A stretch of 49,185 nucleotides of DNA, taken from NCBI GenBank assembly GCA_029260115.1, contig JAJDDW010000002.1, forward strand, positions 1-49,185, written 5' to 3'. Position numbers and translations under genes: made by a program. Positions 1 to 49,185 of the stretch are shown in pieces. The notes under the pieces are model-generated. The model was not told the DNA's origin and did not search any database. It saw nothing but the letters and a program-made list of their open reading frames with translations. This stretch comes from Phycisphaerae bacterium (lineage in GTDB: Bacteria > Planctomycetota > Phycisphaerae > UBA1845). Every line of letters begins with the position of its first letter. Position 1 is the stretch's first letter.

Positions 1-582
<582 letters not shown>

Positions 583-598
583 TCACTATTCAGAACTT

Positions 599-627
599 CT
601 TATATCAAAACCGCTTAAACCTATCAA
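599..627 (-). promoter_or_regulatory. Predicted sigma70-type promoter of the CRISPR array
   Basis: On the minus strand TTGATA (627-622) is separated by exactly 17 nt from TATAAG (604-599). Transcription would start about 10 nt before the first repeat (582), so the first crRNA would carry almost no extra leader RNA. Both boxes are one or two bases off consensus. This is a sequence match only. Confidence 0.6.
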
Positions 628-715
628 TCCGCGAACAAGCCAGAAATCATTGTTCATAATTAAACGCCATTTTTTACAAATTCATAAGTACTCATTATTC
701 CACGGCTTAGCCGTA

Positions 716-758
716 CCGCGAACCTCCCTGCCGCCAACTGCGCGCTTCGGGTTCGCGG
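716..758 (-). terminator. Hairpin downstream of cas2, possible operon terminator
   Basis: Perfect 9-bp arms CCGCGAACC (716-724) and GGTTCGCGG (750-758) enclose 25 nt. The hairpin lies 33 nt past the cas2 stop and ahead of the leader promoter. It could end or weaken cas transcription before the array. There is no clear T-run, so an intrinsic terminator is uncertain. Confidence 0.4.
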
Positions 759-790
759 AACAATGATGGTTGCCCATTGATCGTCAACAA

Positions 791-1081
791 CTACACAATC
801 ATAGGCCCTTCCGGGTCGTACGATTCCTTTGCACCGACATGCTCCACTCGACGCTGCCAGTTTTTCCCCAAGAAGTAAAAACGTAAACTATCTTGAGAAG
901 CATCGGCTGTTGTGACCAATTTATGTCTTAGCTCTGTCCACTGAGCCGGGTCAACTAAACATTCGAACACCGAACATTGAACACGCTGGCCATAGTTTTC
1001 GCAAATTTTGGCGACGTGGCGAAGACGTCTCGCGCCAGTAGGCGATTGCGTGCTTACATCGTATGTCACTAAAACCATCAT
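791..1081 (-). CDS. cas2: CRISPR-associated endonuclease Cas2
   Basis: A 96-residue protein, normal length for Cas2. It opens with the ferredoxin-fold strand MMVLVTYDVST; the aspartate at residue 8 is the family's conserved metal-site residue. Cas2 forms the core of the Cas1-Cas2 integrase, which inserts new spacers next to the leader. The gene is last in the operon, six bases after cas1 and directly before the leader, the standard I-C position. A GGAAG ribosome site precedes ATG 1081; the adjacent ATG at 1078 is an equally possible start. Confidence 0.96.
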   Translation of the reverse strand: MMVLVTYDVSTQSPTGARRLRHVAKICENYGQRVQCSVFECLVDPAQWTELRHKLVTTADASQDSLRFYFLGKNWQRRVEHVGAKESYDPEGPMIV

Positions 1082-1087
1082 AACGAA

Positions 1088-2119
1088 TTACTTCCAAATA
1101 AAAGTTGGATAAGCATCTAGCTCTCCTCGTAAAAATCTTGCGAACAACATAGCCTGGACATGTGGCAACATCCCTATTGAAATTTTCTCGTTCAAATACG
1201 GATGCTCGATCTGCTCTTTTTTTCTATTTTGTAGTGCGACCAATACGGTTTTTCTCGTTTTGTCATCCATGTTCACAGCTCCGGTTTCTGTCTGCTCGAA
1301 TCCTTTCGACTTGATTTGTTGACGGTTAATCAATGACAACGCAAGTCTGTCGGCGAGGAATGGCCGAAACTCTTCCATTAAGTCCAAGGCTAAGCCGAAT
1401 CTCCCTGGTCTGTCTCGATGAAGATAGCCGACAGCGGGATCTAACCCGACGGTTTCAAGTGCCGCCCTTATGTCATGCCCCAGTATGGCATACAAAAAAG
1501 ATAGCATAGCGTTCATATTATCCAAAGGTGGCCGACGTGATCGCTTCTCAAAAATAAACCCGTGCTTTTGTGCGATGATGAGGTGATCGAAAACACCAAA
1601 ATATAACCTTGCGACGTCGCCCTCATGGCCTCTGGCTTCATCCAAGCTTTTTGAGCGAATCAAATCATCTAAGGCGCCAGCCATCCTTGTTGCGGCTTCA
1701 GACAATTTTTGCGCAGACTGCGGGTCGGTATGCTCCCTGGCCGCCCGCAGTAAGACTGTGCGACAATTACATATTTTTGCAGCTATAATAATTTTCGCGG
1801 TCTCGGCAGAAAAGGATTCATCGTCAGCCTTACGGTACTGCTGTCTGCGCAACAACACGTTTCCAGAGACTGAACCTTGCACTCTTGCATAAAACTTTCC
1901 CCACTCGCTGAGGAAAGATATAGCCACACCGTTTTCACCGCACAAATGCATCATGGATGGGCTACACGATACCTGGCCAAAACAAACGACGCCGTTGATG
2001 GTATGAATCGGCACGCGTAACTTAGTTTCGTGCTCTACACGCACGAGAATGGTCTCGCCCTTCCTAGCTAAATATGTTCCCTGGGTCGTTACGAATAACG
2101 TATTTAGAAGACGTTTCAT
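1088..2119 (-). CDS. cas1: CRISPR-associated integrase Cas1 (type I-C)
   Basis: A 343-residue Cas1 of the I-C subfamily. The beta-rich N-terminal half (residues 1-90) contains 'GVVCFGQVSCSP'. The helical catalytic half carries the conserved metal-ligand region around residues 230-255, including 'GYLHRDRPGRFGLALDLMEE', where the His and the following acidic residues belong to the active site. Cas1 catalyses spacer integration with Cas2, and in systems with Cas4 it partners with that nuclease to select PAM-bearing prespacers. An AGGAG site lies about 10 nt before ATG 2119. cas4 ends 13 nt upstream and cas2 starts 6 nt downstream, so the three adaptation genes are probably translated from one message. 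Confidence 0.97.
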   Translation of the reverse strand: MKRLLNTLFVTTQGTYLARKGETILVRVEHETKLRVPIHTINGVVCFGQVSCSPSMMHLCGENGVAISFLSEWGKFYARVQGSVSGNVLLRRQQYRKADDESFSAETAKIIIAAKICNCRTVLLRAAREHTDPQSAQKLSEAATRMAGALDDLIRSKSLDEARGHEGDVARLYFGVFDHLIIAQKHGFIFEKRSRRPPLDNMNAMLSFLYAILGHDIRAALETVGLDPAVGYLHRDRPGRFGLALDLMEEFRPFLADRLALSLINRQQIKSKGFEQTETGAVNMDDKTRKTVLVALQNRKKEQIEHPYLNEKISIGMLPHVQAMLFARFLRGELDAYPTFIWK

Positions 2120-2132
2120 GGGATTATTGCTC

Positions 2133-2867
2133 CTACCCGCTTATGACTGATCGCCATGTTTGATCGAGATAATGTTTCACGCTTCTTGCCTGGCCTATCG
2201 TTTTTGGAAGGCAGGCATCATATAGCGAACAGTTATCACACTTTTTTTCATAACGGGCGACTGGCGTTACGCGGGCATCATTCATCATGTGTAACTTATG
2301 GATTAATGATTCGGTGTGTGTGCGAAGTTTATCGTCAAACATGACAGCGTGCCGTCGGCGTGTCTTTCCGTAGAAAATGTATCCCACATTGATCCGGGCA
2401 CTCAACATTTCCTCTAGGCAAAAAGCCTGAGCGCAGAGCTGAACCTCATCGATCGGTTCATTCTTAACTCGGCCATGCTTGTATTCGATGGGAATGGGAT
2501 GCCATCTGCCAGCGGCATTCGATAGCATGATGTTCGCAGCTATCAACGAATCACTTTGGGCCAATGATCCCACCGATTCCTCAGGCATGTTTTCGTTATC
2601 AGAGTCTTCTATTTGATGAAACTCTACGATGTCCGCACGGCCAGATAGCCCTAGCCTAAGTGATCGTAAACGCAATCCACGAGCGATGCGAAAATCGCCG
2701 CGAACTTCGGTTTCGTCGGTATCGGCTCGCTCGTGAAGGATTTTGCCCTCAACTGTTAAACGGTTTTCCATCCACTGGCCTTCGAGATGGATGAGCGCCC
2801 ACTGCCTTTCGCAAAAGGCTAAGTGTTGCAAGGCGGAGATGGGAAGTAAATTGTCTTCAGAGAACAT
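2133..2867 (-). CDS. cas4: CRISPR-associated exonuclease Cas4
   Basis: A RecB-like nuclease of 244 residues from ATG 2867. An in-frame start 18 codons upstream (2921) is possible, but the alignment-friendly N-terminus 'MFSEDNLLPISALQHLAFCERQW' begins here. The four cysteines expected to hold a [4Fe-4S] cluster are visible: one near the N-terminus (Cys19) and three near the C-terminus (Cys210, Cys213 and Cys219, in 'CDNCSLYDAC'). The central part has 'IPIEYKHGR', resembling the nuclease motif with catalytic Glu and Lys. Cas4 trims prespacers and sets PAM choice and orientation. The gene is separated from cas7 by 117 nt containing a stable hairpin. Confidence 0.94.
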   Translation of the reverse strand: MFSEDNLLPISALQHLAFCERQWALIHLEGQWMENRLTVEGKILHERADTDETEVRGDFRIARGLRLRSLRLGLSGRADIVEFHQIEDSDNENMPEESVGSLAQSDSLIAANIMLSNAAGRWHPIPIEYKHGRVKNEPIDEVQLCAQAFCLEEMLSARINVGYIFYGKTRRRHAVMFDDKLRTHTESLIHKLHMMNDARVTPVARYEKKCDNCSLYDACLPKTIGQARSVKHYLDQTWRSVISG

Positions 2868-2931
2868 GGTTAGTGTCTCTCTTTTGGCACTTATGGTCCG
2901 GGATTGAAGATTGTATAACAAGAGGCCGCCG

Positions 2932-2966
2932 CAGCTTGCACGGCATTTTTAAGACCGCGCAAGCTG
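2932..2966 (-). promoter_or_regulatory. Stable hairpin between cas7 and cas4
   Basis: Arms CAGCTTGC (2932-2939) and GCAAGCTG (2959-2966) are perfectly complementary and extend inward by a further CGG/CCG pairing after one mismatch. The hairpin starts just past the cas7 stop and has no T-run. It may stabilise the cas8c-cas7 message or reduce read-through into the adaptation genes. Function is inferred from position only. Confidence 0.45.
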
Positions 2967-2984
2967 AAGCAGGTGGCTCGTTTG

Positions 2985-3953
2985 TTATAGTTTGTCCATG
3001 TCGCGTGGTAATTCTAGTAGTTCCACGCCTTTGGGGACTTTGTCGTTGTGGATGGTGACGTCGTAATCTGAAAATTTACGAGCTACTTCCACGTCATCTT
3101 TTCGCTTGACTTCAAAAACGTCTTCAAAGAGTACCTGGGCCGGGGCGCAGCCTAGCATGGCTTGCTGCACACGTTGGCTATTGTCGCTATCGTTGCCAAT
3201 ATGCTTGAAAACATATAAAGGCTGACGAACGGTCATCACACCTTTGCTAGCTGATCGATCATGCTCGTACATGTTCAAGATAGACTCGAATAGCAGCTTC
3301 AAATCATCGCCCGTAAAGCCGGTTTGCCTAGCTAAATGAGCGCTGATGAAACCTTTGCCAAGGTATAGGCCATAAGGGATGAGGGATTTGCGGCCCATAG
3401 TGCGGAGCTTGCTTTCCTCGTGTTCTGCTTCCCATTTTTCGTGGTCTGACACCTTACCGCCTGGAACAGTTTCGGCCACAGCCATGCGCGTTATAGAAAT
3501 GTCAAGCGGTAGGATTGAATCCACCGACCTAGCAAACGCAATTTGCACTGGTCCACGAACCTGGCCAGCGTTTGCACCTGTAGACATGACAGCTCCGAAT
3601 GTACGAACGTCATAGAAATTTTCGCACATCCATCGGCGAGCCACGTCGACTTTTTCTTTAGTGGCCACCTTCTTTCCTGATTCCACTTCCGGCGTAGCTT
3701 CGTGTGATCGTGCAATCTTAGTATTCAAATTGGTTGCATGTTCAATGAAAATTGCGTTAGGCATTTCGTTTTCACGAACGATTTGAACATAATTACGAAT
3801 GCGCCTTTTGATAGCCACATCAGAAACAATGCCGTGCATATCCTGCGGATCAACCCGTGGCGCGTTACCCGAGTCGGGATCACCGTTAGGATTGCCATTT
3901 TCGCAGTCAAAAAGAAAGAGGAATTCGTATCGGTTTTCAAGAGTATTGGACAT
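2985..3953 (-). CDS. cas7: Type I-C Cascade backbone protein Cas7 (Csd2)
   Basis: A 322-residue Csd2-family Cas7. The N-terminus '[19 protein letters not shown]' is the family's signature RNA-binding start, followed by '[16 protein letters not shown]'. Several copies of Cas7 coat the crRNA spacer to make the helical body of the I-C Cascade. A strong AGGAGA site lies eight bases before ATG 3953. The gene follows cas8c after 54 nt. The hairpin just past its stop could help keep cas7 mRNA abundant, which would suit a subunit needed in many copies. Confidence 0.97.
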
Positions 3954-4007
3954 ATTATTCAGTCTCCTTTGAAAAGGTAAGTTAAAAATATTGCTATGTA
4001 CTATTGT

Positions 4008-5792
4008 TTATTCGTTCGAGTTATCTTCGGTCTTATCGTTATATCTCTTGGCTTTTTGCTGATAGTAGCCCATAGCAAAAAGAGTCTGCCCTTCCAGCGA
4101 TAGCGTTTTAGGTGGTGCTTGCTTCATCATATCCCACACCTCAGCTAGTTGCATTTCAAACCAATGGCCTAAGCCCCCGTCGATTTTTGGCAAGTGTCCA
4201 ACTTGTGCTTGTCGAACCAAGCGGCCAAGAACGAGACCTGGCGTCGCGCTGGCTGCGGCGTAGTATCGCTGTACAACGCCAGCTCCCACATTAGGCAAAG
4301 CCTTGTGTTGGATGGAAGCTAATATCGCCATGATGCGGCCACATAGATACGCTGGTTCGTGCAGGTCTGTATTAAGTTCTTCCTTCATATCGATTCCTTT
4401 CCGAATGCAATAAGCTTTGAGTAAACCAAGACGGGCATGTCGTTCTGCGTCGTCTTGAATAATGTCAATCTTGACCCTTAACAATGTTTGAGCCATGACC
4501 TGATGAGAAATAGGTTCACGGCGGATAGCTGCGTGCCATAGCACGGCTACTGTTGGTGCGGCTACGTCACCAAGATCACGAACAGTAGCCGCAAGTATAG
4601 CTGCGAACTTATGTGATCGAACCACGCCATTGCCATCCCGTCGAACAATAGCCAAATCACTTATCCACGCATCAATATTCTCCACCAGGTCTTCAAACTG
4701 CCCTTCCATCCAATCTCTGATGACCACTCGTGCGGAGTTGCCTGAGAGGGTTAGCGCGTTGTACCTTGCGTTGGCTAAGTCCGGCCGCTTACCTGAGCGA
4801 ATAGCTGTAAGAAGCATCTTGGCTTTGTTGGTTAGCTGAGCAACGTCGCGTGAGGTTAGTGACGACTGCTCGTCACCCTCTTCAACAATTTCTGAGTCAC
4901 CAAAATCAAGGCCGTGAATAAGAAACTTTAACGGGTCATCCTCTGGTGGAAGCTTTTTATCTCCCACATACCAATAGAGGACTTTCGTACCAGCCATCGT
5001 CTCACCGCGTTCGATCAGCGCATTGAGAGCAGCGACATATTGCTGCGCTGCCTCCTGCGAGAGCGCAGCGTTGCAAGATTGCTCCAGGCCATAGGAACAA
5101 AACGCATCTTCGTTAAAAGAAATCAGCGTCGTATCCACCCTACCACCAACACCGCCTAGCCCTTTTACTTTCGGGTGCGTTCTCGCTGGCTGCGATTCTT
5201 CACCTGTCACCAGACAAAGCATGGGAGCCTCGTCACCGTCGGACTTACGATCGAAAAGTGTTGGAAAATGTCCCCGCCACCAGTCGTGCCAGACATCCTC
5301 ATCTACAAGAATGCGCGGCTCGCCATCTTCTGATGTGATGGCGAAGGTCACGTTATCTGGCGATTTGGCCTTCTTTTCGGGGTCAGCAAGGGCTTCACAG
5401 ATTTCCTTACGCACTTCTTCATCACTAATAGCGTCAGCGATTACTCCAAAAACGCGATCAGCAGAAGCAGCTTCTCTAAGCAGGTTGAGAAAGAACTCGT
5501 GCTTAATCAACAATTTCTTATCTGGGTTATCTTCGCCAAATAGCAGTGCGTACTTAGCGGTATCCACCAAAAATTGTCGCATGGGCGTATCGCCTGCGAA
5601 CTTTAGGTGAGGCGTTTTAACGAATGATCTACCACGACTACGCTTGTCCCCATCATCCTTGAGATCGTGGATGTCGATGAACTTTCCTTTTGGGTTAAAC
5701 AGGATTAGCCAACGCACTGTTTTATTTGGGGTGAAGCCTTCTTCGGCTTCGATTCCCTCCTGGTGGGCGTAAGCTACGAGATTGGCGAGCAT
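4008..5792 (-). CDS. cas8c: Type I-C Cascade large subunit Cas8c (Csd1)
   Basis: A 594-residue Csd1-family protein of usual length, beginning 'MLANLVAYAHQEG' and containing the family's 'MLCLVTGEESQPARTHPKVKG' segment around residues 200-215. Cas8c recognises the PAM and helps open the target DNA so that Cas3 can be recruited. Its C-terminal part in I-C systems also makes an internally translated small Cas11c subunit; I did not find a decisive internal start for it, although several in-frame ATGs exist in the last third. Its ATG overlaps the cas5 stop by one base (TAATG), so translation is probably coupled. Confidence 0.96.
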   Translation of the reverse strand: MLANLVAYAHQEGIEAEEGFTPNKTVRWLILFNPKGKFIDIHDLKDDGDKRSRGRSFVKTPHLKFAGDTPMRQFLVDTAKYALLFGEDNPDKKLLIKHEFFLNLLREAASADRVFGVIADAISDEEVRKEICEALADPEKKAKSPDNVTFAITSEDGEPRILVDEDVWHDWWRGHFPTLFDRKSDGDEAPMLCLVTGEESQPARTHPKVKGLGGVGGRVDTTLISFNEDAFCSYGLEQSCNAALSQEAAQQYVAALNALIERGETMAGTKVLYWYVGDKKLPPEDDPLKFLIHGLDFGDSEIVEEGDEQSSLTSRDVAQLTNKAKMLLTAIRSGKRPDLANARYNALTLSGNSARVVIRDWMEGQFEDLVENIDAWISDLAIVRRDGNGVVRSHKFAAILAATVRDLGDVAAPTVAVLWHAAIRREPISHQVMAQTLLRVKIDIIQDDAERHARLGLLKAYCIRKGIDMKEELNTDLHEPAYLCGRIMAILASIQHKALPNVGAGVVQRYYAAASATPGLVLGRLVRQAQVGHLPKIDGGLGHWFEMQLAEVWDMMKQAPPKTLSLEGQTLFAMGYYQQKAKRYNDKTEDNSNE

Positions 5793-6526
5793 TACCCGGC
5801 CCTCCTTTCTAATTTCCTAACGTCCTTATGTCTGTATTCCGGCACCTTGAGAACGCCTTCTCGAATCACCGCTTTGAACAGGCTAATTGATGGCTGAACG
5901 GTGTTGGTGTTCGGCGAGGACAAATCAAATACGTCGTAGAGCATATATCCCAAGTCCTGATTGATAGGCTGAGGCTTTGGCTCGGTGTCGATTTCTTTGA
6001 TGAGCCTGAAGTAAGTGACAAATTCTCGGCACCCGAGATAGGGTTGCTGAAAACACTTCCCACCTTTGGCTCGGCGAATGAATTGGGCATCGAGTGCTGC
6101 TTGGTTCCGATTACAACCCGGCCAGCGTACAATGTGGCCATGCAAACGATAGCGGACATCTCGCAGCGCCATCGTCTGCCGCTGCTGTCGCGTTTTGCTG
6201 TCGTCTGCAAAAATAGGCTCAGGCTCGGCGGAGCCTTTCATCCATTGCTTCGCGTTTCGTTCGCTAGCGACCTGGCTCACTTCGTTACGCCGCAAGGCGA
6301 TGTATGTGATGGGGTTTAGGATTTCGATCTGTGTGATCTGCCATCTAAACTCCGCGTTGGCCGGATCCTTGTTGGGCTTAACGTAAATGGCGTCGAATAC
6401 CCCCCTAGCTGCACTAGGCGTGGGGCAGGGATAGCTGAAGCGTTCGATCTTCAACTCCGGTCTGCTAAAGCATGCGTAATCTGCCCAGACTTCAATGATA
6501 TGTGTCTGGTGATTGTCACTAACCAT
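5792..6526 (-). CDS. cas5: Type I-C crRNA-processing Cas5 (Cas5d)
   Basis: A 244-residue Cas5d. In I-C systems this protein replaces Cas6 as the endonuclease that cuts pre-crRNA at the repeat hairpin and then stays bound to the 5' handle. Family motifs visible are 'VWADYACFSRPELKIERFSYPCPTPSAARG' split over residues 11-41 and a Gly-rich 'RRAKGGKCFQQPYLGCREF' region. I chose ATG 6526 because a near-perfect AAAGGAGG lies about 8 nt upstream and because Cas5d normally starts some ten residues before 'YACFSRP'. The frame stays open to 6658, adding 44 residues with no family resemblance. No cas6 is present, as expected. Confidence 0.95.
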   Translation of the reverse strand: MVSDNHQTHIIEVWADYACFSRPELKIERFSYPCPTPSAARGVFDAIYVKPNKDPANAEFRWQITQIEILNPITYIALRRNEVSQVASERNAKQWMKGSAEPEPIFADDSKTRQQRQTMALRDVRYRLHGHIVRWPGCNRNQAALDAQFIRRAKGGKCFQQPYLGCREFVTYFRLIKEIDTEPKPQPINQDLGYMLYDVFDLSSPNTNTVQPSISLFKAVIREGVLKVPEYRHKDVRKLERRAG

Positions 6527-6843
6527 AGAAATGTCCTCCTTTGATAAAAAAATGTAACTATCGTTCGTCATAGCGGAATTGCAGAACGGCCATCCGTCAC
6601 GAATCAGCCGTTCGTAGATGAACCTCCGGTACGGCGGAATCCAAGAACGCACTCCCAAAATTCACACCTCAAGATCGGTCGAATACGGAATCAATAGTCA
6701 ATTGTCTTACTCTGACTATCCGTACATACACCTAACACGAAAAACTTGGGTAGTCAACACTGAACAGAGAAAAACAAAGCGATTATATATTTCTCTACTA
6801 TTAATAACAAATATTCAGCAAGAAATAGATTTGCTGATGTTCA
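6527..6843 (-). other. Intergenic gap between cas3 and cas5
   Basis: A 317-nt gap, unusually long for this operon. It contains the promoter at 6782-6810. The part nearest cas5 (6527-6658) is an open frame continuous with cas5 but without a good ribosome site and without recognisable homology. No independent gene is seen. Confidence 0.6.
6782..6810 (-). promoter_or_regulatory. Strong predicted sigma70-type promoter inside the cas operon
   Basis: On the minus strand TTGTTA (6810-6805) and a perfect TATAAT (6787-6782) are separated by exactly 17 nt of AT-rich DNA. It lies just past the cas3 stop and about 255 nt before the cas5 start. It could drive cas5-cas8c-cas7-cas4-cas1-cas2 independently of cas3. 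Confidence 0.65.
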
Positions 6844-9258
6844 TCAGGCCACTAGCGAATCATCGCCACCCAGCCAGCCCATGACTTCGTGGTATTTTCC
6901 GCCCTCCAGCGCTGTGAACCATGTGGCTTCCCTGTCACTTAGCTCTCTCTTGGCTGACCACTCGACTGGCTGTATGTGATGCCAGAGGACATTATCGAGG
7001 GATGGACGGTATATGCTGACCGTGTAAGGCCGGGCGTCTCTAGTCCACTTGCGAATGGCCTCGGGACGGTGAAACTCTGGCTGCTGCGTCCGCTCAACTA
7101 GTTCATTGAATTTGTCGTTGTCGTATGGCACGACAATGTTAATCGAATTCTGATCGATCAGTCGATACTCTTTAGCTACGTCTACGAAATTGCAAATCTC
7201 AATGGCGACTTGAAGCGGGCCTGATTCATCCCCTGTCCCGGTTAGTTTATAAAGCATCCTGAAATAACTTCGCAACTTATTGGGGTCATTTATAATGTTT
7301 AGCTCATCAAGCGATTGTTCATCCTGTTGAAACATATTTAAGAATGCTGTTGTCACTTGGATGGCACTTTTATATGCACCAGGCGGAGACTTCGCCCGGC
7401 CATCATCTTCAGGAGAGAATACATGAACGATTCCGGCCTGCGGTTGTCCACCACTCCGATTGCACCGCCCCGCCGCCTGCGCTATCGCTTCCAACGGACC
7501 TAAGGCTCGGTAGACAGTTGGAAAATCCAGATCGACCCCGGCTTCGATACATTGCGTGGAAATCAATCTAATTGGAAGCTTATCATCAAATCGTTGCTTA
7601 ACTTCTTCAAGCAACTTCTGTCGATGAGCCGGGCACATGTTGGTTGATAAATGTAAAATGCCATGGCCTTTCGCGTCAAAGCCACGGTCCAAAAGAAGTT
7701 GGGTAAGCTGTTGTGCATGTCGTTTTAGATTAACAATGCACAAAACCTGGGACTTATTAATTGCTTGGTCATCTACAAGTTCGTCGGCGAGTGATTTCCA
7801 GGGGAGCGGTTCGAAGTGTCGCCAGCGGACGTGAATGCGATTGGCACTTGGTTCAAACATGTCTTGAGCGTTCTTTACAATTTCGATGGGTTTCCATCCA
7901 GCTCGCGCTTGTTTACTCACCATATCGTGTAAGCTATCAAACGCAGGTTGGGTAGCTGTGCTAAAAACGATGGTTGATCCAAATCGCTCTGATAAACGTG
8001 ATAACGTAGCCAGCGTGGATACTGCTAAATGTTTTGGGATCGTTTGAACCTCGTCGAACAGGATCACGCTACCGGCTAGGCGATGCAATTTACGACATGC
8101 CGCCGGTCGATTAGCCATGAGCGATTCGAGGCATTGAATGCTGGTGGTTAGCACTATAGGCGCGTCCCAATTCTGGGCTAAGAGATTTCGCATTCGGTTT
8201 GAAGCGTTGATGTTGTCCTTGTCGGCGTCATCGTTCTCCTTGGCATCGTCATCTTGCGAACGAACGTGGCTATGGTCTTCGATCACAAAATTAGGGTGGA
8301 ATCCTTTATCTTCCGAAAAGAGTCTGCGATAGATGGTAGCCGTTTGCTCGATGATGCTCAGGAATGGCATGACGACAATGACGCGACGAAGCTTGTGTTC
8401 TGCGGCGTGCTGTAATGCAAATGCGAGCATGGAAAGCGTCTTGCCGGTCCCGGTCGGTGCAGAGAGCGTAAATAATCCAGGCTTGTGCTTGGTGCCGGCC
8501 CCAAGGCATTGGTGATAAAGGTTCGTGCGAATCTGTTGCATGTCACTACTAGCTGATGAGTCTTGAGTCAGCGAATCAATTTCTTTTTTCACGACCTCAA
8601 GTGCCCGGGCCGCGTCCAATATAGGCCCGTCAGCTCTGGTTCTTCGAGGCTGCTCTCGATCACCGTCAAAATGGGCTTCCGTTTCAATAAAGTCTGCATC
8701 CACGAGTGCGGAAAAAAGCATACGCACATCAAGCATGTCAGCTATATCAGACCTATCCTGCGCGGGAATTAAATGCGTGTCAGCATCCTGTTGTATGTGG
8801 GGGAAAGCAAACCCATCCTGCTCAAAACGGTTTAGTAATTTCGTCAGGTCTCCATCAGTGAATTTGGTATTTCGTTTTGGATCAAGGAACGCCCGTTCAA
8901 GTTCTGTTTCGAATTCCTTCCACTGATCAAGCTGTTGCAACCCGATATGATGGCCTTGAATCGCGAGTGCAGGAACGATGCCTAGATGTTTATAACACTT
9001 CGTAGCGATTAGCGCGCCCGCAGATGAATGATCGCGTCCTTTCTCATTGGGATCAGTAAGTCGTCGTTGAAATTGGTCGGCATACTTACCTAGATCGTGC
9101 AAAACCCCGGCGATGAAGGCCTGTTGCCCCGCGCCAAATGCGGAGGCATATCGTTCGGCACGTTTGGATACATGTTGGAGATGATCCAACTGGGTTTCTG
9201 GAATACCTTCGCCGCTTCTGTTTTTGCTATGTGCATGATATTTGATGTGCTTTAACAT
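6844..9258 (-). CDS. cas3: CRISPR-associated nuclease-helicase Cas3 (type I-C)
   Basis: An 804-residue Cas3 from ATG 9258, which has GGAAGA about 10 nt upstream; a TTG start at 9294 would add 12 residues. The N-terminal HD nuclease has 'GVLHDLGKYADQF' (HD at residues 54-55). The superfamily 2 helicase follows with Walker A 'SAPTGTGKT' near residue 270, the DExD/H box as 'LFDEVQ', motif III 'STATQ', and motif VI 'QAAGRCNRSG'. All key residues appear intact, so the enzyme should unwind and degrade DNA marked by Cascade. It is the first cas gene and lies only 75 bp from the end of an IS element, so its original promoter may have been displaced. Confidence 0.97.
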   Translation of the reverse strand: MLKHIKYHAHSKNRSGEGIPETQLDHLQHVSKRAERYASAFGAGQQAFIAGVLHDLGKYADQFQRRLTDPNEKGRDHSSAGALIATKCYKHLGIVPALAIQGHHIGLQQLDQWKEFETELERAFLDPKRNTKFTDGDLTKLLNRFEQDGFAFPHIQQDADTHLIPAQDRSDIADMLDVRMLFSALVDADFIETEAHFDGDREQPRRTRADGPILDAARALEVVKKEIDSLTQDSSASSDMQQIRTNLYHQCLGAGTKHKPGLFTLSAPTGTGKTLSMLAFALQHAAEHKLRRVIVVMPFLSIIEQTATIYRRLFSEDKGFHPNFVIEDHSHVRSQDDDAKENDDADKDNINASNRMRNLLAQNWDAPIVLTTSIQCLESLMANRPAACRKLHRLAGSVILFDEVQTIPKHLAVSTLATLSRLSERFGSTIVFSTATQPAFDSLHDMVSKQARAGWKPIEIVKNAQDMFEPSANRIHVRWRHFEPLPWKSLADELVDDQAINKSQVLCIVNLKRHAQQLTQLLLDRGFDAKGHGILHLSTNMCPAHRQKLLEEVKQRFDDKLPIRLISTQCIEAGVDLDFPTVYRALGPLEAIAQAAGRCNRSGGQPQAGIVHVFSPEDDGRAKSPPGAYKSAIQVTTAFLNMFQQDEQSLDELNIINDPNKLRSYFRMLYKLTGTGDESGPLQVAIEICNFVDVAKEYRLIDQNSINIVVPYDNDKFNELVERTQQPEFHRPEAIRKWTRDARPYTVSIYRPSLDNVLWHHIQPVEWSAKRELSDREATWFTALEGGKYHEVMGWLGGDDSLVA

Positions 9259-9332
9259 GTAAATCCAATCTTCCGATGAAGCATTCTTGCACAATCCCCA
9301 GTGTTTGTCGATCGGAACCCGCCATCTACTCT

Positions 9333-10155
9333 AGAGGCTATCCCAATACCTGTTTAAGTAATAACATCGTGCATCCAAAGTGAAGAAAACCTTGGAGCAT
9401 CGTCGTTGATTTCTTCCAACGAATGCGCAGTCTGCGATAGTTCTGAATCCATGAAATGGTACGCTCGACTTTCCATAGAGGCTTATAACGTCAAAGACTT
9501 CTTCCATCCTGCGTAACATTTTCCGGCCTCTGATTTCGCCGGTGTGGCGCGATCATCTCAATGCCTTGATGGGCCAGTTCTATATCGAGACTTTCACTAT
9601 CGTAGGCCTTGTCGCCAATCACACGCGGCGGAGTCTCTTCGGTCAACATAAATTCAAACAGACGTTGAACGAATTGACTTTCGTGGGGGTTGGCCGACGT
9701 AGTATCGACAGCCACTGGCAAGCCTCGCGCATCCACTAAAACCATGATTTTTACGCCTTTTCCGGCCTTGGTACAGCTAATCCCGTCGCCACCGCCACGG
9801 GCTTTACTAAAAGTGCCATCGATAAAGCACTCGTATAATCGATAGCCATCGCGCTGCTCCACGCATCGACCGGCGTCTCGCATGATCGTCTCGAACACGC
9901 CGTCCTTTACCCATTTTTGAAACCACCGATGTGCGGTGCTCTTGGATCCATACCGTGCTGACAAATCCTTCCACTTAGCCCCGTTATCTAGAATCCAGAA
10001 AATACCGCCAACGATTTTTCTGCGATCAGTCGTTGGTCGTCCGCCTTTTGGGCTGCGCGGGCATTTAGGAATCCATACTATAAGCCAATCCAATTGCTCA
10101 TCCATGAGTATTAACATCATATGTCTCTCACCAGAAAAGGTATGGGATAGCCTCT
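9333..10155 (-). mobile_element. IS5-family insertion sequence, about 823 bp, inactive
   Basis: Terminal inverted repeats are clear: AGAGGCTATCCCAATACCT at 9333-9351 and, in reverse complement, AGAGGCTATCCCATACCT at 10138-10155, differing by one inserted base. Size and transposase type fit the IS427-like branch of IS5. No convincing target duplication is visible at the flanks. The single transposase gene carries a nonsense codon, so this copy should not move by itself. It sits between cas3 and a lipoprotein gene, with the transposase pointing toward cas3. Confidence 0.88.
9338..10120 (-). pseudogene. IS5-family DDE transposase, interrupted by an in-frame TGA
   Basis: The frame from ATG 10120 (other in-frame ATGs at 10117 and 10105) reads a typical IS5/IS427 transposase: 'KGGRPTTDRRKIVGGIFWIL', first catalytic Asp in 'CFIDGTFSKARGGG', second in 'VIGDKAYDS'. 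At 9493-9491 a TGA replaces the Arg codon expected after 'DGRSL' (a CGA to TGA change would explain it). The same frame then continues 'RYKPLWKVERTISWIQNYRR' to a TAG at 9340-9338. The third catalytic residue, Glu of 'KVERT', lies after the stop. A protein ending at the TGA would lack it and be inactive. I see no Sec-type hairpin there and Arg is the family residue, so this is an ordinary nonsense mutation. Confidence 0.88.
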
Positions 10156-10217
10156 TGAATCTTGCGACACAAATTGTTACGATGGTGCGGTCAATATCAA
10201 TTGAAGAGATTTCAGAC

Positions 10218-11231
10218 ATGAAAAAATTACTGTTCGTTAGCTTGTTGTTAATATCTGGCTGCGGCTCAACTATCACGGGCAACAATACAACCGGCAGCAC
10301 GAACCCCATCCCAACGGCTACGACGTCTGCACCTATCGACAGTGATAGAGACGGTTTTCCAGATTCGGAAGAAATCAACGGAATACCTAGCACCGATCCG
10401 TTTGATGCAAGTGATAATCCTGACAGCGTTCGAGATTCCGATGGCGATGGGTTAATAGACAACGATGAACTAGCTGGAGGTACAAATCCATTCAACGCTG
10501 ATAGCGACGGGGATGGCTTACTTGATGGCGAAGAGGTTAGTTTGGGTACTAATCCGAATGATATAGATTCGGATTTCGATTCAATTAATGATTTCAACGA
10601 GCTCATCATTGGAACTTCCCCGACTAACTCAGACTCGGATTCGGATGGCCTTAGTGATAGCCTTGAGATAAATGAAGAAATCAGATCAGACCCATTGAAT
10701 CCAGACACAGATGGAGATGGATTTCTTGATGGGGAAGAGATAGAGCTAGGGCTAGAATTACTAAACCCGAATCCCGTTGGATCTATCATCGAAGTATACT
10801 GCGCGGATTTCATTTTGGCCCATCTAGGCTCTTACAATGGTGTTTATTCTTTAGCTAACTCAAGTCGCTACGATTTTGAAGGTGGATTTACTCGTGGTGA
10901 TTCAATTGTGTTCTCGAAATTCGTAATATCCGGTTTCATATTACACTCGATACGGCTGAACCTGGATACTTTACAAACTGGGTCATTAGACTGGGAAGGC
11001 AGTACAACCGGAAATGATGTATTTATTACTGACTTCCGCGATGGTTCATTAGAGATTGCGTTGAGCGACGGAGATGTATGGCGTGCAAACAGCCCTGAAG
11101 TTTTCGATTGGCACAGAGGAGACCGGATAGTCATTATTGCTAACCCGATTACTGGGGTTGAAGTTACCCAATTACTCAACCCTCGCACATGCGAATTGGT
11201 GCTGGTTTTGCGTTCTAGCCGCAATAACTAA
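10218..11231 (+). CDS. Lipoprotein with six thrombospondin type 3 calcium-binding repeats
   Basis: A 337-residue lipoprotein. The start at ATG 10218 is set by the signal peptide 'MKKLLFVSLLLISGC' with lipobox cysteine at residue 15; an upstream in-frame extension into the IS is not real. After a Thr/Ser/Pro-rich linker come six Asp-rich repeats (about residues 38-165) of the type DSDGDGLxDxxE, which in thrombospondin type 3 repeats wrap calcium. One (DSDFDSINDFNE) is degenerate. The C-terminal 160 residues are beta-rich and unrecognised, and contain two cysteines. It probably sits on the outer membrane or cell surface. Its start is only 62 bp from the IS end, so its promoter region was probably affected by the insertion. 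Confidence 0.85.
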   Translation: MKKLLFVSLLLISGCGSTITGNNTTGSTNPIPTATTSAPIDSDRDGFPDSEEINGIPSTDPFDASDNPDSVRDSDGDGLIDNDELAGGTNPFNADSDGDGLLDGEEVSLGTNPNDIDSDFDSINDFNELIIGTSPTNSDSDSDGLSDSLEINEEIRSDPLNPDTDGDGFLDGEEIELGLELLNPNPVGSIIEVYCADFILAHLGSYNGVYSLANSSRYDFEGGFTRGDSIVFSKFVISGFILHSIRLNLDTLQTGSLDWEGSTTGNDVFITDFRDGSLEIALSDGDVWRANSPEVFDWHRGDRIVIIANPITGVEVTQLLNPRTCELVLVLRSSRNN

Positions 11232-11423
11232 ACATGCAATAGCGTGAATATCATTAGATTTGACGTGCGACCAAGAGGGACTATAGCCTTATCAATGTGT
11301 CCTTTCATTAACGTATAAATTATACGTTATGGGGTAAAATCACAGGCAAATCATGCAAGGCTTGCAATACGAAATGGCTCTGATAGACTCTAAACGTCGG
11401 TTGTAGCTTAGGTTAGTCACCTA

Positions 11424-11566
11424 AAGCCCCCTCATAACCCGGAGGTCACAGGTTCGAGTCCTGTCCCCGCTATTGAAAGTCCTTACCAACAAAGGACTTA
11501 TGGAACGCCAAAAGGCAATTAAGGTCAACCCTTTTCACGATAATGTGAGAGGGGGCTTATTTTTTG
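11424..11566 (+). ncRNA. Possible structured RNA enclosed by a 10-bp stem with terminal T-run
   Basis: AAGCCCCCTC (11424-11433) is perfectly complementary to GAGGGGGCTT (11549-11558), which is followed by ATTTTTT, as at the end of an intrinsic terminator. Between them lie several short hairpins: the tRNA T arm (11448-11464), AAGTCCTT/AAGGACTT (11477-11484 with 11492-11499), GCC/GGC around 11508-11516 and TCAC/GTGA around 11535-11548. The arrangement could be a small multibranched RNA, or a chance pairing around an attachment site. I do not recognise a known RNA family. Confidence 0.3.
11431..11472 (+). pseudogene. 3' fragment of an initiator tRNA (CAT anticodon), likely attachment-site scar
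   Basis: From 11431 the sequence reads CTCATAACCCGGAGGTC, matching the anticodon loop (CAT), 3' anticodon stem and variable region of bacterial tRNA-fMet. A proper T arm follows (ACAGG, TTCGAGT, CCTGT at 11448-11464), then an acceptor strand ending CCCCGCTA. Upstream of 11431 nothing pairs: no complementary acceptor strand (a GCGGGG-type sequence) and no matching 5' anticodon stem. The fragment therefore begins exactly at the anticodon loop, a known crossover point for tyrosine recombinases that use tRNA genes. In such insertions the displaced 3' half marks the far end of the element, which would place the element to the left (CRISPR-Cas side). Confidence 0.65.
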
Positions 11567-11711
11567 CCCATTTCTTTTGTATGCCTTTTGTTAGGTAAGT
11601 CGTTTTTCTATTGTTTTCTGCACACCGAATCGATATTTTGGCAGAAATGTCCAAGAACTTGACCATTTGCAGCCCAAAACGGTTACCCAATTAAAACGAA
11701 AAGGGAATGCG

Positions 11712-11996
11712 ATGAAACGCTTCACCCCGTGGATTGCATTCGTAGTTGGATTGACGACGGGTTGGCTGGCTGCATCTGCAAGAATATACGAGATACAAAT
11801 GCTCACTGACGCCAGGGGCAAGGAACTGTTGCTGCGAATGAATCACCTTACTGGATCAGCGTCGTTCATTGCTTTCAACGAGAACAATGATGATCCTAGC
11901 TCTTCTTTTGCAATGTGTATTCCGGTCCTCGACCCTAGCGGACAACAATTTCTAAAAATACAAGAAGCACAAAGAAGATTAGAATCAATCAAGTGA
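11712..11996 (+). CDS. Small hypothetical protein with one N-terminal membrane segment
   Basis: A 94-residue protein. ATG 11712 is chosen because GGGAA lies just upstream and the N-terminus 'MKRFTPWIAFVVGLTTGWLAAS' looks like a signal anchor or uncleaved signal peptide. The rest is soluble, with no motif I recognise. An upstream in-frame start at 11667 would place a hydrophilic stretch before the membrane segment and is less likely. No close neighbour suggests its role. Confidence 0.5.
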   Translation: MKRFTPWIAFVVGLTTGWLAASARIYEIQMLTDARGKELLLRMNHLTGSASFIAFNENNDDPSSSFAMCIPVLDPSGQQFLKIQEAQRRLESIK

Positions 11997-12070
11997 ATCA
12001 GGGGACTCCACGTTATGAATAGAGAATTCATAGGTTCCGATTTACTCAAATTAAATCAGGCAAAATCGAA

Positions 12071-12334
12071 TCAATCCATCGAGTAATACCAAACAATTTT
12101 TTCCGAATGCTCCGCCTGCAATTGTACAGCATTTCTGTGCTCAGGTGCGAAGGCTGGTGTTTGTAGAAATCTATCGATGACTTCGTCCGACGGTTCGAGC
12201 AATTTTTCGGCAAGCTCGCGCAGCTCGATGTCGCCTTTGCAGGCCATTTCAAAAAACTTATTCTGCTCGTCGGGAGTTTGATCTACCAGGTCGTGAAATA
12301 CCGCCTCTGCTTGCTGTTGTTTTCTATGGCCCAA
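12071..12334 (-). pseudogene. Remnant of a planctomycete Ser/Thr kinase N-terminal region
   Basis: The 87-residue frame starts at a TTG and reads 'QAEAVFHDLVDQTPDEQNKF', then 'ACKGDIELRELAEKLL'. This resembles the helical segment found at the start of many planctomycete serine/threonine kinases, before the catalytic domain. Nothing of the kinase domain follows, and the last third has no recognised similarity. It may be a decayed gene end, or a small free-standing protein using the same helical fold. There is no good ribosome site. Confidence in family resemblance is moderate; confidence that it is expressed is low. Confidence 0.4.
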
Positions 12335-13111
12335 TTGAATATTACAGCCAAGCAGGGTGGGATAAAAACCTGCCTAGAGTTATTTCACCGTAGGTCCGAG
12401 AAGCAAGCAATGACTTAAATGAGCAGAAGCACAGGTGAATATTGCGACCTCCGAGCGTTACTAACCTACGCACCGTCATCCCACGCATCGGCTAACCTGT
12501 CCTTAGTTGCAGATAGTCGATATATCATACCGCATCGTGCCGGCCCTAGATTCTCGCCTGCACGAGAATAACGATGGATGTTACGAGAATTTCACAAGAG
12601 CATAGTCGTGCTCCACAACGATTCTTCCCCCCCCATCTCCATTCCATGGATTGCCCCCATTCGTCGAACGGAAATTCAAGGCCGAATTACCGATTTTGGC
12701 TGGAAGTCCGAGAAAAAGTGTGCAAGCGAGACCCGCCCCCACGTTCTCAGGATGCATATATTTTCGCAAGATTAGCGTTGGCTAGATAGCGCCGGTCTGA
12801 TACAATGATTTTTAACTGCCAGGATGGCAGGCTCTGCTAAGACGCCGGTCACGAGGGGTTAATCGCGACTATTTCGCAATGCGATCAGCGATTGGGTGGT
12901 TGTAGCGACACTTAGCGGAGTAGAGTATGAATCGATGCGTGTGAGAGACCAACGTCGGTACGGTGCCTTTTGTCTGAATTGTTGGAGACATCCGGGACTA
13001 ATCTGCGTTAGTCATTGAGGCAGGCCGGGGTGCTCGCGACAACCAGTCGGTTGTAGCAATGCATGAGCCAAAATCTTAGTAGTAGACACTGAATTGTTGG
13101 AGTTGAATACC
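12335..13111. other. Long intergenic region, no supported gene
   Basis: Nearly 780 bp with only short frames lacking family resemblance or ribosome sites. It holds a palindromic dispersed repeat (12549-12573) and a small hairpin, CTGCCA/TGGCAG (about 12817-12831). The last 250 bp probably include the promoter and leader of the secreted protein at 13112. Confidence 0.5.
12549..12573. repeat. REP-like palindrome, diverged copy
   Basis: GATTCTCGCCTGCACGAGAA followed by TAACG forms the same interrupted palindrome as the copies at 31659 and 42697, with compensating changes (TTCTCG/CGAGAA for TTCCCGC/GCGGGAA). It lies in non-coding DNA. Confidence 0.6.
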
Positions 13112-15472
13112 ATGTTGAATAGAGTGATGTTTTTCGGCTTATGCTTCGTATTAAGCGGGATGCTTCTTGAGCCTGCTACGGCACAGGTGCAGGACCACTT
13201 CCAAGACGCAGAGGCTCTTGGCCAAATCCATAAGTACCTTCCTGGTGATCCGCCTACCGCGGCCAGACCGTATTTCAAGCTTGATAGCTTCAACATCCCA
13301 ATTGACACTTTTCCAAATGTACTGGTAAACGGTTTTGTGCGGTGGACTATAGTCGCGAACAACAACGGTGATCAGATCACTAAATATTTGCTCGCAGAAT
13401 GGTCCCCGAACAGCCCCGTCACTATAGTCCAGGATTTCGAATTTGAAACTGACCCCATGACGGTAGGACTTACGTTCTCATTCCAAGCACCTGTTACACC
13501 CGGCACTTATCGAATTAGGTTGGCCATGACATGGGGAACAGTGGGTATTCAGAAATTCTTTGGTGATGGTCCTTTCAGCCCTAACCCAGGTAGTCCAGGC
13601 GTTTCGGACTACATTGAGGCTACTATTGTTGTCAAAGATCAACCTGAATGTGGCGATGGTGTGATGGAAGGTGATGAGGTTTGTGACGATGGTAACGTAA
13701 ATAATTGCGACAGCTGTAGCAATAATTGTACCTTAGTAACAGGTTGTGGTGACGGCGTTAAATGTGGATCTGAGGGTTGCGACGACGGCAATACTACGAA
13801 TTGCGATGGTTGTCGCGGCGATTGCAGCGACGTAGAAGATGGGTGTGGTGACGGATTTGTCTGTGGTAACGAAGTTTGCGACGACGGAAACACAAGGAAT
13901 TGCGACAATTGCCGTGGCGATTGCTCTGCTATAGAGACCGGGTGCGGTGATGGATTTGTCTGTGGTACCGAAGTTTGTGACGATGGCAATACGTTAGATT
14001 GCGATACCTGTCAGGGCAACTGTATGACTATAATCACTGGATGTGGTGACGGAGTTATATGTCCTCCTGAATCGTGCGACGATGGCAATATCCTCGACGG
14101 TGACACCTGTTCTTCCACCTGTACGTTCGCGGACTTCGAATATGAATGTGTTATTCGTTCCGCGCTCAGCCCGGTTGATCATGTAACGGCATTGCCTGCT
14201 TCAAATAATATCATTTTACCAGGCGATTCTGTTTTCGTTGAGTTCTGGGCAACCGATTCAGGGACTTCAAATCCAGGTATCGCTGCCGCTTACGCAGACC
14301 TTGATTATCCGGAAGACTTGTTCTCCTACAATCCGTTTTCAATCACTCACACGACTACATTCAGCGGCTTTCCAGAAGGCGTCGATGATGGCTTTATCAT
14401 CGATGAGCTAGGCGGGACCAATCTTGACTCTGGCTTTGGGGTCACCCCGGAATGGACCCGCATTGCTTATGCCGAATTCACCGCGGATAAGGGTATCGGT
14501 GGGACGGCAAATTTCGAATTTAAGCCTGCGCTGGAAGAGTCATCCGCTTACGCGCGAGGCTTGGTTCCGACAAATACCATCGTGCACGGGACATGTTCGG
14601 TATTTATCAATGCAACTTGCCCATGTATTTTTGATCTGGACAACAACTGCAACGTCGGCGGTGGTGACCTGGGACTGTTCGCCCCGTGCTGGTCTCTGTT
14701 CGACACCGATGCCATGTGGGATACATTTAGTTGTGGCGATAAAGATTTCGATTGCAACGGTAGGGTCAGCGGCGGCGATCTTGGCTGGTTTGCTGGTGGT
14801 TGGAACAGAAGCTGCAGCAGCTTTGTCTCAAACGTTAATTTCCCACCATGTCGCGCGTGCATTGGTTCAGTAGCTTGCTCGGCTGGGGCGCCGGCTCGAA
14901 GCGGCGAGGTTCCTGTAATTGCGAGCCTGATGCTAGATACGCAGTCTTCTCCAGCCGATTCTTACGTCCTTCTTTCACTGGACCTGCGAGAATTGCCAAG
15001 CCAAGACCTTACGCCATCACAAGTTTCCCGTAGCGCACTCGGTCCGGTTAAAGCAGGACAACACGTTTTCGCAGAAGTGTGGGCCCAGGATACAAGCCTT
15101 AGCGCTGACGGCTTAACAGCGGTGTTCACTGATGTTCATTTTGATCCATCAGAATTCGTTGTCGTATCTGCTACATCAAGTGAAACGTTTACATTGTTCT
15201 CAGACCTTGCTATTGACGAAGCGCATGGCGTCGTCAGGGGCGTGGGTGGCGCGACAATGGATGCTAACCAAGGTGACGGTGCATGGATACAAGTAGGCGT
15301 CGTAGAGCTAAAGGCGATTGCAAATATTACCAGGCCAGTTGTTTCGCTTCTTCCAAGCCCGGGTGAAGCGATTTCTCGATATGGACAAGGGCTGGTACTC
15401 GATCATCAGATTCGTGTGCTTCCCAACCAAATCCAGAAAACCAATGGCAAAAGTACTAGGCTGCGCAATTAA
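13112..15472 (+). CDS. Large secreted protein: Cys-rich disulfide repeats, cohesin-like domains and a dockerin-like segment
   Basis: A 786-residue exported protein. ATG 13112 follows GGAG and gives a clean signal peptide ending '...EPATA'. An N-terminal beta domain (about 30-175) is followed by five tandem 33-residue repeats (about 180-342) of pattern CGDG...E.CDDGN..NCD.C...C, the disulfide repeat common in myxobacteria (DUF4215-like). A cohesin-like domain follows (about 345-500, with 'VFVEFWATDSGTSNPGI'). Next comes a dockerin-like pair, 'DLDNNCNVGGGDLGLF' and 'DFDCNGRVSGGDLGWF', each with the Asn/Asp ladder of an EF-hand-like calcium site. A second, diverged cohesin-like domain ends the protein. 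The first cohesin-like domain is closely related to that of the next gene. Role unknown; probably surface or extracellular assembly. Confidence 0.82.
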   Translation: MLNRVMFFGLCFVLSGMLLEPATAQVQDHFQDAEALGQIHKYLPGDPPTAARPYFKLDSFNIPIDTFPNVLVNGFVRWTIVANNNGDQITKYLLAEWSPNSPVTIVQDFEFETDPMTVGLTFSFQAPVTPGTYRIRLAMTWGTVGIQKFFGDGPFSPNPGSPGVSDYIEATIVVKDQPECGDGVMEGDEVCDDGNVNNCDSCSNNCTLVTGCGDGVKCGSEGCDDGNTTNCDGCRGDCSDVEDGCGDGFVCGNEVCDDGNTRNCDNCRGDCSAIETGCGDGFVCGTEVCDDGNTLDCDTCQGNCMTIITGCGDGVICPPESCDDGNILDGDTCSSTCTFADFEYECVIRSALSPVDHVTALPASNNIILPGDSVFVEFWATDSGTSNPGIAAAYADLDYPEDLFSYNPFSITHTTTFSGFPEGVDDGFIIDELGGTNLDSGFGVTPEWTRIAYAEFTADKGIGGTANFEFKPALEESSAYARGLVPTNTIVHGTCSVFINATCPCIFDLDNNCNVGGGDLGLFAPCWSLFDTDAMWDTFSCGDKDFDCNGRVSGGDLGWFAGGWNRSCSSFVSNVNFPPCRACIGSVACSAGAPARSGEVPVIASLMLDTQSSPADSYVLLSLDLRELPSQDLTPSQVSRSALGPVKAGQHVFAEVWAQDTSLSADGLTAVFTDVHFDPSEFVVVSATSSETFTLFSDLAIDEAHGVVRGVGGATMDANQGDGAWIQVGVVELKAIANITRPVVSLLPSPGEAISRYGQGLVLDHQIRVLPNQIQKTNGKSTRLRN

Positions 15473-15568
15473 GCGATTGGTGACTAATCAATGTCACTAG
15501 CGAGTAGTAGGGTAAATAGATACGCTGGCTATTATTGGTAGCCGTCGTGATTTTATCATCCTGCCGAC

Positions 15569-15594
15569 GACGTTGAGGGAGGGGCCTCAACGTC
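15569..15594 (+). terminator. Perfect 10-bp hairpin between the two secreted-protein genes
   Basis: Arms GACGTTGAGG (15569-15578) and CCTCAACGTC (15585-15594) enclose a GAGGGG loop. It lies 96 nt after the upstream stop and 23 nt before the next ATG, followed by AAACTGTTTT. It could terminate the first gene or structure the leader of the second. Confidence 0.5.
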
Positions 15595-15617
15595 AAACTG
15601 TTTTCGGAGATGCAGTG

Positions 15618-16475
15618 ATGATGGGGATGAATCTACGAACAATGTCAAGCGTCTCAATCTTGGCCCTCGCGTTTGGGCTTAGCGCTACGCCATTGATCGC
15701 CCAAGAGATTGACTTCGAATATCGCTGCGTGATCTTAAAAACTCAAAGTATCGTAAATACAACGACTACATTACCAACGGGTGAAACACAACTACTCGGT
15801 GGCGATACATTTTTCGTCGAATTCTGGGCTACAGATTCAGGAACATCGAATCCGGGCATCGTTTTCGCCATTGCTGATCTGGACTATCCGCAAAATTTAG
15901 TGAGTGGTTGTATGCCAACAGTCACGCCGCTTTTCAGCCTGTTTGCTTCCGGTACTTGTGATGGTTTGATTGTCGACGAGTTAGGCGGTAGTCAATTCGC
16001 AGGTGGCGTTGGCGCTGCGCCAGAATGGGCACGGGTGGCATTTGTTCAGTTTACGGCTGACGGGACGGGATTAGCCAATTTTGCGCTTCAGCCCGCGACT
16101 ATGGAATCAGCGCCATTCGGTGGCGGGGTAATTTCAACGACTAACATAGACTACGGGACTTGCAGCGTCCCCATCGGCGTCATCGTGAACGAAACCGGTG
16201 CGTGCTGCGATTCCATCAACGCTTGCAGCGAGGACGTAACTGAAAGCGATTGTCTCATGTTCGGCGGTAGATATCTGGGAAATTTTCTGACTTGTGCGGA
16301 TGATCCTGACCTAGACAGTTTTGTAGGCTGCAGTGACATATGTCCGGTGTCACCTGCACCAATGGGCGTGGACGCAGAAGGCCGCCCTCTTGGCGACGTC
16401 GATGCCGATTGCGACGTCGACTTGGTTGATTACTCGATCCTCCAAGGCAACTTCTCAGACCCCGGCCAAGAGTAA
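15618..16475 (+). CDS. Secreted cohesin-like protein, paralogue of the upstream gene
   Basis: A 285-residue exported protein from ATG 15618, with GGAG about 10 nt upstream and a signal peptide ending 'ATPLIAQ'. Residues about 25-185 form a cohesin-like beta domain closely similar to the upstream protein: 'FFVEFWATDSGTSNPGI' against 'VFVEFWATDSGTSNPGI', then 'ADLDYP'. After it is a Cys motif typical of planctomycete secreted proteins ('GACCDSINACSEDVTESDC', then 'FGGRYLG'). A single calcium-loop segment, 'GDVDADCDVDLVDYSIL', ends the protein as half of a dockerin-like pair. The order suggests a duplication that kept the cohesin part and changed the tail. Confidence 0.8.
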   Translation: MMGMNLRTMSSVSILALAFGLSATPLIAQEIDFEYRCVILKTQSIVNTTTTLPTGETQLLGGDTFFVEFWATDSGTSNPGIVFAIADLDYPQNLVSGCMPTVTPLFSLFASGTCDGLIVDELGGSQFAGGVGAAPEWARVAFVQFTADGTGLANFALQPATMESAPFGGGVISTTNIDYGTCSVPIGVIVNETGACCDSINACSEDVTESDCLMFGGRYLGNFLTCADDPDLDSFVGCSDICPVSPAPMGVDAEGRPLGDVDADCDVDLVDYSILQGNFSDPGQE

Positions 16476-16489
16476 TTATTTGTTAAGCA

Positions 16490-16795
16490 TTACACTTCGT
16501 TATCTACCGGAAACGCACGCACGATTCTCTCTAGCTGATGCCATCGAGCATCGATCAATTTAGTTAGCTCCTCAGCCAGGATCGAGCCTTTCGTATATCG
16601 TCGCTGCCGTTTGATATATTCTTCAATGGATGTTTGATCTCTCTCCACATTGATGCGATATCGATCACCGTCGTACACTTCATAGAGCGGAAACAACCCG
16701 CATCGTACCGCATATCTGATTAGATCAACCCCATCCTCAGGTTCTGATTTCCACCCCGTCGGGCAGGGTGAGAGCATCAGCAGAAAACGAAATCC
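16490..16795 (-). pseudogene. C-terminal fragment of pyruvate:ferredoxin oxidoreductase beta subunit
   Basis: The frame reads 'FRFLLMLSPCPTGWKSEPED', then 'GLFPLYEVYDGDRYRIN' and 'IEEYIKRQRRY', the C-terminal third of the PorB-type subunit of 2-oxoacid:ferredoxin oxidoreductases. The normal stop is kept, but the thiamine-diphosphate-binding part is missing and similarity stops near 16795. No alpha or gamma subunit is nearby. At its broken end it meets the broken 5' end of a divergently oriented MobA-like gene. It is almost certainly non-functional. Confidence 0.72.
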
Positions 16796-17249
16796 CCTAC
16801 TTGTCGACGCGCTTGATCTCCCCGATGATCCGCGAATTCACATAGAATTTAATAACGACTCGTATACCGAGATGATTGATTCAATCCGCATTGCGCTACC
16901 ACGAATCGCAAACCTCCGCAAAGCCTCCCCCCTCGAAACCGATAGTCAAGATGGTGTGCTCGTTATCCCTGCGGATATCCCAGGCATTTCGACGAACACT
17001 TGCACACAGTGTATCAGAGCATTCAAGGAGAAACCCCGTCGAATCATCATCGCAGCCCACGACCAAAAGCCCGGCCACCCCATGATATTCCCATTCGAAA
17101 TGCAATCTGCCATTATGCAACTTGAGGGAGGACTCAACATGATACCGAAGCTATATCCAGATCGAGTAACACGAGTATTAGTTGATGAGCCAGAGATACT
17201 AAACGACATAGATACCATGAGCGATTACAATCGCCTGACTGATACCTGA
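16794..17249 (+). pseudogene. C-terminal part of a MobA/MocA-like nucleotidyltransferase, 5' end lost
   Basis: The readable frame begins upstream of ATG 16872 and gives 'LPDDPRIHIEFNND', 'DGVLVIPADIPGIS', 'KPGHPMIFPFEM' and 'ILNDIDTMSDYNRL'. These are the middle and C-terminal motifs of MobA-like NTP transferases such as molybdenum-cofactor cytidylyltransferase; DIDT is the conserved C-terminal metal-site signature. The N-terminal nucleotide loop (LAAGxSxRxG), needed for activity, is absent because the frame runs into the PorB fragment. A short protein from 16872 (125 residues) could be made but would be inactive. Confidence 0.68.
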
Positions 17250-17283
17250 TAATGGCCCCTCTGCGTAACGTATTTGTATGCTA

Positions 17284-17314
17284 TACTTTTTATCGCGCAA
17301 TAAAGTAAAAAGTA
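17284..17314. terminator. AT-rich inverted repeat, possible bidirectional terminator
   Basis: TACTTTTTA (17284-17292) and TAAAAAGTA (17306-17314) are perfect 9-bp arms around a 13-nt loop. It lies between the end of the MobA-like fragment (+) and the end of the ABC permease gene (-), so either could stop here. The stem is weak because it is mostly A-T. Confidence 0.4.
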
Positions 17315-17420
17315 CCGAACCGTGTTTCGCATGATGTGCCCGCCTCGGACGGCCTGTCGACATCTCGCAGACTGTGCCGCCTTTTGTGCAATTGGACCAA
17401 CGCCAGAGATGGCGTAGCGT

Positions 17421-19121
17421 CTAAACCTCGGCCTTCGCGAAATGTTTCCCGCCAATTCGCAGCGCCACCACACCCACAATAATACTCAACGAAACAGAAA
17501 AGACGCACATGGCAATCGTAGATACCTCAGGAGTTTCCATAAAAGGTAAAAATCTTGACCGCCAAGTCGCGAGACCGACCCCTGTAAGCACCATCGCGAC
17601 CAAGACTACGGACATTAACAAATTGGTCGTGCCCCCCAGACCATTGGCGATGCGCGCGGCGTTAAGCTCCTCGTACATCGGAAGCCTCGCGCCGAGTCCC
17701 ACCGAAATGCCGCACAGCCCAAAACAGATACTCGCGACGACCGCTAAATGCGTGATCGACCAAAACAAATTCAGCTTAAGCACGATGAGTGACATAATCA
17801 TGGCGCTCATCGCCACAGCTAAAGTGATCGTCATGGCAAAAGCGAACTTCGCCCATAGTACCCTGCTTCGTTTCATTGGGAGTAAACCCACCAGCCACAA
17901 TTTTCGCCCTTCCAAAGAAATCAGCGGGAAGACGAATCGGCACGTAAACGTTGCGAGAATAAGGCTAACAGCGCATAAATTTAGAAATGGCATCATCAGC
18001 CGCCACCCCGCACCAGAAAGCTGAATGCGCAGCGTTGGCATATTCGACAGATACAAAAACAATAGCCCAAACAAAATAGCCAACTGACTCCATTGTAACG
18101 GATCGCGCATGAAAACGCGCAAGTCTTTCGTGGCAATAATTCGCAATGGTTTTGGCAAGTAGATAAACAACCATCCAGTCATCCCCCCACCAGCCGCTGG
18201 TACATAACGCACCCCTTCGCCTCGCCCGACCATAGCCCGATCGAGCGCGCCGTCGAAATATCGCGCGACAAACCGCACCACCGCCCAGCTCAAAAATAAC
18301 GCATTGGCTATAGTTACACCCAAATACATGAATGCTTCGGAAAATCGATATCGAATAGCGTGATCGATACCAGAGGCGACCCAGTTATTCGGCAAAAAAG
18401 CCGCGCGTAAAAATCGCATGCGCGACTGAAAGTTACGCAGCCAAATCTCCATCGCATCGTCCGAGGTCTGTAGTGAACGCATCCCCCAAAAAACCGACAC
18501 CATAATAGCGACGCCGATCAACACGGAGACGACCCGCGTAGCCCGGCGCGGAAATACGCGCGCCGCAAGCCATGCGAGAAAAAGACCCAATGCACCTGGA
18601 ATAGGAATAAACGCAAGAAAAAAAGCGAGAAACAAGCCATAAAACAACAATTGATTAGACTGGTCCACCAGCCCAGCCATGGCAACCATCAGCGGAAGCC
18701 CCAACAAAACCAACGCCCAGCTAGCCATCACCAAACTTTCGATATACTTGAGCGTGACGACATCCAGCGGCGTCAACGGCGAAGTAAGCAGATACGACGA
18801 CTCATTTTTTCCGAACATAGCCCCATAGGCAATAATCGCATTAGAAAACGTCAGCATCGCTAGCATCGCCATGAAGAAAAAGTTGAAAATTAATGGCAAA
18901 GCGACAGTCGCCTCTAACGGAGTGCGTTCCAGATTTGCAAACACCAAATCGAACATGAAATACAACGCGAACCAAATCAGTCCGACAAGCAACACCGAGA
19001 CCGTCAATCGGATCGGTGCTTCATCTGCCGCTTTATTGGCACGGTTATACAGCGAGCGCATTTTGACACGTAGCAATAGGCCAATTAATGGACGACGCTC
19101 GAATGGCGCATCAACACGCAT
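17421..19121 (-). CDS. ABC-type exporter permease
   Basis: A 566-residue integral membrane protein with about a dozen predicted membrane segments in two clusters (roughly 45-300 and 345-560). The middle is more polar and contains 'KDLRVFMRDPLQWSQLAILF', a segment typical of large exporter permeases (ABC-2-like) that work with a single soluble ATPase. Its ATG overlaps the end of the ATPase gene by 11 nt, so the two are one translational unit. Substrate cannot be told from sequence. Confidence 0.78.
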   Translation of the reverse strand: MRVDAPFERRPLIGLLLRVKMRSLYNRANKAADEAPIRLTVSVLLVGLIWFALYFMFDLVFANLERTPLEATVALPLIFNFFFMAMLAMLTFSNAIIAYGAMFGKNESSYLLTSPLTPLDVVTLKYIESLVMASWALVLLGLPLMVAMAGLVDQSNQLLFYGLFLAFFLAFIPIPGALGLFLAWLAARVFPRRATRVVSVLIGVAIMVSVFWGMRSLQTSDDAMEIWLRNFQSRMRFLRAAFLPNNWVASGIDHAIRYRFSEAFMYLGVTIANALFLSWAVVRFVARYFDGALDRAMVGRGEGVRYVPAAGGGMTGWLFIYLPKPLRIIATKDLRVFMRDPLQWSQLAILFGLLFLYLSNMPTLRIQLSGAGWRLMMPFLNLCAVSLILATFTCRFVFPLISLEGRKLWLVGLLPMKRSRVLWAKFAFAMTITLAVAMSAMIMSLIVLKLNLFWSITHLAVVASICFGLCGISVGLGARLPMYEELNAARIANGLGGTTNLLMSVVLVAMVLTGVGLATWRSRFLPFMETPEVSTIAMCVFSVSLSIIVGVVALRIGGKHFAKAEV

Positions 19122-19872
19122 CAGTAGCCTCCGTCATGCCTAAAAATATTTCTTCGAGGGAATGGTCCTTCTGAGCCTGAGATTTAAGTTGTTCGAGCGT
19201 CCCCACAGCCACCAGCTTACCGCGATGAATAATACCAATCCGATCCGCCACCGCCTCGGCTATGTCTAACGTATGCGTACTCATAAATACTGCGCCGCCG
19301 GCACGGGTGCGTTCCACAAAAAGATTTTTCACAGTACGTATACTTCTCGGATCAAGCCCTACCATAGGTTCATCAATTACCAGGACCGTTGGCTCGTGCA
19401 ACAGCGCGGCGGCAAGTACGACCTTCTGCTTCATGCCATGGCTATAATTTTCCGTGAGATGGTCGATATACTCGCTAAAATCTAGCCTTTCCATAAGCGT
19501 GGCAATGCGCTCAGTCCGTTGCTCCTTCGTTAGGTTATACATTTCTGCCACGAAATACAGGAACTCTCGTCCGGTCAATTTTTCGTATAGAAATGGCTGA
19601 TCCGGAACATAGGCAAGCTGTGACTTAGCTTCTAGTCCGTTAGTGCCAACATGATGCCCACATACCCGAACCTCCCCCTTATTAGGCTGAAGCAAACCGA
19701 CGATCATCTTTATCGTAGTCGTCTTACCAGCCCCGTTAGGCCCCAAAAACGCAAACAACTCGCCACGCTTCAATTCTAGTGTCAGGTTTTCTACCGCCAC
19801 CTTCGAGCCGTAACATTTGCGAACGCCTTGCAGTGAGACCGCAAGATTGTCATCAATCATCTCGTCGGTCAT
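19111..19872 (-). CDS. ABC transporter ATP-binding protein
   Basis: A 253-residue ATPase with all standard elements: Walker A 'GPNGAGKTTT' near residue 44, ABC signature region 'LTENYSHGMKQKVVLAAALL' near 140, Walker B 'VLVIDEPMVGLDPRS', and the switch His in 'FMSTHTLD'. It powers the permease encoded immediately downstream. Its start overlaps the end of the upstream gene by 20 nt; the in-frame ATG at 19860 would reduce this to 8. The order membrane-anchored protein, ATPase, permease suggests a three-gene export operon. Confidence 0.92.
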   Translation of the reverse strand: MTDEMIDDNLAVSLQGVRKCYGSKVAVENLTLELKRGELFAFLGPNGAGKTTTIKMIVGLLQPNKGEVRVCGHHVGTNGLEAKSQLAYVPDQPFLYEKLTGREFLYFVAEMYNLTKEQRTERIATLMERLDFSEYIDHLTENYSHGMKQKVVLAAALLHEPTVLVIDEPMVGLDPRSIRTVKNLFVERTRAGGAVFMSTHTLDIAEAVADRIGIIHRGKLVAVGTLEQLKSQAQKDHSLEEIFLGMTEATDAC

Positions 19873-20698
19873 CTATTTCACCCTCATATATGTATCGCCT
19901 CTGCACATCGTGTCGCGCATCGACATCACAATAGGCCTGACGAACCATACGCAATGTTCCCACCAACGGCAGCTGCGCCTCTTGAATCTGCACCGCGCCA
20001 TTTTCATCAATCCAAGCCTTGGCCTTAGCCGACTCTATAACAAAACAATTACGCGGCGAACCATCCACGATGATCGATTCTTTCCCCGTCACTTCGACAA
20101 GCATCGAGGTAAATTGCGACCCAATCCCCAGAATAGCTGTCAAAGGATTAAAAACTTGCATGCGCCATCGCTGACCGACTTGCACATCACTTAGATGAGC
20201 AAATGGATTCGTCGCCTCAGAAATCAAATCGCCATCAGCTAACGGAACCTTATACCGCCGATTCAATCTAGGTGAAGGTCCGACCTTAAACGTAAAGGAA
20301 AAATCCTCCGAAAATCGCTCGCCATGCAACTCACCATGTATACCTGGATTCGCCAAACGCACCGTGAATTCGTCGAGCTTGCCAGCCCCAGTGAATTTAG
20401 ACAAACTAATCACGCGCAACGGTGTGATATCCAGGGAAAATTTTTCGATCCACAAGACGTCTTCCCTTTGAGCGGATTTGCTATCAATTCGATACGTTGT
20501 CCATAGATCCCCTACCCGCACATTATTTTGAAAAATCGCATACTGAGACTCTCGCCCTTGCTCCACGAGCCAATCATTGACCGAAAGCGGTGGAGCCTCC
20601 ATCGCCGTCCAGCGAGGCCAAACGTCGTGCGCAAAGACCCAGCTCATTGCGATTAGCCAAAGCGGAACGATCAAAAATCCGGTCATACGTGTAAACAT
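19853..20698 (-). CDS. Hypothetical membrane-anchored protein, first gene of the ABC operon
   Basis: A 281-residue protein from ATG 20698, preceded by GGGGTGG; a GTG two codons upstream (20704) is also possible. It has one N-terminal hydrophobic segment ('FLIVPLWLIAMSWVFAHDV') and a beta-rich outer part with repeated phrases such as 'VGDLWTTYRID' and 'VQVGQRWRMQVFNPL'. I do not recognise a family. It overlaps the ATPase gene, so it is probably the extracytoplasmic partner of the exporter or a sensor linked to it. Confidence 0.65.
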   Translation of the reverse strand: MFTRMTGFLIVPLWLIAMSWVFAHDVWPRWTAMEAPPLSVNDWLVEQGRESQYAIFQNNVRVGDLWTTYRIDSKSAQREDVLWIEKFSLDITPLRVISLSKFTGAGKLDEFTVRLANPGIHGELHGERFSEDFSFTFKVGPSPRLNRRYKVPLADGDLISEATNPFAHLSDVQVGQRWRMQVFNPLTAILGIGSQFTSMLVEVTGKESIIVDGSPRNCFVIESAKAKAWIDENGAVQIQEAQLPLVGTLRMVRQAYCDVDARHDVQRRYIYEGEIDDRRDD

Positions 20699-20801
20699 AG
20701 CCACCCCAATTGCGACAAAAACCCTGGCACGCTATGTTCAGCCGTGCTGCGTGATTCTAGTACATGACGCTCCAATGGGTCAATTGTAATGACATATTCA
20801 G

Positions 20802-21545
20802 ATGGCACCTACGAGAGATGGCCTGCTAGTCGTGAAAAATAACGACATAAAACCCAAACGTCGGCGATGGCTAAGGCGCCTCAGCCTAACCGTCGGTGTT
20901 GCCACGTTGATCAGCCTCGGCGTGGCCTGGATGATTTTCCAGCACAAGCCTGATTGGTATCACCCCGCACACGTCGATGATCTCACCTTAGAAACCGCGC
21001 AGCATTCTTTCACGACATTCGTGGATGATACCAGCCATAAGATGGTCAAAGGTACACCTTTCGACATCGTCCTGAATCAGCAGCAGATCAACATTTGGTT
21101 AGCGGCCATGCCAGCGTTGTTCCCCCAAGCTCGAAAAGAACTACCAGATTGGCTGAGTGAATCAGCCGTGAGCGTCTCATCGGATATGCTGCGGGTCGGC
21201 GTGCGCTACGACAAAAATGGATGGCGGGCGATACTCAACGCTGGGGTACAACTTTCCGTTTCACAGGACGGCGCATCAATCATGCTAGCACTACGTGAGG
21301 CCCACGGCGGCTCCATACCAATTCCACATTCAACCCTTAAAAAAATCCTATCGGGTATGATTGACCATCAGAACGATAAAAAGTCTTCGATCCTAAGCCA
21401 GACACAATCGGTCGACGAGGTCTTTACCGGGCTTAACATCGATAATAATTTCCTCTGGCCCAATGGCCGACGCCCATACCGTATTGAATCGATGAGTTTT
21501 CATGATGGTAAGATAAAATTGCGCATTGATCCCCAGCGGCGTTGA
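20802..21545 (+). CDS. Hypothetical single-pass membrane protein
   Basis: A 247-residue protein with a very basic stretch (KPKRRRWLRR) before one membrane helix (about 28-45), which puts the remaining 200 residues outside the cytoplasm. No family is recognised. ATG 20802 has no clear ribosome site; a GTG at 20832 in the same frame is an alternative. The gene is divergent from the ABC operon, about 100 bp away. It ends in a true TGA. Confidence 0.6.
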   Translation: MAPTRDGLLVVKNNDIKPKRRRWLRRLSLTVGVATLISLGVAWMIFQHKPDWYHPAHVDDLTLETAQHSFTTFVDDTSHKMVKGTPFDIVLNQQQINIWLAAMPALFPQARKELPDWLSESAVSVSSDMLRVGVRYDKNGWRAILNAGVQLSVSQDGASIMLALREAHGGSIPIPHSTLKKILSGMIDHQNDKKSSILSQTQSVDEVFTGLNIDNNFLWPNGRRPYRIESMSFHDGKIKLRIDPQRR

Positions 21546-21737
21546 GGTCACAATCTAGCCAGTACGCCGTGATGAATGGGTGGCATGGGTAAGCTGACGC
21601 TTACCCGTGTCTTTCGATAACTATATAATGGACAAATCCTAAACGCAGCAGGAACCCATACGAGCCATTGTTTACTAGAGACGACGCATTGGCGCGAATG
21701 ACATAAAGAAATATATTTGCCCTACCGAGTAACACCT

Positions 21738-22595
21738 ATGGCTAAGAAAACCGCCCGATTGTTAATTGCCTGCCCCGACACCAGAGGCATCATCGCCGCC
21801 GTCACTGGTTTTGTCGCGCAACATAATGGCAACGTCCTCGAAGCCGATCAGCACACCGACACCCAACAAGGCGAATTCCTCATGCGCTTAGAGGTTGAGC
21901 TAGACGGCTTCAATCTAAGTCAAGAAAATTTCGACTCTCTCTGGGCACCATTAGCCAAGCAGTACGACATGCGATGGCAAATCCACTGGGGTAGCACAGT
22001 AAAGCGCATGGCTATCCTAGTGACAAAAGAGAGTCACTGCCTCAGCGACCTCTTATGGCGATGGAAAACCGGAGAATTAAACGTAGACATTCCATTCATA
22101 GCCAGCAACCATGAATCCCTCAGGGAACAAGCCCACGCCTCCGGGCTAACGTTTCACCATCTGCCGATCACCCCAACAAACAAAACCGTGCAAGAAGGCC
22201 AACTTCTCACTTTACTACAAGAGGCCCACGTCGACTTCATCGTGCTAGCCAGATATATGCAAATTCTTTCATCCGATTTCGTGGCGTCTTACCCCGAGCG
22301 AATCATCAACATCCACCACAGCTTTTTGCCCGCATTCGCTGGCCCAAGACCTTATCACCACGCCTTCCAGCGCGGCGTAAAAATAATCGGAGCCACTAGC
22401 CACTTTGTGACCAACGTGCTGGACGAAGGGCCAATCATCACCCAAGCCACCATGCCCGTAGACCATCGCGACTCCGTCGACGACCTCATCCGTAAAGGAC
22501 GCGACCTAGAAAAAGTAGTACTCTCAGCCGCAGTGCGTTTGCACGACGAAGATAAAATACTAGTGTGTAAGAACAAAACCGTCGTATTTGACTAA
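21738..22595 (+). CDS. purU: Formyltetrahydrofolate deformylase
   Basis: A 285-residue PurU, the usual length, starting at ATG 21738 (a TTG seven codons upstream is less likely). The N-terminal ACT domain (about 5-85, 'LLIACPDTRGIIAAVTGFV') is followed by the formyltransferase-like domain. The catalytic Asn and His lie in 'INIHHSFLPAF' and the Asp in 'VLDEGPIITQ'. The enzyme hydrolyses 10-formyl-tetrahydrofolate to formate and tetrahydrofolate, balancing one-carbon pools for purine and glycine/methionine metabolism. It stands alone here. Confidence 0.95.
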   Translation: MAKKTARLLIACPDTRGIIAAVTGFVAQHNGNVLEADQHTDTQQGEFLMRLEVELDGFNLSQENFDSLWAPLAKQYDMRWQIHWGSTVKRMAILVTKESHCLSDLLWRWKTGELNVDIPFIASNHESLREQAHASGLTFHHLPITPTNKTVQEGQLLTLLQEAHVDFIVLARYMQILSSDFVASYPERIINIHHSFLPAFAGPRPYHHAFQRGVKIIGATSHFVTNVLDEGPIITQATMPVDHRDSVDDLIRKGRDLEKVVLSAAVRLHDEDKILVCKNKTVVFD

Positions 22596-22664
22596 CTGAC
22601 TTCTCGGCTGATACAATTACACTTCCTGTCTGCTTACTAGATTTTGATTGGTTAACATTGACGG

Positions 22665-24113
22665 ATGCGTATTATGTGGTGGTGGCATACATTCGGATTA
22701 CTCCTCATAGCTGGCCTACTTATTGCCAAAGGTCTTCGAGGCATATATATAGGCGACGAACCTCGATGCCTTAAATGCACTTACGAATTAACCGGTATCA
22801 CTTCTTCCAACTGTCCAGAATGCGGCAATGGAATCAACTTAACTTCCGTCATCTACGGCAAACGACATATTCGATGGCGATGGTTGCTTATGACTCTATT
22901 AGTACCATTATTCTGGCAGTCTTCAATAGATAGCATAAAATTCTTACCTAGATTTCAGTGGAACCATTATGCGCTCACTACAACAATATTCGACCGAGCG
23001 AAACAAGGAGACGAATCAGCCACCGATGAAATCCAAAGGCGCATCGAAACTAATCCTCCTGCCTCAAGACATATTCGCAGAATCGTAGATTTCGCCATTT
23101 CAAAACACAAACAATGGCCTCTAGGAACATTCACAGACAAGTGGACCAGAATTCTCGAAGTTATTGACTATCATGGGCTACTTCTCCAAAATGAGGGTGA
23201 TCAAATTTTCCCAAAATATGTTCGACCGACGTTAGAATGTCGGACACGTATTCGACAGGGAGACTATGTTGCACTGCGGCTGTCTTACCAATCAGCACGA
23301 GGTGGCATGAATGGATATGCCTATTGGCAAATACCTAGACAAATTTTTCTTGGAAAAGACATCGTTTACGACGCTCAAGATGACTCATGGCAAAACCACT
23401 GGCCCAGTTGGTATAGATCTGATTCGACACCAGTGTTTGATACCTGTATTGCGGAAAAAATACCCATACTAGAGCCAGGCGTGTATAAGCTCAAATACGA
23501 TGGACGCCATGTCATGATGCATGGCCTTCGCTATAGAGAATTCAATCAGGATCATGAAAACATAGTGCCAAACTGGACAAAGGATATCTCACTTGACGCT
23601 ACAGTCGAAATTATCAATCGTGACGACGAAGACCCAGTATCATGGATCGAGCGACCGGAACTTCACGAAAAATTGCATCGCTCGATCAATGTCCAAATAG
23701 CAGACGACATGATGTGGTGGTCGAATCGTAAATCCGCTCAAAATGCCCGTCGACCAGAAAGAACCTCGGACTTTATCATCATCTCGGTTGTATCGCATCG
23801 GAATTCAGATGTTCCTTATGCGTTTAAGTTTTTTGTGCGTGCAAATGGTCGAATGATCTATGCCAAAACTAGCGGACATAATACCTTCAGGCCACGAGAT
23901 CGTGCTGCAACTAGCCTCGTCAGTACTACAAAACAAGGACGATTCCGGATTTTTTGTCTTGAGGTTCCGCGCCTTGATACCAATCAAGTTGAAATCGTAT
24001 TGCGCTCTAGCAAAGAACTAGCACGACAGACTGTTGACCTGTACAGCGTCTGGCATGGATCACTAACCTATGGGCCTTTCGATCTTAATTATGATGAAGG
24101 AGCGCAGAAATAA
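22665..24113 (+). CDS. Hypothetical membrane-anchored protein with a zinc ribbon
   Basis: A 482-residue protein. A first hydrophobic helix (about 5-25) is followed by a Cys4 zinc ribbon, 'CLKCTYELTGITSSNCPECG', a combination very frequent in planctomycetes. A second hydrophobic segment lies at about 70-85. The long C-terminal region is soluble and unrecognised. ATG 22674 three codons in is an alternative start. The role is unknown. The gene lies in the same direction as, but 50 bp from, the DUF1028 gene. Confidence 0.62.
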   Translation: MRIMWWWHTFGLLLIAGLLIAKGLRGIYIGDEPRCLKCTYELTGITSSNCPECGNGINLTSVIYGKRHIRWRWLLMTLLVPLFWQSSIDSIKFLPRFQWNHYALTTTIFDRAKQGDESATDEIQRRIETNPPASRHIRRIVDFAISKHKQWPLGTFTDKWTRILEVIDYHGLLLQNEGDQIFPKYVRPTLECRTRIRQGDYVALRLSYQSARGGMNGYAYWQIPRQIFLGKDIVYDAQDDSWQNHWPSWYRSDSTPVFDTCIAEKIPILEPGVYKLKYDGRHVMMHGLRYREFNQDHENIVPNWTKDISLDATVEIINRDDEDPVSWIERPELHEKLHRSINVQIADDMMWWSNRKSAQNARRPERTSDFIIISVVSHRNSDVPYAFKFFVRANGRMIYAKTSGHNTFRPRDRAATSLVSTTKQGRFRIFCLEVPRLDTNQVEIVLRSSKELARQTVDLYSVWHGSLTYGPFDLNYDEGAQK

Positions 24114-24162
24114 CTGCACAACCAACGGCCTCTAACATAAATGCCACAAAGGAAAAAATATT

Positions 24163-25197
24163 ATGACTACATTTCCCCCCACTACCGCCCTGGCCTTGCT
24201 GACCACATTACTACTTGGTCAACCGAGCACGCCCCCAGATGCTCCCCCACAAAAATCAACACTCCAACAGCCGCGCCGTCCGGTGGCTACTTATTCCATC
24301 GTCGCCCGCGACCCGAAAACCGGCGAAATCGGCGTCGCGGTTCAATCACACTGGTTCTCCGTCGGCAGTGTCGTGCCCTGGGCACAGGCCGGGGTTGGCG
24401 CAGTCGCCACGCAATCACTCGTCGACCCAGCCTATGGGCCACTAGGCTTAGAATTGATGCGCCTCGGGCGATCGGCGCAGGAAGCACTGCAAAGTGTCAT
24501 CGCCGGTGATTCTGGTCGCGCAGTCCGGCAAGTAGCCATGATCGATGCTACCGGTCAGGTCGCCGCCCACACTGGCGAAAAGTGCATCGCCCAGGCGGGG
24601 CACATTATTGATACCGAGGCTCAGTTTTCGGTTCAAGCGAACCTGATGGCCAATGACGATATTTGGCCCGCGATGGCCAAGGCTTATCGAGAATCGACGG
24701 GCGACCTCGCAGACCGCATGTTAGCCGCCCTCGAAGCGGCGCAAAACGCTGGCGGAGATATTCGTGGAAAGCAGTCCGCAGCCCTACTCGTAGTCAGCGC
24801 AACTTCAACCGGCAAACCTTGGCTAGATCGAAAATTCGACCTACGCATCGAGGATCACCCCACACCCATCAAAGAACTAATACGATTGGTCACGCTACAA
24901 CGAGCCTATCAACACATGAACGCAGGCGATCTAGCGATTGAGCACAAAGACTTCGCAGCCGCATCTCAAGAGTACGCCGCCGCGCAAAAGCTCGCACCAC
25001 ATATTATCGAAATTCCATTCTGGAGTGCCGTAACCCTAGCAAGCACGGGCCAAGTAGAAGCCTCATTACCGATCTTCAATGACGTATTTCGACGCGAGCC
25101 AGTCTGGGTACAGCTAGTCCCCAAGCTCGTGCGCAGCGGATTGCTTCCAGATGACCAAGCCGTGATAAAAAGGATTTTGGATCAAGCGACACAATAG
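24163..25197 (+). CDS. Exported DUF1028-family protein (Ntn-hydrolase-like)
   Basis: A 344-residue protein. An AGGAAA site precedes ATG 24163 and the N-terminus is hydrophobic enough for a signal peptide. The core (about 45-250) matches DUF1028: 'TYSIVARDPKTGEIGVAVQSHWFSVG' split at 'GEIG', then 'GAVATQSLVDPAYGPLGLELM', 'HTGEKCIAQAGH' and 'SVQANLMAND'. These proteins have the fold of Ntn hydrolases, but no reaction is established. The final 90 residues look like two helical TPR-type repeats ('AIEHKDFAAASQEYAAAQKL'). No partner gene is adjacent. Confidence 0.82.
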   Translation: MTTFPPTTALALLTTLLLGQPSTPPDAPPQKSTLQQPRRPVATYSIVARDPKTGEIGVAVQSHWFSVGSVVPWAQAGVGAVATQSLVDPAYGPLGLELMRLGRSAQEALQSVIAGDSGRAVRQVAMIDATGQVAAHTGEKCIAQAGHIIDTEAQFSVQANLMANDDIWPAMAKAYRESTGDLADRMLAALEAAQNAGGDIRGKQSAALLVVSATSTGKPWLDRKFDLRIEDHPTPIKELIRLVTLQRAYQHMNAGDLAIEHKDFAAASQEYAAAQKLAPHIIEIPFWSAVTLASTGQVEASLPIFNDVFRREPVWVQLVPKLVRSGLLPDDQAVIKRILDQATQ

Positions 25198-25298
25198 CCC
25201 AACTCACATGTTAGGTAGCATGGGTACGATTCGATGACTATAGGAATTAACCCGAGAATATTCGATATTTAGAGCATGCGAGAAACATCATTAGCCCC

Positions 25299-26072
25299 CT
25301 ATTCCACACATCGACCATTCACCACAGGCCTTACGGGTATCTCAATCAATTCCGGCGCGAGTAATGTCTGCGACCGGTCAAGCGTAGTCACGTAGTCAGA
25401 CGTGCCACCCGCTTGTTCCAGCGTCTCAAACGTCCAACTATCATCCAACCGAAATGGTCCCACCTGCCGCCTAATCAATGACGTCAAGCATCCGCCGGTC
25501 CCTAGCCGAGCGCCTAAATCACGAATCACCGACCGCACATATGTGCCGCGACCACAAGCCATCTCAAAATCCAAACAAGGCCAGTCGTACGCATGAACGC
25601 ATAGCCAATAAATACGCACCTTACGCGATTTAAGATTGAGTTCTTGCCCACGAGCCGCACGTTTATAAGCCGGAACCCCATCAATCTTAATCGCACTAAC
25701 AACAGGCGGCGTCTGCTCGATCTCTCCTTCAAAACTCATCAACGCAGACGTCACTTCCTCCACGCTTGGTTGATGCGTAATATCAAAAGGAATAAGTGCC
25801 GAGTCGCTGTCATGACTATGGCTAGTCACATCTAATCGAGCGGTGCATCGATAAACTTTTGGCTGATCCATGATCGATTCTACCAGTTTCGTAGCTTTAC
25901 CCAGACAAAGCACAAGTACGCCCGAAGCGCCAGGGTCTAACGTGCCCGCATGACCGCTTTTTCGCTGCCCACTGATCGCGCGAACTTTATACAACGCCCT
26001 AGCCGAGGTGATTCCGGTCGGCTTATCGAGGGTAATAATACCATCTAAAAATGAAGTTGGCTGACGCGACAT
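25299..26072 (-). CDS. truB: tRNA pseudouridine(55) synthase
   Basis: A 257-residue TruB of normal length for a form with a short C-terminus. It converts U55 in the T loop of most tRNAs to pseudouridine. Motifs visible are 'GIITLDKPTGITS' near the start, 'GHAGTLDPGASGVL' with the catalytic Asp near residue 46, and 'RGTYVRSVIRDLG'. It follows a lipoprotein gene by only 22 nt on the same strand, so they may share a transcript. Confidence 0.95.
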   Translation of the reverse strand: MSRQPTSFLDGIITLDKPTGITSARALYKVRAISGQRKSGHAGTLDPGASGVLVLCLGKATKLVESIMDQPKVYRCTARLDVTSHSHDSDSALIPFDITHQPSVEEVTSALMSFEGEIEQTPPVVSAIKIDGVPAYKRAARGQELNLKSRKVRIYWLCVHAYDWPCLDFEMACGRGTYVRSVIRDLGARLGTGGCLTSLIRRQVGPFRLDDSWTFETLEQAGGTSDYVTTLDRSQTLLAPELIEIPVRPVVNGRCVE

Positions 26073-26094
26073 GAAATAATTCAGCTACAAGAAC

Positions 26095-26472
26095 CTACTC
26101 GTCCATTTTCTCGAAACGCACCGTGTCGTTTTTTTGGTTAGGCTCACTAAGCAAAAGCGCGCCATCCCCAGCCATTCGACCGGAGTACACATGATTCGGG
26201 CCGTCAGTCGGCAACAATTCCAATGTAGCCCCATTCCACTGATAACGACCGGTTTCGGTGTTAACCAAGTCCGCGTCGGTCGAGGTATATCTACCGTCCT
26301 CAGTCAACGTCATTTCAGCAATCGTCCAATGTGGAGGCAGCTCACGCTGAGACGTCCGCCATTGACCAGCGATACTGCACCCGCCTACCGCGACAAAAAA
26401 CAGCCCCGCCGCGACCAGTCCATAACATCGCTTTGCCCAGCCCTTACTATTGATACACGCATTCAGTTTCAT
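26095..26472 (-). CDS. Small lipoprotein of unknown function
   Basis: A 125-residue protein. ATG 26472 is preferred over a much earlier in-frame start (26559) because it yields a clean lipoprotein signal, 'YGLVAAGLFFVAVGGC', with the lipobox cysteine at about residue 29. The mature part is small and beta-rich, with 'MTLTEDGRYTSTDADLV', resembling lipocalin-like or copper-resistance-like strands but not clearly assignable. It lies directly upstream of truB. Confidence 0.55.
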   Translation of the reverse strand: MKLNACINSKGWAKRCYGLVAAGLFFVAVGGCSIAGQWRTSQRELPPHWTIAEMTLTEDGRYTSTDADLVNTETGRYQWNGATLELLPTDGPNHVYSGRMAGDGALLLSEPNQKNDTVRFEKMDE

Positions 26473-26693
26473 GTCGCTATCCGTAATTTCTCGTATAAAA
26501 TGTATCTGGATGACAACCACCAACACGACACTACCCGGGCCAATGCCCATGCCAAACATTGATACAAGCCATTATCCCTTAAGTGCGCTCAAACGACAAC
26601 CTACTGACTCGATCAGCCCAATCTCCAGGCGACATTGCGGCATACGCCGTCGGTCTCTATACTTTCGTCAGGATTAAGACGGAGATGGTATCA

Positions 26694-26912
26694 GTGCCCA
26701 TATATGAGTTTATTTGCCAAGACTGCGATCACGAGTTCGAGGAATTGGTGCGTTCAATGTCAGGCACAAAGAAAACGAAGTGCCCATCCTGCGATAGCCT
26801 AACGCTACAGCGTAAGCCAAGTGTATTCGCCCCGCAGCAGGCCGCTGCCCAACCGGTCCCTACTGGCGGGTGTGGCCGATGCGGTGATATGAATGGGCCA
26901 TGCGGCATGTAA
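26694..26912 (+). CDS. FmdB-family zinc ribbon regulatory protein
   Basis: A 72-residue FmdB-type protein starting at GTG 26694. That start gives the family's standard opening (M)PIYEFICQDC and has GGAG nine bases upstream, whereas the ATG at 26685 overlaps the spacer of that site. The zinc ribbon is 'CQDCDHEF...CPSC', and the tail ends in a second Cys-rich stretch, 'GGCGRCGDMNGPCGM', also common in the family. The function is poorly known; members are proposed regulators of formamidase or amide genes. Two membrane-protein genes follow on the same strand. Confidence 0.85.
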   Translation: MPIYEFICQDCDHEFEELVRSMSGTKKTKCPSCDSLTLQRKPSVFAPQQAAAQPVPTGGCGRCGDMNGPCGM

Positions 26913-26941
26913 TGCCATTTCATTTTTAAGGACGCAACGCA

Positions 26942-27400
26942 TTGTCACAATCAGCCACACAGGCTTCTCTTCGCATACCCCTGGCAGGTTTACTCGCTTG
27001 GCTCGTACCAGGGCTGGGCCACTTGTACATCGGTGATCGCGCGCGCGGTCTGATATTCATGATTACGATTTCTGCTACCTTTTGGGCTGGCATCGCCATC
27101 GGTGGCGCAGGCTCGACCGTCGACCCACAGCATCGTCGATTATGGTTCGCTGCCCAACTACTCACGGGTGGTCAGTCGTTGGTAGCCGTCGCGATTCACC
27201 AAAATGCCATCGCCCCTTACCCTGAATCAGAAAAGGCACCAGTCATCGGACATTGGCTATCCATCGATGTGGGTACTCACTACACCGGCGTCGCTGGCCT
27301 GCTAAATTTTCTGGTCATACTCGACGCCATTTTCTGCGCTGATCCAACAACGCGAAAACTACTAGCTATGGCCGACAGCCAGGGGAGTGTTGTAACTTGA
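26942..27400 (+). CDS. Conserved planctomycete membrane protein (DUF6677-like)
   Basis: A 152-residue protein beginning at TTG 26942, supported by AAGGA five bases upstream. The start 'LAGLLAWLVPGLGHLYIGDRARGL' resembles TM2-type hairpin proteins with their 'PGLGHLY.G...RG' motif. There are three or four predicted membrane segments. It starts 30 nt after the FmdB gene and its stop overlaps the next start by four bases (TTGA). Function unknown. Confidence 0.7.
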   Translation: MSQSATQASLRIPLAGLLAWLVPGLGHLYIGDRARGLIFMITISATFWAGIAIGGAGSTVDPQHRRLWFAAQLLTGGQSLVAVAIHQNAIAPYPESEKAPVIGHWLSIDVGTHYTGVAGLLNFLVILDAIFCADPTTRKLLAMADSQGSVVT

Positions 27401-27624
27401 ACATCCTCGCGAATTTTCTCTACAATGGCCTTGACCTAGCTGGCATACCACGATTCCCTTTCATGCTGCCATTATGTTTGAGCATCGCCATCGTGTACAA
27501 AACCGCTCGTTGCAACAACCTTAAAGAACTTCCAGTGGCTACGCTCATACTCTGGGTGACTATCGTGCTAGGTATGGTCGGCGTCGGCGTCGGCTTATGG
27601 GCCGTCTTTAGCATTTTGGCTTGA
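27397..27624 (+). CDS. Small membrane protein of unknown function
   Basis: A 75-residue protein with two predicted membrane helices (about 18-36 and 47-70), starting at TTG 27397 within a four-base overlap with the preceding gene. The overlap and shared membrane character imply the two proteins are co-translated and may act together. No motif is recognised. Confidence 0.6.
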   Translation: MNILANFLYNGLDLAGIPRFPFMLPLCLSIAIVYKTARCNNLKELPVATLILWVTIVLGMVGVGVGLWAVFSILA

Positions 27625-27677
27625 GCGGACGCGATACACAACGCCATCCTATTTTGCAGATCAAGTTACTCAGCAGT

Positions 27678-27863
27678 TCAAACAGGCAATCGAACTGGTC
27701 CGGCAGCAGGGACAATATATGCATAAGCGTCCGGTTCGTCGGGCTTTGATTTGCGATCGTTTTCAACAACAATTAGACGGGTCATCTTAGACATAGATCC
27801 GACGAGGTATTCTTTACCGTCGGCGTTTTTCTGTCTACGAAGTCGAATCTTAGTACCTTCCAA
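27678..27863 (-). CDS. Small conserved-looking soluble protein, start uncertain
   Basis: The 61-residue version starts at TTG 27863 and reads 'MEGTKIRLRRQKNADGKEYL', then 'SKMTRLIVVEND' and 'PDEPDAYAYIVPA', which looks like a compact beta-rich domain. The same frame stays open upstream to about 27925 and still reads as protein ('FKPSWRISLANWERASL'), but I find no start codon there. Either a non-standard start is used, or the 5' end has been lost. It lies between the membrane-protein pair and adk. No function is assigned. Confidence 0.5.
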   Translation of the reverse strand: MEGTKIRLRRQKNADGKEYLVGSMSKMTRLIVVENDRKSKPDEPDAYAYIVPAAGPVRLPV

Positions 27864-27955
27864 AAGACTTGCCCTTTCCCAATTGGCTAATGAAATACGC
27901 CATGACGGTTTGAAACATAAACCGTCACGACTTCGCGGACCACGTCATGCAACAC

Positions 27956-28567
27956 CTATATCTTAGTTGAAATGAAGCCCACTAGCGAATCGGCTACATC
28001 ACGCAGAACAGCCAAGGGCGGCTGGTCGGCATTTATTTTGGCGATTAACTTTTTGGGATAGCTTTCTAGCACCGGAAGTGTCTCTTGTTCGTACACCCGA
28101 ATACGGTTTTCAATCACGCTACGATCCGCGTCATCAGGCCGGTTGGATTTTTTAGCCCGCCCCATGAGTCGAGCGATGAGCGCATCATGATCGTCGATCA
28201 TCAAGTGAACCACGCGTTTTACATCGATCATCTTGCTCAACAATTCCACTTGGGCAGTCGTTCGTGGAATGCCGTCTAGAATGAGCGTGTGATAGGATAG
28301 ATCGATTTCACCTGATTCGATACACGACTCCACATGTTGATGAAATACACGAATCGTCAATTCATCCGGAACGAGCTGACCCTTCGTCGCATAGGAGAGA
28401 AACTCTTTTCCAATCTCTGATTCCTTATCCATAGCCCGGAAAATGTCTCCCATGGCTAAGTGAACCATGTTAGGAAGTTGCGCTATCACGACACCCTGAG
28501 TCCCTTTTCCCGAACCAGGACATCCAAAAAATAGTACAGATGGATAAAGGTTATTCGCCGGCACCAC
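27956..28567 (-). CDS. adk: Adenylate kinase family protein
   Basis: A 203-residue nucleoside monophosphate kinase. It has the P-loop 'GCPGSGKGTQ' near residue 15, the NMP-binding 'HLAMGDIFRA', and 'LILDGIPRTTAQVELL', with a short lid and no zinc fingers. It interconverts ATP plus AMP and two ADP. The GTG start at 28567 is supported by AAGGAG five to six bases upstream. The sequence is somewhat divergent from standard Adk ('DGFPRT' appears as 'DGIPRT'), so a related NMP-kinase specificity remains possible. No secY neighbour is present. Confidence 0.85.
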   Translation of the reverse strand: MVPANNLYPSVLFFGCPGSGKGTQGVVIAQLPNMVHLAMGDIFRAMDKESEIGKEFLSYATKGQLVPDELTIRVFHQHVESCIESGEIDLSYHTLILDGIPRTTAQVELLSKMIDVKRVVHLMIDDHDALIARLMGRAKKSNRPDDADRSVIENRIRVYEQETLPVLESYPKKLIAKINADQPPLAVLRDVADSLVGFISTKI

Positions 28568-28817
28568 TTACTCCTTAAACTTATGTTGCTACAGTCCTCA
28601 ATGACACTGTACACATCGAATATGTTACAGTCATGTTCAATGTAGGTTAATATACTTATAGTGTTACGGTCTATAGTTTCGATAGCTTTAACGCCATTCT
28701 TCTCCATCTACCAGCAACGACACAGGTCACTCCAATACACGTAAGGTTATATCTGACAAGGGTATACGGCCCAGGCCACATCGACGACACACGGCAATCG
28801 GTGAGATAAAGCCAGAT

Positions 28818-29906
28818 CTATGGATTATCCACCTCATTTTTTCGTTGCCAGGCGGCACGTAGTGTGTCGTCAACGACTTCCACCTGTGCCCCAGCCAAGA
28901 GCGATTCGTACAATTTCCGCATCGCCTCCGGTGCCTTCTTCTCTTGTAAACGGTGGATTAGCTGGTCACGCACGCCAGGAAACCCCACAGAAGCAGCCTC
29001 TATCACCGACTCCAAGCGCACGATCTGATACCATCTTCCGATGCGCGTCGGCTGCGACATCTCACCCACGGCCAAATGGCCAACCACATCCCGCAAAGCT
29101 TGGGGCACGATGTCATCATCCATCGAGAACGGATCGAGTAGACCGCCGTCCGCCGCGCTCATTCTGTTAGCACTATAACGCTTAGCCACGGTAGAAAAAT
29201 CCACACCGGATAATAGCTGATCCATCGCGCGAGAAACCTCGGCTTGGGAAGCTAGTTGAATGTGCGTGACTACGAACCGCCGCCCGAACTCTCGCGCATA
29301 CTCCGCTTGCAACTGAGCCTCCGTGAAATGATCGTCCGAGGTGACTACCATGCGCAGGTAGGCATTGAGACGCACGCCGATCATAAATTCTTCTCGCGAC
29401 ATGTTACGCTGTAGCAAAATGGCATCGAGCATCTGCTCGGCTTTTTCACGCGGGTATGGTACGCTTGACAAACCCGATAGTGGGTCGGCCATCTGGGCTA
29501 ACATGCGATTATACTCGTCATCAATATCGCGTTGCACCACGACTATCCCTCGCTGAGCGCATGTGAATTGCACACGGTCAAGTACGATCAATTGCTCTAG
29601 CACGCCGGGCCCATGAGAACGCAAGAGTAATTCAACGACCCGATGTCGCATGATCGCATGGCCATTGACTGTAGCAATCACGTCTCCCCCCTTTCCCTGG
29701 CTAATGTTATGCGCCGCATCTTTCTGCGAAGAAATTGAAACAATCGAATCCGTCTGTGGCGTGGGCGCGTTCATTTGAGTATCGAGTACGCCACGACTTA
29801 CGGTAGGCACAACGTGAGTATCGTTCTCCACACAAGATAGACACACAAACCCAATTGTCGTCCCCCATAATAAGAACAACGCCGGTGATCGCAGTAACGT
29901 GAGCAT
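28818..29906 (-). CDS. PpiC/SurA-type peptidyl-prolyl isomerase lipoprotein
   Basis: A 362-residue exported protein from ATG 29906; a TTG at 29918 is also in frame. The signal 'LFLLWGTTIGFVCLSC' has a lipobox-like end with Cys about residue 25. A helical SurA_N-like region (about 75-210) is followed by a parvulin domain (about 215-310, 'VVTHIQLASQAEVSRAMDQL', 'YSANRMSAADGGLLDPF', 'VGEMSQPTRIGRWYQIVRLE'). It probably helps fold outer-membrane or exported proteins. It is divergent from the MBL hydrolase gene. Confidence 0.8.
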   Translation of the reverse strand: MLTLLRSPALFLLWGTTIGFVCLSCVENDTHVVPTVSRGVLDTQMNAPTPQTDSIVSISSQKDAAHNISQGKGGDVIATVNGHAIMRHRVVELLLRSHGPGVLEQLIVLDRVQFTCAQRGIVVVQRDIDDEYNRMLAQMADPLSGLSSVPYPREKAEQMLDAILLQRNMSREEFMIGVRLNAYLRMVVTSDDHFTEAQLQAEYAREFGRRFVVTHIQLASQAEVSRAMDQLLSGVDFSTVAKRYSANRMSAADGGLLDPFSMDDDIVPQALRDVVGHLAVGEMSQPTRIGRWYQIVRLESVIEAASVGFPGVRDQLIHRLQEKKAPEAMRKLYESLLAGAQVEVVDDTLRAAWQRKNEVDNP

Positions 29907-30107
29907 GATAGAGTCCAATCAAAATATCCATTGCGTCTTGCGATTAGTAGCAGGTTGCGTTTTGCCGGTCAAATCGACGGTTGAGTCACAACATCTGGGT
30001 GGCCAGGTGAGCGTCTCCACTATATGATGGCTGGCTTGTGCTTGGTGACTATATAGGTGAGTAGCGCGACTGATGTTACAACCACGAATTTTATTTTGAT
30101 GGATAAA

Positions 30108-30908
30108 ATGGAAAATCAGGCTGAACTTGAGATTGTCGTACTCGGTAGCGGGACGTCGCACGGCGTGCCCATGATTGGCTGTGATTGTGATGTGTGCTGC
30201 TCTAGCGACCCGCGTGACAATCGCACCAGGCCTAGCATTTGGGTTCGATCGGGAGATACTTGCCTGTTGGTGGATACCTCGCCGGAACTACGCCTGCAGT
30301 GCATCGCGAATCATATCGACCGTATCGACGCGGTGTTATATACCCATCATCATGCGGATCATGTAACGGGACTGGACGATTTACGACGCTTTAATTGGCT
30401 CATGCGTCAGCCGGTTAATTGTTATGGTTTATCTCGCACGGTTGATGCGCTGCGGCGCATGTTTTCTTACGCGTTCGACGCGACCCAAGATTCGCTACAT
30501 AGCCGGCCCCAATTAGTTTTGCATGAGATTGATGACCAACCTATGGATATAGCTGGCGTTCGCGTGGAACCAATTCCGCTCATGCATGGCCCATTGCCCG
30601 TGCTAGGATTTCGTATTGGCCGCTTTGCTTATTGCACGGACTGTAGCTTTATTCCAGAAGCATCAATGGATAGGCTGCAGGGATTGGACGTGCTGATATT
30701 AGACGCCCTCCGGCGAACACCTCATCCTACACATTTCAACTTGGAACAGGCTATCGCAGCAGCGACGCGCATCTCGGCTAAGCAAACTTTTTTTACTCAC
30801 ATCGCACACGAACTCCATCACGAACGCACTATGTCAGAACTTCCCTCAGGCACGGCCCTCGCTTACGATGGGTTGCACATACGCATTCCTGAACTCACGG
30901 CAAATTAA
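30108..30908 (+). CDS. MBL-fold hydrolase of the PhnP (cyclic phosphodiesterase) type
   Basis: A 266-residue metallo-beta-lactamase-fold enzyme. It shows 'VVLGSGTSHGVPMIGCDCDVC' (the Cys cluster typical of PhnP-like members), then the metal motif 'THHHADHVTG' near residue 85, and later His/Asp ligands in 'PLMHGPLPVLGFRI' and 'YCTDCSFIPE'. PhnP-like enzymes hydrolyse phosphoribosyl cyclic phosphate or similar phosphodiesters, but many relatives have unknown substrates and no phn genes are nearby. ATG 30108 gives the usual short lead to the first strand; GTG 30057 and ATG 30099 are alternatives. Confidence 0.82.
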   Translation: MENQAELEIVVLGSGTSHGVPMIGCDCDVCCSSDPRDNRTRPSIWVRSGDTCLLVDTSPELRLQCIANHIDRIDAVLYTHHHADHVTGLDDLRRFNWLMRQPVNCYGLSRTVDALRRMFSYAFDATQDSLHSRPQLVLHEIDDQPMDIAGVRVEPIPLMHGPLPVLGFRIGRFAYCTDCSFIPEASMDRLQGLDVLILDALRRTPHPTHFNLEQAIAAATRISAKQTFFTHIAHELHHERTMSELPSGTALAYDGLHIRIPELTAN

Positions 30909-31106
30909 CGCGAATTATCAAGTCTCGTTGTAAAATCCGCTAGCGATGAGAAAATAGTTAAGCACGCTAGTGATTATAAGTAGGGCTTTGGCCGAGTTTC
31001 AAATTAATTTTATTTTTGGGAAGAAATCCGCTACCTACAGGTTCTATAGTCGGGTGTCCTTTAGGTTGAAAGGCTCCGCTCCACGAGACCATGAGTTTTG
31101 TGGTGG

Positions 31107-31154
31107 GGAGCCCGGGCAAACGGTAGATACCCCAGGCCGACTGCCCCGGGCTCC
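31107..31154. repeat. Inverted repeat downstream of the MBL and acpS genes
   Basis: GGAGCCCGGG (31107-31116) and CCCGGGCTCC (31145-31154) form a perfect GC-rich 10-bp stem with a 28-nt loop. It lies between two convergent genes. Without a T-run it is an uncertain terminator; it may mark mRNA ends for both. Confidence 0.45.
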
Positions 31155-31199
31155 TTCACTTTCATGCTCGAAGGCCGATCGATCTTCAGATATTCTCGT

Positions 31200-31583
31200 C
31201 TATTCGCTCAGGCCAATGGCTGAAGCGGCTGCAAAGTTTTCCGTATGCGTGATAGAAAGCATGACACGTTTGATGCCCAATTGTTCTGCGCGGCGAGCGG
31301 TTTCGCCACGAAGTGTGACGATTGGTGCACCAAGCTCGTTGGGTAAAATTTCCATATCTGTCCAGGCGATTTGCCCCCGCCAGCCGACGCCGATCATCTT
31401 AAGGATGGCCTCTTTGGCTGCCCATCTACCAGCAACGTGTTGTAAGGATTGTTTGAACTGACTGGCTCTGGTTCGCTCTGATTCGGTTAACACACGGGCC
31501 AGGAATCGCTCGCGATGATTATCCAGCACTCGGGCGATGCGGGAACATTCTACAAGATCTAAACCATGACCTAGGACTGACAT
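31200..31583 (-). CDS. acpS: Holo-[acyl-carrier-protein] synthase
   Basis: A 127-residue AcpS, the normal size. It attaches the 4'-phosphopantetheine arm of CoA to acyl carrier protein. It begins 'MSVLGHGLDLVECSRI', with the metal-binding Asp, and has 'FLARVLTESE', 'VAGRWAAKEAILKMIG' (catalytic Glu/Lys region) and 'VMLSITHTENFAAA'. The frame is open far upstream through the REP-like palindrome at 31659, where it reads a spurious 'FPRRRES'; ATG 31583 is the true start. It is divergent from the helicase gene. Confidence 0.94.
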   Translation of the reverse strand: MSVLGHGLDLVECSRIARVLDNHRERFLARVLTESERTRASQFKQSLQHVAGRWAAKEAILKMIGVGWRGQIAWTDMEILPNELGAPIVTLRGETARRAEQLGIKRVMLSITHTENFAAASAIGLSE

Positions 31584-31658
31584 GGGGACCAACGTAACGT
31601 GATTGGGGCAACATCGCAAAGGTGCAAGCCAGTTATGCCCCGTAGATGGCTTCGCACT

Positions 31659-31684
31659 GGATTCCCGCCTGCGCGGGAATGACG
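31659..31684. repeat. REP-like palindrome
   Basis: ATTCCCGCCTGCGCGGGAAT followed by GACG is an interrupted palindrome (TTCCCGC/GCGGGAA) shared with 42697-42720 and, diverged, with 12549-12573. It lies between the divergent acpS and pcrA genes. Confidence 0.75.
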
Positions 31685-31754
31685 GCGTGGCTATAGCCTC
31701 GCGTAAAATATCACACGGTGGATTCGAGTGCGCGTCGGTGATACACTTGTCTAA

Positions 31755-33932
31755 ATGCAACAAGGCACGGACGCTTTTACTGAACATTTATTGGCTGACC
31801 TGAATGAGCCGCAACGGCAGGCGGTGCGTCATGTAGAGGGTCCATTGCTGATTCTGGCGGGACCGGGCAGTGGCAAAACCCGCGTTGTAACCCGTCGCGC
31901 AGCCTATCTTGCTGCGACGGTAGCCAGACCCTATCAAATCTTGGCTATTACGTTTACGAATAAGGCGTCTCGCGAGATGAGGGAGCGTATCGACGCACTC
32001 GGCGTGGGCGAAGGCATGACCGTCGCGACCTTTCACGCTTTCTGTGCTAGATTGCTCCGCATTCACTCGGATCGCGCGGGCATCTCTCGAAATTTTACTA
32101 TTTTCGATACCGACGACCGACGCAAGTTAATCAAAAAGGCGATCGAAGCGTGCGATTTATCTACCACCAACTGGTCACCGGCTGCGGTCGAAGCCGTGAT
32201 TAGTAGCGCAAAAAATGACATGTTGACTGCCGATGACTATGCCTCTGGAAATTTGGATTGGCAGCAGCAATCCTACGCACGCATTTTTCTATGCTACGAG
32301 CAACTACTCCAAAAAATGAACGGCGTAGACTTCGACGATCTTCTTTGTCGCGTGGCTAGGTTGATTCAAGCTGACTCTGAGCTTTGCGAAATTCTTGAGC
32401 AACAGTACAAGTATATGCTCATCGACGAGTATCAAGATACCAACGCTGCACAATACGCGATCGCGCGACAGCTTACGAAAACCCATCATAACATTTGCGC
32501 GACTGGTGATCCCGACCAATCAATTTATGGTTGGCGCGGGGCGGACATCAGTAACATTCTAAATTTTGAACGAGATTTCAAGGACGCGACCATTGTTCGG
32601 CTAGAACAAAACTATCGATCTACGCAGCGGATTTTGTCGGCGGCGGATGTGCTCATCGCTTCTAATTCGCAGCGAAAAGAAAAAACGCTTTGGACGGAAA
32701 ATGACGAGGGGCCAGCTGTCGTGGTGATGGAGCATGAAAGCGGGGATGATGAAGCCAGAGCCATTGTGCGGGAAATAGCCTCGCGCATCCGCGAAGGTAC
32801 GCCGGCCCGTGAAATAGGTATTTTGTATCGCGTGAATGCGCTTAGTCGCTCACTGGAGGAAGCGTTTCTTCGTGAAGGGATTCCTTATTCCATAGCGCGA
32901 GGTGTAGAGTTTTACAATCGCAGAGAAATCAAGGACGTACTTGCCTACGCCAGAATACTTGTGAATCCGACTGACGACATCGCGCTGAATCGAATCATCA
33001 ATACGCCAACACGCGGAATCGGCACGACCACGATCAACCGTCTGAACGAGCAGGCGAAGTTGTACGAACTCTCCGCGCTAGAAGCGTTGTATCGCGAGAA
33101 CGTGTTGTCTGAACTTGGTCGATCGGCTAGTAAAGTCAGGGCTTTTGGGGCGCTACTGCAAACGCTCCAGCCAGCGATGACGTTGCCAGCTAGCCAAGCG
33201 ATGGAATATATCATGTCGCACACTGGCATTCGGGCGATGTATCGAAAAGAAGATGTCGTTGATGAAATGCCACTGGCTAACCTTGACGAACTTATAAACG
33301 CGGCGGCGTCTTTTGAACGAGAGCATGAAGGGGCTACGCTGGTCGATTGGCTGGAACATGCGGCGCTTATTAGTGACGTTGACATCGTTAGCAACGCCTC
33401 TGGTGCTGTTACGTTGCTGACACTGCACGCGGCGAAGGGTCTTGAATTTGACGTCGTCTATATTGTGGGGCTAGAAGATGGGTTGCTCCCGTTTCGACGC
33501 CACGAAGACGCTGGTGTGGACGAAGAAGAGGAGCGTCGGCTCTGTTTTGTGGGGATGACCCGCGCTAGAAAACGGCTCACACTGTCTCGCGCTCGATACA
33601 GAATGCGGCGAGGGATCACCGAAAGAACAGTGAAAAGCCCATTCCTCGACGAACTACCCCGTGTTGAGATAGAATGGGCGAGGTCTGAGGGAGATGCTCC
33701 GCGACGTCCGTCGGCTGATCGCGATCGGTTGCCCGACGACATAGAACAATGGGAAATCGGGTCCATCGTGCGTCATCCGGTATTGGGGCTTGGTAGTATA
33801 GCCATGATCCACCAACATCCGCGACAAACGCGTGTGGATGTCAAATTTCGAGACGGATCAGAGCGATCGTGGATTTTGGAGTTCGCCGACTTGCAGCGCG
33901 TCGATTTCGATGAAATAGGTGACGCATTTTAG
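31755..33932 (+). CDS. pcrA: UvrD/PcrA-family 3'-5' DNA helicase
   Basis: A 725-residue superfamily 1 helicase of full length. It carries the Q-motif 'LNEPQRQAVRHVEGPLLILA', Walker A 'GPGSGKT', motif Ia 'AITFTNKASREMRER', motif II 'LIDEYQDTNAAQ', motif III 'GDPDQSIYGWRGAD', motif IV 'LEQNYRST', motif V 'LLTLHAAKGLEFDVVYIVGL' and motif VI 'EERRLCFVGMTRARKRL'. The C-terminal extension ends in a small domain, 'GSIVRHPVLGLGSIAMI', as in PcrA, which in Bacillus contacts RNA polymerase. It works in nucleotide-excision repair and plasmid or replication-fork unwinding. Confidence 0.95.
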   Translation: MQQGTDAFTEHLLADLNEPQRQAVRHVEGPLLILAGPGSGKTRVVTRRAAYLAATVARPYQILAITFTNKASREMRERIDALGVGEGMTVATFHAFCARLLRIHSDRAGISRNFTIFDTDDRRKLIKKAIEACDLSTTNWSPAAVEAVISSAKNDMLTADDYASGNLDWQQQSYARIFLCYEQLLQKMNGVDFDDLLCRVARLIQADSELCEILEQQYKYMLIDEYQDTNAAQYAIARQLTKTHHNICATGDPDQSIYGWRGADISNILNFERDFKDATIVRLEQNYRSTQRILSAADVLIASNSQRKEKTLWTENDEGPAVVVMEHESGDDEARAIVREIASRIREGTPAREIGILYRVNALSRSLEEAFLREGIPYSIARGVEFYNRREIKDVLAYARILVNPTDDIALNRIINTPTRGIGTTTINRLNEQAKLYELSALEALYRENVLSELGRSASKVRAFGALLQTLQPAMTLPASQAMEYIMSHTGIRAMYRKEDVVDEMPLANLDELINAAASFEREHEGATLVDWLEHAALISDVDIVSNASGAVTLLTLHAAKGLEFDVVYIVGLEDGLLPFRRHEDAGVDEEEERRLCFVGMTRARKRLTLSRARYRMRRGITERTVKSPFLDELPRVEIEWARSEGDAPRRPSADRDRLPDDIEQWEIGSIVRHPVLGLGSIAMIHQHPRQTRVDVKFRDGSERSWILEFADLQRVDFDEIGDAF

Positions 33933-34045
33933 ATTTAGGTTCGAGAAATCGCGATTTTTCAGTTGCAGCTAAAACAAAGTTTCGACCGAAAACTCTTTGA
34001 GAATTGGCGATTTGCTTGCCAAGTAAGTGCTAGAGGAAGAATGTG

Positions 34046-35116
34046 ATGAGACATGCAGTAATCATGGCTGGTGGTGCGGGGGTCCGTCTTTGGCCTTTGA
34101 GTCGTCAGGGTAGGCCCAAGCAATTACTCCGATTATTTCGAGGCACGAGTTTGCTACGGCAATCCTACGATCGTATCGCCGCGATGTTCCCGCCTGAACA
34201 GATTAGCGTTATTACGAATCAAGCTCATTTACCGTTGGTAGCCGAAGAAATTCCCGAATTGCCAGCGGCGAACCTTATCGGTGAACCCGTGGGACGAGAC
34301 ACGGCCAACGCGGTTGCGTTAGCTTCGGCTGTGCTCGCCCAGCGCGATCCCGAAGCGGTGATTGGCGTATTCACGGCGGACCATATTATCACGCCGATGG
34401 ATCGATTCTGCAGTGCTGTGAATTCGGCTTTTGAAACGGCTGAACAAGAGCCTGACGCATTAGTGACGATGGGTATTAAGCCGTCGCAACCCGAAACGGG
34501 ATATGGATATATCCGCCGTGGTGAGCGTATTCGCGATGGTGTTTTTCAGGTTAAGAAGTTTACCGAGAAGCCAAACCTAGCCGAGGCGGTCAAATATATT
34601 TCCAGCGGTGAATACTATTGGAATAGTGGCATGTTCGTCTGGCAGGCCGCGACAGTGCTAAATCAGATCAAGAAACACCTGCCGCAAACTTTTGAATCTA
34701 TCGATGCCATCGCCCGAGCATGGGCTACGGACGAGCGGCAGCAAAAGCTAGAGGAACTGTATCCTAACTTGCTAAAAATTAGTATCGACTTTGCGGTGAT
34801 GGAACGAGCGGACCGGGTGTTGGTGGTGGAAATGAATTGCCAATGGGTCGATGTCGGGTCTTGGCCCGCGATTGAAGCGATTGTCGAATCCGATGGCGAT
34901 GGCAATGTCACGACCGGCAGCCAAGTATCTCATCTTGGTTCGCGCGGCAATATCGTCATAGCCGAGTCTGATCATCTTATCGCTACGATTGGGGTAGATG
35001 ATCTGGTTATCGTGCATTCTCCGGACGCCACGCTAATTTGTAAGCGGCGCGATGCCCAGAGTATCAAGGAATTAGTCGACAATATTCGCAAAGAATTTGG
35101 AGAGAAGTATCTGTAG
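34046..35116 (+). CDS. Mannose-1-phosphate guanylyltransferase
   Basis: A 356-residue GDP-mannose pyrophosphorylase without the C-terminal phosphomannose isomerase domain. It opens with the nucleotide loop 'VIMAGGAGVRLWPLSR', then 'PKQLLRLF', 'GEPVGRDTANAVALA', 'FTADHII' (metal Asp), 'KFTEKP' and 'EYYWNSGMFVW'. It makes GDP-mannose for surface glycans. GAGGAAG lies upstream; ATG 34046 is preferred over GTG 34043 directly before it. No other sugar-nucleotide gene is adjacent. Confidence 0.93.
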   Translation: MRHAVIMAGGAGVRLWPLSRQGRPKQLLRLFRGTSLLRQSYDRIAAMFPPEQISVITNQAHLPLVAEEIPELPAANLIGEPVGRDTANAVALASAVLAQRDPEAVIGVFTADHIITPMDRFCSAVNSAFETAEQEPDALVTMGIKPSQPETGYGYIRRGERIRDGVFQVKKFTEKPNLAEAVKYISSGEYYWNSGMFVWQAATVLNQIKKHLPQTFESIDAIARAWATDERQQKLEELYPNLLKISIDFAVMERADRVLVVEMNCQWVDVGSWPAIEAIVESDGDGNVTTGSQVSHLGSRGNIVIAESDHLIATIGVDDLVIVHSPDATLICKRRDAQSIKELVDNIRKEFGEKYL

Positions 35117-35191
35117 ATGAGGCTACTTATTGGCTAAACGTTGATAGCGCGCCATAGCTAATACGCTGCTGAATCAAAGCTCAAACTATTC

Positions 35192-35653
35192 ATGCCAACA
35201 TACATGGGAATCGATTACGGCACGAAACGCATCGGGCTTTCGGTGGGCGACGACAACCTGCGGATGGCTACCCCGTTGAGAATGTTGCCGACTTGCCCCA
35301 TCGCTATCGACACTATCACTGCGATTATCGCGATTGCCCGCGAATACATGGCCGATGAATTCGTGGTCGGATTGCCATTGAACATGGACGATAGCGAAGG
35401 GCCTCAGGCAAAGCTCACCCGACAATTTGGCGATCAACTGGCCAGCGTAGCTCAAGCTCCGGTTCATTATTGGGATGAACGACTCACGTCCCGCGAGGCA
35501 CAAATGAAGCTTGTCGAAACAGGGCTTACGCGGGCGAAGAAAAAGGCCCGGCTAGATGGGGTCGCAGCACAAATATTGCTGCAAGGATTTCTCGAAGCTC
35601 AGGATGGCGCGGCAGACAGAACCAATTTCACAGACTACGACGAATGGGAATGA
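35192..35653 (+). CDS. ruvX: RuvX/YqgF-family RNase H-like nuclease
   Basis: A 153-residue YqgF-family protein with the RNase H-like fold. Motifs are 'GIDYGTKRIGLSVGD' at the N-terminus (first catalytic Asp), 'EFVVGLPLNMDDSEG', 'VHYWDERLTSREAQ' (Glu) and 'KKARLDGVAAQILLQGFLEA' (last Asp). The family includes the putative Holliday-junction resolvase RuvX and is also linked to pre-16S rRNA 5' maturation. It is 75 bp after the guanylyltransferase gene on the same strand. Confidence 0.92.
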   Translation: MPTYMGIDYGTKRIGLSVGDDNLRMATPLRMLPTCPIAIDTITAIIAIAREYMADEFVVGLPLNMDDSEGPQAKLTRQFGDQLASVAQAPVHYWDERLTSREAQMKLVETGLTRAKKKARLDGVAAQILLQGFLEAQDGAADRTNFTDYDEWE

Positions 35654-35698
35654 TGCTATTATGCGTGGGTATGATTCATGAGTGCGTAAGAGTAACTA

Positions 35699-37366
35699 AT
35701 GGCTCTAAGTTTTTCACATTTACTTCTTGAAGCCGTTGCCCGTGTCCATGTGCGGAGTCAACTAAAAGGTTTTCTCCGGGCGACGCGCAAAGCAGCTCTC
35801 GTTCAGGAACGTACGTTACTGGAAAAAATTAAACGTAATGCAGCTAGTGATTTTGGCAGAGACCACGATTTTTCTCGTATCCGCACCTACGCAGACTTTA
35901 TCGCAGCTGTGCCCGTGCAATCTTACGAAAATCATAAGCCCTATATTCGCCGCGTGATGGAAGGGCAGACCGGCGCCTTGTTCGGACCTAGCGAATCGGT
36001 GTTGATGTTCGCACTAACCAGCGGCAGTACCAATGAGCCTAAACACATTCCCATCACACCCACTTTCGCCAAAGAATACCGACGAGGCTGGCATATATTC
36101 GGGATCAAAGCGCTGCTCGATCACCCGCAAGCTTTTTTTAAGAGAATTGTCCAAACCGCATCTTCGATGGAGGAATATCGTACGCCCGGGGGCATTCCCT
36201 GCGGATCCATTTCTGGTTTATTAGCCTCAAACCAAAAAAAGGTCGTTCACAAATATTACACCACGCCAGCTTCGACCGCGCAAATCGCTGACCCTGACGC
36301 GCGATATTATACCATTATGCGCCACGCGATTCCGAACGACGTCGGCTGGATGGTGACAGCTAACCCGGCTACTCAGGTAAAACTCGCCTCAATCGCAGCG
36401 GACCATGCCGAGCAACTTATCCGCGATATTTATGACGGAACGTTGACACCTCCTGGGCAGATACCAGCTGATGTGTCTTGTGAACTAGAGTCTTTGTTGC
36501 AGCCCAACGCCTTACGAGCGAAGCAATTGGAAACGTTACTCGCCCAACACGGACAACTACTGCCCAAGCACTATTGGAATTTAGGCTTCTTAGCCAATTG
36601 GACGGGCGGTACGCTTAGCCTGCATTTGCGGGACTTTCCGCATTATTTCGGTGATACTCCCGTTCGAGACATTGGCTTATTAGCTACCGAAGGACGTATG
36701 TCGATTCCCATGCAAGACAACGACGCACATGGCGTGCTAGACATTACCGGAAGCTTTTTTGAATTTTTAGATATTGATAGCAAATCTGATGACCCGTTGC
36801 CTGTGTGTCGATGCCACGAAGTTCAAGTTGGTCGCACGTATCGCATTCTTATGACAACATCATCTGGACTATATCGCTACGACATTGGGGATCATGTTCT
36901 GGTACATGGATTTGAGGGGCAAGCGCCCATCATCGAATTTTTACACCGAGGCTCGCGGGTCAGTTCCATTACGGGAGAGAAAATTACGGAATGGCAAGTG
37001 ACTCAGGCTTTTACCCGGACATGCGCGCAACTGGGCTTGCCTTCGGACCATTTTGTCCTAGCTCCGGTGTGGGGTCAGCCACCGTTCTACCGCCTGCATC
37101 TACAACTGTCTGTCGAGCGTGCTACGGGTTTTGCGAAAACCTTTGACGATGAGCTTCGGTCGCTCAATATTGAGTATGACAGCAAACGAAAATCTCAACG
37201 CTTAGGCGAAATTGTCACACATCATGTTTCGCAAGAGATAATTGACAAGCCCAAGGCTTCAACGCGGACGGCAAATGAACAATATAAGCATCAGTTCTTG
37301 TATACGAACCCTGGTGAGGATGAGGCGTTTATTACCGAGTTGCAACAAGGCGAACAGCTAGCTTAA
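35699..37366 (+). CDS. GH3-family adenylating enzyme
   Basis: A 555-residue member of the GH3 (auxin-responsive promoter) family. Plant members adenylate acyl acids and couple them to amino acids. Motifs include 'ALTSGSTNEPKHIPIT' (ATP-binding, near residue 105), 'YWNLGFLANWTGG' and 'TTSSGLYRYDIGDHVLVHGF', and the C-terminal 'SSITGEKITEWQV'. Bacterial members exist, but their substrates are mostly unknown. It begins 45 bp after ruvX and is followed by a convincing terminator at 37392-37427. Confidence 0.87.
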   Translation: MALSFSHLLLEAVARVHVRSQLKGFLRATRKAALVQERTLLEKIKRNAASDFGRDHDFSRIRTYADFIAAVPVQSYENHKPYIRRVMEGQTGALFGPSESVLMFALTSGSTNEPKHIPITPTFAKEYRRGWHIFGIKALLDHPQAFFKRIVQTASSMEEYRTPGGIPCGSISGLLASNQKKVVHKYYTTPASTAQIADPDARYYTIMRHAIPNDVGWMVTANPATQVKLASIAADHAEQLIRDIYDGTLTPPGQIPADVSCELESLLQPNALRAKQLETLLAQHGQLLPKHYWNLGFLANWTGGTLSLHLRDFPHYFGDTPVRDIGLLATEGRMSIPMQDNDAHGVLDITGSFFEFLDIDSKSDDPLPVCRCHEVQVGRTYRILMTTSSGLYRYDIGDHVLVHGFEGQAPIIEFLHRGSRVSSITGEKITEWQVTQAFTRTCAQLGLPSDHFVLAPVWGQPPFYRLHLQLSVERATGFAKTFDDELRSLNIEYDSKRKSQRLGEIVTHHVSQEIIDKPKASTRTANEQYKHQFLYTNPGEDEAFITELQQGEQLA

Positions 37367-37391
37367 CGATTTTTTCTTACTCTAAGCGAGC

Positions 37392-37427
37392 CGCGGGCTT
37401 CAGCCCGCGCGGAGTTTCAATTTTTTT
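37392..37427 (+). terminator. Intrinsic terminator of the GH3-family gene
   Basis: CGCGGGCT (37392-37399) pairs with AGCCCGCG (37402-37409), and a run of seven T follows at 37421-37427. It lies 26 nt after the stop. The T-run is a little far from the stem. Confidence 0.65.
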
Positions 37428-37495
37428 AATGTCATTTTCTGAGTAAAGTCCTTTTCTGATTTCATCAGAAAGCCTCTTCATCAGTATCACCCTCG

Positions 37496-38530
37496 TCATT
37501 CGGGGCTTGTCTCGAGGCAATCACCAAATTTACTTAACATTTGGGTAAAGATTTTTTTTGAGGCATCAATTCCCGGAAGCTGTTGACCAAGTCGAGCATG
37601 ATACTTTATTTCGATATAGAGTTTATTTGCATCAGTGTAGAAGGCAGATCCATCATCAAGCTTGAGACTCCTAGCATTCCCCCATGCTCCAATTGCTACG
37701 TGGTTTGGCATGATTGTCCTATACCATTCAGGTGTAAATGTTGCTGGATTTAGATAAATCAACCCCGAATACTGGTATTCATATTCGACCATAACGCTAC
37801 CATGAAAATCGATTCTAAGATTACCCCCAGAACTTTCAACTGGTATAAAATCTAGATCACCCAAAAATGGATCGAATCCTAAGTCATCAGAATCGGTCGG
37901 GCTCAATAGGGTGAAAAGAAGTTGTTTATAGAAATCCTCACCTGAAGTTTCTGAGTGTTTGAATCCTGCGTCGCGCATTAGTCTGCGTAATTTGTTTAGA
38001 TGTGTTTGCCTCGCGAGCTTGAATAATCCCTTTGACTCGTCTCTCGCCCAATCTAATACAAAACTATCTGATGTATATTTTCCTAAACGAACTCTTCCGT
38101 CAACGGCGCCGCGGCTCTCCTTGAAAGACCCAAGGTCGATAACCAACAAACATTCCGAGTTAGCAGCTATAGAGATTTCGCTTTCATGAAACCCACAATA
38201 TCCAATATCAAGTTTGGTCCAACCATTGCTTTCCTTTACTTCAAACTCAACAGCGTGCGGTCTATATGTACCCACCCGCGGGCTAGGAAAGCCTGTAAGC
38301 ATAATTGCCCTCTGAGAATTGTTCTTAAATTCGAAAGTTCCTATGTAGCTGTGCTTGGTGGAAGGCGCGGGCACTATCTCCCTCGCTTTGAACACAATAT
38401 TCTCTTGATCGCCTGTAATCCCTAATGTACTATCGATGTTTCTCTTTGTATTTTCATTTACTTGTGCAATCCCTCGATTGCAAGCACAGCAACAGAAAAA
38501 CATCAACAGTTTCAAGGCTGTCTTAGTCAT
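37496..38530 (-). CDS. Hypothetical exported protein
   Basis: A 344-residue protein. ATG 38530 is strongly supported by GGAGGT eight bases upstream and by the signal peptide 'ALKLLMFFCCCACNRGIAQ'. The frame is open further upstream (38611) but without a ribosome site. The N-terminal 100 mature residues look like an immunoglobulin-like beta domain ('YIGTFEFKNNSQRAIMLTGF'); the rest is unrecognised. The cluster of four Cys near the signal end could include a lipobox. Confidence 0.6.
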   Translation of the reverse strand: MTKTALKLLMFFCCCACNRGIAQVNENTKRNIDSTLGITGDQENIVFKAREIVPAPSTKHSYIGTFEFKNNSQRAIMLTGFPSPRVGTYRPHAVEFEVKESNGWTKLDIGYCGFHESEISIAANSECLLVIDLGSFKESRGAVDGRVRLGKYTSDSFVLDWARDESKGLFKLARQTHLNKLRRLMRDAGFKHSETSGEDFYKQLLFTLLSPTDSDDLGFDPFLGDLDFIPVESSGGNLRIDFHGSVMVEYEYQYSGLIYLNPATFTPEWYRTIMPNHVAIGAWGNARSLKLDDGSAFYTDANKLYIEIKYHARLGQQLPGIDASKKIFTQMLSKFGDCLETSPE

Positions 38531-38633
38531 ATAGATTACCTCCATGGCATGGACATCAATGTTAGTCGTAGCATTCAAAACCAGGTAACGCGGTTGTTTG
38601 CTTTTGACCAACTACTGCTGAATCATCCACCAC

Positions 38634-38963
38634 TTATGCAAATGGGTCGTGTACGATCGGCTGGCCGCAATACATGCACTTGGGCAAGGATCGTTTTATG
38701 GTTCGGCCACACTTCGGGCAGGCGACAGCGGTCTTGCTGGCTTTGCCGTCGAGATTGCCGTCTGCAAGATCGAGATCATTCATTCGCTGAACGAGCTGTT
38801 CATCGGTGAGGTCAAGTTTTTCCCGCACGATCGACCACAACGCTTCGCAGGCCAACATCGCACGATCCAGGCGTTTTTCCAAATGAAGAGTACCGGCCGT
38901 CCTGCCTTTAGAGCCACCGTCACCGCCGCCTTCTGGCCTGGGCATGTGAAATAAGAACGTCAT
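38634..38963 (-). CDS. Small zinc-ribbon protein, planctomycete type
   Basis: A 109-residue protein from ATG 38963 with GGAGG upstream. A Gly-rich start is followed by a helical section, 'ALWSIVREKLDLTDEQLVQRMNDLDLADG', and a C-terminal zinc ribbon, 'CPKCGRTIKRSLPKCMYCGQ'. The helix-plus-ribbon layout recurs in planctomycete genomes but has no known role. It may bind nucleic acid or a protein partner. It stands alone between an exported protein and an SDR gene. Confidence 0.65.
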   Translation of the reverse strand: MTFLFHMPRPEGGGDGGSKGRTAGTLHLEKRLDRAMLACEALWSIVREKLDLTDEQLVQRMNDLDLADGNLDGKASKTAVACPKCGRTIKRSLPKCMYCGQPIVHDPFA

Positions 38964-39073
38964 GTTAATCCTCCGTTGAATAAGTGAAAATAAGTAATCG
39001 CTTAACGACGTATCCGTATAAAAATATTTCGACCATTCCGCAATACCGCTAAGCTGGGCTTTGCGTCGCTATC

Positions 39074-39790
39074 TTATTTTTCTTGGTCAGACTCTTTATT
39101 AACGAAAATCGTTTCACCGCTCGCGATTTCACAATCAGGCAGCGTCATGGCAAATACGACATCGGCCACCTCTTCTGGCTGCAGCACTTGATCATGTGGA
39201 AAATCAGGGAACACATCGCGTAACAGTCGCGTATCCACGGCTCCGGGTGCCACTGATATGACACGTATCCCGTGATCTCGACCCTCGTCCGCCAGCCCTA
39301 CAGTCCAGGCATTGACCCACGCCTTGGATGCGCCGTAGGCTGTGAAACCGGGGAATGGATCGACGGAAGCCACCGAGGAAATGTTTACGATCACGCCGCC
39401 GCTACCGGCTTTCATCACTGGCCAAACGGCTCGACTGGCATGGTAGATCGCCTCCATGTTTACTGTTTGGATCAAACCGAACAATTGAGGCTCAAGCTGT
39501 TCGATGTCGCTTAGCGGTGCGACGCCTGCACAATTGACCAACACATCGATGCGTTGGTGTCGGCTAACAGTCGTTTCTATTAATGCGGCAATATCATCCG
39601 CTTCGCACATATCGGTGGGGATGGTGTCGCATTGACCGCCGGCTTTTTCTACCAGCGTGCGCGTATCATTCAGCTCACGAGATGTGCGCGAAGCAGCTAC
39701 AATCTGTGCCCCGTCTGCGGCAAAACGTAGACACACCGCCCGGCCAATGCCTCGACCCGCACCTGTAACGACTACAACTTGATCAGCCAT
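39074..39790 (-). CDS. Short-chain dehydrogenase/reductase (SDR)
   Basis: A 238-residue classical SDR. The cofactor loop is 'VVVTGAGRGIGRAVCLRFA'; 'NCAG' and the catalytic Ser, Tyr and Lys ('ISSVAS', 'YGASKAW') are in place. The residues after beta-2 ('AASRTSRE', with Arg) suggest NADP(H). ATG 39790 is chosen because AGGAGG sits eight bases upstream, whereas ATG 39796 would leave only two. Substrate unknown; it could be a carbonyl reductase or a FabG-like enzyme. Confidence 0.88.
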   Translation of the reverse strand: MADQVVVVTGAGRGIGRAVCLRFAADGAQIVAASRTSRELNDTRTLVEKAGGQCDTIPTDMCEADDIAALIETTVSRHQRIDVLVNCAGVAPLSDIEQLEPQLFGLIQTVNMEAIYHASRAVWPVMKAGSGGVIVNISSVASVDPFPGFTAYGASKAWVNAWTVGLADEGRDHGIRVISVAPGAVDTRLLRDVFPDFPHDQVLQPEEVADVVFAMTLPDCEIASGETIFVNKESDQEK

Positions 39791-39948
39791 TTGCATCGCC
39801 TCCTAACTGATGTGCACTCTACCAGACTTGATGCGCGCTGGCGATTATATCAATTGTTGCGGTTCTTAATCGATTTTCGTAGGCTTGCACCACCGGCCCT
39901 CGCTTGGCGTTCATCCCGGTTAACACGTTAATGTTGGTTTGCCATCTG

Positions 39949-41031
39949 CTAATGCGCAGACGTGACAATATGAGCGAACTCTACGGGCCAAGACGTCTGT
40001 TCACCAGTGATGGTTAAAGCCGCGTCTGATGCGGCAGATGCGCGAACATAAGCTAGCGCCAAAGGCTTGCCGTTGGCTATCGATCGACACACGCTCGTAA
40101 CTTTTCCCACAGCATTACCTTTACCATCACACACGCTATCACCTACGCGGGGCATCCCCTCTCCGCCGACAGTTAAGGACATCAATCGTCGTGCGACAAC
40201 TTGCCTCGCCCGCATGCGCTCGACAACTTCTTGCCCCAGATAGCACCCCTTGTTTACGCCCACCGCACGCTCGCTTTGCCCAGTCTCGGCCGGAACGTAT
40301 TCTTCAGTGATTTCGTATCCAGGCCAAGCGATCCCGGCTTCTATACGATGCACTTGCACGGCATCATCACCAACAAGTGTTATAGCTTGCTCCGCTGCGC
40401 CGTCAGCTAATTGCTTCCAAACAGATTCAGCTATGGCCTGCGGCGCGAATAGTTCCACAGCAAAGACGCCGCAGAAATCTGTACGTAATACGTCCATCGC
40501 TTGGCCATCAATCGTCATCAAGCTTGATCCGAGGATAGGCAAATTTGCGACTTGCCCCGCTTGCTTAAGGGCCAACCAAGCTTTCAAGCCGCCGCCCGCT
40601 AGGCCGATGCGTACAAATTCGTCCGAGCTGTTACTAAGCGTCACATTCTCCATGATGATATACTTGGACAGATGGGTGAGCGCTTTATCTAGATAGCAAG
40701 ATTCTATGTCTAGCCAAATCTCTTGCTCGCGGACGACGACATTCAAATCGAACAGAATGCGCCCTTTGACATCGAGCGAAAAAGCGTAATTGCCGTCGCC
40801 AACGCCGAGCGACTTCACATGGTTCGTGGTTAAGTTATGTAACCAAGCGGCTCGGTCCGCCCCGATGGCCCGTAGTAGGCGACGATTTGACCGATCCACC
40901 ATGCCCACGCCATTGCGGACAGCGGCATATTCCTGGTCAACGGTTTCAAAGCAGGACACGCGGGCACTATCTACATTATCCCGAGCGCCGACTTCAACAT
41001 ACTGCTGCATAAATTGACCCCATTCGCACAT
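39949..41031 (-). CDS. ygfZ: Folate-binding Fe-S cluster repair protein YgfZ
   Basis: A 360-residue protein of the GcvT/YgfZ superfamily. The YgfZ signature 'KGCYLGQEVVERMRARQ', with its conserved Cys, lies near residue 260 and separates it from aminomethyltransferase. The N-terminal folate-binding part has 'VGMVDRSNRRLLRAIGADRAAWLHNL'. YgfZ uses a folate to help maintain certain [4Fe-4S] proteins. The start could be ATG 41031 or ATG 41010; neither has a strong ribosome site. Confidence 0.88.
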   Translation of the reverse strand: MCEWGQFMQQYVEVGARDNVDSARVSCFETVDQEYAAVRNGVGMVDRSNRRLLRAIGADRAAWLHNLTTNHVKSLGVGDGNYAFSLDVKGRILFDLNVVVREQEIWLDIESCYLDKALTHLSKYIIMENVTLSNSSDEFVRIGLAGGGLKAWLALKQAGQVANLPILGSSLMTIDGQAMDVLRTDFCGVFAVELFAPQAIAESVWKQLADGAAEQAITLVGDDAVQVHRIEAGIAWPGYEITEEYVPAETGQSERAVGVNKGCYLGQEVVERMRARQVVARRLMSLTVGGEGMPRVGDSVCDGKGNAVGKVTSVCRSIANGKPLALAYVRASAASDAALTITGEQTSWPVEFAHIVTSAH

Positions 41032-41704
41032 AGTATTCTCAATATAAACTCTGATTCCTTACCCACGATAGCGGAGTCTGCCATAGGATCAATGGGCTAG
41101 ACGAAGGTGTGGCCAAGACAAAAAGGAAGCCGAGCCAGCAGGTAAAAAAACTTAGCACGAAGCGCGTGCCAACGGCGTCCTTCCAAGTTCGGGCCGGAAT
41201 GAGGAAGGATTGGAAAATCTAAAACGCCGTCGTCAAACACGCCTCTGAAGTCAGGTAATGCACAATCCTGACTTCACATCCCCTGCTGGTCGGCATTTGG
41301 GGCAAACTAGGGCTTCGGGGCGCGACAATCGCGCACCGACCTCTATAAGGGAACTGGCAATCCCCATGCCATAAACATGTCGAACTCCGATATCGTGTGA
41401 TTAAGTCCGAAAACCACATTCAACTGATCTAAAGTAGCACGAGACCTGCCACAAATGAGAATTGGTATTTGGTCATCAAAATATATTTTGGGTGGATTCG
41501 CCCCAACGTGGGGGGATTTCACGCATGACTCACTCCAAACCGTTAACAAGATGCGACTCGATAGGTTGGGCTAGTTTGCTTGCGCTCTGTTCATCTGCAC
41601 TGAAAAGTCGAAATTTAGCTGATGGATTGCGTAGCAATTTCGGACGACGATCTATATAGTTCTATGTTATGCTGACCTCGTAGGTGAAACAGGAAATTCA
41701 GTAG
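41032..41704. other. Intergenic region without a recognised gene
   Basis: About 670 bp between ygfZ and the CDF gene. On the minus strand two short frames (around 41219-41419 and 41343-41549) and a third-frame 'VCPKC' look like scraps of coding sequence, but none has a ribosome site or family match. I could not reconstruct a gene, even allowing for in-frame TGA. Confidence 0.45.
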
Positions 41705-42649
41705 ATGAAAATCCGCGATCCGCGCGTTTTTGTGATGCGCGTTAGTTTAGCAGCTTCAGTACTCATGCTCGTAGGCAAACTCTCCGCCTACTACCTTACC
41801 CACAGTGTAGCGGTGCTTTCTGACGCGGCTGAATCCGTCGTGCATGGCATAGCCACCGGGCTGGCGGCGTTTAGCCTATCTTTCTCATCCAAGCCGGCTG
41901 ATGACAATCACCCTTACGGGCACGGGCGCATCGCCTATTTCTCTGCGGGGTTTGAAGGCGCGCTGGTTTTGGTAGCTTCATTCACTGTCATCTACAGCGG
42001 GATCACAGGACTTCTCCACGAACCAGTACTTAACAATTTGGGCGTGGGATTGGCTATTTCTGGCGGACTGACACTGGTTAATCTTGCGCTAGGCTGGTCG
42101 CTGGTGCATGTGGGAAACAAATACAACTCGCTCATACTCGTCGCGAATGGCAGGCATGTATTTTCAGATATGTGGACGACGGTCGCGGCTATCGTTGGGC
42201 TTACCCTGGTGATGTATACCGGGCAAACTTGGCTAGACCCTGTTATCGCGATATTCATCGGCGGCTACATTATGATGACCGGGGCGTCGCTAATAAGAAA
42301 ATCTTTTGCCGGGCTGATGGACGAACTCGATCCACAAACATTGGAAATATTGACCGGTGGATTACGCGATGCCGTCGAGCGCGAGTTGATCACCGAATTC
42401 CATCAGCTTCGCTGTCGCAAAATCAATAATCAAATTTGGATCGATGTCCATGTGTTGGTTCCCGGAAAACTTTCAACGATGGAGGCTCATGGGCGGGTGA
42501 CTCTGGTGGAGACATCATTGGAAGCGTTATTCCCCAAGTATCAAGTCATCGTCACATCACACATCGAACCGGATGACCATGAAGCTGTTCACCCAGGTGG
42601 TCACGACGAAATTTCTGACCCGATGGAATCTACGCATCACACGCATTAG
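41705..42649 (+). CDS. Cation diffusion facilitator (CDF) family metal exporter
   Basis: A 314-residue CDF transporter with six predicted membrane helices in the first 210 residues. Metal-site residues are visible: 'VLSDAAESVVHG' in helix 2, the loop 'HPYGHGRIAYF', and 'HVFSDMWTT' in helix 5 (H/D pair). The cytoplasmic C-terminal domain follows (about 215-300) and ends in a His-rich tail, 'HPGGHDEI...STHHTH', often used for zinc, cobalt or iron sensing. It exports divalent metal against protons. The gene converges with a putative outer-membrane protein gene, next to the UxxU lipoprotein. Confidence 0.92.
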   Translation: MKIRDPRVFVMRVSLAASVLMLVGKLSAYYLTHSVAVLSDAAESVVHGIATGLAAFSLSFSSKPADDNHPYGHGRIAYFSAGFEGALVLVASFTVIYSGITGLLHEPVLNNLGVGLAISGGLTLVNLALGWSLVHVGNKYNSLILVANGRHVFSDMWTTVAAIVGLTLVMYTGQTWLDPVIAIFIGGYIMMTGASLIRKSFAGLMDELDPQTLEILTGGLRDAVERELITEFHQLRCRKINNQIWIDVHVLVPGKLSTMEAHGRVTLVETSLEALFPKYQVIVTSHIEPDDHEAVHPGGHDEISDPMESTHHTH

Positions 42650-42696
42650 TCATAACCCATCGTGCTTCGATTGCCTCATGTAATAGGTACGCCTGG

Positions 42697-42720
42697 TTTC
42701 CCGCCTGCGTGGGAATGACG
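42697..42720. repeat. REP-like palindrome
   Basis: TTTCCCGCCTGCGTGGGAAT followed by GACG lies between the convergent CDF and outer-membrane protein genes. It is the same family as the copy at 31659. Confidence 0.75.
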
Positions 42721-42722
42721 AT

Positions 42723-43565
42723 TTACCAACGATATCGCCAGCCTATCGAAAATCGATAGTCGGTTTCGACGCTGTTACTGGCTAGCTCTTGGATCGTGGG
42801 TAATTGAAAAGATGCTTCCCAGGTCCATTGTTCTGAGGTGTATTGAATGCCGGGCGAGAGAAAAATCTCGTGCGTGCCGTCGGTATTATATCGGCCATTC
42901 ATCTCGGCTACGACGCTCCATTGCGAGAGCGAATTCGCACTAAATCTTTCGGGGAAAATACGATAGGAATACGCAAGATCGTAGCGCAAGGAGTCGACAT
43001 TAAAATTGTCGTCGCCGGTGTTGATCGTGTACACTACGTCAGCATCGAATATTTTTCGGCCATGTTGCCAGGAATAAACCAAGCCTACAATTGGGTCGCA
43101 ACTGTCGCTGGAAAAACTGCTATCGCCGTTGCTAAGGTTCACCCCGAACAGCGCAGCTAAACGCTTAGTCTGCAAAGGACCTTCATCTATTTGCCAGAAA
43201 CGATATTTCAATAACAACGTCGTATCGGTCGGGCCATCACGCCGATCTTCTACGCTACCCTCCCTGCTATTGTAGGCTTTTCGCTCCCGATATACATACG
43301 GCACGTTGACAATCATCGCGAGGTTGGATTCCAATCCTAGTACCACGGCTACGCGGGCAACGGAAGTCTGCACCTCTCTAACATTTCGCGCGCTACCATG
43401 GCCATGGGCGTCGGCGTAGGTGTATTGCATGCGTAACACACCGCCACCTTTGCGGGGCGTGAACGCGACGTCACTGTTGATAGGGCCAGCTATGCATGTT
43501 GATGTTAGTGTGGCAGCCATCAAAAAGGTTAGCGCATGGTTTGCTCGGCATTTAGGATAACGCAT
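42723..43565 (-). CDS. Putative outer-membrane beta-barrel protein
   Basis: A 280-residue exported protein with a signal peptide ending near 'TCIAG'. The mature chain is rich in alternating strands with aromatic residues ('LLLKYRFWQID', 'RYDLAYSYRIF', 'DYRFSIGWRYRW') and ends in Trp after an aromatic pattern, the usual signal of an outer-membrane barrel. It resembles transporter-like barrels of the phenol-degradation MetA type. It lies downstream of and in the same direction as the UxxU lipoprotein gene, 170 bp apart, with a perfect palindrome before its start. A role in metal or organic solute passage is inference from context. Confidence 0.65.
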   Translation of the reverse strand: MRYPKCRANHALTFLMAATLTSTCIAGPINSDVAFTPRKGGGVLRMQYTYADAHGHGSARNVREVQTSVARVAVVLGLESNLAMIVNVPYVYRERKAYNSREGSVEDRRDGPTDTTLLLKYRFWQIDEGPLQTKRLAALFGVNLSNGDSSFSSDSCDPIVGLVYSWQHGRKIFDADVVYTINTGDDNFNVDSLRYDLAYSYRIFPERFSANSLSQWSVVAEMNGRYNTDGTHEIFLSPGIQYTSEQWTWEASFQLPTIQELASNSVETDYRFSIGWRYRW

Positions 43566-43588
43566 GAAAATTCTTCTACTGGTAGGAG

Positions 43589-43607
43589 AGCTACTGAGTC
43601 AGTAGCT
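43589..43607 (-). promoter_or_regulatory. Perfect palindrome upstream of the barrel gene, possible operator
   Basis: AGCTACTGA, a single central base, then TCAGTAGCT: 9-bp perfect arms. It is centred 33 bp upstream of ATG 43565. The size and symmetry fit a dimeric repressor site, but as RNA it would also form a hairpin near the ribosome site. No T-run follows. Confidence 0.45.
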
Positions 43608-43735
43608 ACGTCATGCTAATTTCCAACTTCATTTACTGCTAAATTCAAACATCGTTCACAAGAACGCGCAAGCTGACGCATACAGTTCGATTATTGTTAG
43701 TTATTTTGTATTTGATGGCAAAGAAATTTTCTCAC

Positions 43736-44101
43736 TTATTTACCGGGTGCGGATGTAAATGTCTCATTTGGCATCTTGAGTTTTACGGGCGTCATGCCAG
43801 CATCAATGATCGCTTGCCATATGGCTTTGGCATCTGGCACGCCGTCCGGGGAGAAGAAAATGGAAACGTCACCAGTATTCAAATCAACATGAGCATTGGC
43901 TACATTTTTGACGCGCTCGACCGAGCGACGAATGCCGAAGGCTCAGCTTGGTCACGTAATGCCGCGGACGAGAATCGAAGCGTTAGCTTTCAAATCAGCA
44001 TGTGCGTGGGTGGGGATTGGTTGGCCGCCGGTCGTAGCGCAACCGCTCAATAAGCTTGAGAATGCTAATGAGGTGGCGAAAAACCTTATTTTGCTATTCA
44101 T
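43736..44101 (-). CDS. Candidate selenoprotein: HMA-domain lipoprotein with a Sec-x-x-Sec motif in place of CxxC
   Basis: ATG 44101 follows AGGAG at eight-base spacing. The frame reads a lipoprotein signal, 'FATSLAFSSLLSGC' (lipobox Cys21), a short linker, then a heavy-metal-associated fold: 'ASILVRGIT', TGA, Pro-Ser, TGA, 'AFGIRRSVERVKNVANAHVD', 'LNTGDVSIFFSPDGV', 'DAGMTPVKL', and a TAA at 43738-43736. The TGAs (43954-43952 and 43945-43943; codons 50 and 53) stand exactly where HMA domains have the two metal-binding cysteines. All else is in frame, giving 121 residues. A SECIS-like hairpin follows the second TGA. I infer selenocysteine at both. HMA proteins bind soft metals such as Cu, Hg, Zn or Cd; Sec would raise affinity for Hg or change redox behaviour. 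Two point mutations in a dead gene are the main alternative. TGA is a normal stop elsewhere in the window. No sel genes are visible here. Confidence 0.8.
43898..43945 (-). promoter_or_regulatory. SECIS-like hairpin following the second TGA
   Basis: In the message, stem CGCUC/GAGCG (43927-43923 with 43918-43914) carries the apical loop GGUC. A lower pairing GCAUU/AAUGU closes an internal loop. Twenty bases separate the second UGA from the loop, and 29 the first. Bacterial SECIS elements lie within the coding region directly after UGA, with a conserved G at the start of a small apical loop about 16-37 nt away; as I recall, the E. coli fdhF element also has a GGUC apical loop. Confidence 0.65.
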
Positions 44102-44250
44102 AACATTTACTCCTAATTATCGACTACTGCTAATCACTTCCTATAGCGTTAAGTGTACGCTCTAACATTATCCTTATCTTTAAGCCTATAGCTGGCGTCC
44201 ACACGGGCTGAAGTCTGCGGCTCATTTTTTTAGTCCCACATGCCACGCAC

Positions 44251-46380
44251 CTAAGCTGTTACTATAGCAGCTTGTGGTTGGGAAGGTGATCGCTTGCCCA
44301 CCATTACGAATCCCATAACCACGGCTCCGCAGCCTATGAATAGCACTGTCCAGGGCAAATGGGCGCCATCTTCAAGTCTAATTCCCAGACGTTCGAATGT
44401 CGTTGGGCTGACAACCGAAATAACCGCTAGCGAATTGTGCAGCGCGTGCGCGATAATCGCTGGCCAAATCGACCGAGACTGCCAACAGAGATAACCCAAC
44501 ATGACGCCTAGCGTAGCGGTTACGATAAATTTGAAAATGAGAAAATGGAAGACACCGAAAATAGCGGCGCTCGCCAAAATTGCCGGCCACTTTCGAGCGG
44601 CCCCGGAAAGCCCTCCCATCAGAAAACCACGGAAAAGTAGTTCCTCGCACACGGCTGGTATGATGGCGATCAGTAGTATCACGCCGACGATTGGCAAGGC
44701 TTGCAAGGTAGCCGCTATCGATTCAGCCTGCGCTGCAACCGCTTGCGGCATACCCAGCAATTGAAACTGAATGAGATTCAATTCATGGGCTGGAACCCAC
44801 ATGCATAGCCCCAACAAAATCGCCGCTGATAGATGCCTTATCGATGGCACTCTGAAAGACAAAGCATGTTTCACGCCCACTTTCCAAAACGCCATAATCA
44901 ATATTGGCATTAGCACGAACATAAGCGGCATAAGCCAAGCGGAAGTTTGCAACAGTCCGACTGCGTTTTCGTTTGGCCCTGGCGATAAGGCTGATTGAAC
45001 AAAAAACCACGCGGGAAACAACAGAGACACATACAACAAGCTCATGGCTACGGATGGTAGGCGGGTTGGCTTGAACAGTTTCCGGGATAGCAACGTTTTC
45101 AACGAACCAGTATCCGCAAAAACGACTGACTCTTTCCCGAATAACGCAGCCGCAATCGCCACAGCGGCCCCGGCGTATAGGGTCGTGGAAAACAGCACCG
45201 TCAACAGATGCCCAACGGGTACGGGTGCCCCCAACAACAACTCCCTCGACAGCAGCACCATATTCCCAACCGGCAGTACCAACATCACGCCTTCTAATCG
45301 TGCCGCCGGCAAGGCAGCCATCCCGCCTGGCAACAGGGCCGCGAGAATAACGGGCGTGACATAGTTTTGCGCTTCCTTAAATGTCCGCGCAAAGCTACAC
45401 ACGGCTAACATCATAGCTGACATGAGCACGGCGAATGGAATTAAACAGACAAGAATCAGCAGCATCGTCGCCAACGGTAGCCCCTGGCCACTGGTTGCGA
45501 TGAGCATATCAAAACCACCGAAGTATACCGTCGCCGTGACGGATGCGAGATTTAGGGTGGCCCCCATGATGGCTACGGTCGTCACGACAAGAAATTTACC
45601 GACGACCAAATCGATCACCGGCACAGGGCAGACCATCAGCGACTCGAGCGTCCCGCGCTCTCTTTCACCGGCGGTCAAGTCGATAGCCGGATATATGGCT
45701 CCGGTAATGGTCATTAGAATTAAAATCAACGGCAAAATTTGCCCTAGAATTGATTGCGGGGCTGACAAATTCACGTATTCAATTGCGAAGGGCTGATCGA
45801 AATAAGTGGGCAATGCCGCTCGCTGCTTACGCTGTTCCACTAAGCGATTGCTGAGGCGCTCGAACATATCTTGAAGGCGCCCTGTCACATATTGGCCACG
45901 AACTTCCGCCTTATCCGACAAAATGGTCACGCCATTTTGTTGGTCGATCGCTTTTAGAAATTCGTTCGAATTAAACACAATGCCTACATGGATCGCACGC
46001 TCGCGAATGTTAATCTGCAGCGCTTCTTGAGTCTTGATTGGAATTATTTTAACTAAATCAACCAACGGGGCTGCATCTTTTTTATCATCAGAATCAGATT
46101 CCGCGTTCTCGTCGGCCATCTTTTCCTGAGACACCAGTTTCGCATCCCATTGGAGCATATATTCCAAAAGGTTCTGCTGATCGCGTCCTACGACTCCGAT
46201 GGTATATTTCTCTTCGTCCAGCGACGCGGCTTGAATTGACACGGCCTGTAGCGAACCGACCATCAATAGCGGGTACAATACGATGGGCACGACGATCATA
46301 GCGATCAGCGTGCGACGGTCCCGCAGGATGTCAATCAACTCTTTTTGATATACGGTGCGAATGCGATGTACCGAACTCAT
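44251..46380 (-). CDS. ABC-2 type permease fused to a CPBP intramembrane protease
   Basis: A 709-residue membrane protein with two parts. Residues 1-400 are a NatB-like ABC-2 permease: 'VYQKELIDILRDRRTLIAMI', a large external loop (about 50-200), then the membrane core with 'AGERERGTLESLMVCPV'. Residues about 500-690 are a CPBP (CAAX-protease-like) domain with its signature Glu pair and Arg in 'EELLFRGFL', His in 'FGVFHFLIF', and 'AHALHNSLAV'. All metal and catalytic residues appear present, so the protease part should be active. It ends the operon begun by the ATPase, with a four-base start overlap (46377-46380). The fusion occurs in planctomycetes; the substrate is unknown. Confidence 0.88.
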   Translation of the reverse strand: MSSVHRIRTVYQKELIDILRDRRTLIAMIVVPIVLYPLLMVGSLQAVSIQAASLDEEKYTIGVVGRDQQNLLEYMLQWDAKLVSQEKMADENAESDSDDKKDAAPLVDLVKIIPIKTQEALQINIRERAIHVGIVFNSNEFLKAIDQQNGVTILSDKAEVRGQYVTGRLQDMFERLSNRLVEQRKQRAALPTYFDQPFAIEYVNLSAPQSILGQILPLILILMTITGAIYPAIDLTAGERERGTLESLMVCPVPVIDLVVGKFLVVTTVAIMGATLNLASVTATVYFGGFDMLIATSGQGLPLATMLLILVCLIPFAVLMSAMMLAVCSFARTFKEAQNYVTPVILAALLPGGMAALPAARLEGVMLVLPVGNMVLLSRELLLGAPVPVGHLLTVLFSTTLYAGAAVAIAAALFGKESVVFADTGSLKTLLSRKLFKPTRLPSVAMSLLYVSLLFPAWFFVQSALSPGPNENAVGLLQTSAWLMPLMFVLMPILIMAFWKVGVKHALSFRVPSIRHLSAAILLGLCMWVPAHELNLIQFQLLGMPQAVAAQAESIAATLQALPIVGVILLIAIIPAVCEELLFRGFLMGGLSGAARKWPAILASAAIFGVFHFLIFKFIVTATLGVMLGYLCWQSRSIWPAIIAHALHNSLAVISVVSPTTFERLGIRLEDGAHLPWTVLFIGCGAVVMGFVMVGKRSPSQPQAAIVTA

Positions 46381-47141
46381 GCGATAGCCGCCTCCACCTT
46401 TTCGCTTGCGTGTATAATTTTAAGAAAGATGTTACTCAGTCGCTGTTCATCAGTTGAGGCCCGCAACGATTCGAGCGTTCCCTCTGCGACTAACGTGCCG
46501 TCGTAAATGAGGCCGATGTTGTCACACATGTCCTCGGCTTCATCTAGGTAGTGGGTAGAAAGAATGATGGTCTTGCCACGATCGCGCTCGCGTTTGATGT
46601 ATTCGAGAATGATTCGATTGCTCAATACATCCAGCCCCAACGTCGGCTCGTCCATAATCAAAATCGGCGGGTCGGCGATCAGCGCTCGGGCAATGTTCAC
46701 CCGTTGCTTTTGGCCAGTAGAAAGCGCCCCGCATCGAAGCGCCGCAAAATCTGTAAGCCCTAGCCACTCGATAAGATGATCCGCCTTATCGAAAGCCTCA
46801 AGCTTATTCATCCCGTGAAGCTGTGCGAAATATACCAGCAATTCTCTTGGTGTCAGCCGCTGATACAGCCCAGTATTCGCCGTCAAAAATCCGAGCACCC
46901 GCTTAACCTCTTGAGGCTGCGTGGCTACATCGTAACCAGCCAACATCGCCCCACCACTCGTAGGAGCCATCAACCCGCTCAGCATCCTCAGTGAGGTGGT
47001 TTTACCGGCTCCATTGGGGCCAAGAAGCCCGTAAATCTGCCCCTCACCCACGCGAAAAGTCAGCCCATCGACCGCTCGTTTCTCTTTTCCGTCAGGCGCG
47101 GGGAAAGTTTTGACCAGATTGTCCGCGATTACCATGTCCAT
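46377..47141 (-). CDS. ABC transporter ATP-binding protein (NatA-like)
   Basis: A 254-residue ATPase from ATG 47141 (ATG 47135 and a distant upstream start at 47231 are alternatives; none has a strong ribosome site). It has Walker A 'GPNGAGKTTSL', signature region 'LSTGQKQRVNIARALI', Walker B 'ILIMDEPTLGLDV' and the switch His in 'ILSTHYLDE'. It drives the permease/protease fusion that follows. NatA/NatB-type pumps export sodium or other small solutes, but substrate cannot be called here. Confidence 0.92.
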   Translation of the reverse strand: MDMVIADNLVKTFPAPDGKEKRAVDGLTFRVGEGQIYGLLGPNGAGKTTSLRMLSGLMAPTSGGAMLAGYDVATQPQEVKRVLGFLTANTGLYQRLTPRELLVYFAQLHGMNKLEAFDKADHLIEWLGLTDFAALRCGALSTGQKQRVNIARALIADPPILIMDEPTLGLDVLSNRIILEYIKRERDRGKTIILSTHYLDEAEDMCDNIGLIYDGTLVAEGTLESLRASTDEQRLSNIFLKIIHASEKVEAAIA

Positions 47142-47344
47142 ATTGATACATTGTCGGCTAATAAACAGGGAAACGGCTATCGAAACACCAATTCCTCGAC
47201 ATCGTTGGCCGCTTTTGATATTGGTACGCACCCTGCAGGTGATTGGTGCGATTACTTTGGTATCGCCAACACTGGCGGCGCGTTACGATAAGAATAATTG
47301 TTAAAATTGTCACAACATTGGCATAAGTTTCATCTAAAGGATAC

Positions 47345-48745
47345 ATGGCTATGACAACGAATACCCGGATCGAAAAAGACAGTATGGGCGAGATGACGGT
47401 ACCAGACACGGCTTATTGGGGTGCTCAGACCCAACGAGCGGTCGAAAACTTCCCCATCAGTGGCTATCGCTTCGGACGACGATTCATCCGGGCACTCGGG
47501 CTGATCAAACTCTCAGCCGCGAAGGTCAACCGTGACCTGGATAAACTCGACGGGAAAATAGCGGACATGATAACGACTGCGGGCCAAGAGGTCGTTGAAG
47601 GGAAACTCGACGACCACTTCGTTCTCGACATCTTCCAGACCGGCTCGGGGACCAGTACCAATATGAACACCAACGAGGTCATCGCGAACCGGGCCATCGA
47701 ATTAGCTGGCGGGCAAATCGGGTCGCGCGATCCAGTTCACCCCAATGACCACGTCAACATGGGCCAATCCTCCAACGATGTAATTCCCACAGCGATGCAT
47801 GTTTCCTTAGCCGAGACCATCAAATACGATCTTCTACCTGCGCTCGAACATCTCGCTACGACACTTAGCGCGAAGGGCAAGGCGTTTGACCATGTGGTGA
47901 AAATCGGGCGAACGCATCTTCAAGACGCAACACCCGTTACGCTGGGTCAGGAATTCGGCGGCTTTGCGAGACAAGCTCATCTCGCAGCGATGAGAGCAAC
48001 CAAGGCCGTTAAAGCGTTGCGCGAATTGCCTATTGGCGGGACAGCTGTCGGGACCGGCATTAACACGCATCCAGAATTTGGGAAGCGCATGTGCGTATTT
48101 CTAGCCGAGTCGACCGGTGTGGATTTTGTGGAAGCGGAAGATCATTTTGAAGCTCAGGCGTCTAAAGATGCGGTCTGCGAAGCTTCTGGGCATCTAAAGA
48201 CCATGGCTGTCGGCCTCACAAAAATTGCTAGCGATATACGACTACTGGGCTGCGGCCCTCGATGCGGCATTGGCGAAATCAGCCTGCCTTCGGTTCAGCC
48301 GGGCAGTAGTATCATGCCGGGTAAAGTGAATCCGGTAATGTGCGAGATGATGATCCAGGTCTGCGCTCAGGTCATCGGCAACGACGTAGCAGTGACAATC
48401 GGATGTCGCGATGGCCACTTCGAGTTAAATGTCATGATGCCCATGATGGCTCACAACGCATTAGAATCCGCGCGACTATTAGCCAGCGCCGCCCGGGTGT
48501 TCGCGGATAAATGTGTAGCGGGTATTGAGGCTAACGAACAAGTAGCTAAGGATTTGATCGAAGGCTCATTAGCGATGTGTACCAGCCTGGCTCCGCTCAT
48601 CGGTTATGACAAAGCTGCAGCTATTGCTAAGGAAGCCTTTGCTTCAGGAAAGACCGTGCGACAAGTAGCGAAAGAGCACAAAGTGCTTTCGGATGAGGAA
48701 TTGGATAACGCGCTTGATGCAATGTCCATGACGAAGCCAGGGTAG
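47345..48745 (+). CDS. fumC: Fumarate hydratase, class II
   Basis: A 466-residue class II fumarase of normal length. It interconverts fumarate and malate in the TCA cycle without an iron-sulfur cluster. Motifs are 'GTSTNMNTNEVIANRA', 'HPNDHVNMGQSSNDVIPTAMH', 'GRTHLQDATPVTLGQEF', and the catalytic-loop signature 'GSSIMPGKVNPVMCEM' near residue 318. ATG 47345 has AAGGA just upstream; ATG 47351 is two codons in. It is divergent from the ABC operon. Confidence 0.96.
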   Translation: MAMTTNTRIEKDSMGEMTVPDTAYWGAQTQRAVENFPISGYRFGRRFIRALGLIKLSAAKVNRDLDKLDGKIADMITTAGQEVVEGKLDDHFVLDIFQTGSGTSTNMNTNEVIANRAIELAGGQIGSRDPVHPNDHVNMGQSSNDVIPTAMHVSLAETIKYDLLPALEHLATTLSAKGKAFDHVVKIGRTHLQDATPVTLGQEFGGFARQAHLAAMRATKAVKALRELPIGGTAVGTGINTHPEFGKRMCVFLAESTGVDFVEAEDHFEAQASKDAVCEASGHLKTMAVGLTKIASDIRLLGCGPRCGIGEISLPSVQPGSSIMPGKVNPVMCEMMIQVCAQVIGNDVAVTIGCRDGHFELNVMMPMMAHNALESARLLASAARVFADKCVAGIEANEQVAKDLIEGSLAMCTSLAPLIGYDKAAAIAKEAFASGKTVRQVAKEHKVLSDEELDNALDAMSMTKPG

Positions 48746-48918
48746 GGTAGAGATAGGGACTTCATCTTTATCTACAAGGCCGGGACGAAAGTTGGATAAT
48801 TATTGGGTGATGCGATCGGCGTTCGATCATCGACTCCCCCCAGGTCCAAAATGAAGGTTGCGGAGGCCCAGGCCGTTTGTAAGGAGCACCAGACTCGTTG
48901 AATTCAGGAGAATTAGGG

Positions 48919-49185
48919 ATGCAATCAGTAAGTAGTTCTGAAGAGTACTTTGAACTTCAACAGCGAATTGATGCGCTCGCCCGTAGGAATTGGTTTCTAT
49001 TGGCGCTCTTAGTGGGGGCTCTGATCGTAGGTGTCGTGACCGACGCAAACACCGGGTCACCTGAATTACAAGTGCTTCAAGCCCGCGGCATCCAGTTGGT
49101 AGATGAAGCGGGGCGAATCCGGGCCGAGCTCGCAATTGATAAAGATGGTTCGGCAGGCTTGTTTGTTCGCGACCAGAATAACCGC
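48919..49185 (+). CDS. Membrane-anchored protein, cut by the window end
   Basis: The first 89 codons of a gene running off the right edge. ATG 48919 follows AGGAG and a GGG. The protein starts with a short polar, coiled-coil-like stretch ('EEYFELQQRIDALARRN'), a membrane helix (about 24-41), and then 'VLQARGIQLVDEAGRIRAEL' and 'IDKDGSAGLFVRDQNN', strand-turn units of the kind repeated in bacterial beta-helical proteins. Function unknown. Confidence 0.65.
   Translation, partial: MQSVSSSEEYFELQQRIDALARRNWFLLALLVGALIVGVVTDANTGSPELQVLQARGIQLVDEAGRIRAELAIDKDGSAGLFVRDQNNR

What the first reader, a model, noticed from the sequence alone, without database searches (positions are those of the whole stretch)
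43736..44101. HMA lipoprotein whose metal-binding CxxC is encoded as TGA-x-x-TGA (Sec-x-x-Sec)
Seen: one frame from a good ribosome site through a lipoprotein signal and a full HMA fold is broken only by two TGA codons, at exactly the two CxxC cysteine positions; everything downstream stays in frame and ends at TAA. Known: TGA is decoded as selenocysteine when a SECIS hairpin follows, and Sec nearly always replaces redox or metal Cys. Inference: a UxxU metal-binding selenolipoprotein. Two nonsense changes hitting just these codons by chance is unlikely. Surface-anchored UxxU in an HMA fold would be an unusual soft-metal (Hg, Cu, Ag) trap or redox centre.
Basis: partly seen in the sequence, partly recalled or inferred. 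Interest (0 to 1): 0.95.

Follow-up and report, generated by a model that had tools for sequence, protein, structure and literature searches.

The report
Selenium-armed metal-binding lipoprotein with membrane partner
In a planctomycete bacterium, a small gene for a metal-binding-type protein carries the stop codon UGA at both of its metal-gripping positions; relatives keep those codons next to a conserved RNA hairpin and a gene for a predicted outer-membrane barrel, so the two codons likely insert selenocysteine and the protein is predicted to grip soft metals such as mercury at the cell envelope.

Summary
Confirmed and extended. The gene is on the minus strand (44101 to 43736): a 121-aa lipoprotein-type HMA protein whose CxxC is TGA-x-x-TGA. 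Its genome has selA, selB, selD and tRNA-Sec(UCA). Of 16 intact genes in its order (window included), 13 read UxxU and 3 CxxU. All 16 have a GGUC hairpin 20 nt after the second TGA. Its five codons resist synonymous change (identical-codon fraction 0.93 against 0.31±0.03 shuffled), and one relative keeps the stem while changing amino acids. Both TGAs very likely encode Sec through one shared SECIS. A predicted outer-membrane barrel gene (PF13557) follows in 15 of 15 loci. Across the phylum a sister subfamily has UxxU with two tandem covarying hairpins, again beside the barrel gene, and one fusion with four TGAs plus thioredoxin. Four loci also hold MerT fusions, but the window's genome gave no MerT. 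UxxU metal-binding selenoproteins are already catalogued (NF041115); this scores far below that cut-off. New variant: a lipid-anchored, barrel-paired UxxU metal trap. The metal and the barrel's role are inferred.

The parts
43736..44101 (-). Predicted selenoprotein gene, 121 aa plus TAA: lipoprotein leader and HMA domain with U50-P-S-U53
   Evidence: Translation with TGA=U; Pfam HMA 31.2 bits; relatives
44110..44114 (-). AGGAG, ribosome-binding-site-like
   Evidence: Sequence
44039..44101 (-). Predicted lipoprotein signal, residues 1-21, lipobox LSGC with Cys21
   Evidence: Lipobox-like motif printed for 16 of 16 genes by a permissive pattern; G20 and C21 invariant in 14 aligned rows
43952..43954 (-). 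First TGA, predicted Sec50
   Evidence: TGA in 13 of 16 genes, TGT/TGC in 3
43943..43945 (-). Second TGA, predicted Sec53
   Evidence: TGA in 16 of 16 genes
43914..43927 (-). Predicted shared SECIS hairpin CGCUC-GGUC-GAGCG; loop at 43919-43922
43775..43981 (-). HMA fold, residues 41-109
   Evidence: AlphaFold2, Foldseek
42723..43565 (-). Predicted outer-membrane beta-barrel protein, 280 aa (PF13557 Phenol_MetA_deg), likely partner
   Evidence: Pfam 40.7 bits, cut-off 22; downstream, same strand, in 15 of 15 loci of this subfamily

Best explanation
The gene carries UGA at both metal-ligand positions of a predicted HMA fold, beside a hairpin and a predicted outer-membrane-barrel gene that its relatives conserve, so it likely makes a lipid-anchored selenoprotein with a Sec-x-x-Sec site that would capture soft metals (most likely Hg(II), otherwise Cu(I)) in the periplasm and work with the barrel. 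Steps: (1) shown: two in-frame UGAs, a full set of Sec genes in the genome, Sec/Cys exchange at both positions in relatives, and a hairpin under RNA-level constraint. (2) inferred: SelB and tRNA-Sec decode both UGAs from this one hairpin, because its GGUC loop lies 20 nt after the second and 29 nt after the first UGA, both inside the published 16-37 nt range. (3) predicted: the protein is exported and lipidated at Cys21, and the two selenolates bind one soft metal ion as the CxxC of MerP or CopZ does, only more tightly. (4) inferred from gene order alone: the metal is exchanged with, or kept out through, the co-encoded barrel; thioredoxin domains fused to or encoded near some relatives would keep the selenols reduced.
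For: Sec machinery: selB 367 bits and selA 560 bits side by side, selD 372 bits, tRNA-Sec with anticodon UCA 61.3 bits. Conservation: 13 UxxU and 3 CxxU among 16 intact genes of the order, and CPLC homologues beside the same barrel gene. Hairpin: GGUC loop at the same place in 16 of 16; codon-level constraint 0.928 against 0.306, sd 0.030, 0 of 2000 shuffles; L143 changes RSVER to SSVGL but keeps the stem. Fold: HMA. Partner: barrel gene in 15 of 15 loci and in 17 of 18 phylum regions fetched. Metal: zf_CopZ-MerT-HMA fusions near the gene in 4 of 15 loci and MerR regulators in three of those four (MerR not looked for in the fourth).
Against: No direct proof of Sec. selB is in 97 of 114 genomes of the order, so its presence does not single out this gene; of the 15 genomes with the gene it was found in 12, and it was not found in G113, which holds a sister-type gene. 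Folding energy is borderline in the window (-6.7 kcal/mol over 17 nt, -8.9 over 23 nt) and 21 and 12 of 200 shuffles fold as well; a 66-nt fold does not show the hairpin. Formal covariation in this subfamily is weak: one double-sided change, reached by 75 of 500 shuffles. No MerT in the window's genome (where no control rang either), and the window's own neighbours are a CDF cation-efflux gene and an ABC transporter. One CPLC locus of five (L149) showed no barrel gene. The barrel's role rests on position only.
Confidence: 0.75

Rival explanations
1. Both UGAs encode Sec, but the Sec-x-x-Sec pair is a redox centre (a diselenide/diselenol couple) rather than a metal site.
For: One relative fuses two UxxU HMA domains to a thioredoxin; two loci encode a separate UxxU HMA-thioredoxin protein (L133 by Pfam; L130 by reading and weaker NCBIfam matches) and LLSPTUxxC proteins lie in two loci. 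Most prokaryotic selenoproteins are described as redox proteins (abstract of PMC9312934, search listing only).
Against: The fold is a metallochaperone fold with the ligand pair at the metal position; CopZ and MerP models match 10-14 of 14 members, below cut-offs; MerT and MerR neighbours in some loci.
Confidence: 0.2
2. UGA is not Sec here but is read as Cys, Trp or another residue by a changed code or a suppressor tRNA.
For: The frame stays open if TGA is read as any residue.
Against: TGA is the terminal stop in 5 of the 16 genes themselves (L133, L139, L140, L141, L142); Cys codons stand at the first site in three relatives; the Sec set and a tRNA-Sec are present; a SECIS-like hairpin is conserved.
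Confidence: 0.02
3. A pseudogene or sequencing error with two nonsense changes.
For: L141 has a second copy with one base missing between the TGAs, so decay does occur in the family.
Against: The same two TGAs recur in 13 genes of the order, at 26-76% identity to the window's protein over the 13 relatives aligned, and in ten more genes elsewhere in the order and phylum; the hairpin codons are under synonymous constraint.
Confidence: 0.01

Closest known systems
NF041115 UxxU_metal_bind, metal-binding (seleno)protein (NCBIfam); listed with UxxU and two Sec in the review PMC13188914 (passages seen), credited there to Zhang and Gladyshev 2007, which is not held
   Same: HMA-like small protein with Sec at both ligand positions; best NCBIfam match of the window's protein and matched by 14 of 14 members
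   Different: 35.2 bits against a cut-off of 95; here a lipoprotein leader, a paired barrel gene and a planctomycete-specific hairpin
MerP (TIGR02052), periplasmic mercury-binding protein; a Sec MerP is listed in the 2008 GOS survey PMC2398784 (passages)
   Same: Predicted export, HMA fold, ligand pair at the same place
   Different: 27.4 bits against 92.55; lipid-anchored by prediction, Sec ligands, and no MerT found in the window's genome
NF045683 MerT/CopZ fusion-like heavy metal transport selenoprotein
   Same: HMA module in a selenoprotein linked by name to heavy-metal transport
   Different: 19.2 bits against 375; the present protein has no MerT part
CopZ/Atx1 copper chaperones (NF033795, NF047957, TIGR00003)
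   Same: Same fold; first Foldseek match is a CopZ
   Different: Exported and lipid-anchored by prediction; Sec ligands; scores below their cut-offs

Membership tests
Selenoproteins | In-frame UGA aligned with Cys in homologues | tested here: met
   3 CxxU genes at the first site; CPLC homologues have Cys at both
Selenoproteins | Bacterial SECIS: loop 3-9 nt with G in the first two places, stem 4-16 bp, spacing 16-37 nt (model from PMC13188914) | tested here: met
   GGUC loop, 5-bp stem, 20 nt from the second and 29 nt from the first UGA, in 16 of 16
Selenoproteins | SECIS minimum free energy of -7.5 kcal/mol or lower (same model) | tested here: inconclusive
   Window -6.7 over 17 nt, -8.9 over 23 nt; four relatives -8.9 to -11.3
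Selenoproteins | selA, selB, selC, selD in the genome | tested here: met
Selenoproteins | Sec detected in the protein | not testable with these tools
   Needs 75Se labelling or mass spectrometry
HMA domain (PF00403) | Score above the Pfam cut-off | tested here: met
   31.2 against 24.8 bits with C at the U positions
NF041115 UxxU_metal_bind | Score above the curated cut-off | tested here: not met
   35.2 against 95 bits
MerP (TIGR02052) | Score above the curated cut-off | tested here: not met
   27.4 against 92.55 bits
NF045683 MerT_CopZ_Se | Score above the curated cut-off | tested here: not met
   19.2 against 375 bits
Bacterial lipoproteins | Lipobox at the end of a signal peptide | tested here: met
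   LSGC; lipobox-like motif in 16 of 16 by a permissive pattern. Lipidation itself not testable here
PF13557 Phenol_MetA_deg (partner gene) | Score above the Pfam cut-off | tested here: met
   40.7 against 22 bits; that members are outer-membrane barrels is recalled, not from a call

The most novel reading that the evidence does not exclude
Planctomycetes have a phylum-wide, selenium-based metal-capture system at the cell envelope: a lipid-anchored Sec-x-x-Sec HMA protein that works with its own dedicated outer-membrane barrel, with a fused form carrying four Sec and a thioredoxin. The family has found two ways to decode two Sec codons nine bases apart: one hairpin shared by both UGAs, or two tandem hairpins of which, by the 16-37 nt spacing rule, the near one can serve only the first UGA and the far one only the second.
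Probability: 0.45. Interest if true: 0.85.

Novelty: new variant of a known kind. Interest (0 to 1): 0.72.

Why it matters
Most known prokaryotic selenoproteins are thought to be redox enzymes. A conserved Sec-x-x-Sec on a metallochaperone fold, in the same gene module as Cys versions, makes a natural test of what selenium adds to metal binding. The module points to a metal path at the planctomycete envelope whose barrel bears only an uninformative phenol-pathway family name. The two subfamilies offer a comparison of how two Sec codons nine bases apart can be decoded, with one hairpin or two. The genes are also easily lost in annotation: one database entry, a 63-aa 'heavy-metal-associated domain-containing protein', is only the piece after the second TGA.

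Tried and rejected
Protein-database search with the single protein: nothing at E <= 0.001. With the 14-row alignment: six hits, of which P0002, P0003 and P0005 are 63-70-aa pieces that begin after the second TGA. Protein back-translation scan of genome contigs: 56 pattern matches, no relative confirmed. Rfam scan of the locus: one sub-threshold match to a snoRNA family (19.1 bits, gathering score 90), taken as chance. Folding 66 nt from the first TGA does not give the hairpin; it appears in the 46-nt stretch from the second TGA.

selB co-occurrence as a test: rejected as uninformative, since 97 of 114 genomes of the order have it. Pattern search over 392 genomes of the phylum with up to 2 mismatches: 26 genomes matched; among the places listed only the window's own had none, and I took the rest as chance without examining them. 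A protein tree of 21 rows was poorly resolved (4 of 18 inner branches well supported) and could not say whether Cys or Sec came first. Promoter and terminator scan: no more than shuffles give. MerT in the own genome: none, but no control rang. A literature search for bacterial selenoproteins with two Sec and tandem SECIS found no paper with all its terms.

Dropped before counts: the frameshifted second copy in L141 (not among the 16 genes); L184 (UAVC, no lipobox seen, did not fit the register) and L170 (hairpin in another place) were left out of the tandem-hairpin alignment. Of the 45 phylum places listed I fetched 18, chosen mostly because they carry TGAs, so their make-up is not a sample.

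Full report
What is there. The finding's coordinates are right, but the gene lies on the minus strand, 44101 to 43736. Read with TGA as U it gives 121 residues, broken only by U50 and U53, then TAA. AGGAG precedes the ATG. The leader ends in LSGC, a lipobox. With Cys in place of U, Pfam HMA scores 31.2 bits against a cut-off of 24.8. AlphaFold2 on a 14-row alignment gives the beta-alpha-beta-beta-alpha-beta order with block-mean pLDDT 94-98 over residues 41-120. Foldseek's first PDB match is a CopZ chaperone and MerP is eighth.

Machinery. The window's genome (4.54 Mb, 122 contigs, 94% complete) has selB (367 bits) and selA (560 bits) side by side, selD (372 bits) and a tRNA-Sec (61.3 bits, gathering score 47) with anticodon UCA. 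Its selD carries an in-frame TGA followed by a hairpin with a GUU loop. This shows that the cell has the parts. It does not single out this gene, because 97 of 114 genomes of the order have selB. Of the 15 genomes with the gene, selB was found in 12; the three without (G007, G039, G062) are drafts at most 85% complete. G113, which holds a sister-type gene and is 75% complete, also lacked it.

Relatives in the order. A search of 100 relatives, then of the 114 genomes of the order with an alignment, led to 16 intact genes at 15 loci in 15 genomes, the window included. Thirteen read UxxU and three CxxU; the second TGA is present in 16 of 16. The two same-genus genes are 74% and 67% identical over their matches. 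L141 has a second copy with one base missing between the TGAs. TGA is also used as the terminal stop in 5 of the 16 genes. A scan of one genome for each of 84,980 species for TGH-N6-TGA-N15-CGYTCGGTCGAGCG returned 17 stretches. Fourteen, from 13 planctomycete records, are this gene on translation; the other three (records named Mycobacterium, Labedella and Clostridia) do not resemble it.

The hairpin. Fifteen bases after the second TGA each of the 16 genes has a 5-bp stem closing a GGUC loop. The loop starts 20 nt after the second TGA and 29 nt after the first. The review PMC13188914 (passages) gives the bacterial SECIS model as a 3-9 nt loop, a 4-16 bp stem, G in the first two loop positions, 16-37 nt spacing and an energy of -7.5 kcal/mol or lower. 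One hairpin therefore fits both codons. Energy is borderline in the window (-6.7 over 17 nt, -8.9 over 23 nt; 21 and 12 of 200 shuffles fold as well); four relatives give -8.9 to -11.3. At protein level the hairpin reads RSVER, but the constraint is on the RNA. The five codons are the five most codon-conserved of 34 testable columns, and the identical-codon fraction is 0.928 against 0.306 (sd 0.030) when synonymous codons are shuffled within genes, 0 of 2000. In L143 the protein reads SSVGL, yet the stem persists through a C-G to A-U double change and a U-A to U-G change. Formal covariation is modest because the hairpin hardly varies: 95.8% of cells paired (29 of 500 shuffles reach it), one double-sided change (75 of 500), covariation score reached by 21 of 500. 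The four CPLC homologues printed lack this sequence.

A sister subfamily across the phylum. An alignment search of 392 genomes of the phylum matched 42 at E <= 1e-12. I fetched 18 of the 45 listed places, chosen mostly for their TGAs. Nine hold UxxU genes (L171-L179), two CxxU (L170, L183), two UxxC (L184, L185) and five CxxC. L144, in the window's own order, is UxxU of the same type. By eye the leaders of L170-L179, L183, L185 and L144 end in a lipobox-like Cys; L184's does not. In 12 of these genes (A4; L170 and L184 left out) two hairpins follow the ligand codons: 92.7% of cells pair and 23 cells are changed on both sides, against 8.1 (sd 2.4) in shuffles, 0 of 500. The number of pairs with such a change (6; 170 of 500) and of further pair types (17; 120 of 500) are not exceptional. 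RNAalifold finds both helices unprompted. The near loop lies 21 nt after the first ligand codon and 12 nt after the second; the far loop lies 32 nt after the second and 41 nt after the first. By the 16-37 nt rule each hairpin can serve only one of two TGAs (inference). In the 3-nt register the far loop begins with G in 12 of 12, and the near loop has G in its first two places in 5 of 12, so the near hairpin is the less classical one. L183, which has Cys at the first site, has the poorest near stem (5 of 8 pairs); L185, which has Cys at the second, keeps 7 of 8 in both. These are single cases.

The partner gene. A PF13557 gene (window 42723-43565, 40.7 bits, cut-off 22) has a homologue downstream on the same strand in 15 of 15 loci, truncated by a contig end in one and with one internal TGA in another (L130). 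It is also near four of the five CPLC loci fetched (not L149) and, at 26-28% identity, near L144. Among the 18 phylum regions 17 have a homologue (not L184). In the 13 loci tabulated it is on the same strand: downstream in L170, and upstream in 12. For 11 of these the printed gap from match end to ATG is 24-138 nt. For L179 one search took a wrong start, and the coordinates give 23 nt. That PF13557 proteins are outer-membrane barrels is recalled, not from a call.

Hints of function. Four of the 15 loci (L130, L133, L134, L143) hold a zf_CopZ-MerT-HMA fusion above Pfam cut-offs; L130, L133 and L134 also hold MerR-type regulators, not looked for in L143. L133 encodes a further UxxU HMA-thioredoxin protein by Pfam; L130 has a similar one by reading and by below-cut-off NCBIfam matches. 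L174 joins a UPMU HMA domain, a UMAU HMA domain and a thioredoxin in one frame with four internal TGAs. L133 and L139 encode LLSPTUxxC proteins, possibly further selenoproteins; the L139 one had no Pfam or NCBIfam match. In the window and its two congeners the neighbours are instead a CDF cation-efflux gene and an ABC transporter, and no MerT was found in the window's genome (no control rang). Mercury is therefore the family-level favourite, not a result for this species.

What is known. NCBIfam has NF041115, a UxxU metal-binding (seleno)protein, the best match here at 35.2 bits against a cut-off of 95. The review lists it with two Sec, and the 2008 GOS survey lists a Sec MerP (passages). Passages of two more papers on bacterial and planctomycete selenoproteins did not mention this protein. 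Nine literature searches listed no title or abstract opening about it; most listed papers were not opened, and subscription papers are mostly not covered. I file it as a new variant of a known kind: it would work like MerP or CopZ and is a member of neither by score.

Noticed in passing
L174 (G133:C96), minus strand, 2723-3922: One 400-aa frame joins two UxxU HMA domains and a thioredoxin domain (WCAPC), with four internal TGAs: a possible four-Sec fusion protein.
   Followed up: partly
L171-L179, L144, L183, L185, first 55 bases from the first ligand codon: Two tandem covarying hairpins follow the ligand codons; by the spacing rule each can serve only one TGA, unlike the single hairpin of the window's subfamily.
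   Followed up: partly
L133 minus strand near 3394 and 2374; L139 minus strand near 4889: LLSPTUxxC proteins, possibly thioredoxin-like selenoproteins, near the HMA/barrel module; the L139 one matched no Pfam or NCBIfam model.
   Followed up: partly
L130:10126-10878 and L133:4117-4902: Separate UxxU HMA proteins with a thioredoxin-like C-terminal part in the same clusters as the lipoprotein gene.
   Followed up: partly
L130:6632-7411: The barrel gene has one in-frame TGA at a position where the L133 homologue has Arg; a nonsense change or an assembly error seems likelier than Sec.
   Followed up: no
L141 near 3320-3360: A second copy of the lipoprotein gene has one base missing between the two TGAs, and a U-G instead of C-G pair closes its hairpin loop.
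   Followed up: no
L146, L147, L148: The CPLC homologues end in a Cys-rich tail that the UxxU genes lack.
   Followed up: no
window 44251-46380 (-): A 709-aa protein joins ABC-2 permease domains and a CAAX-protease (Rce1-like) domain, next to an ABC ATPase gene at 46377-47231; conserved in the two same-genus loci.
   Followed up: no
L020 (own selD): selD itself carries an in-frame TGA (SCAGU) followed by a hairpin with a GUU loop, so it is probably a selenoprotein too.
   Followed up: partly
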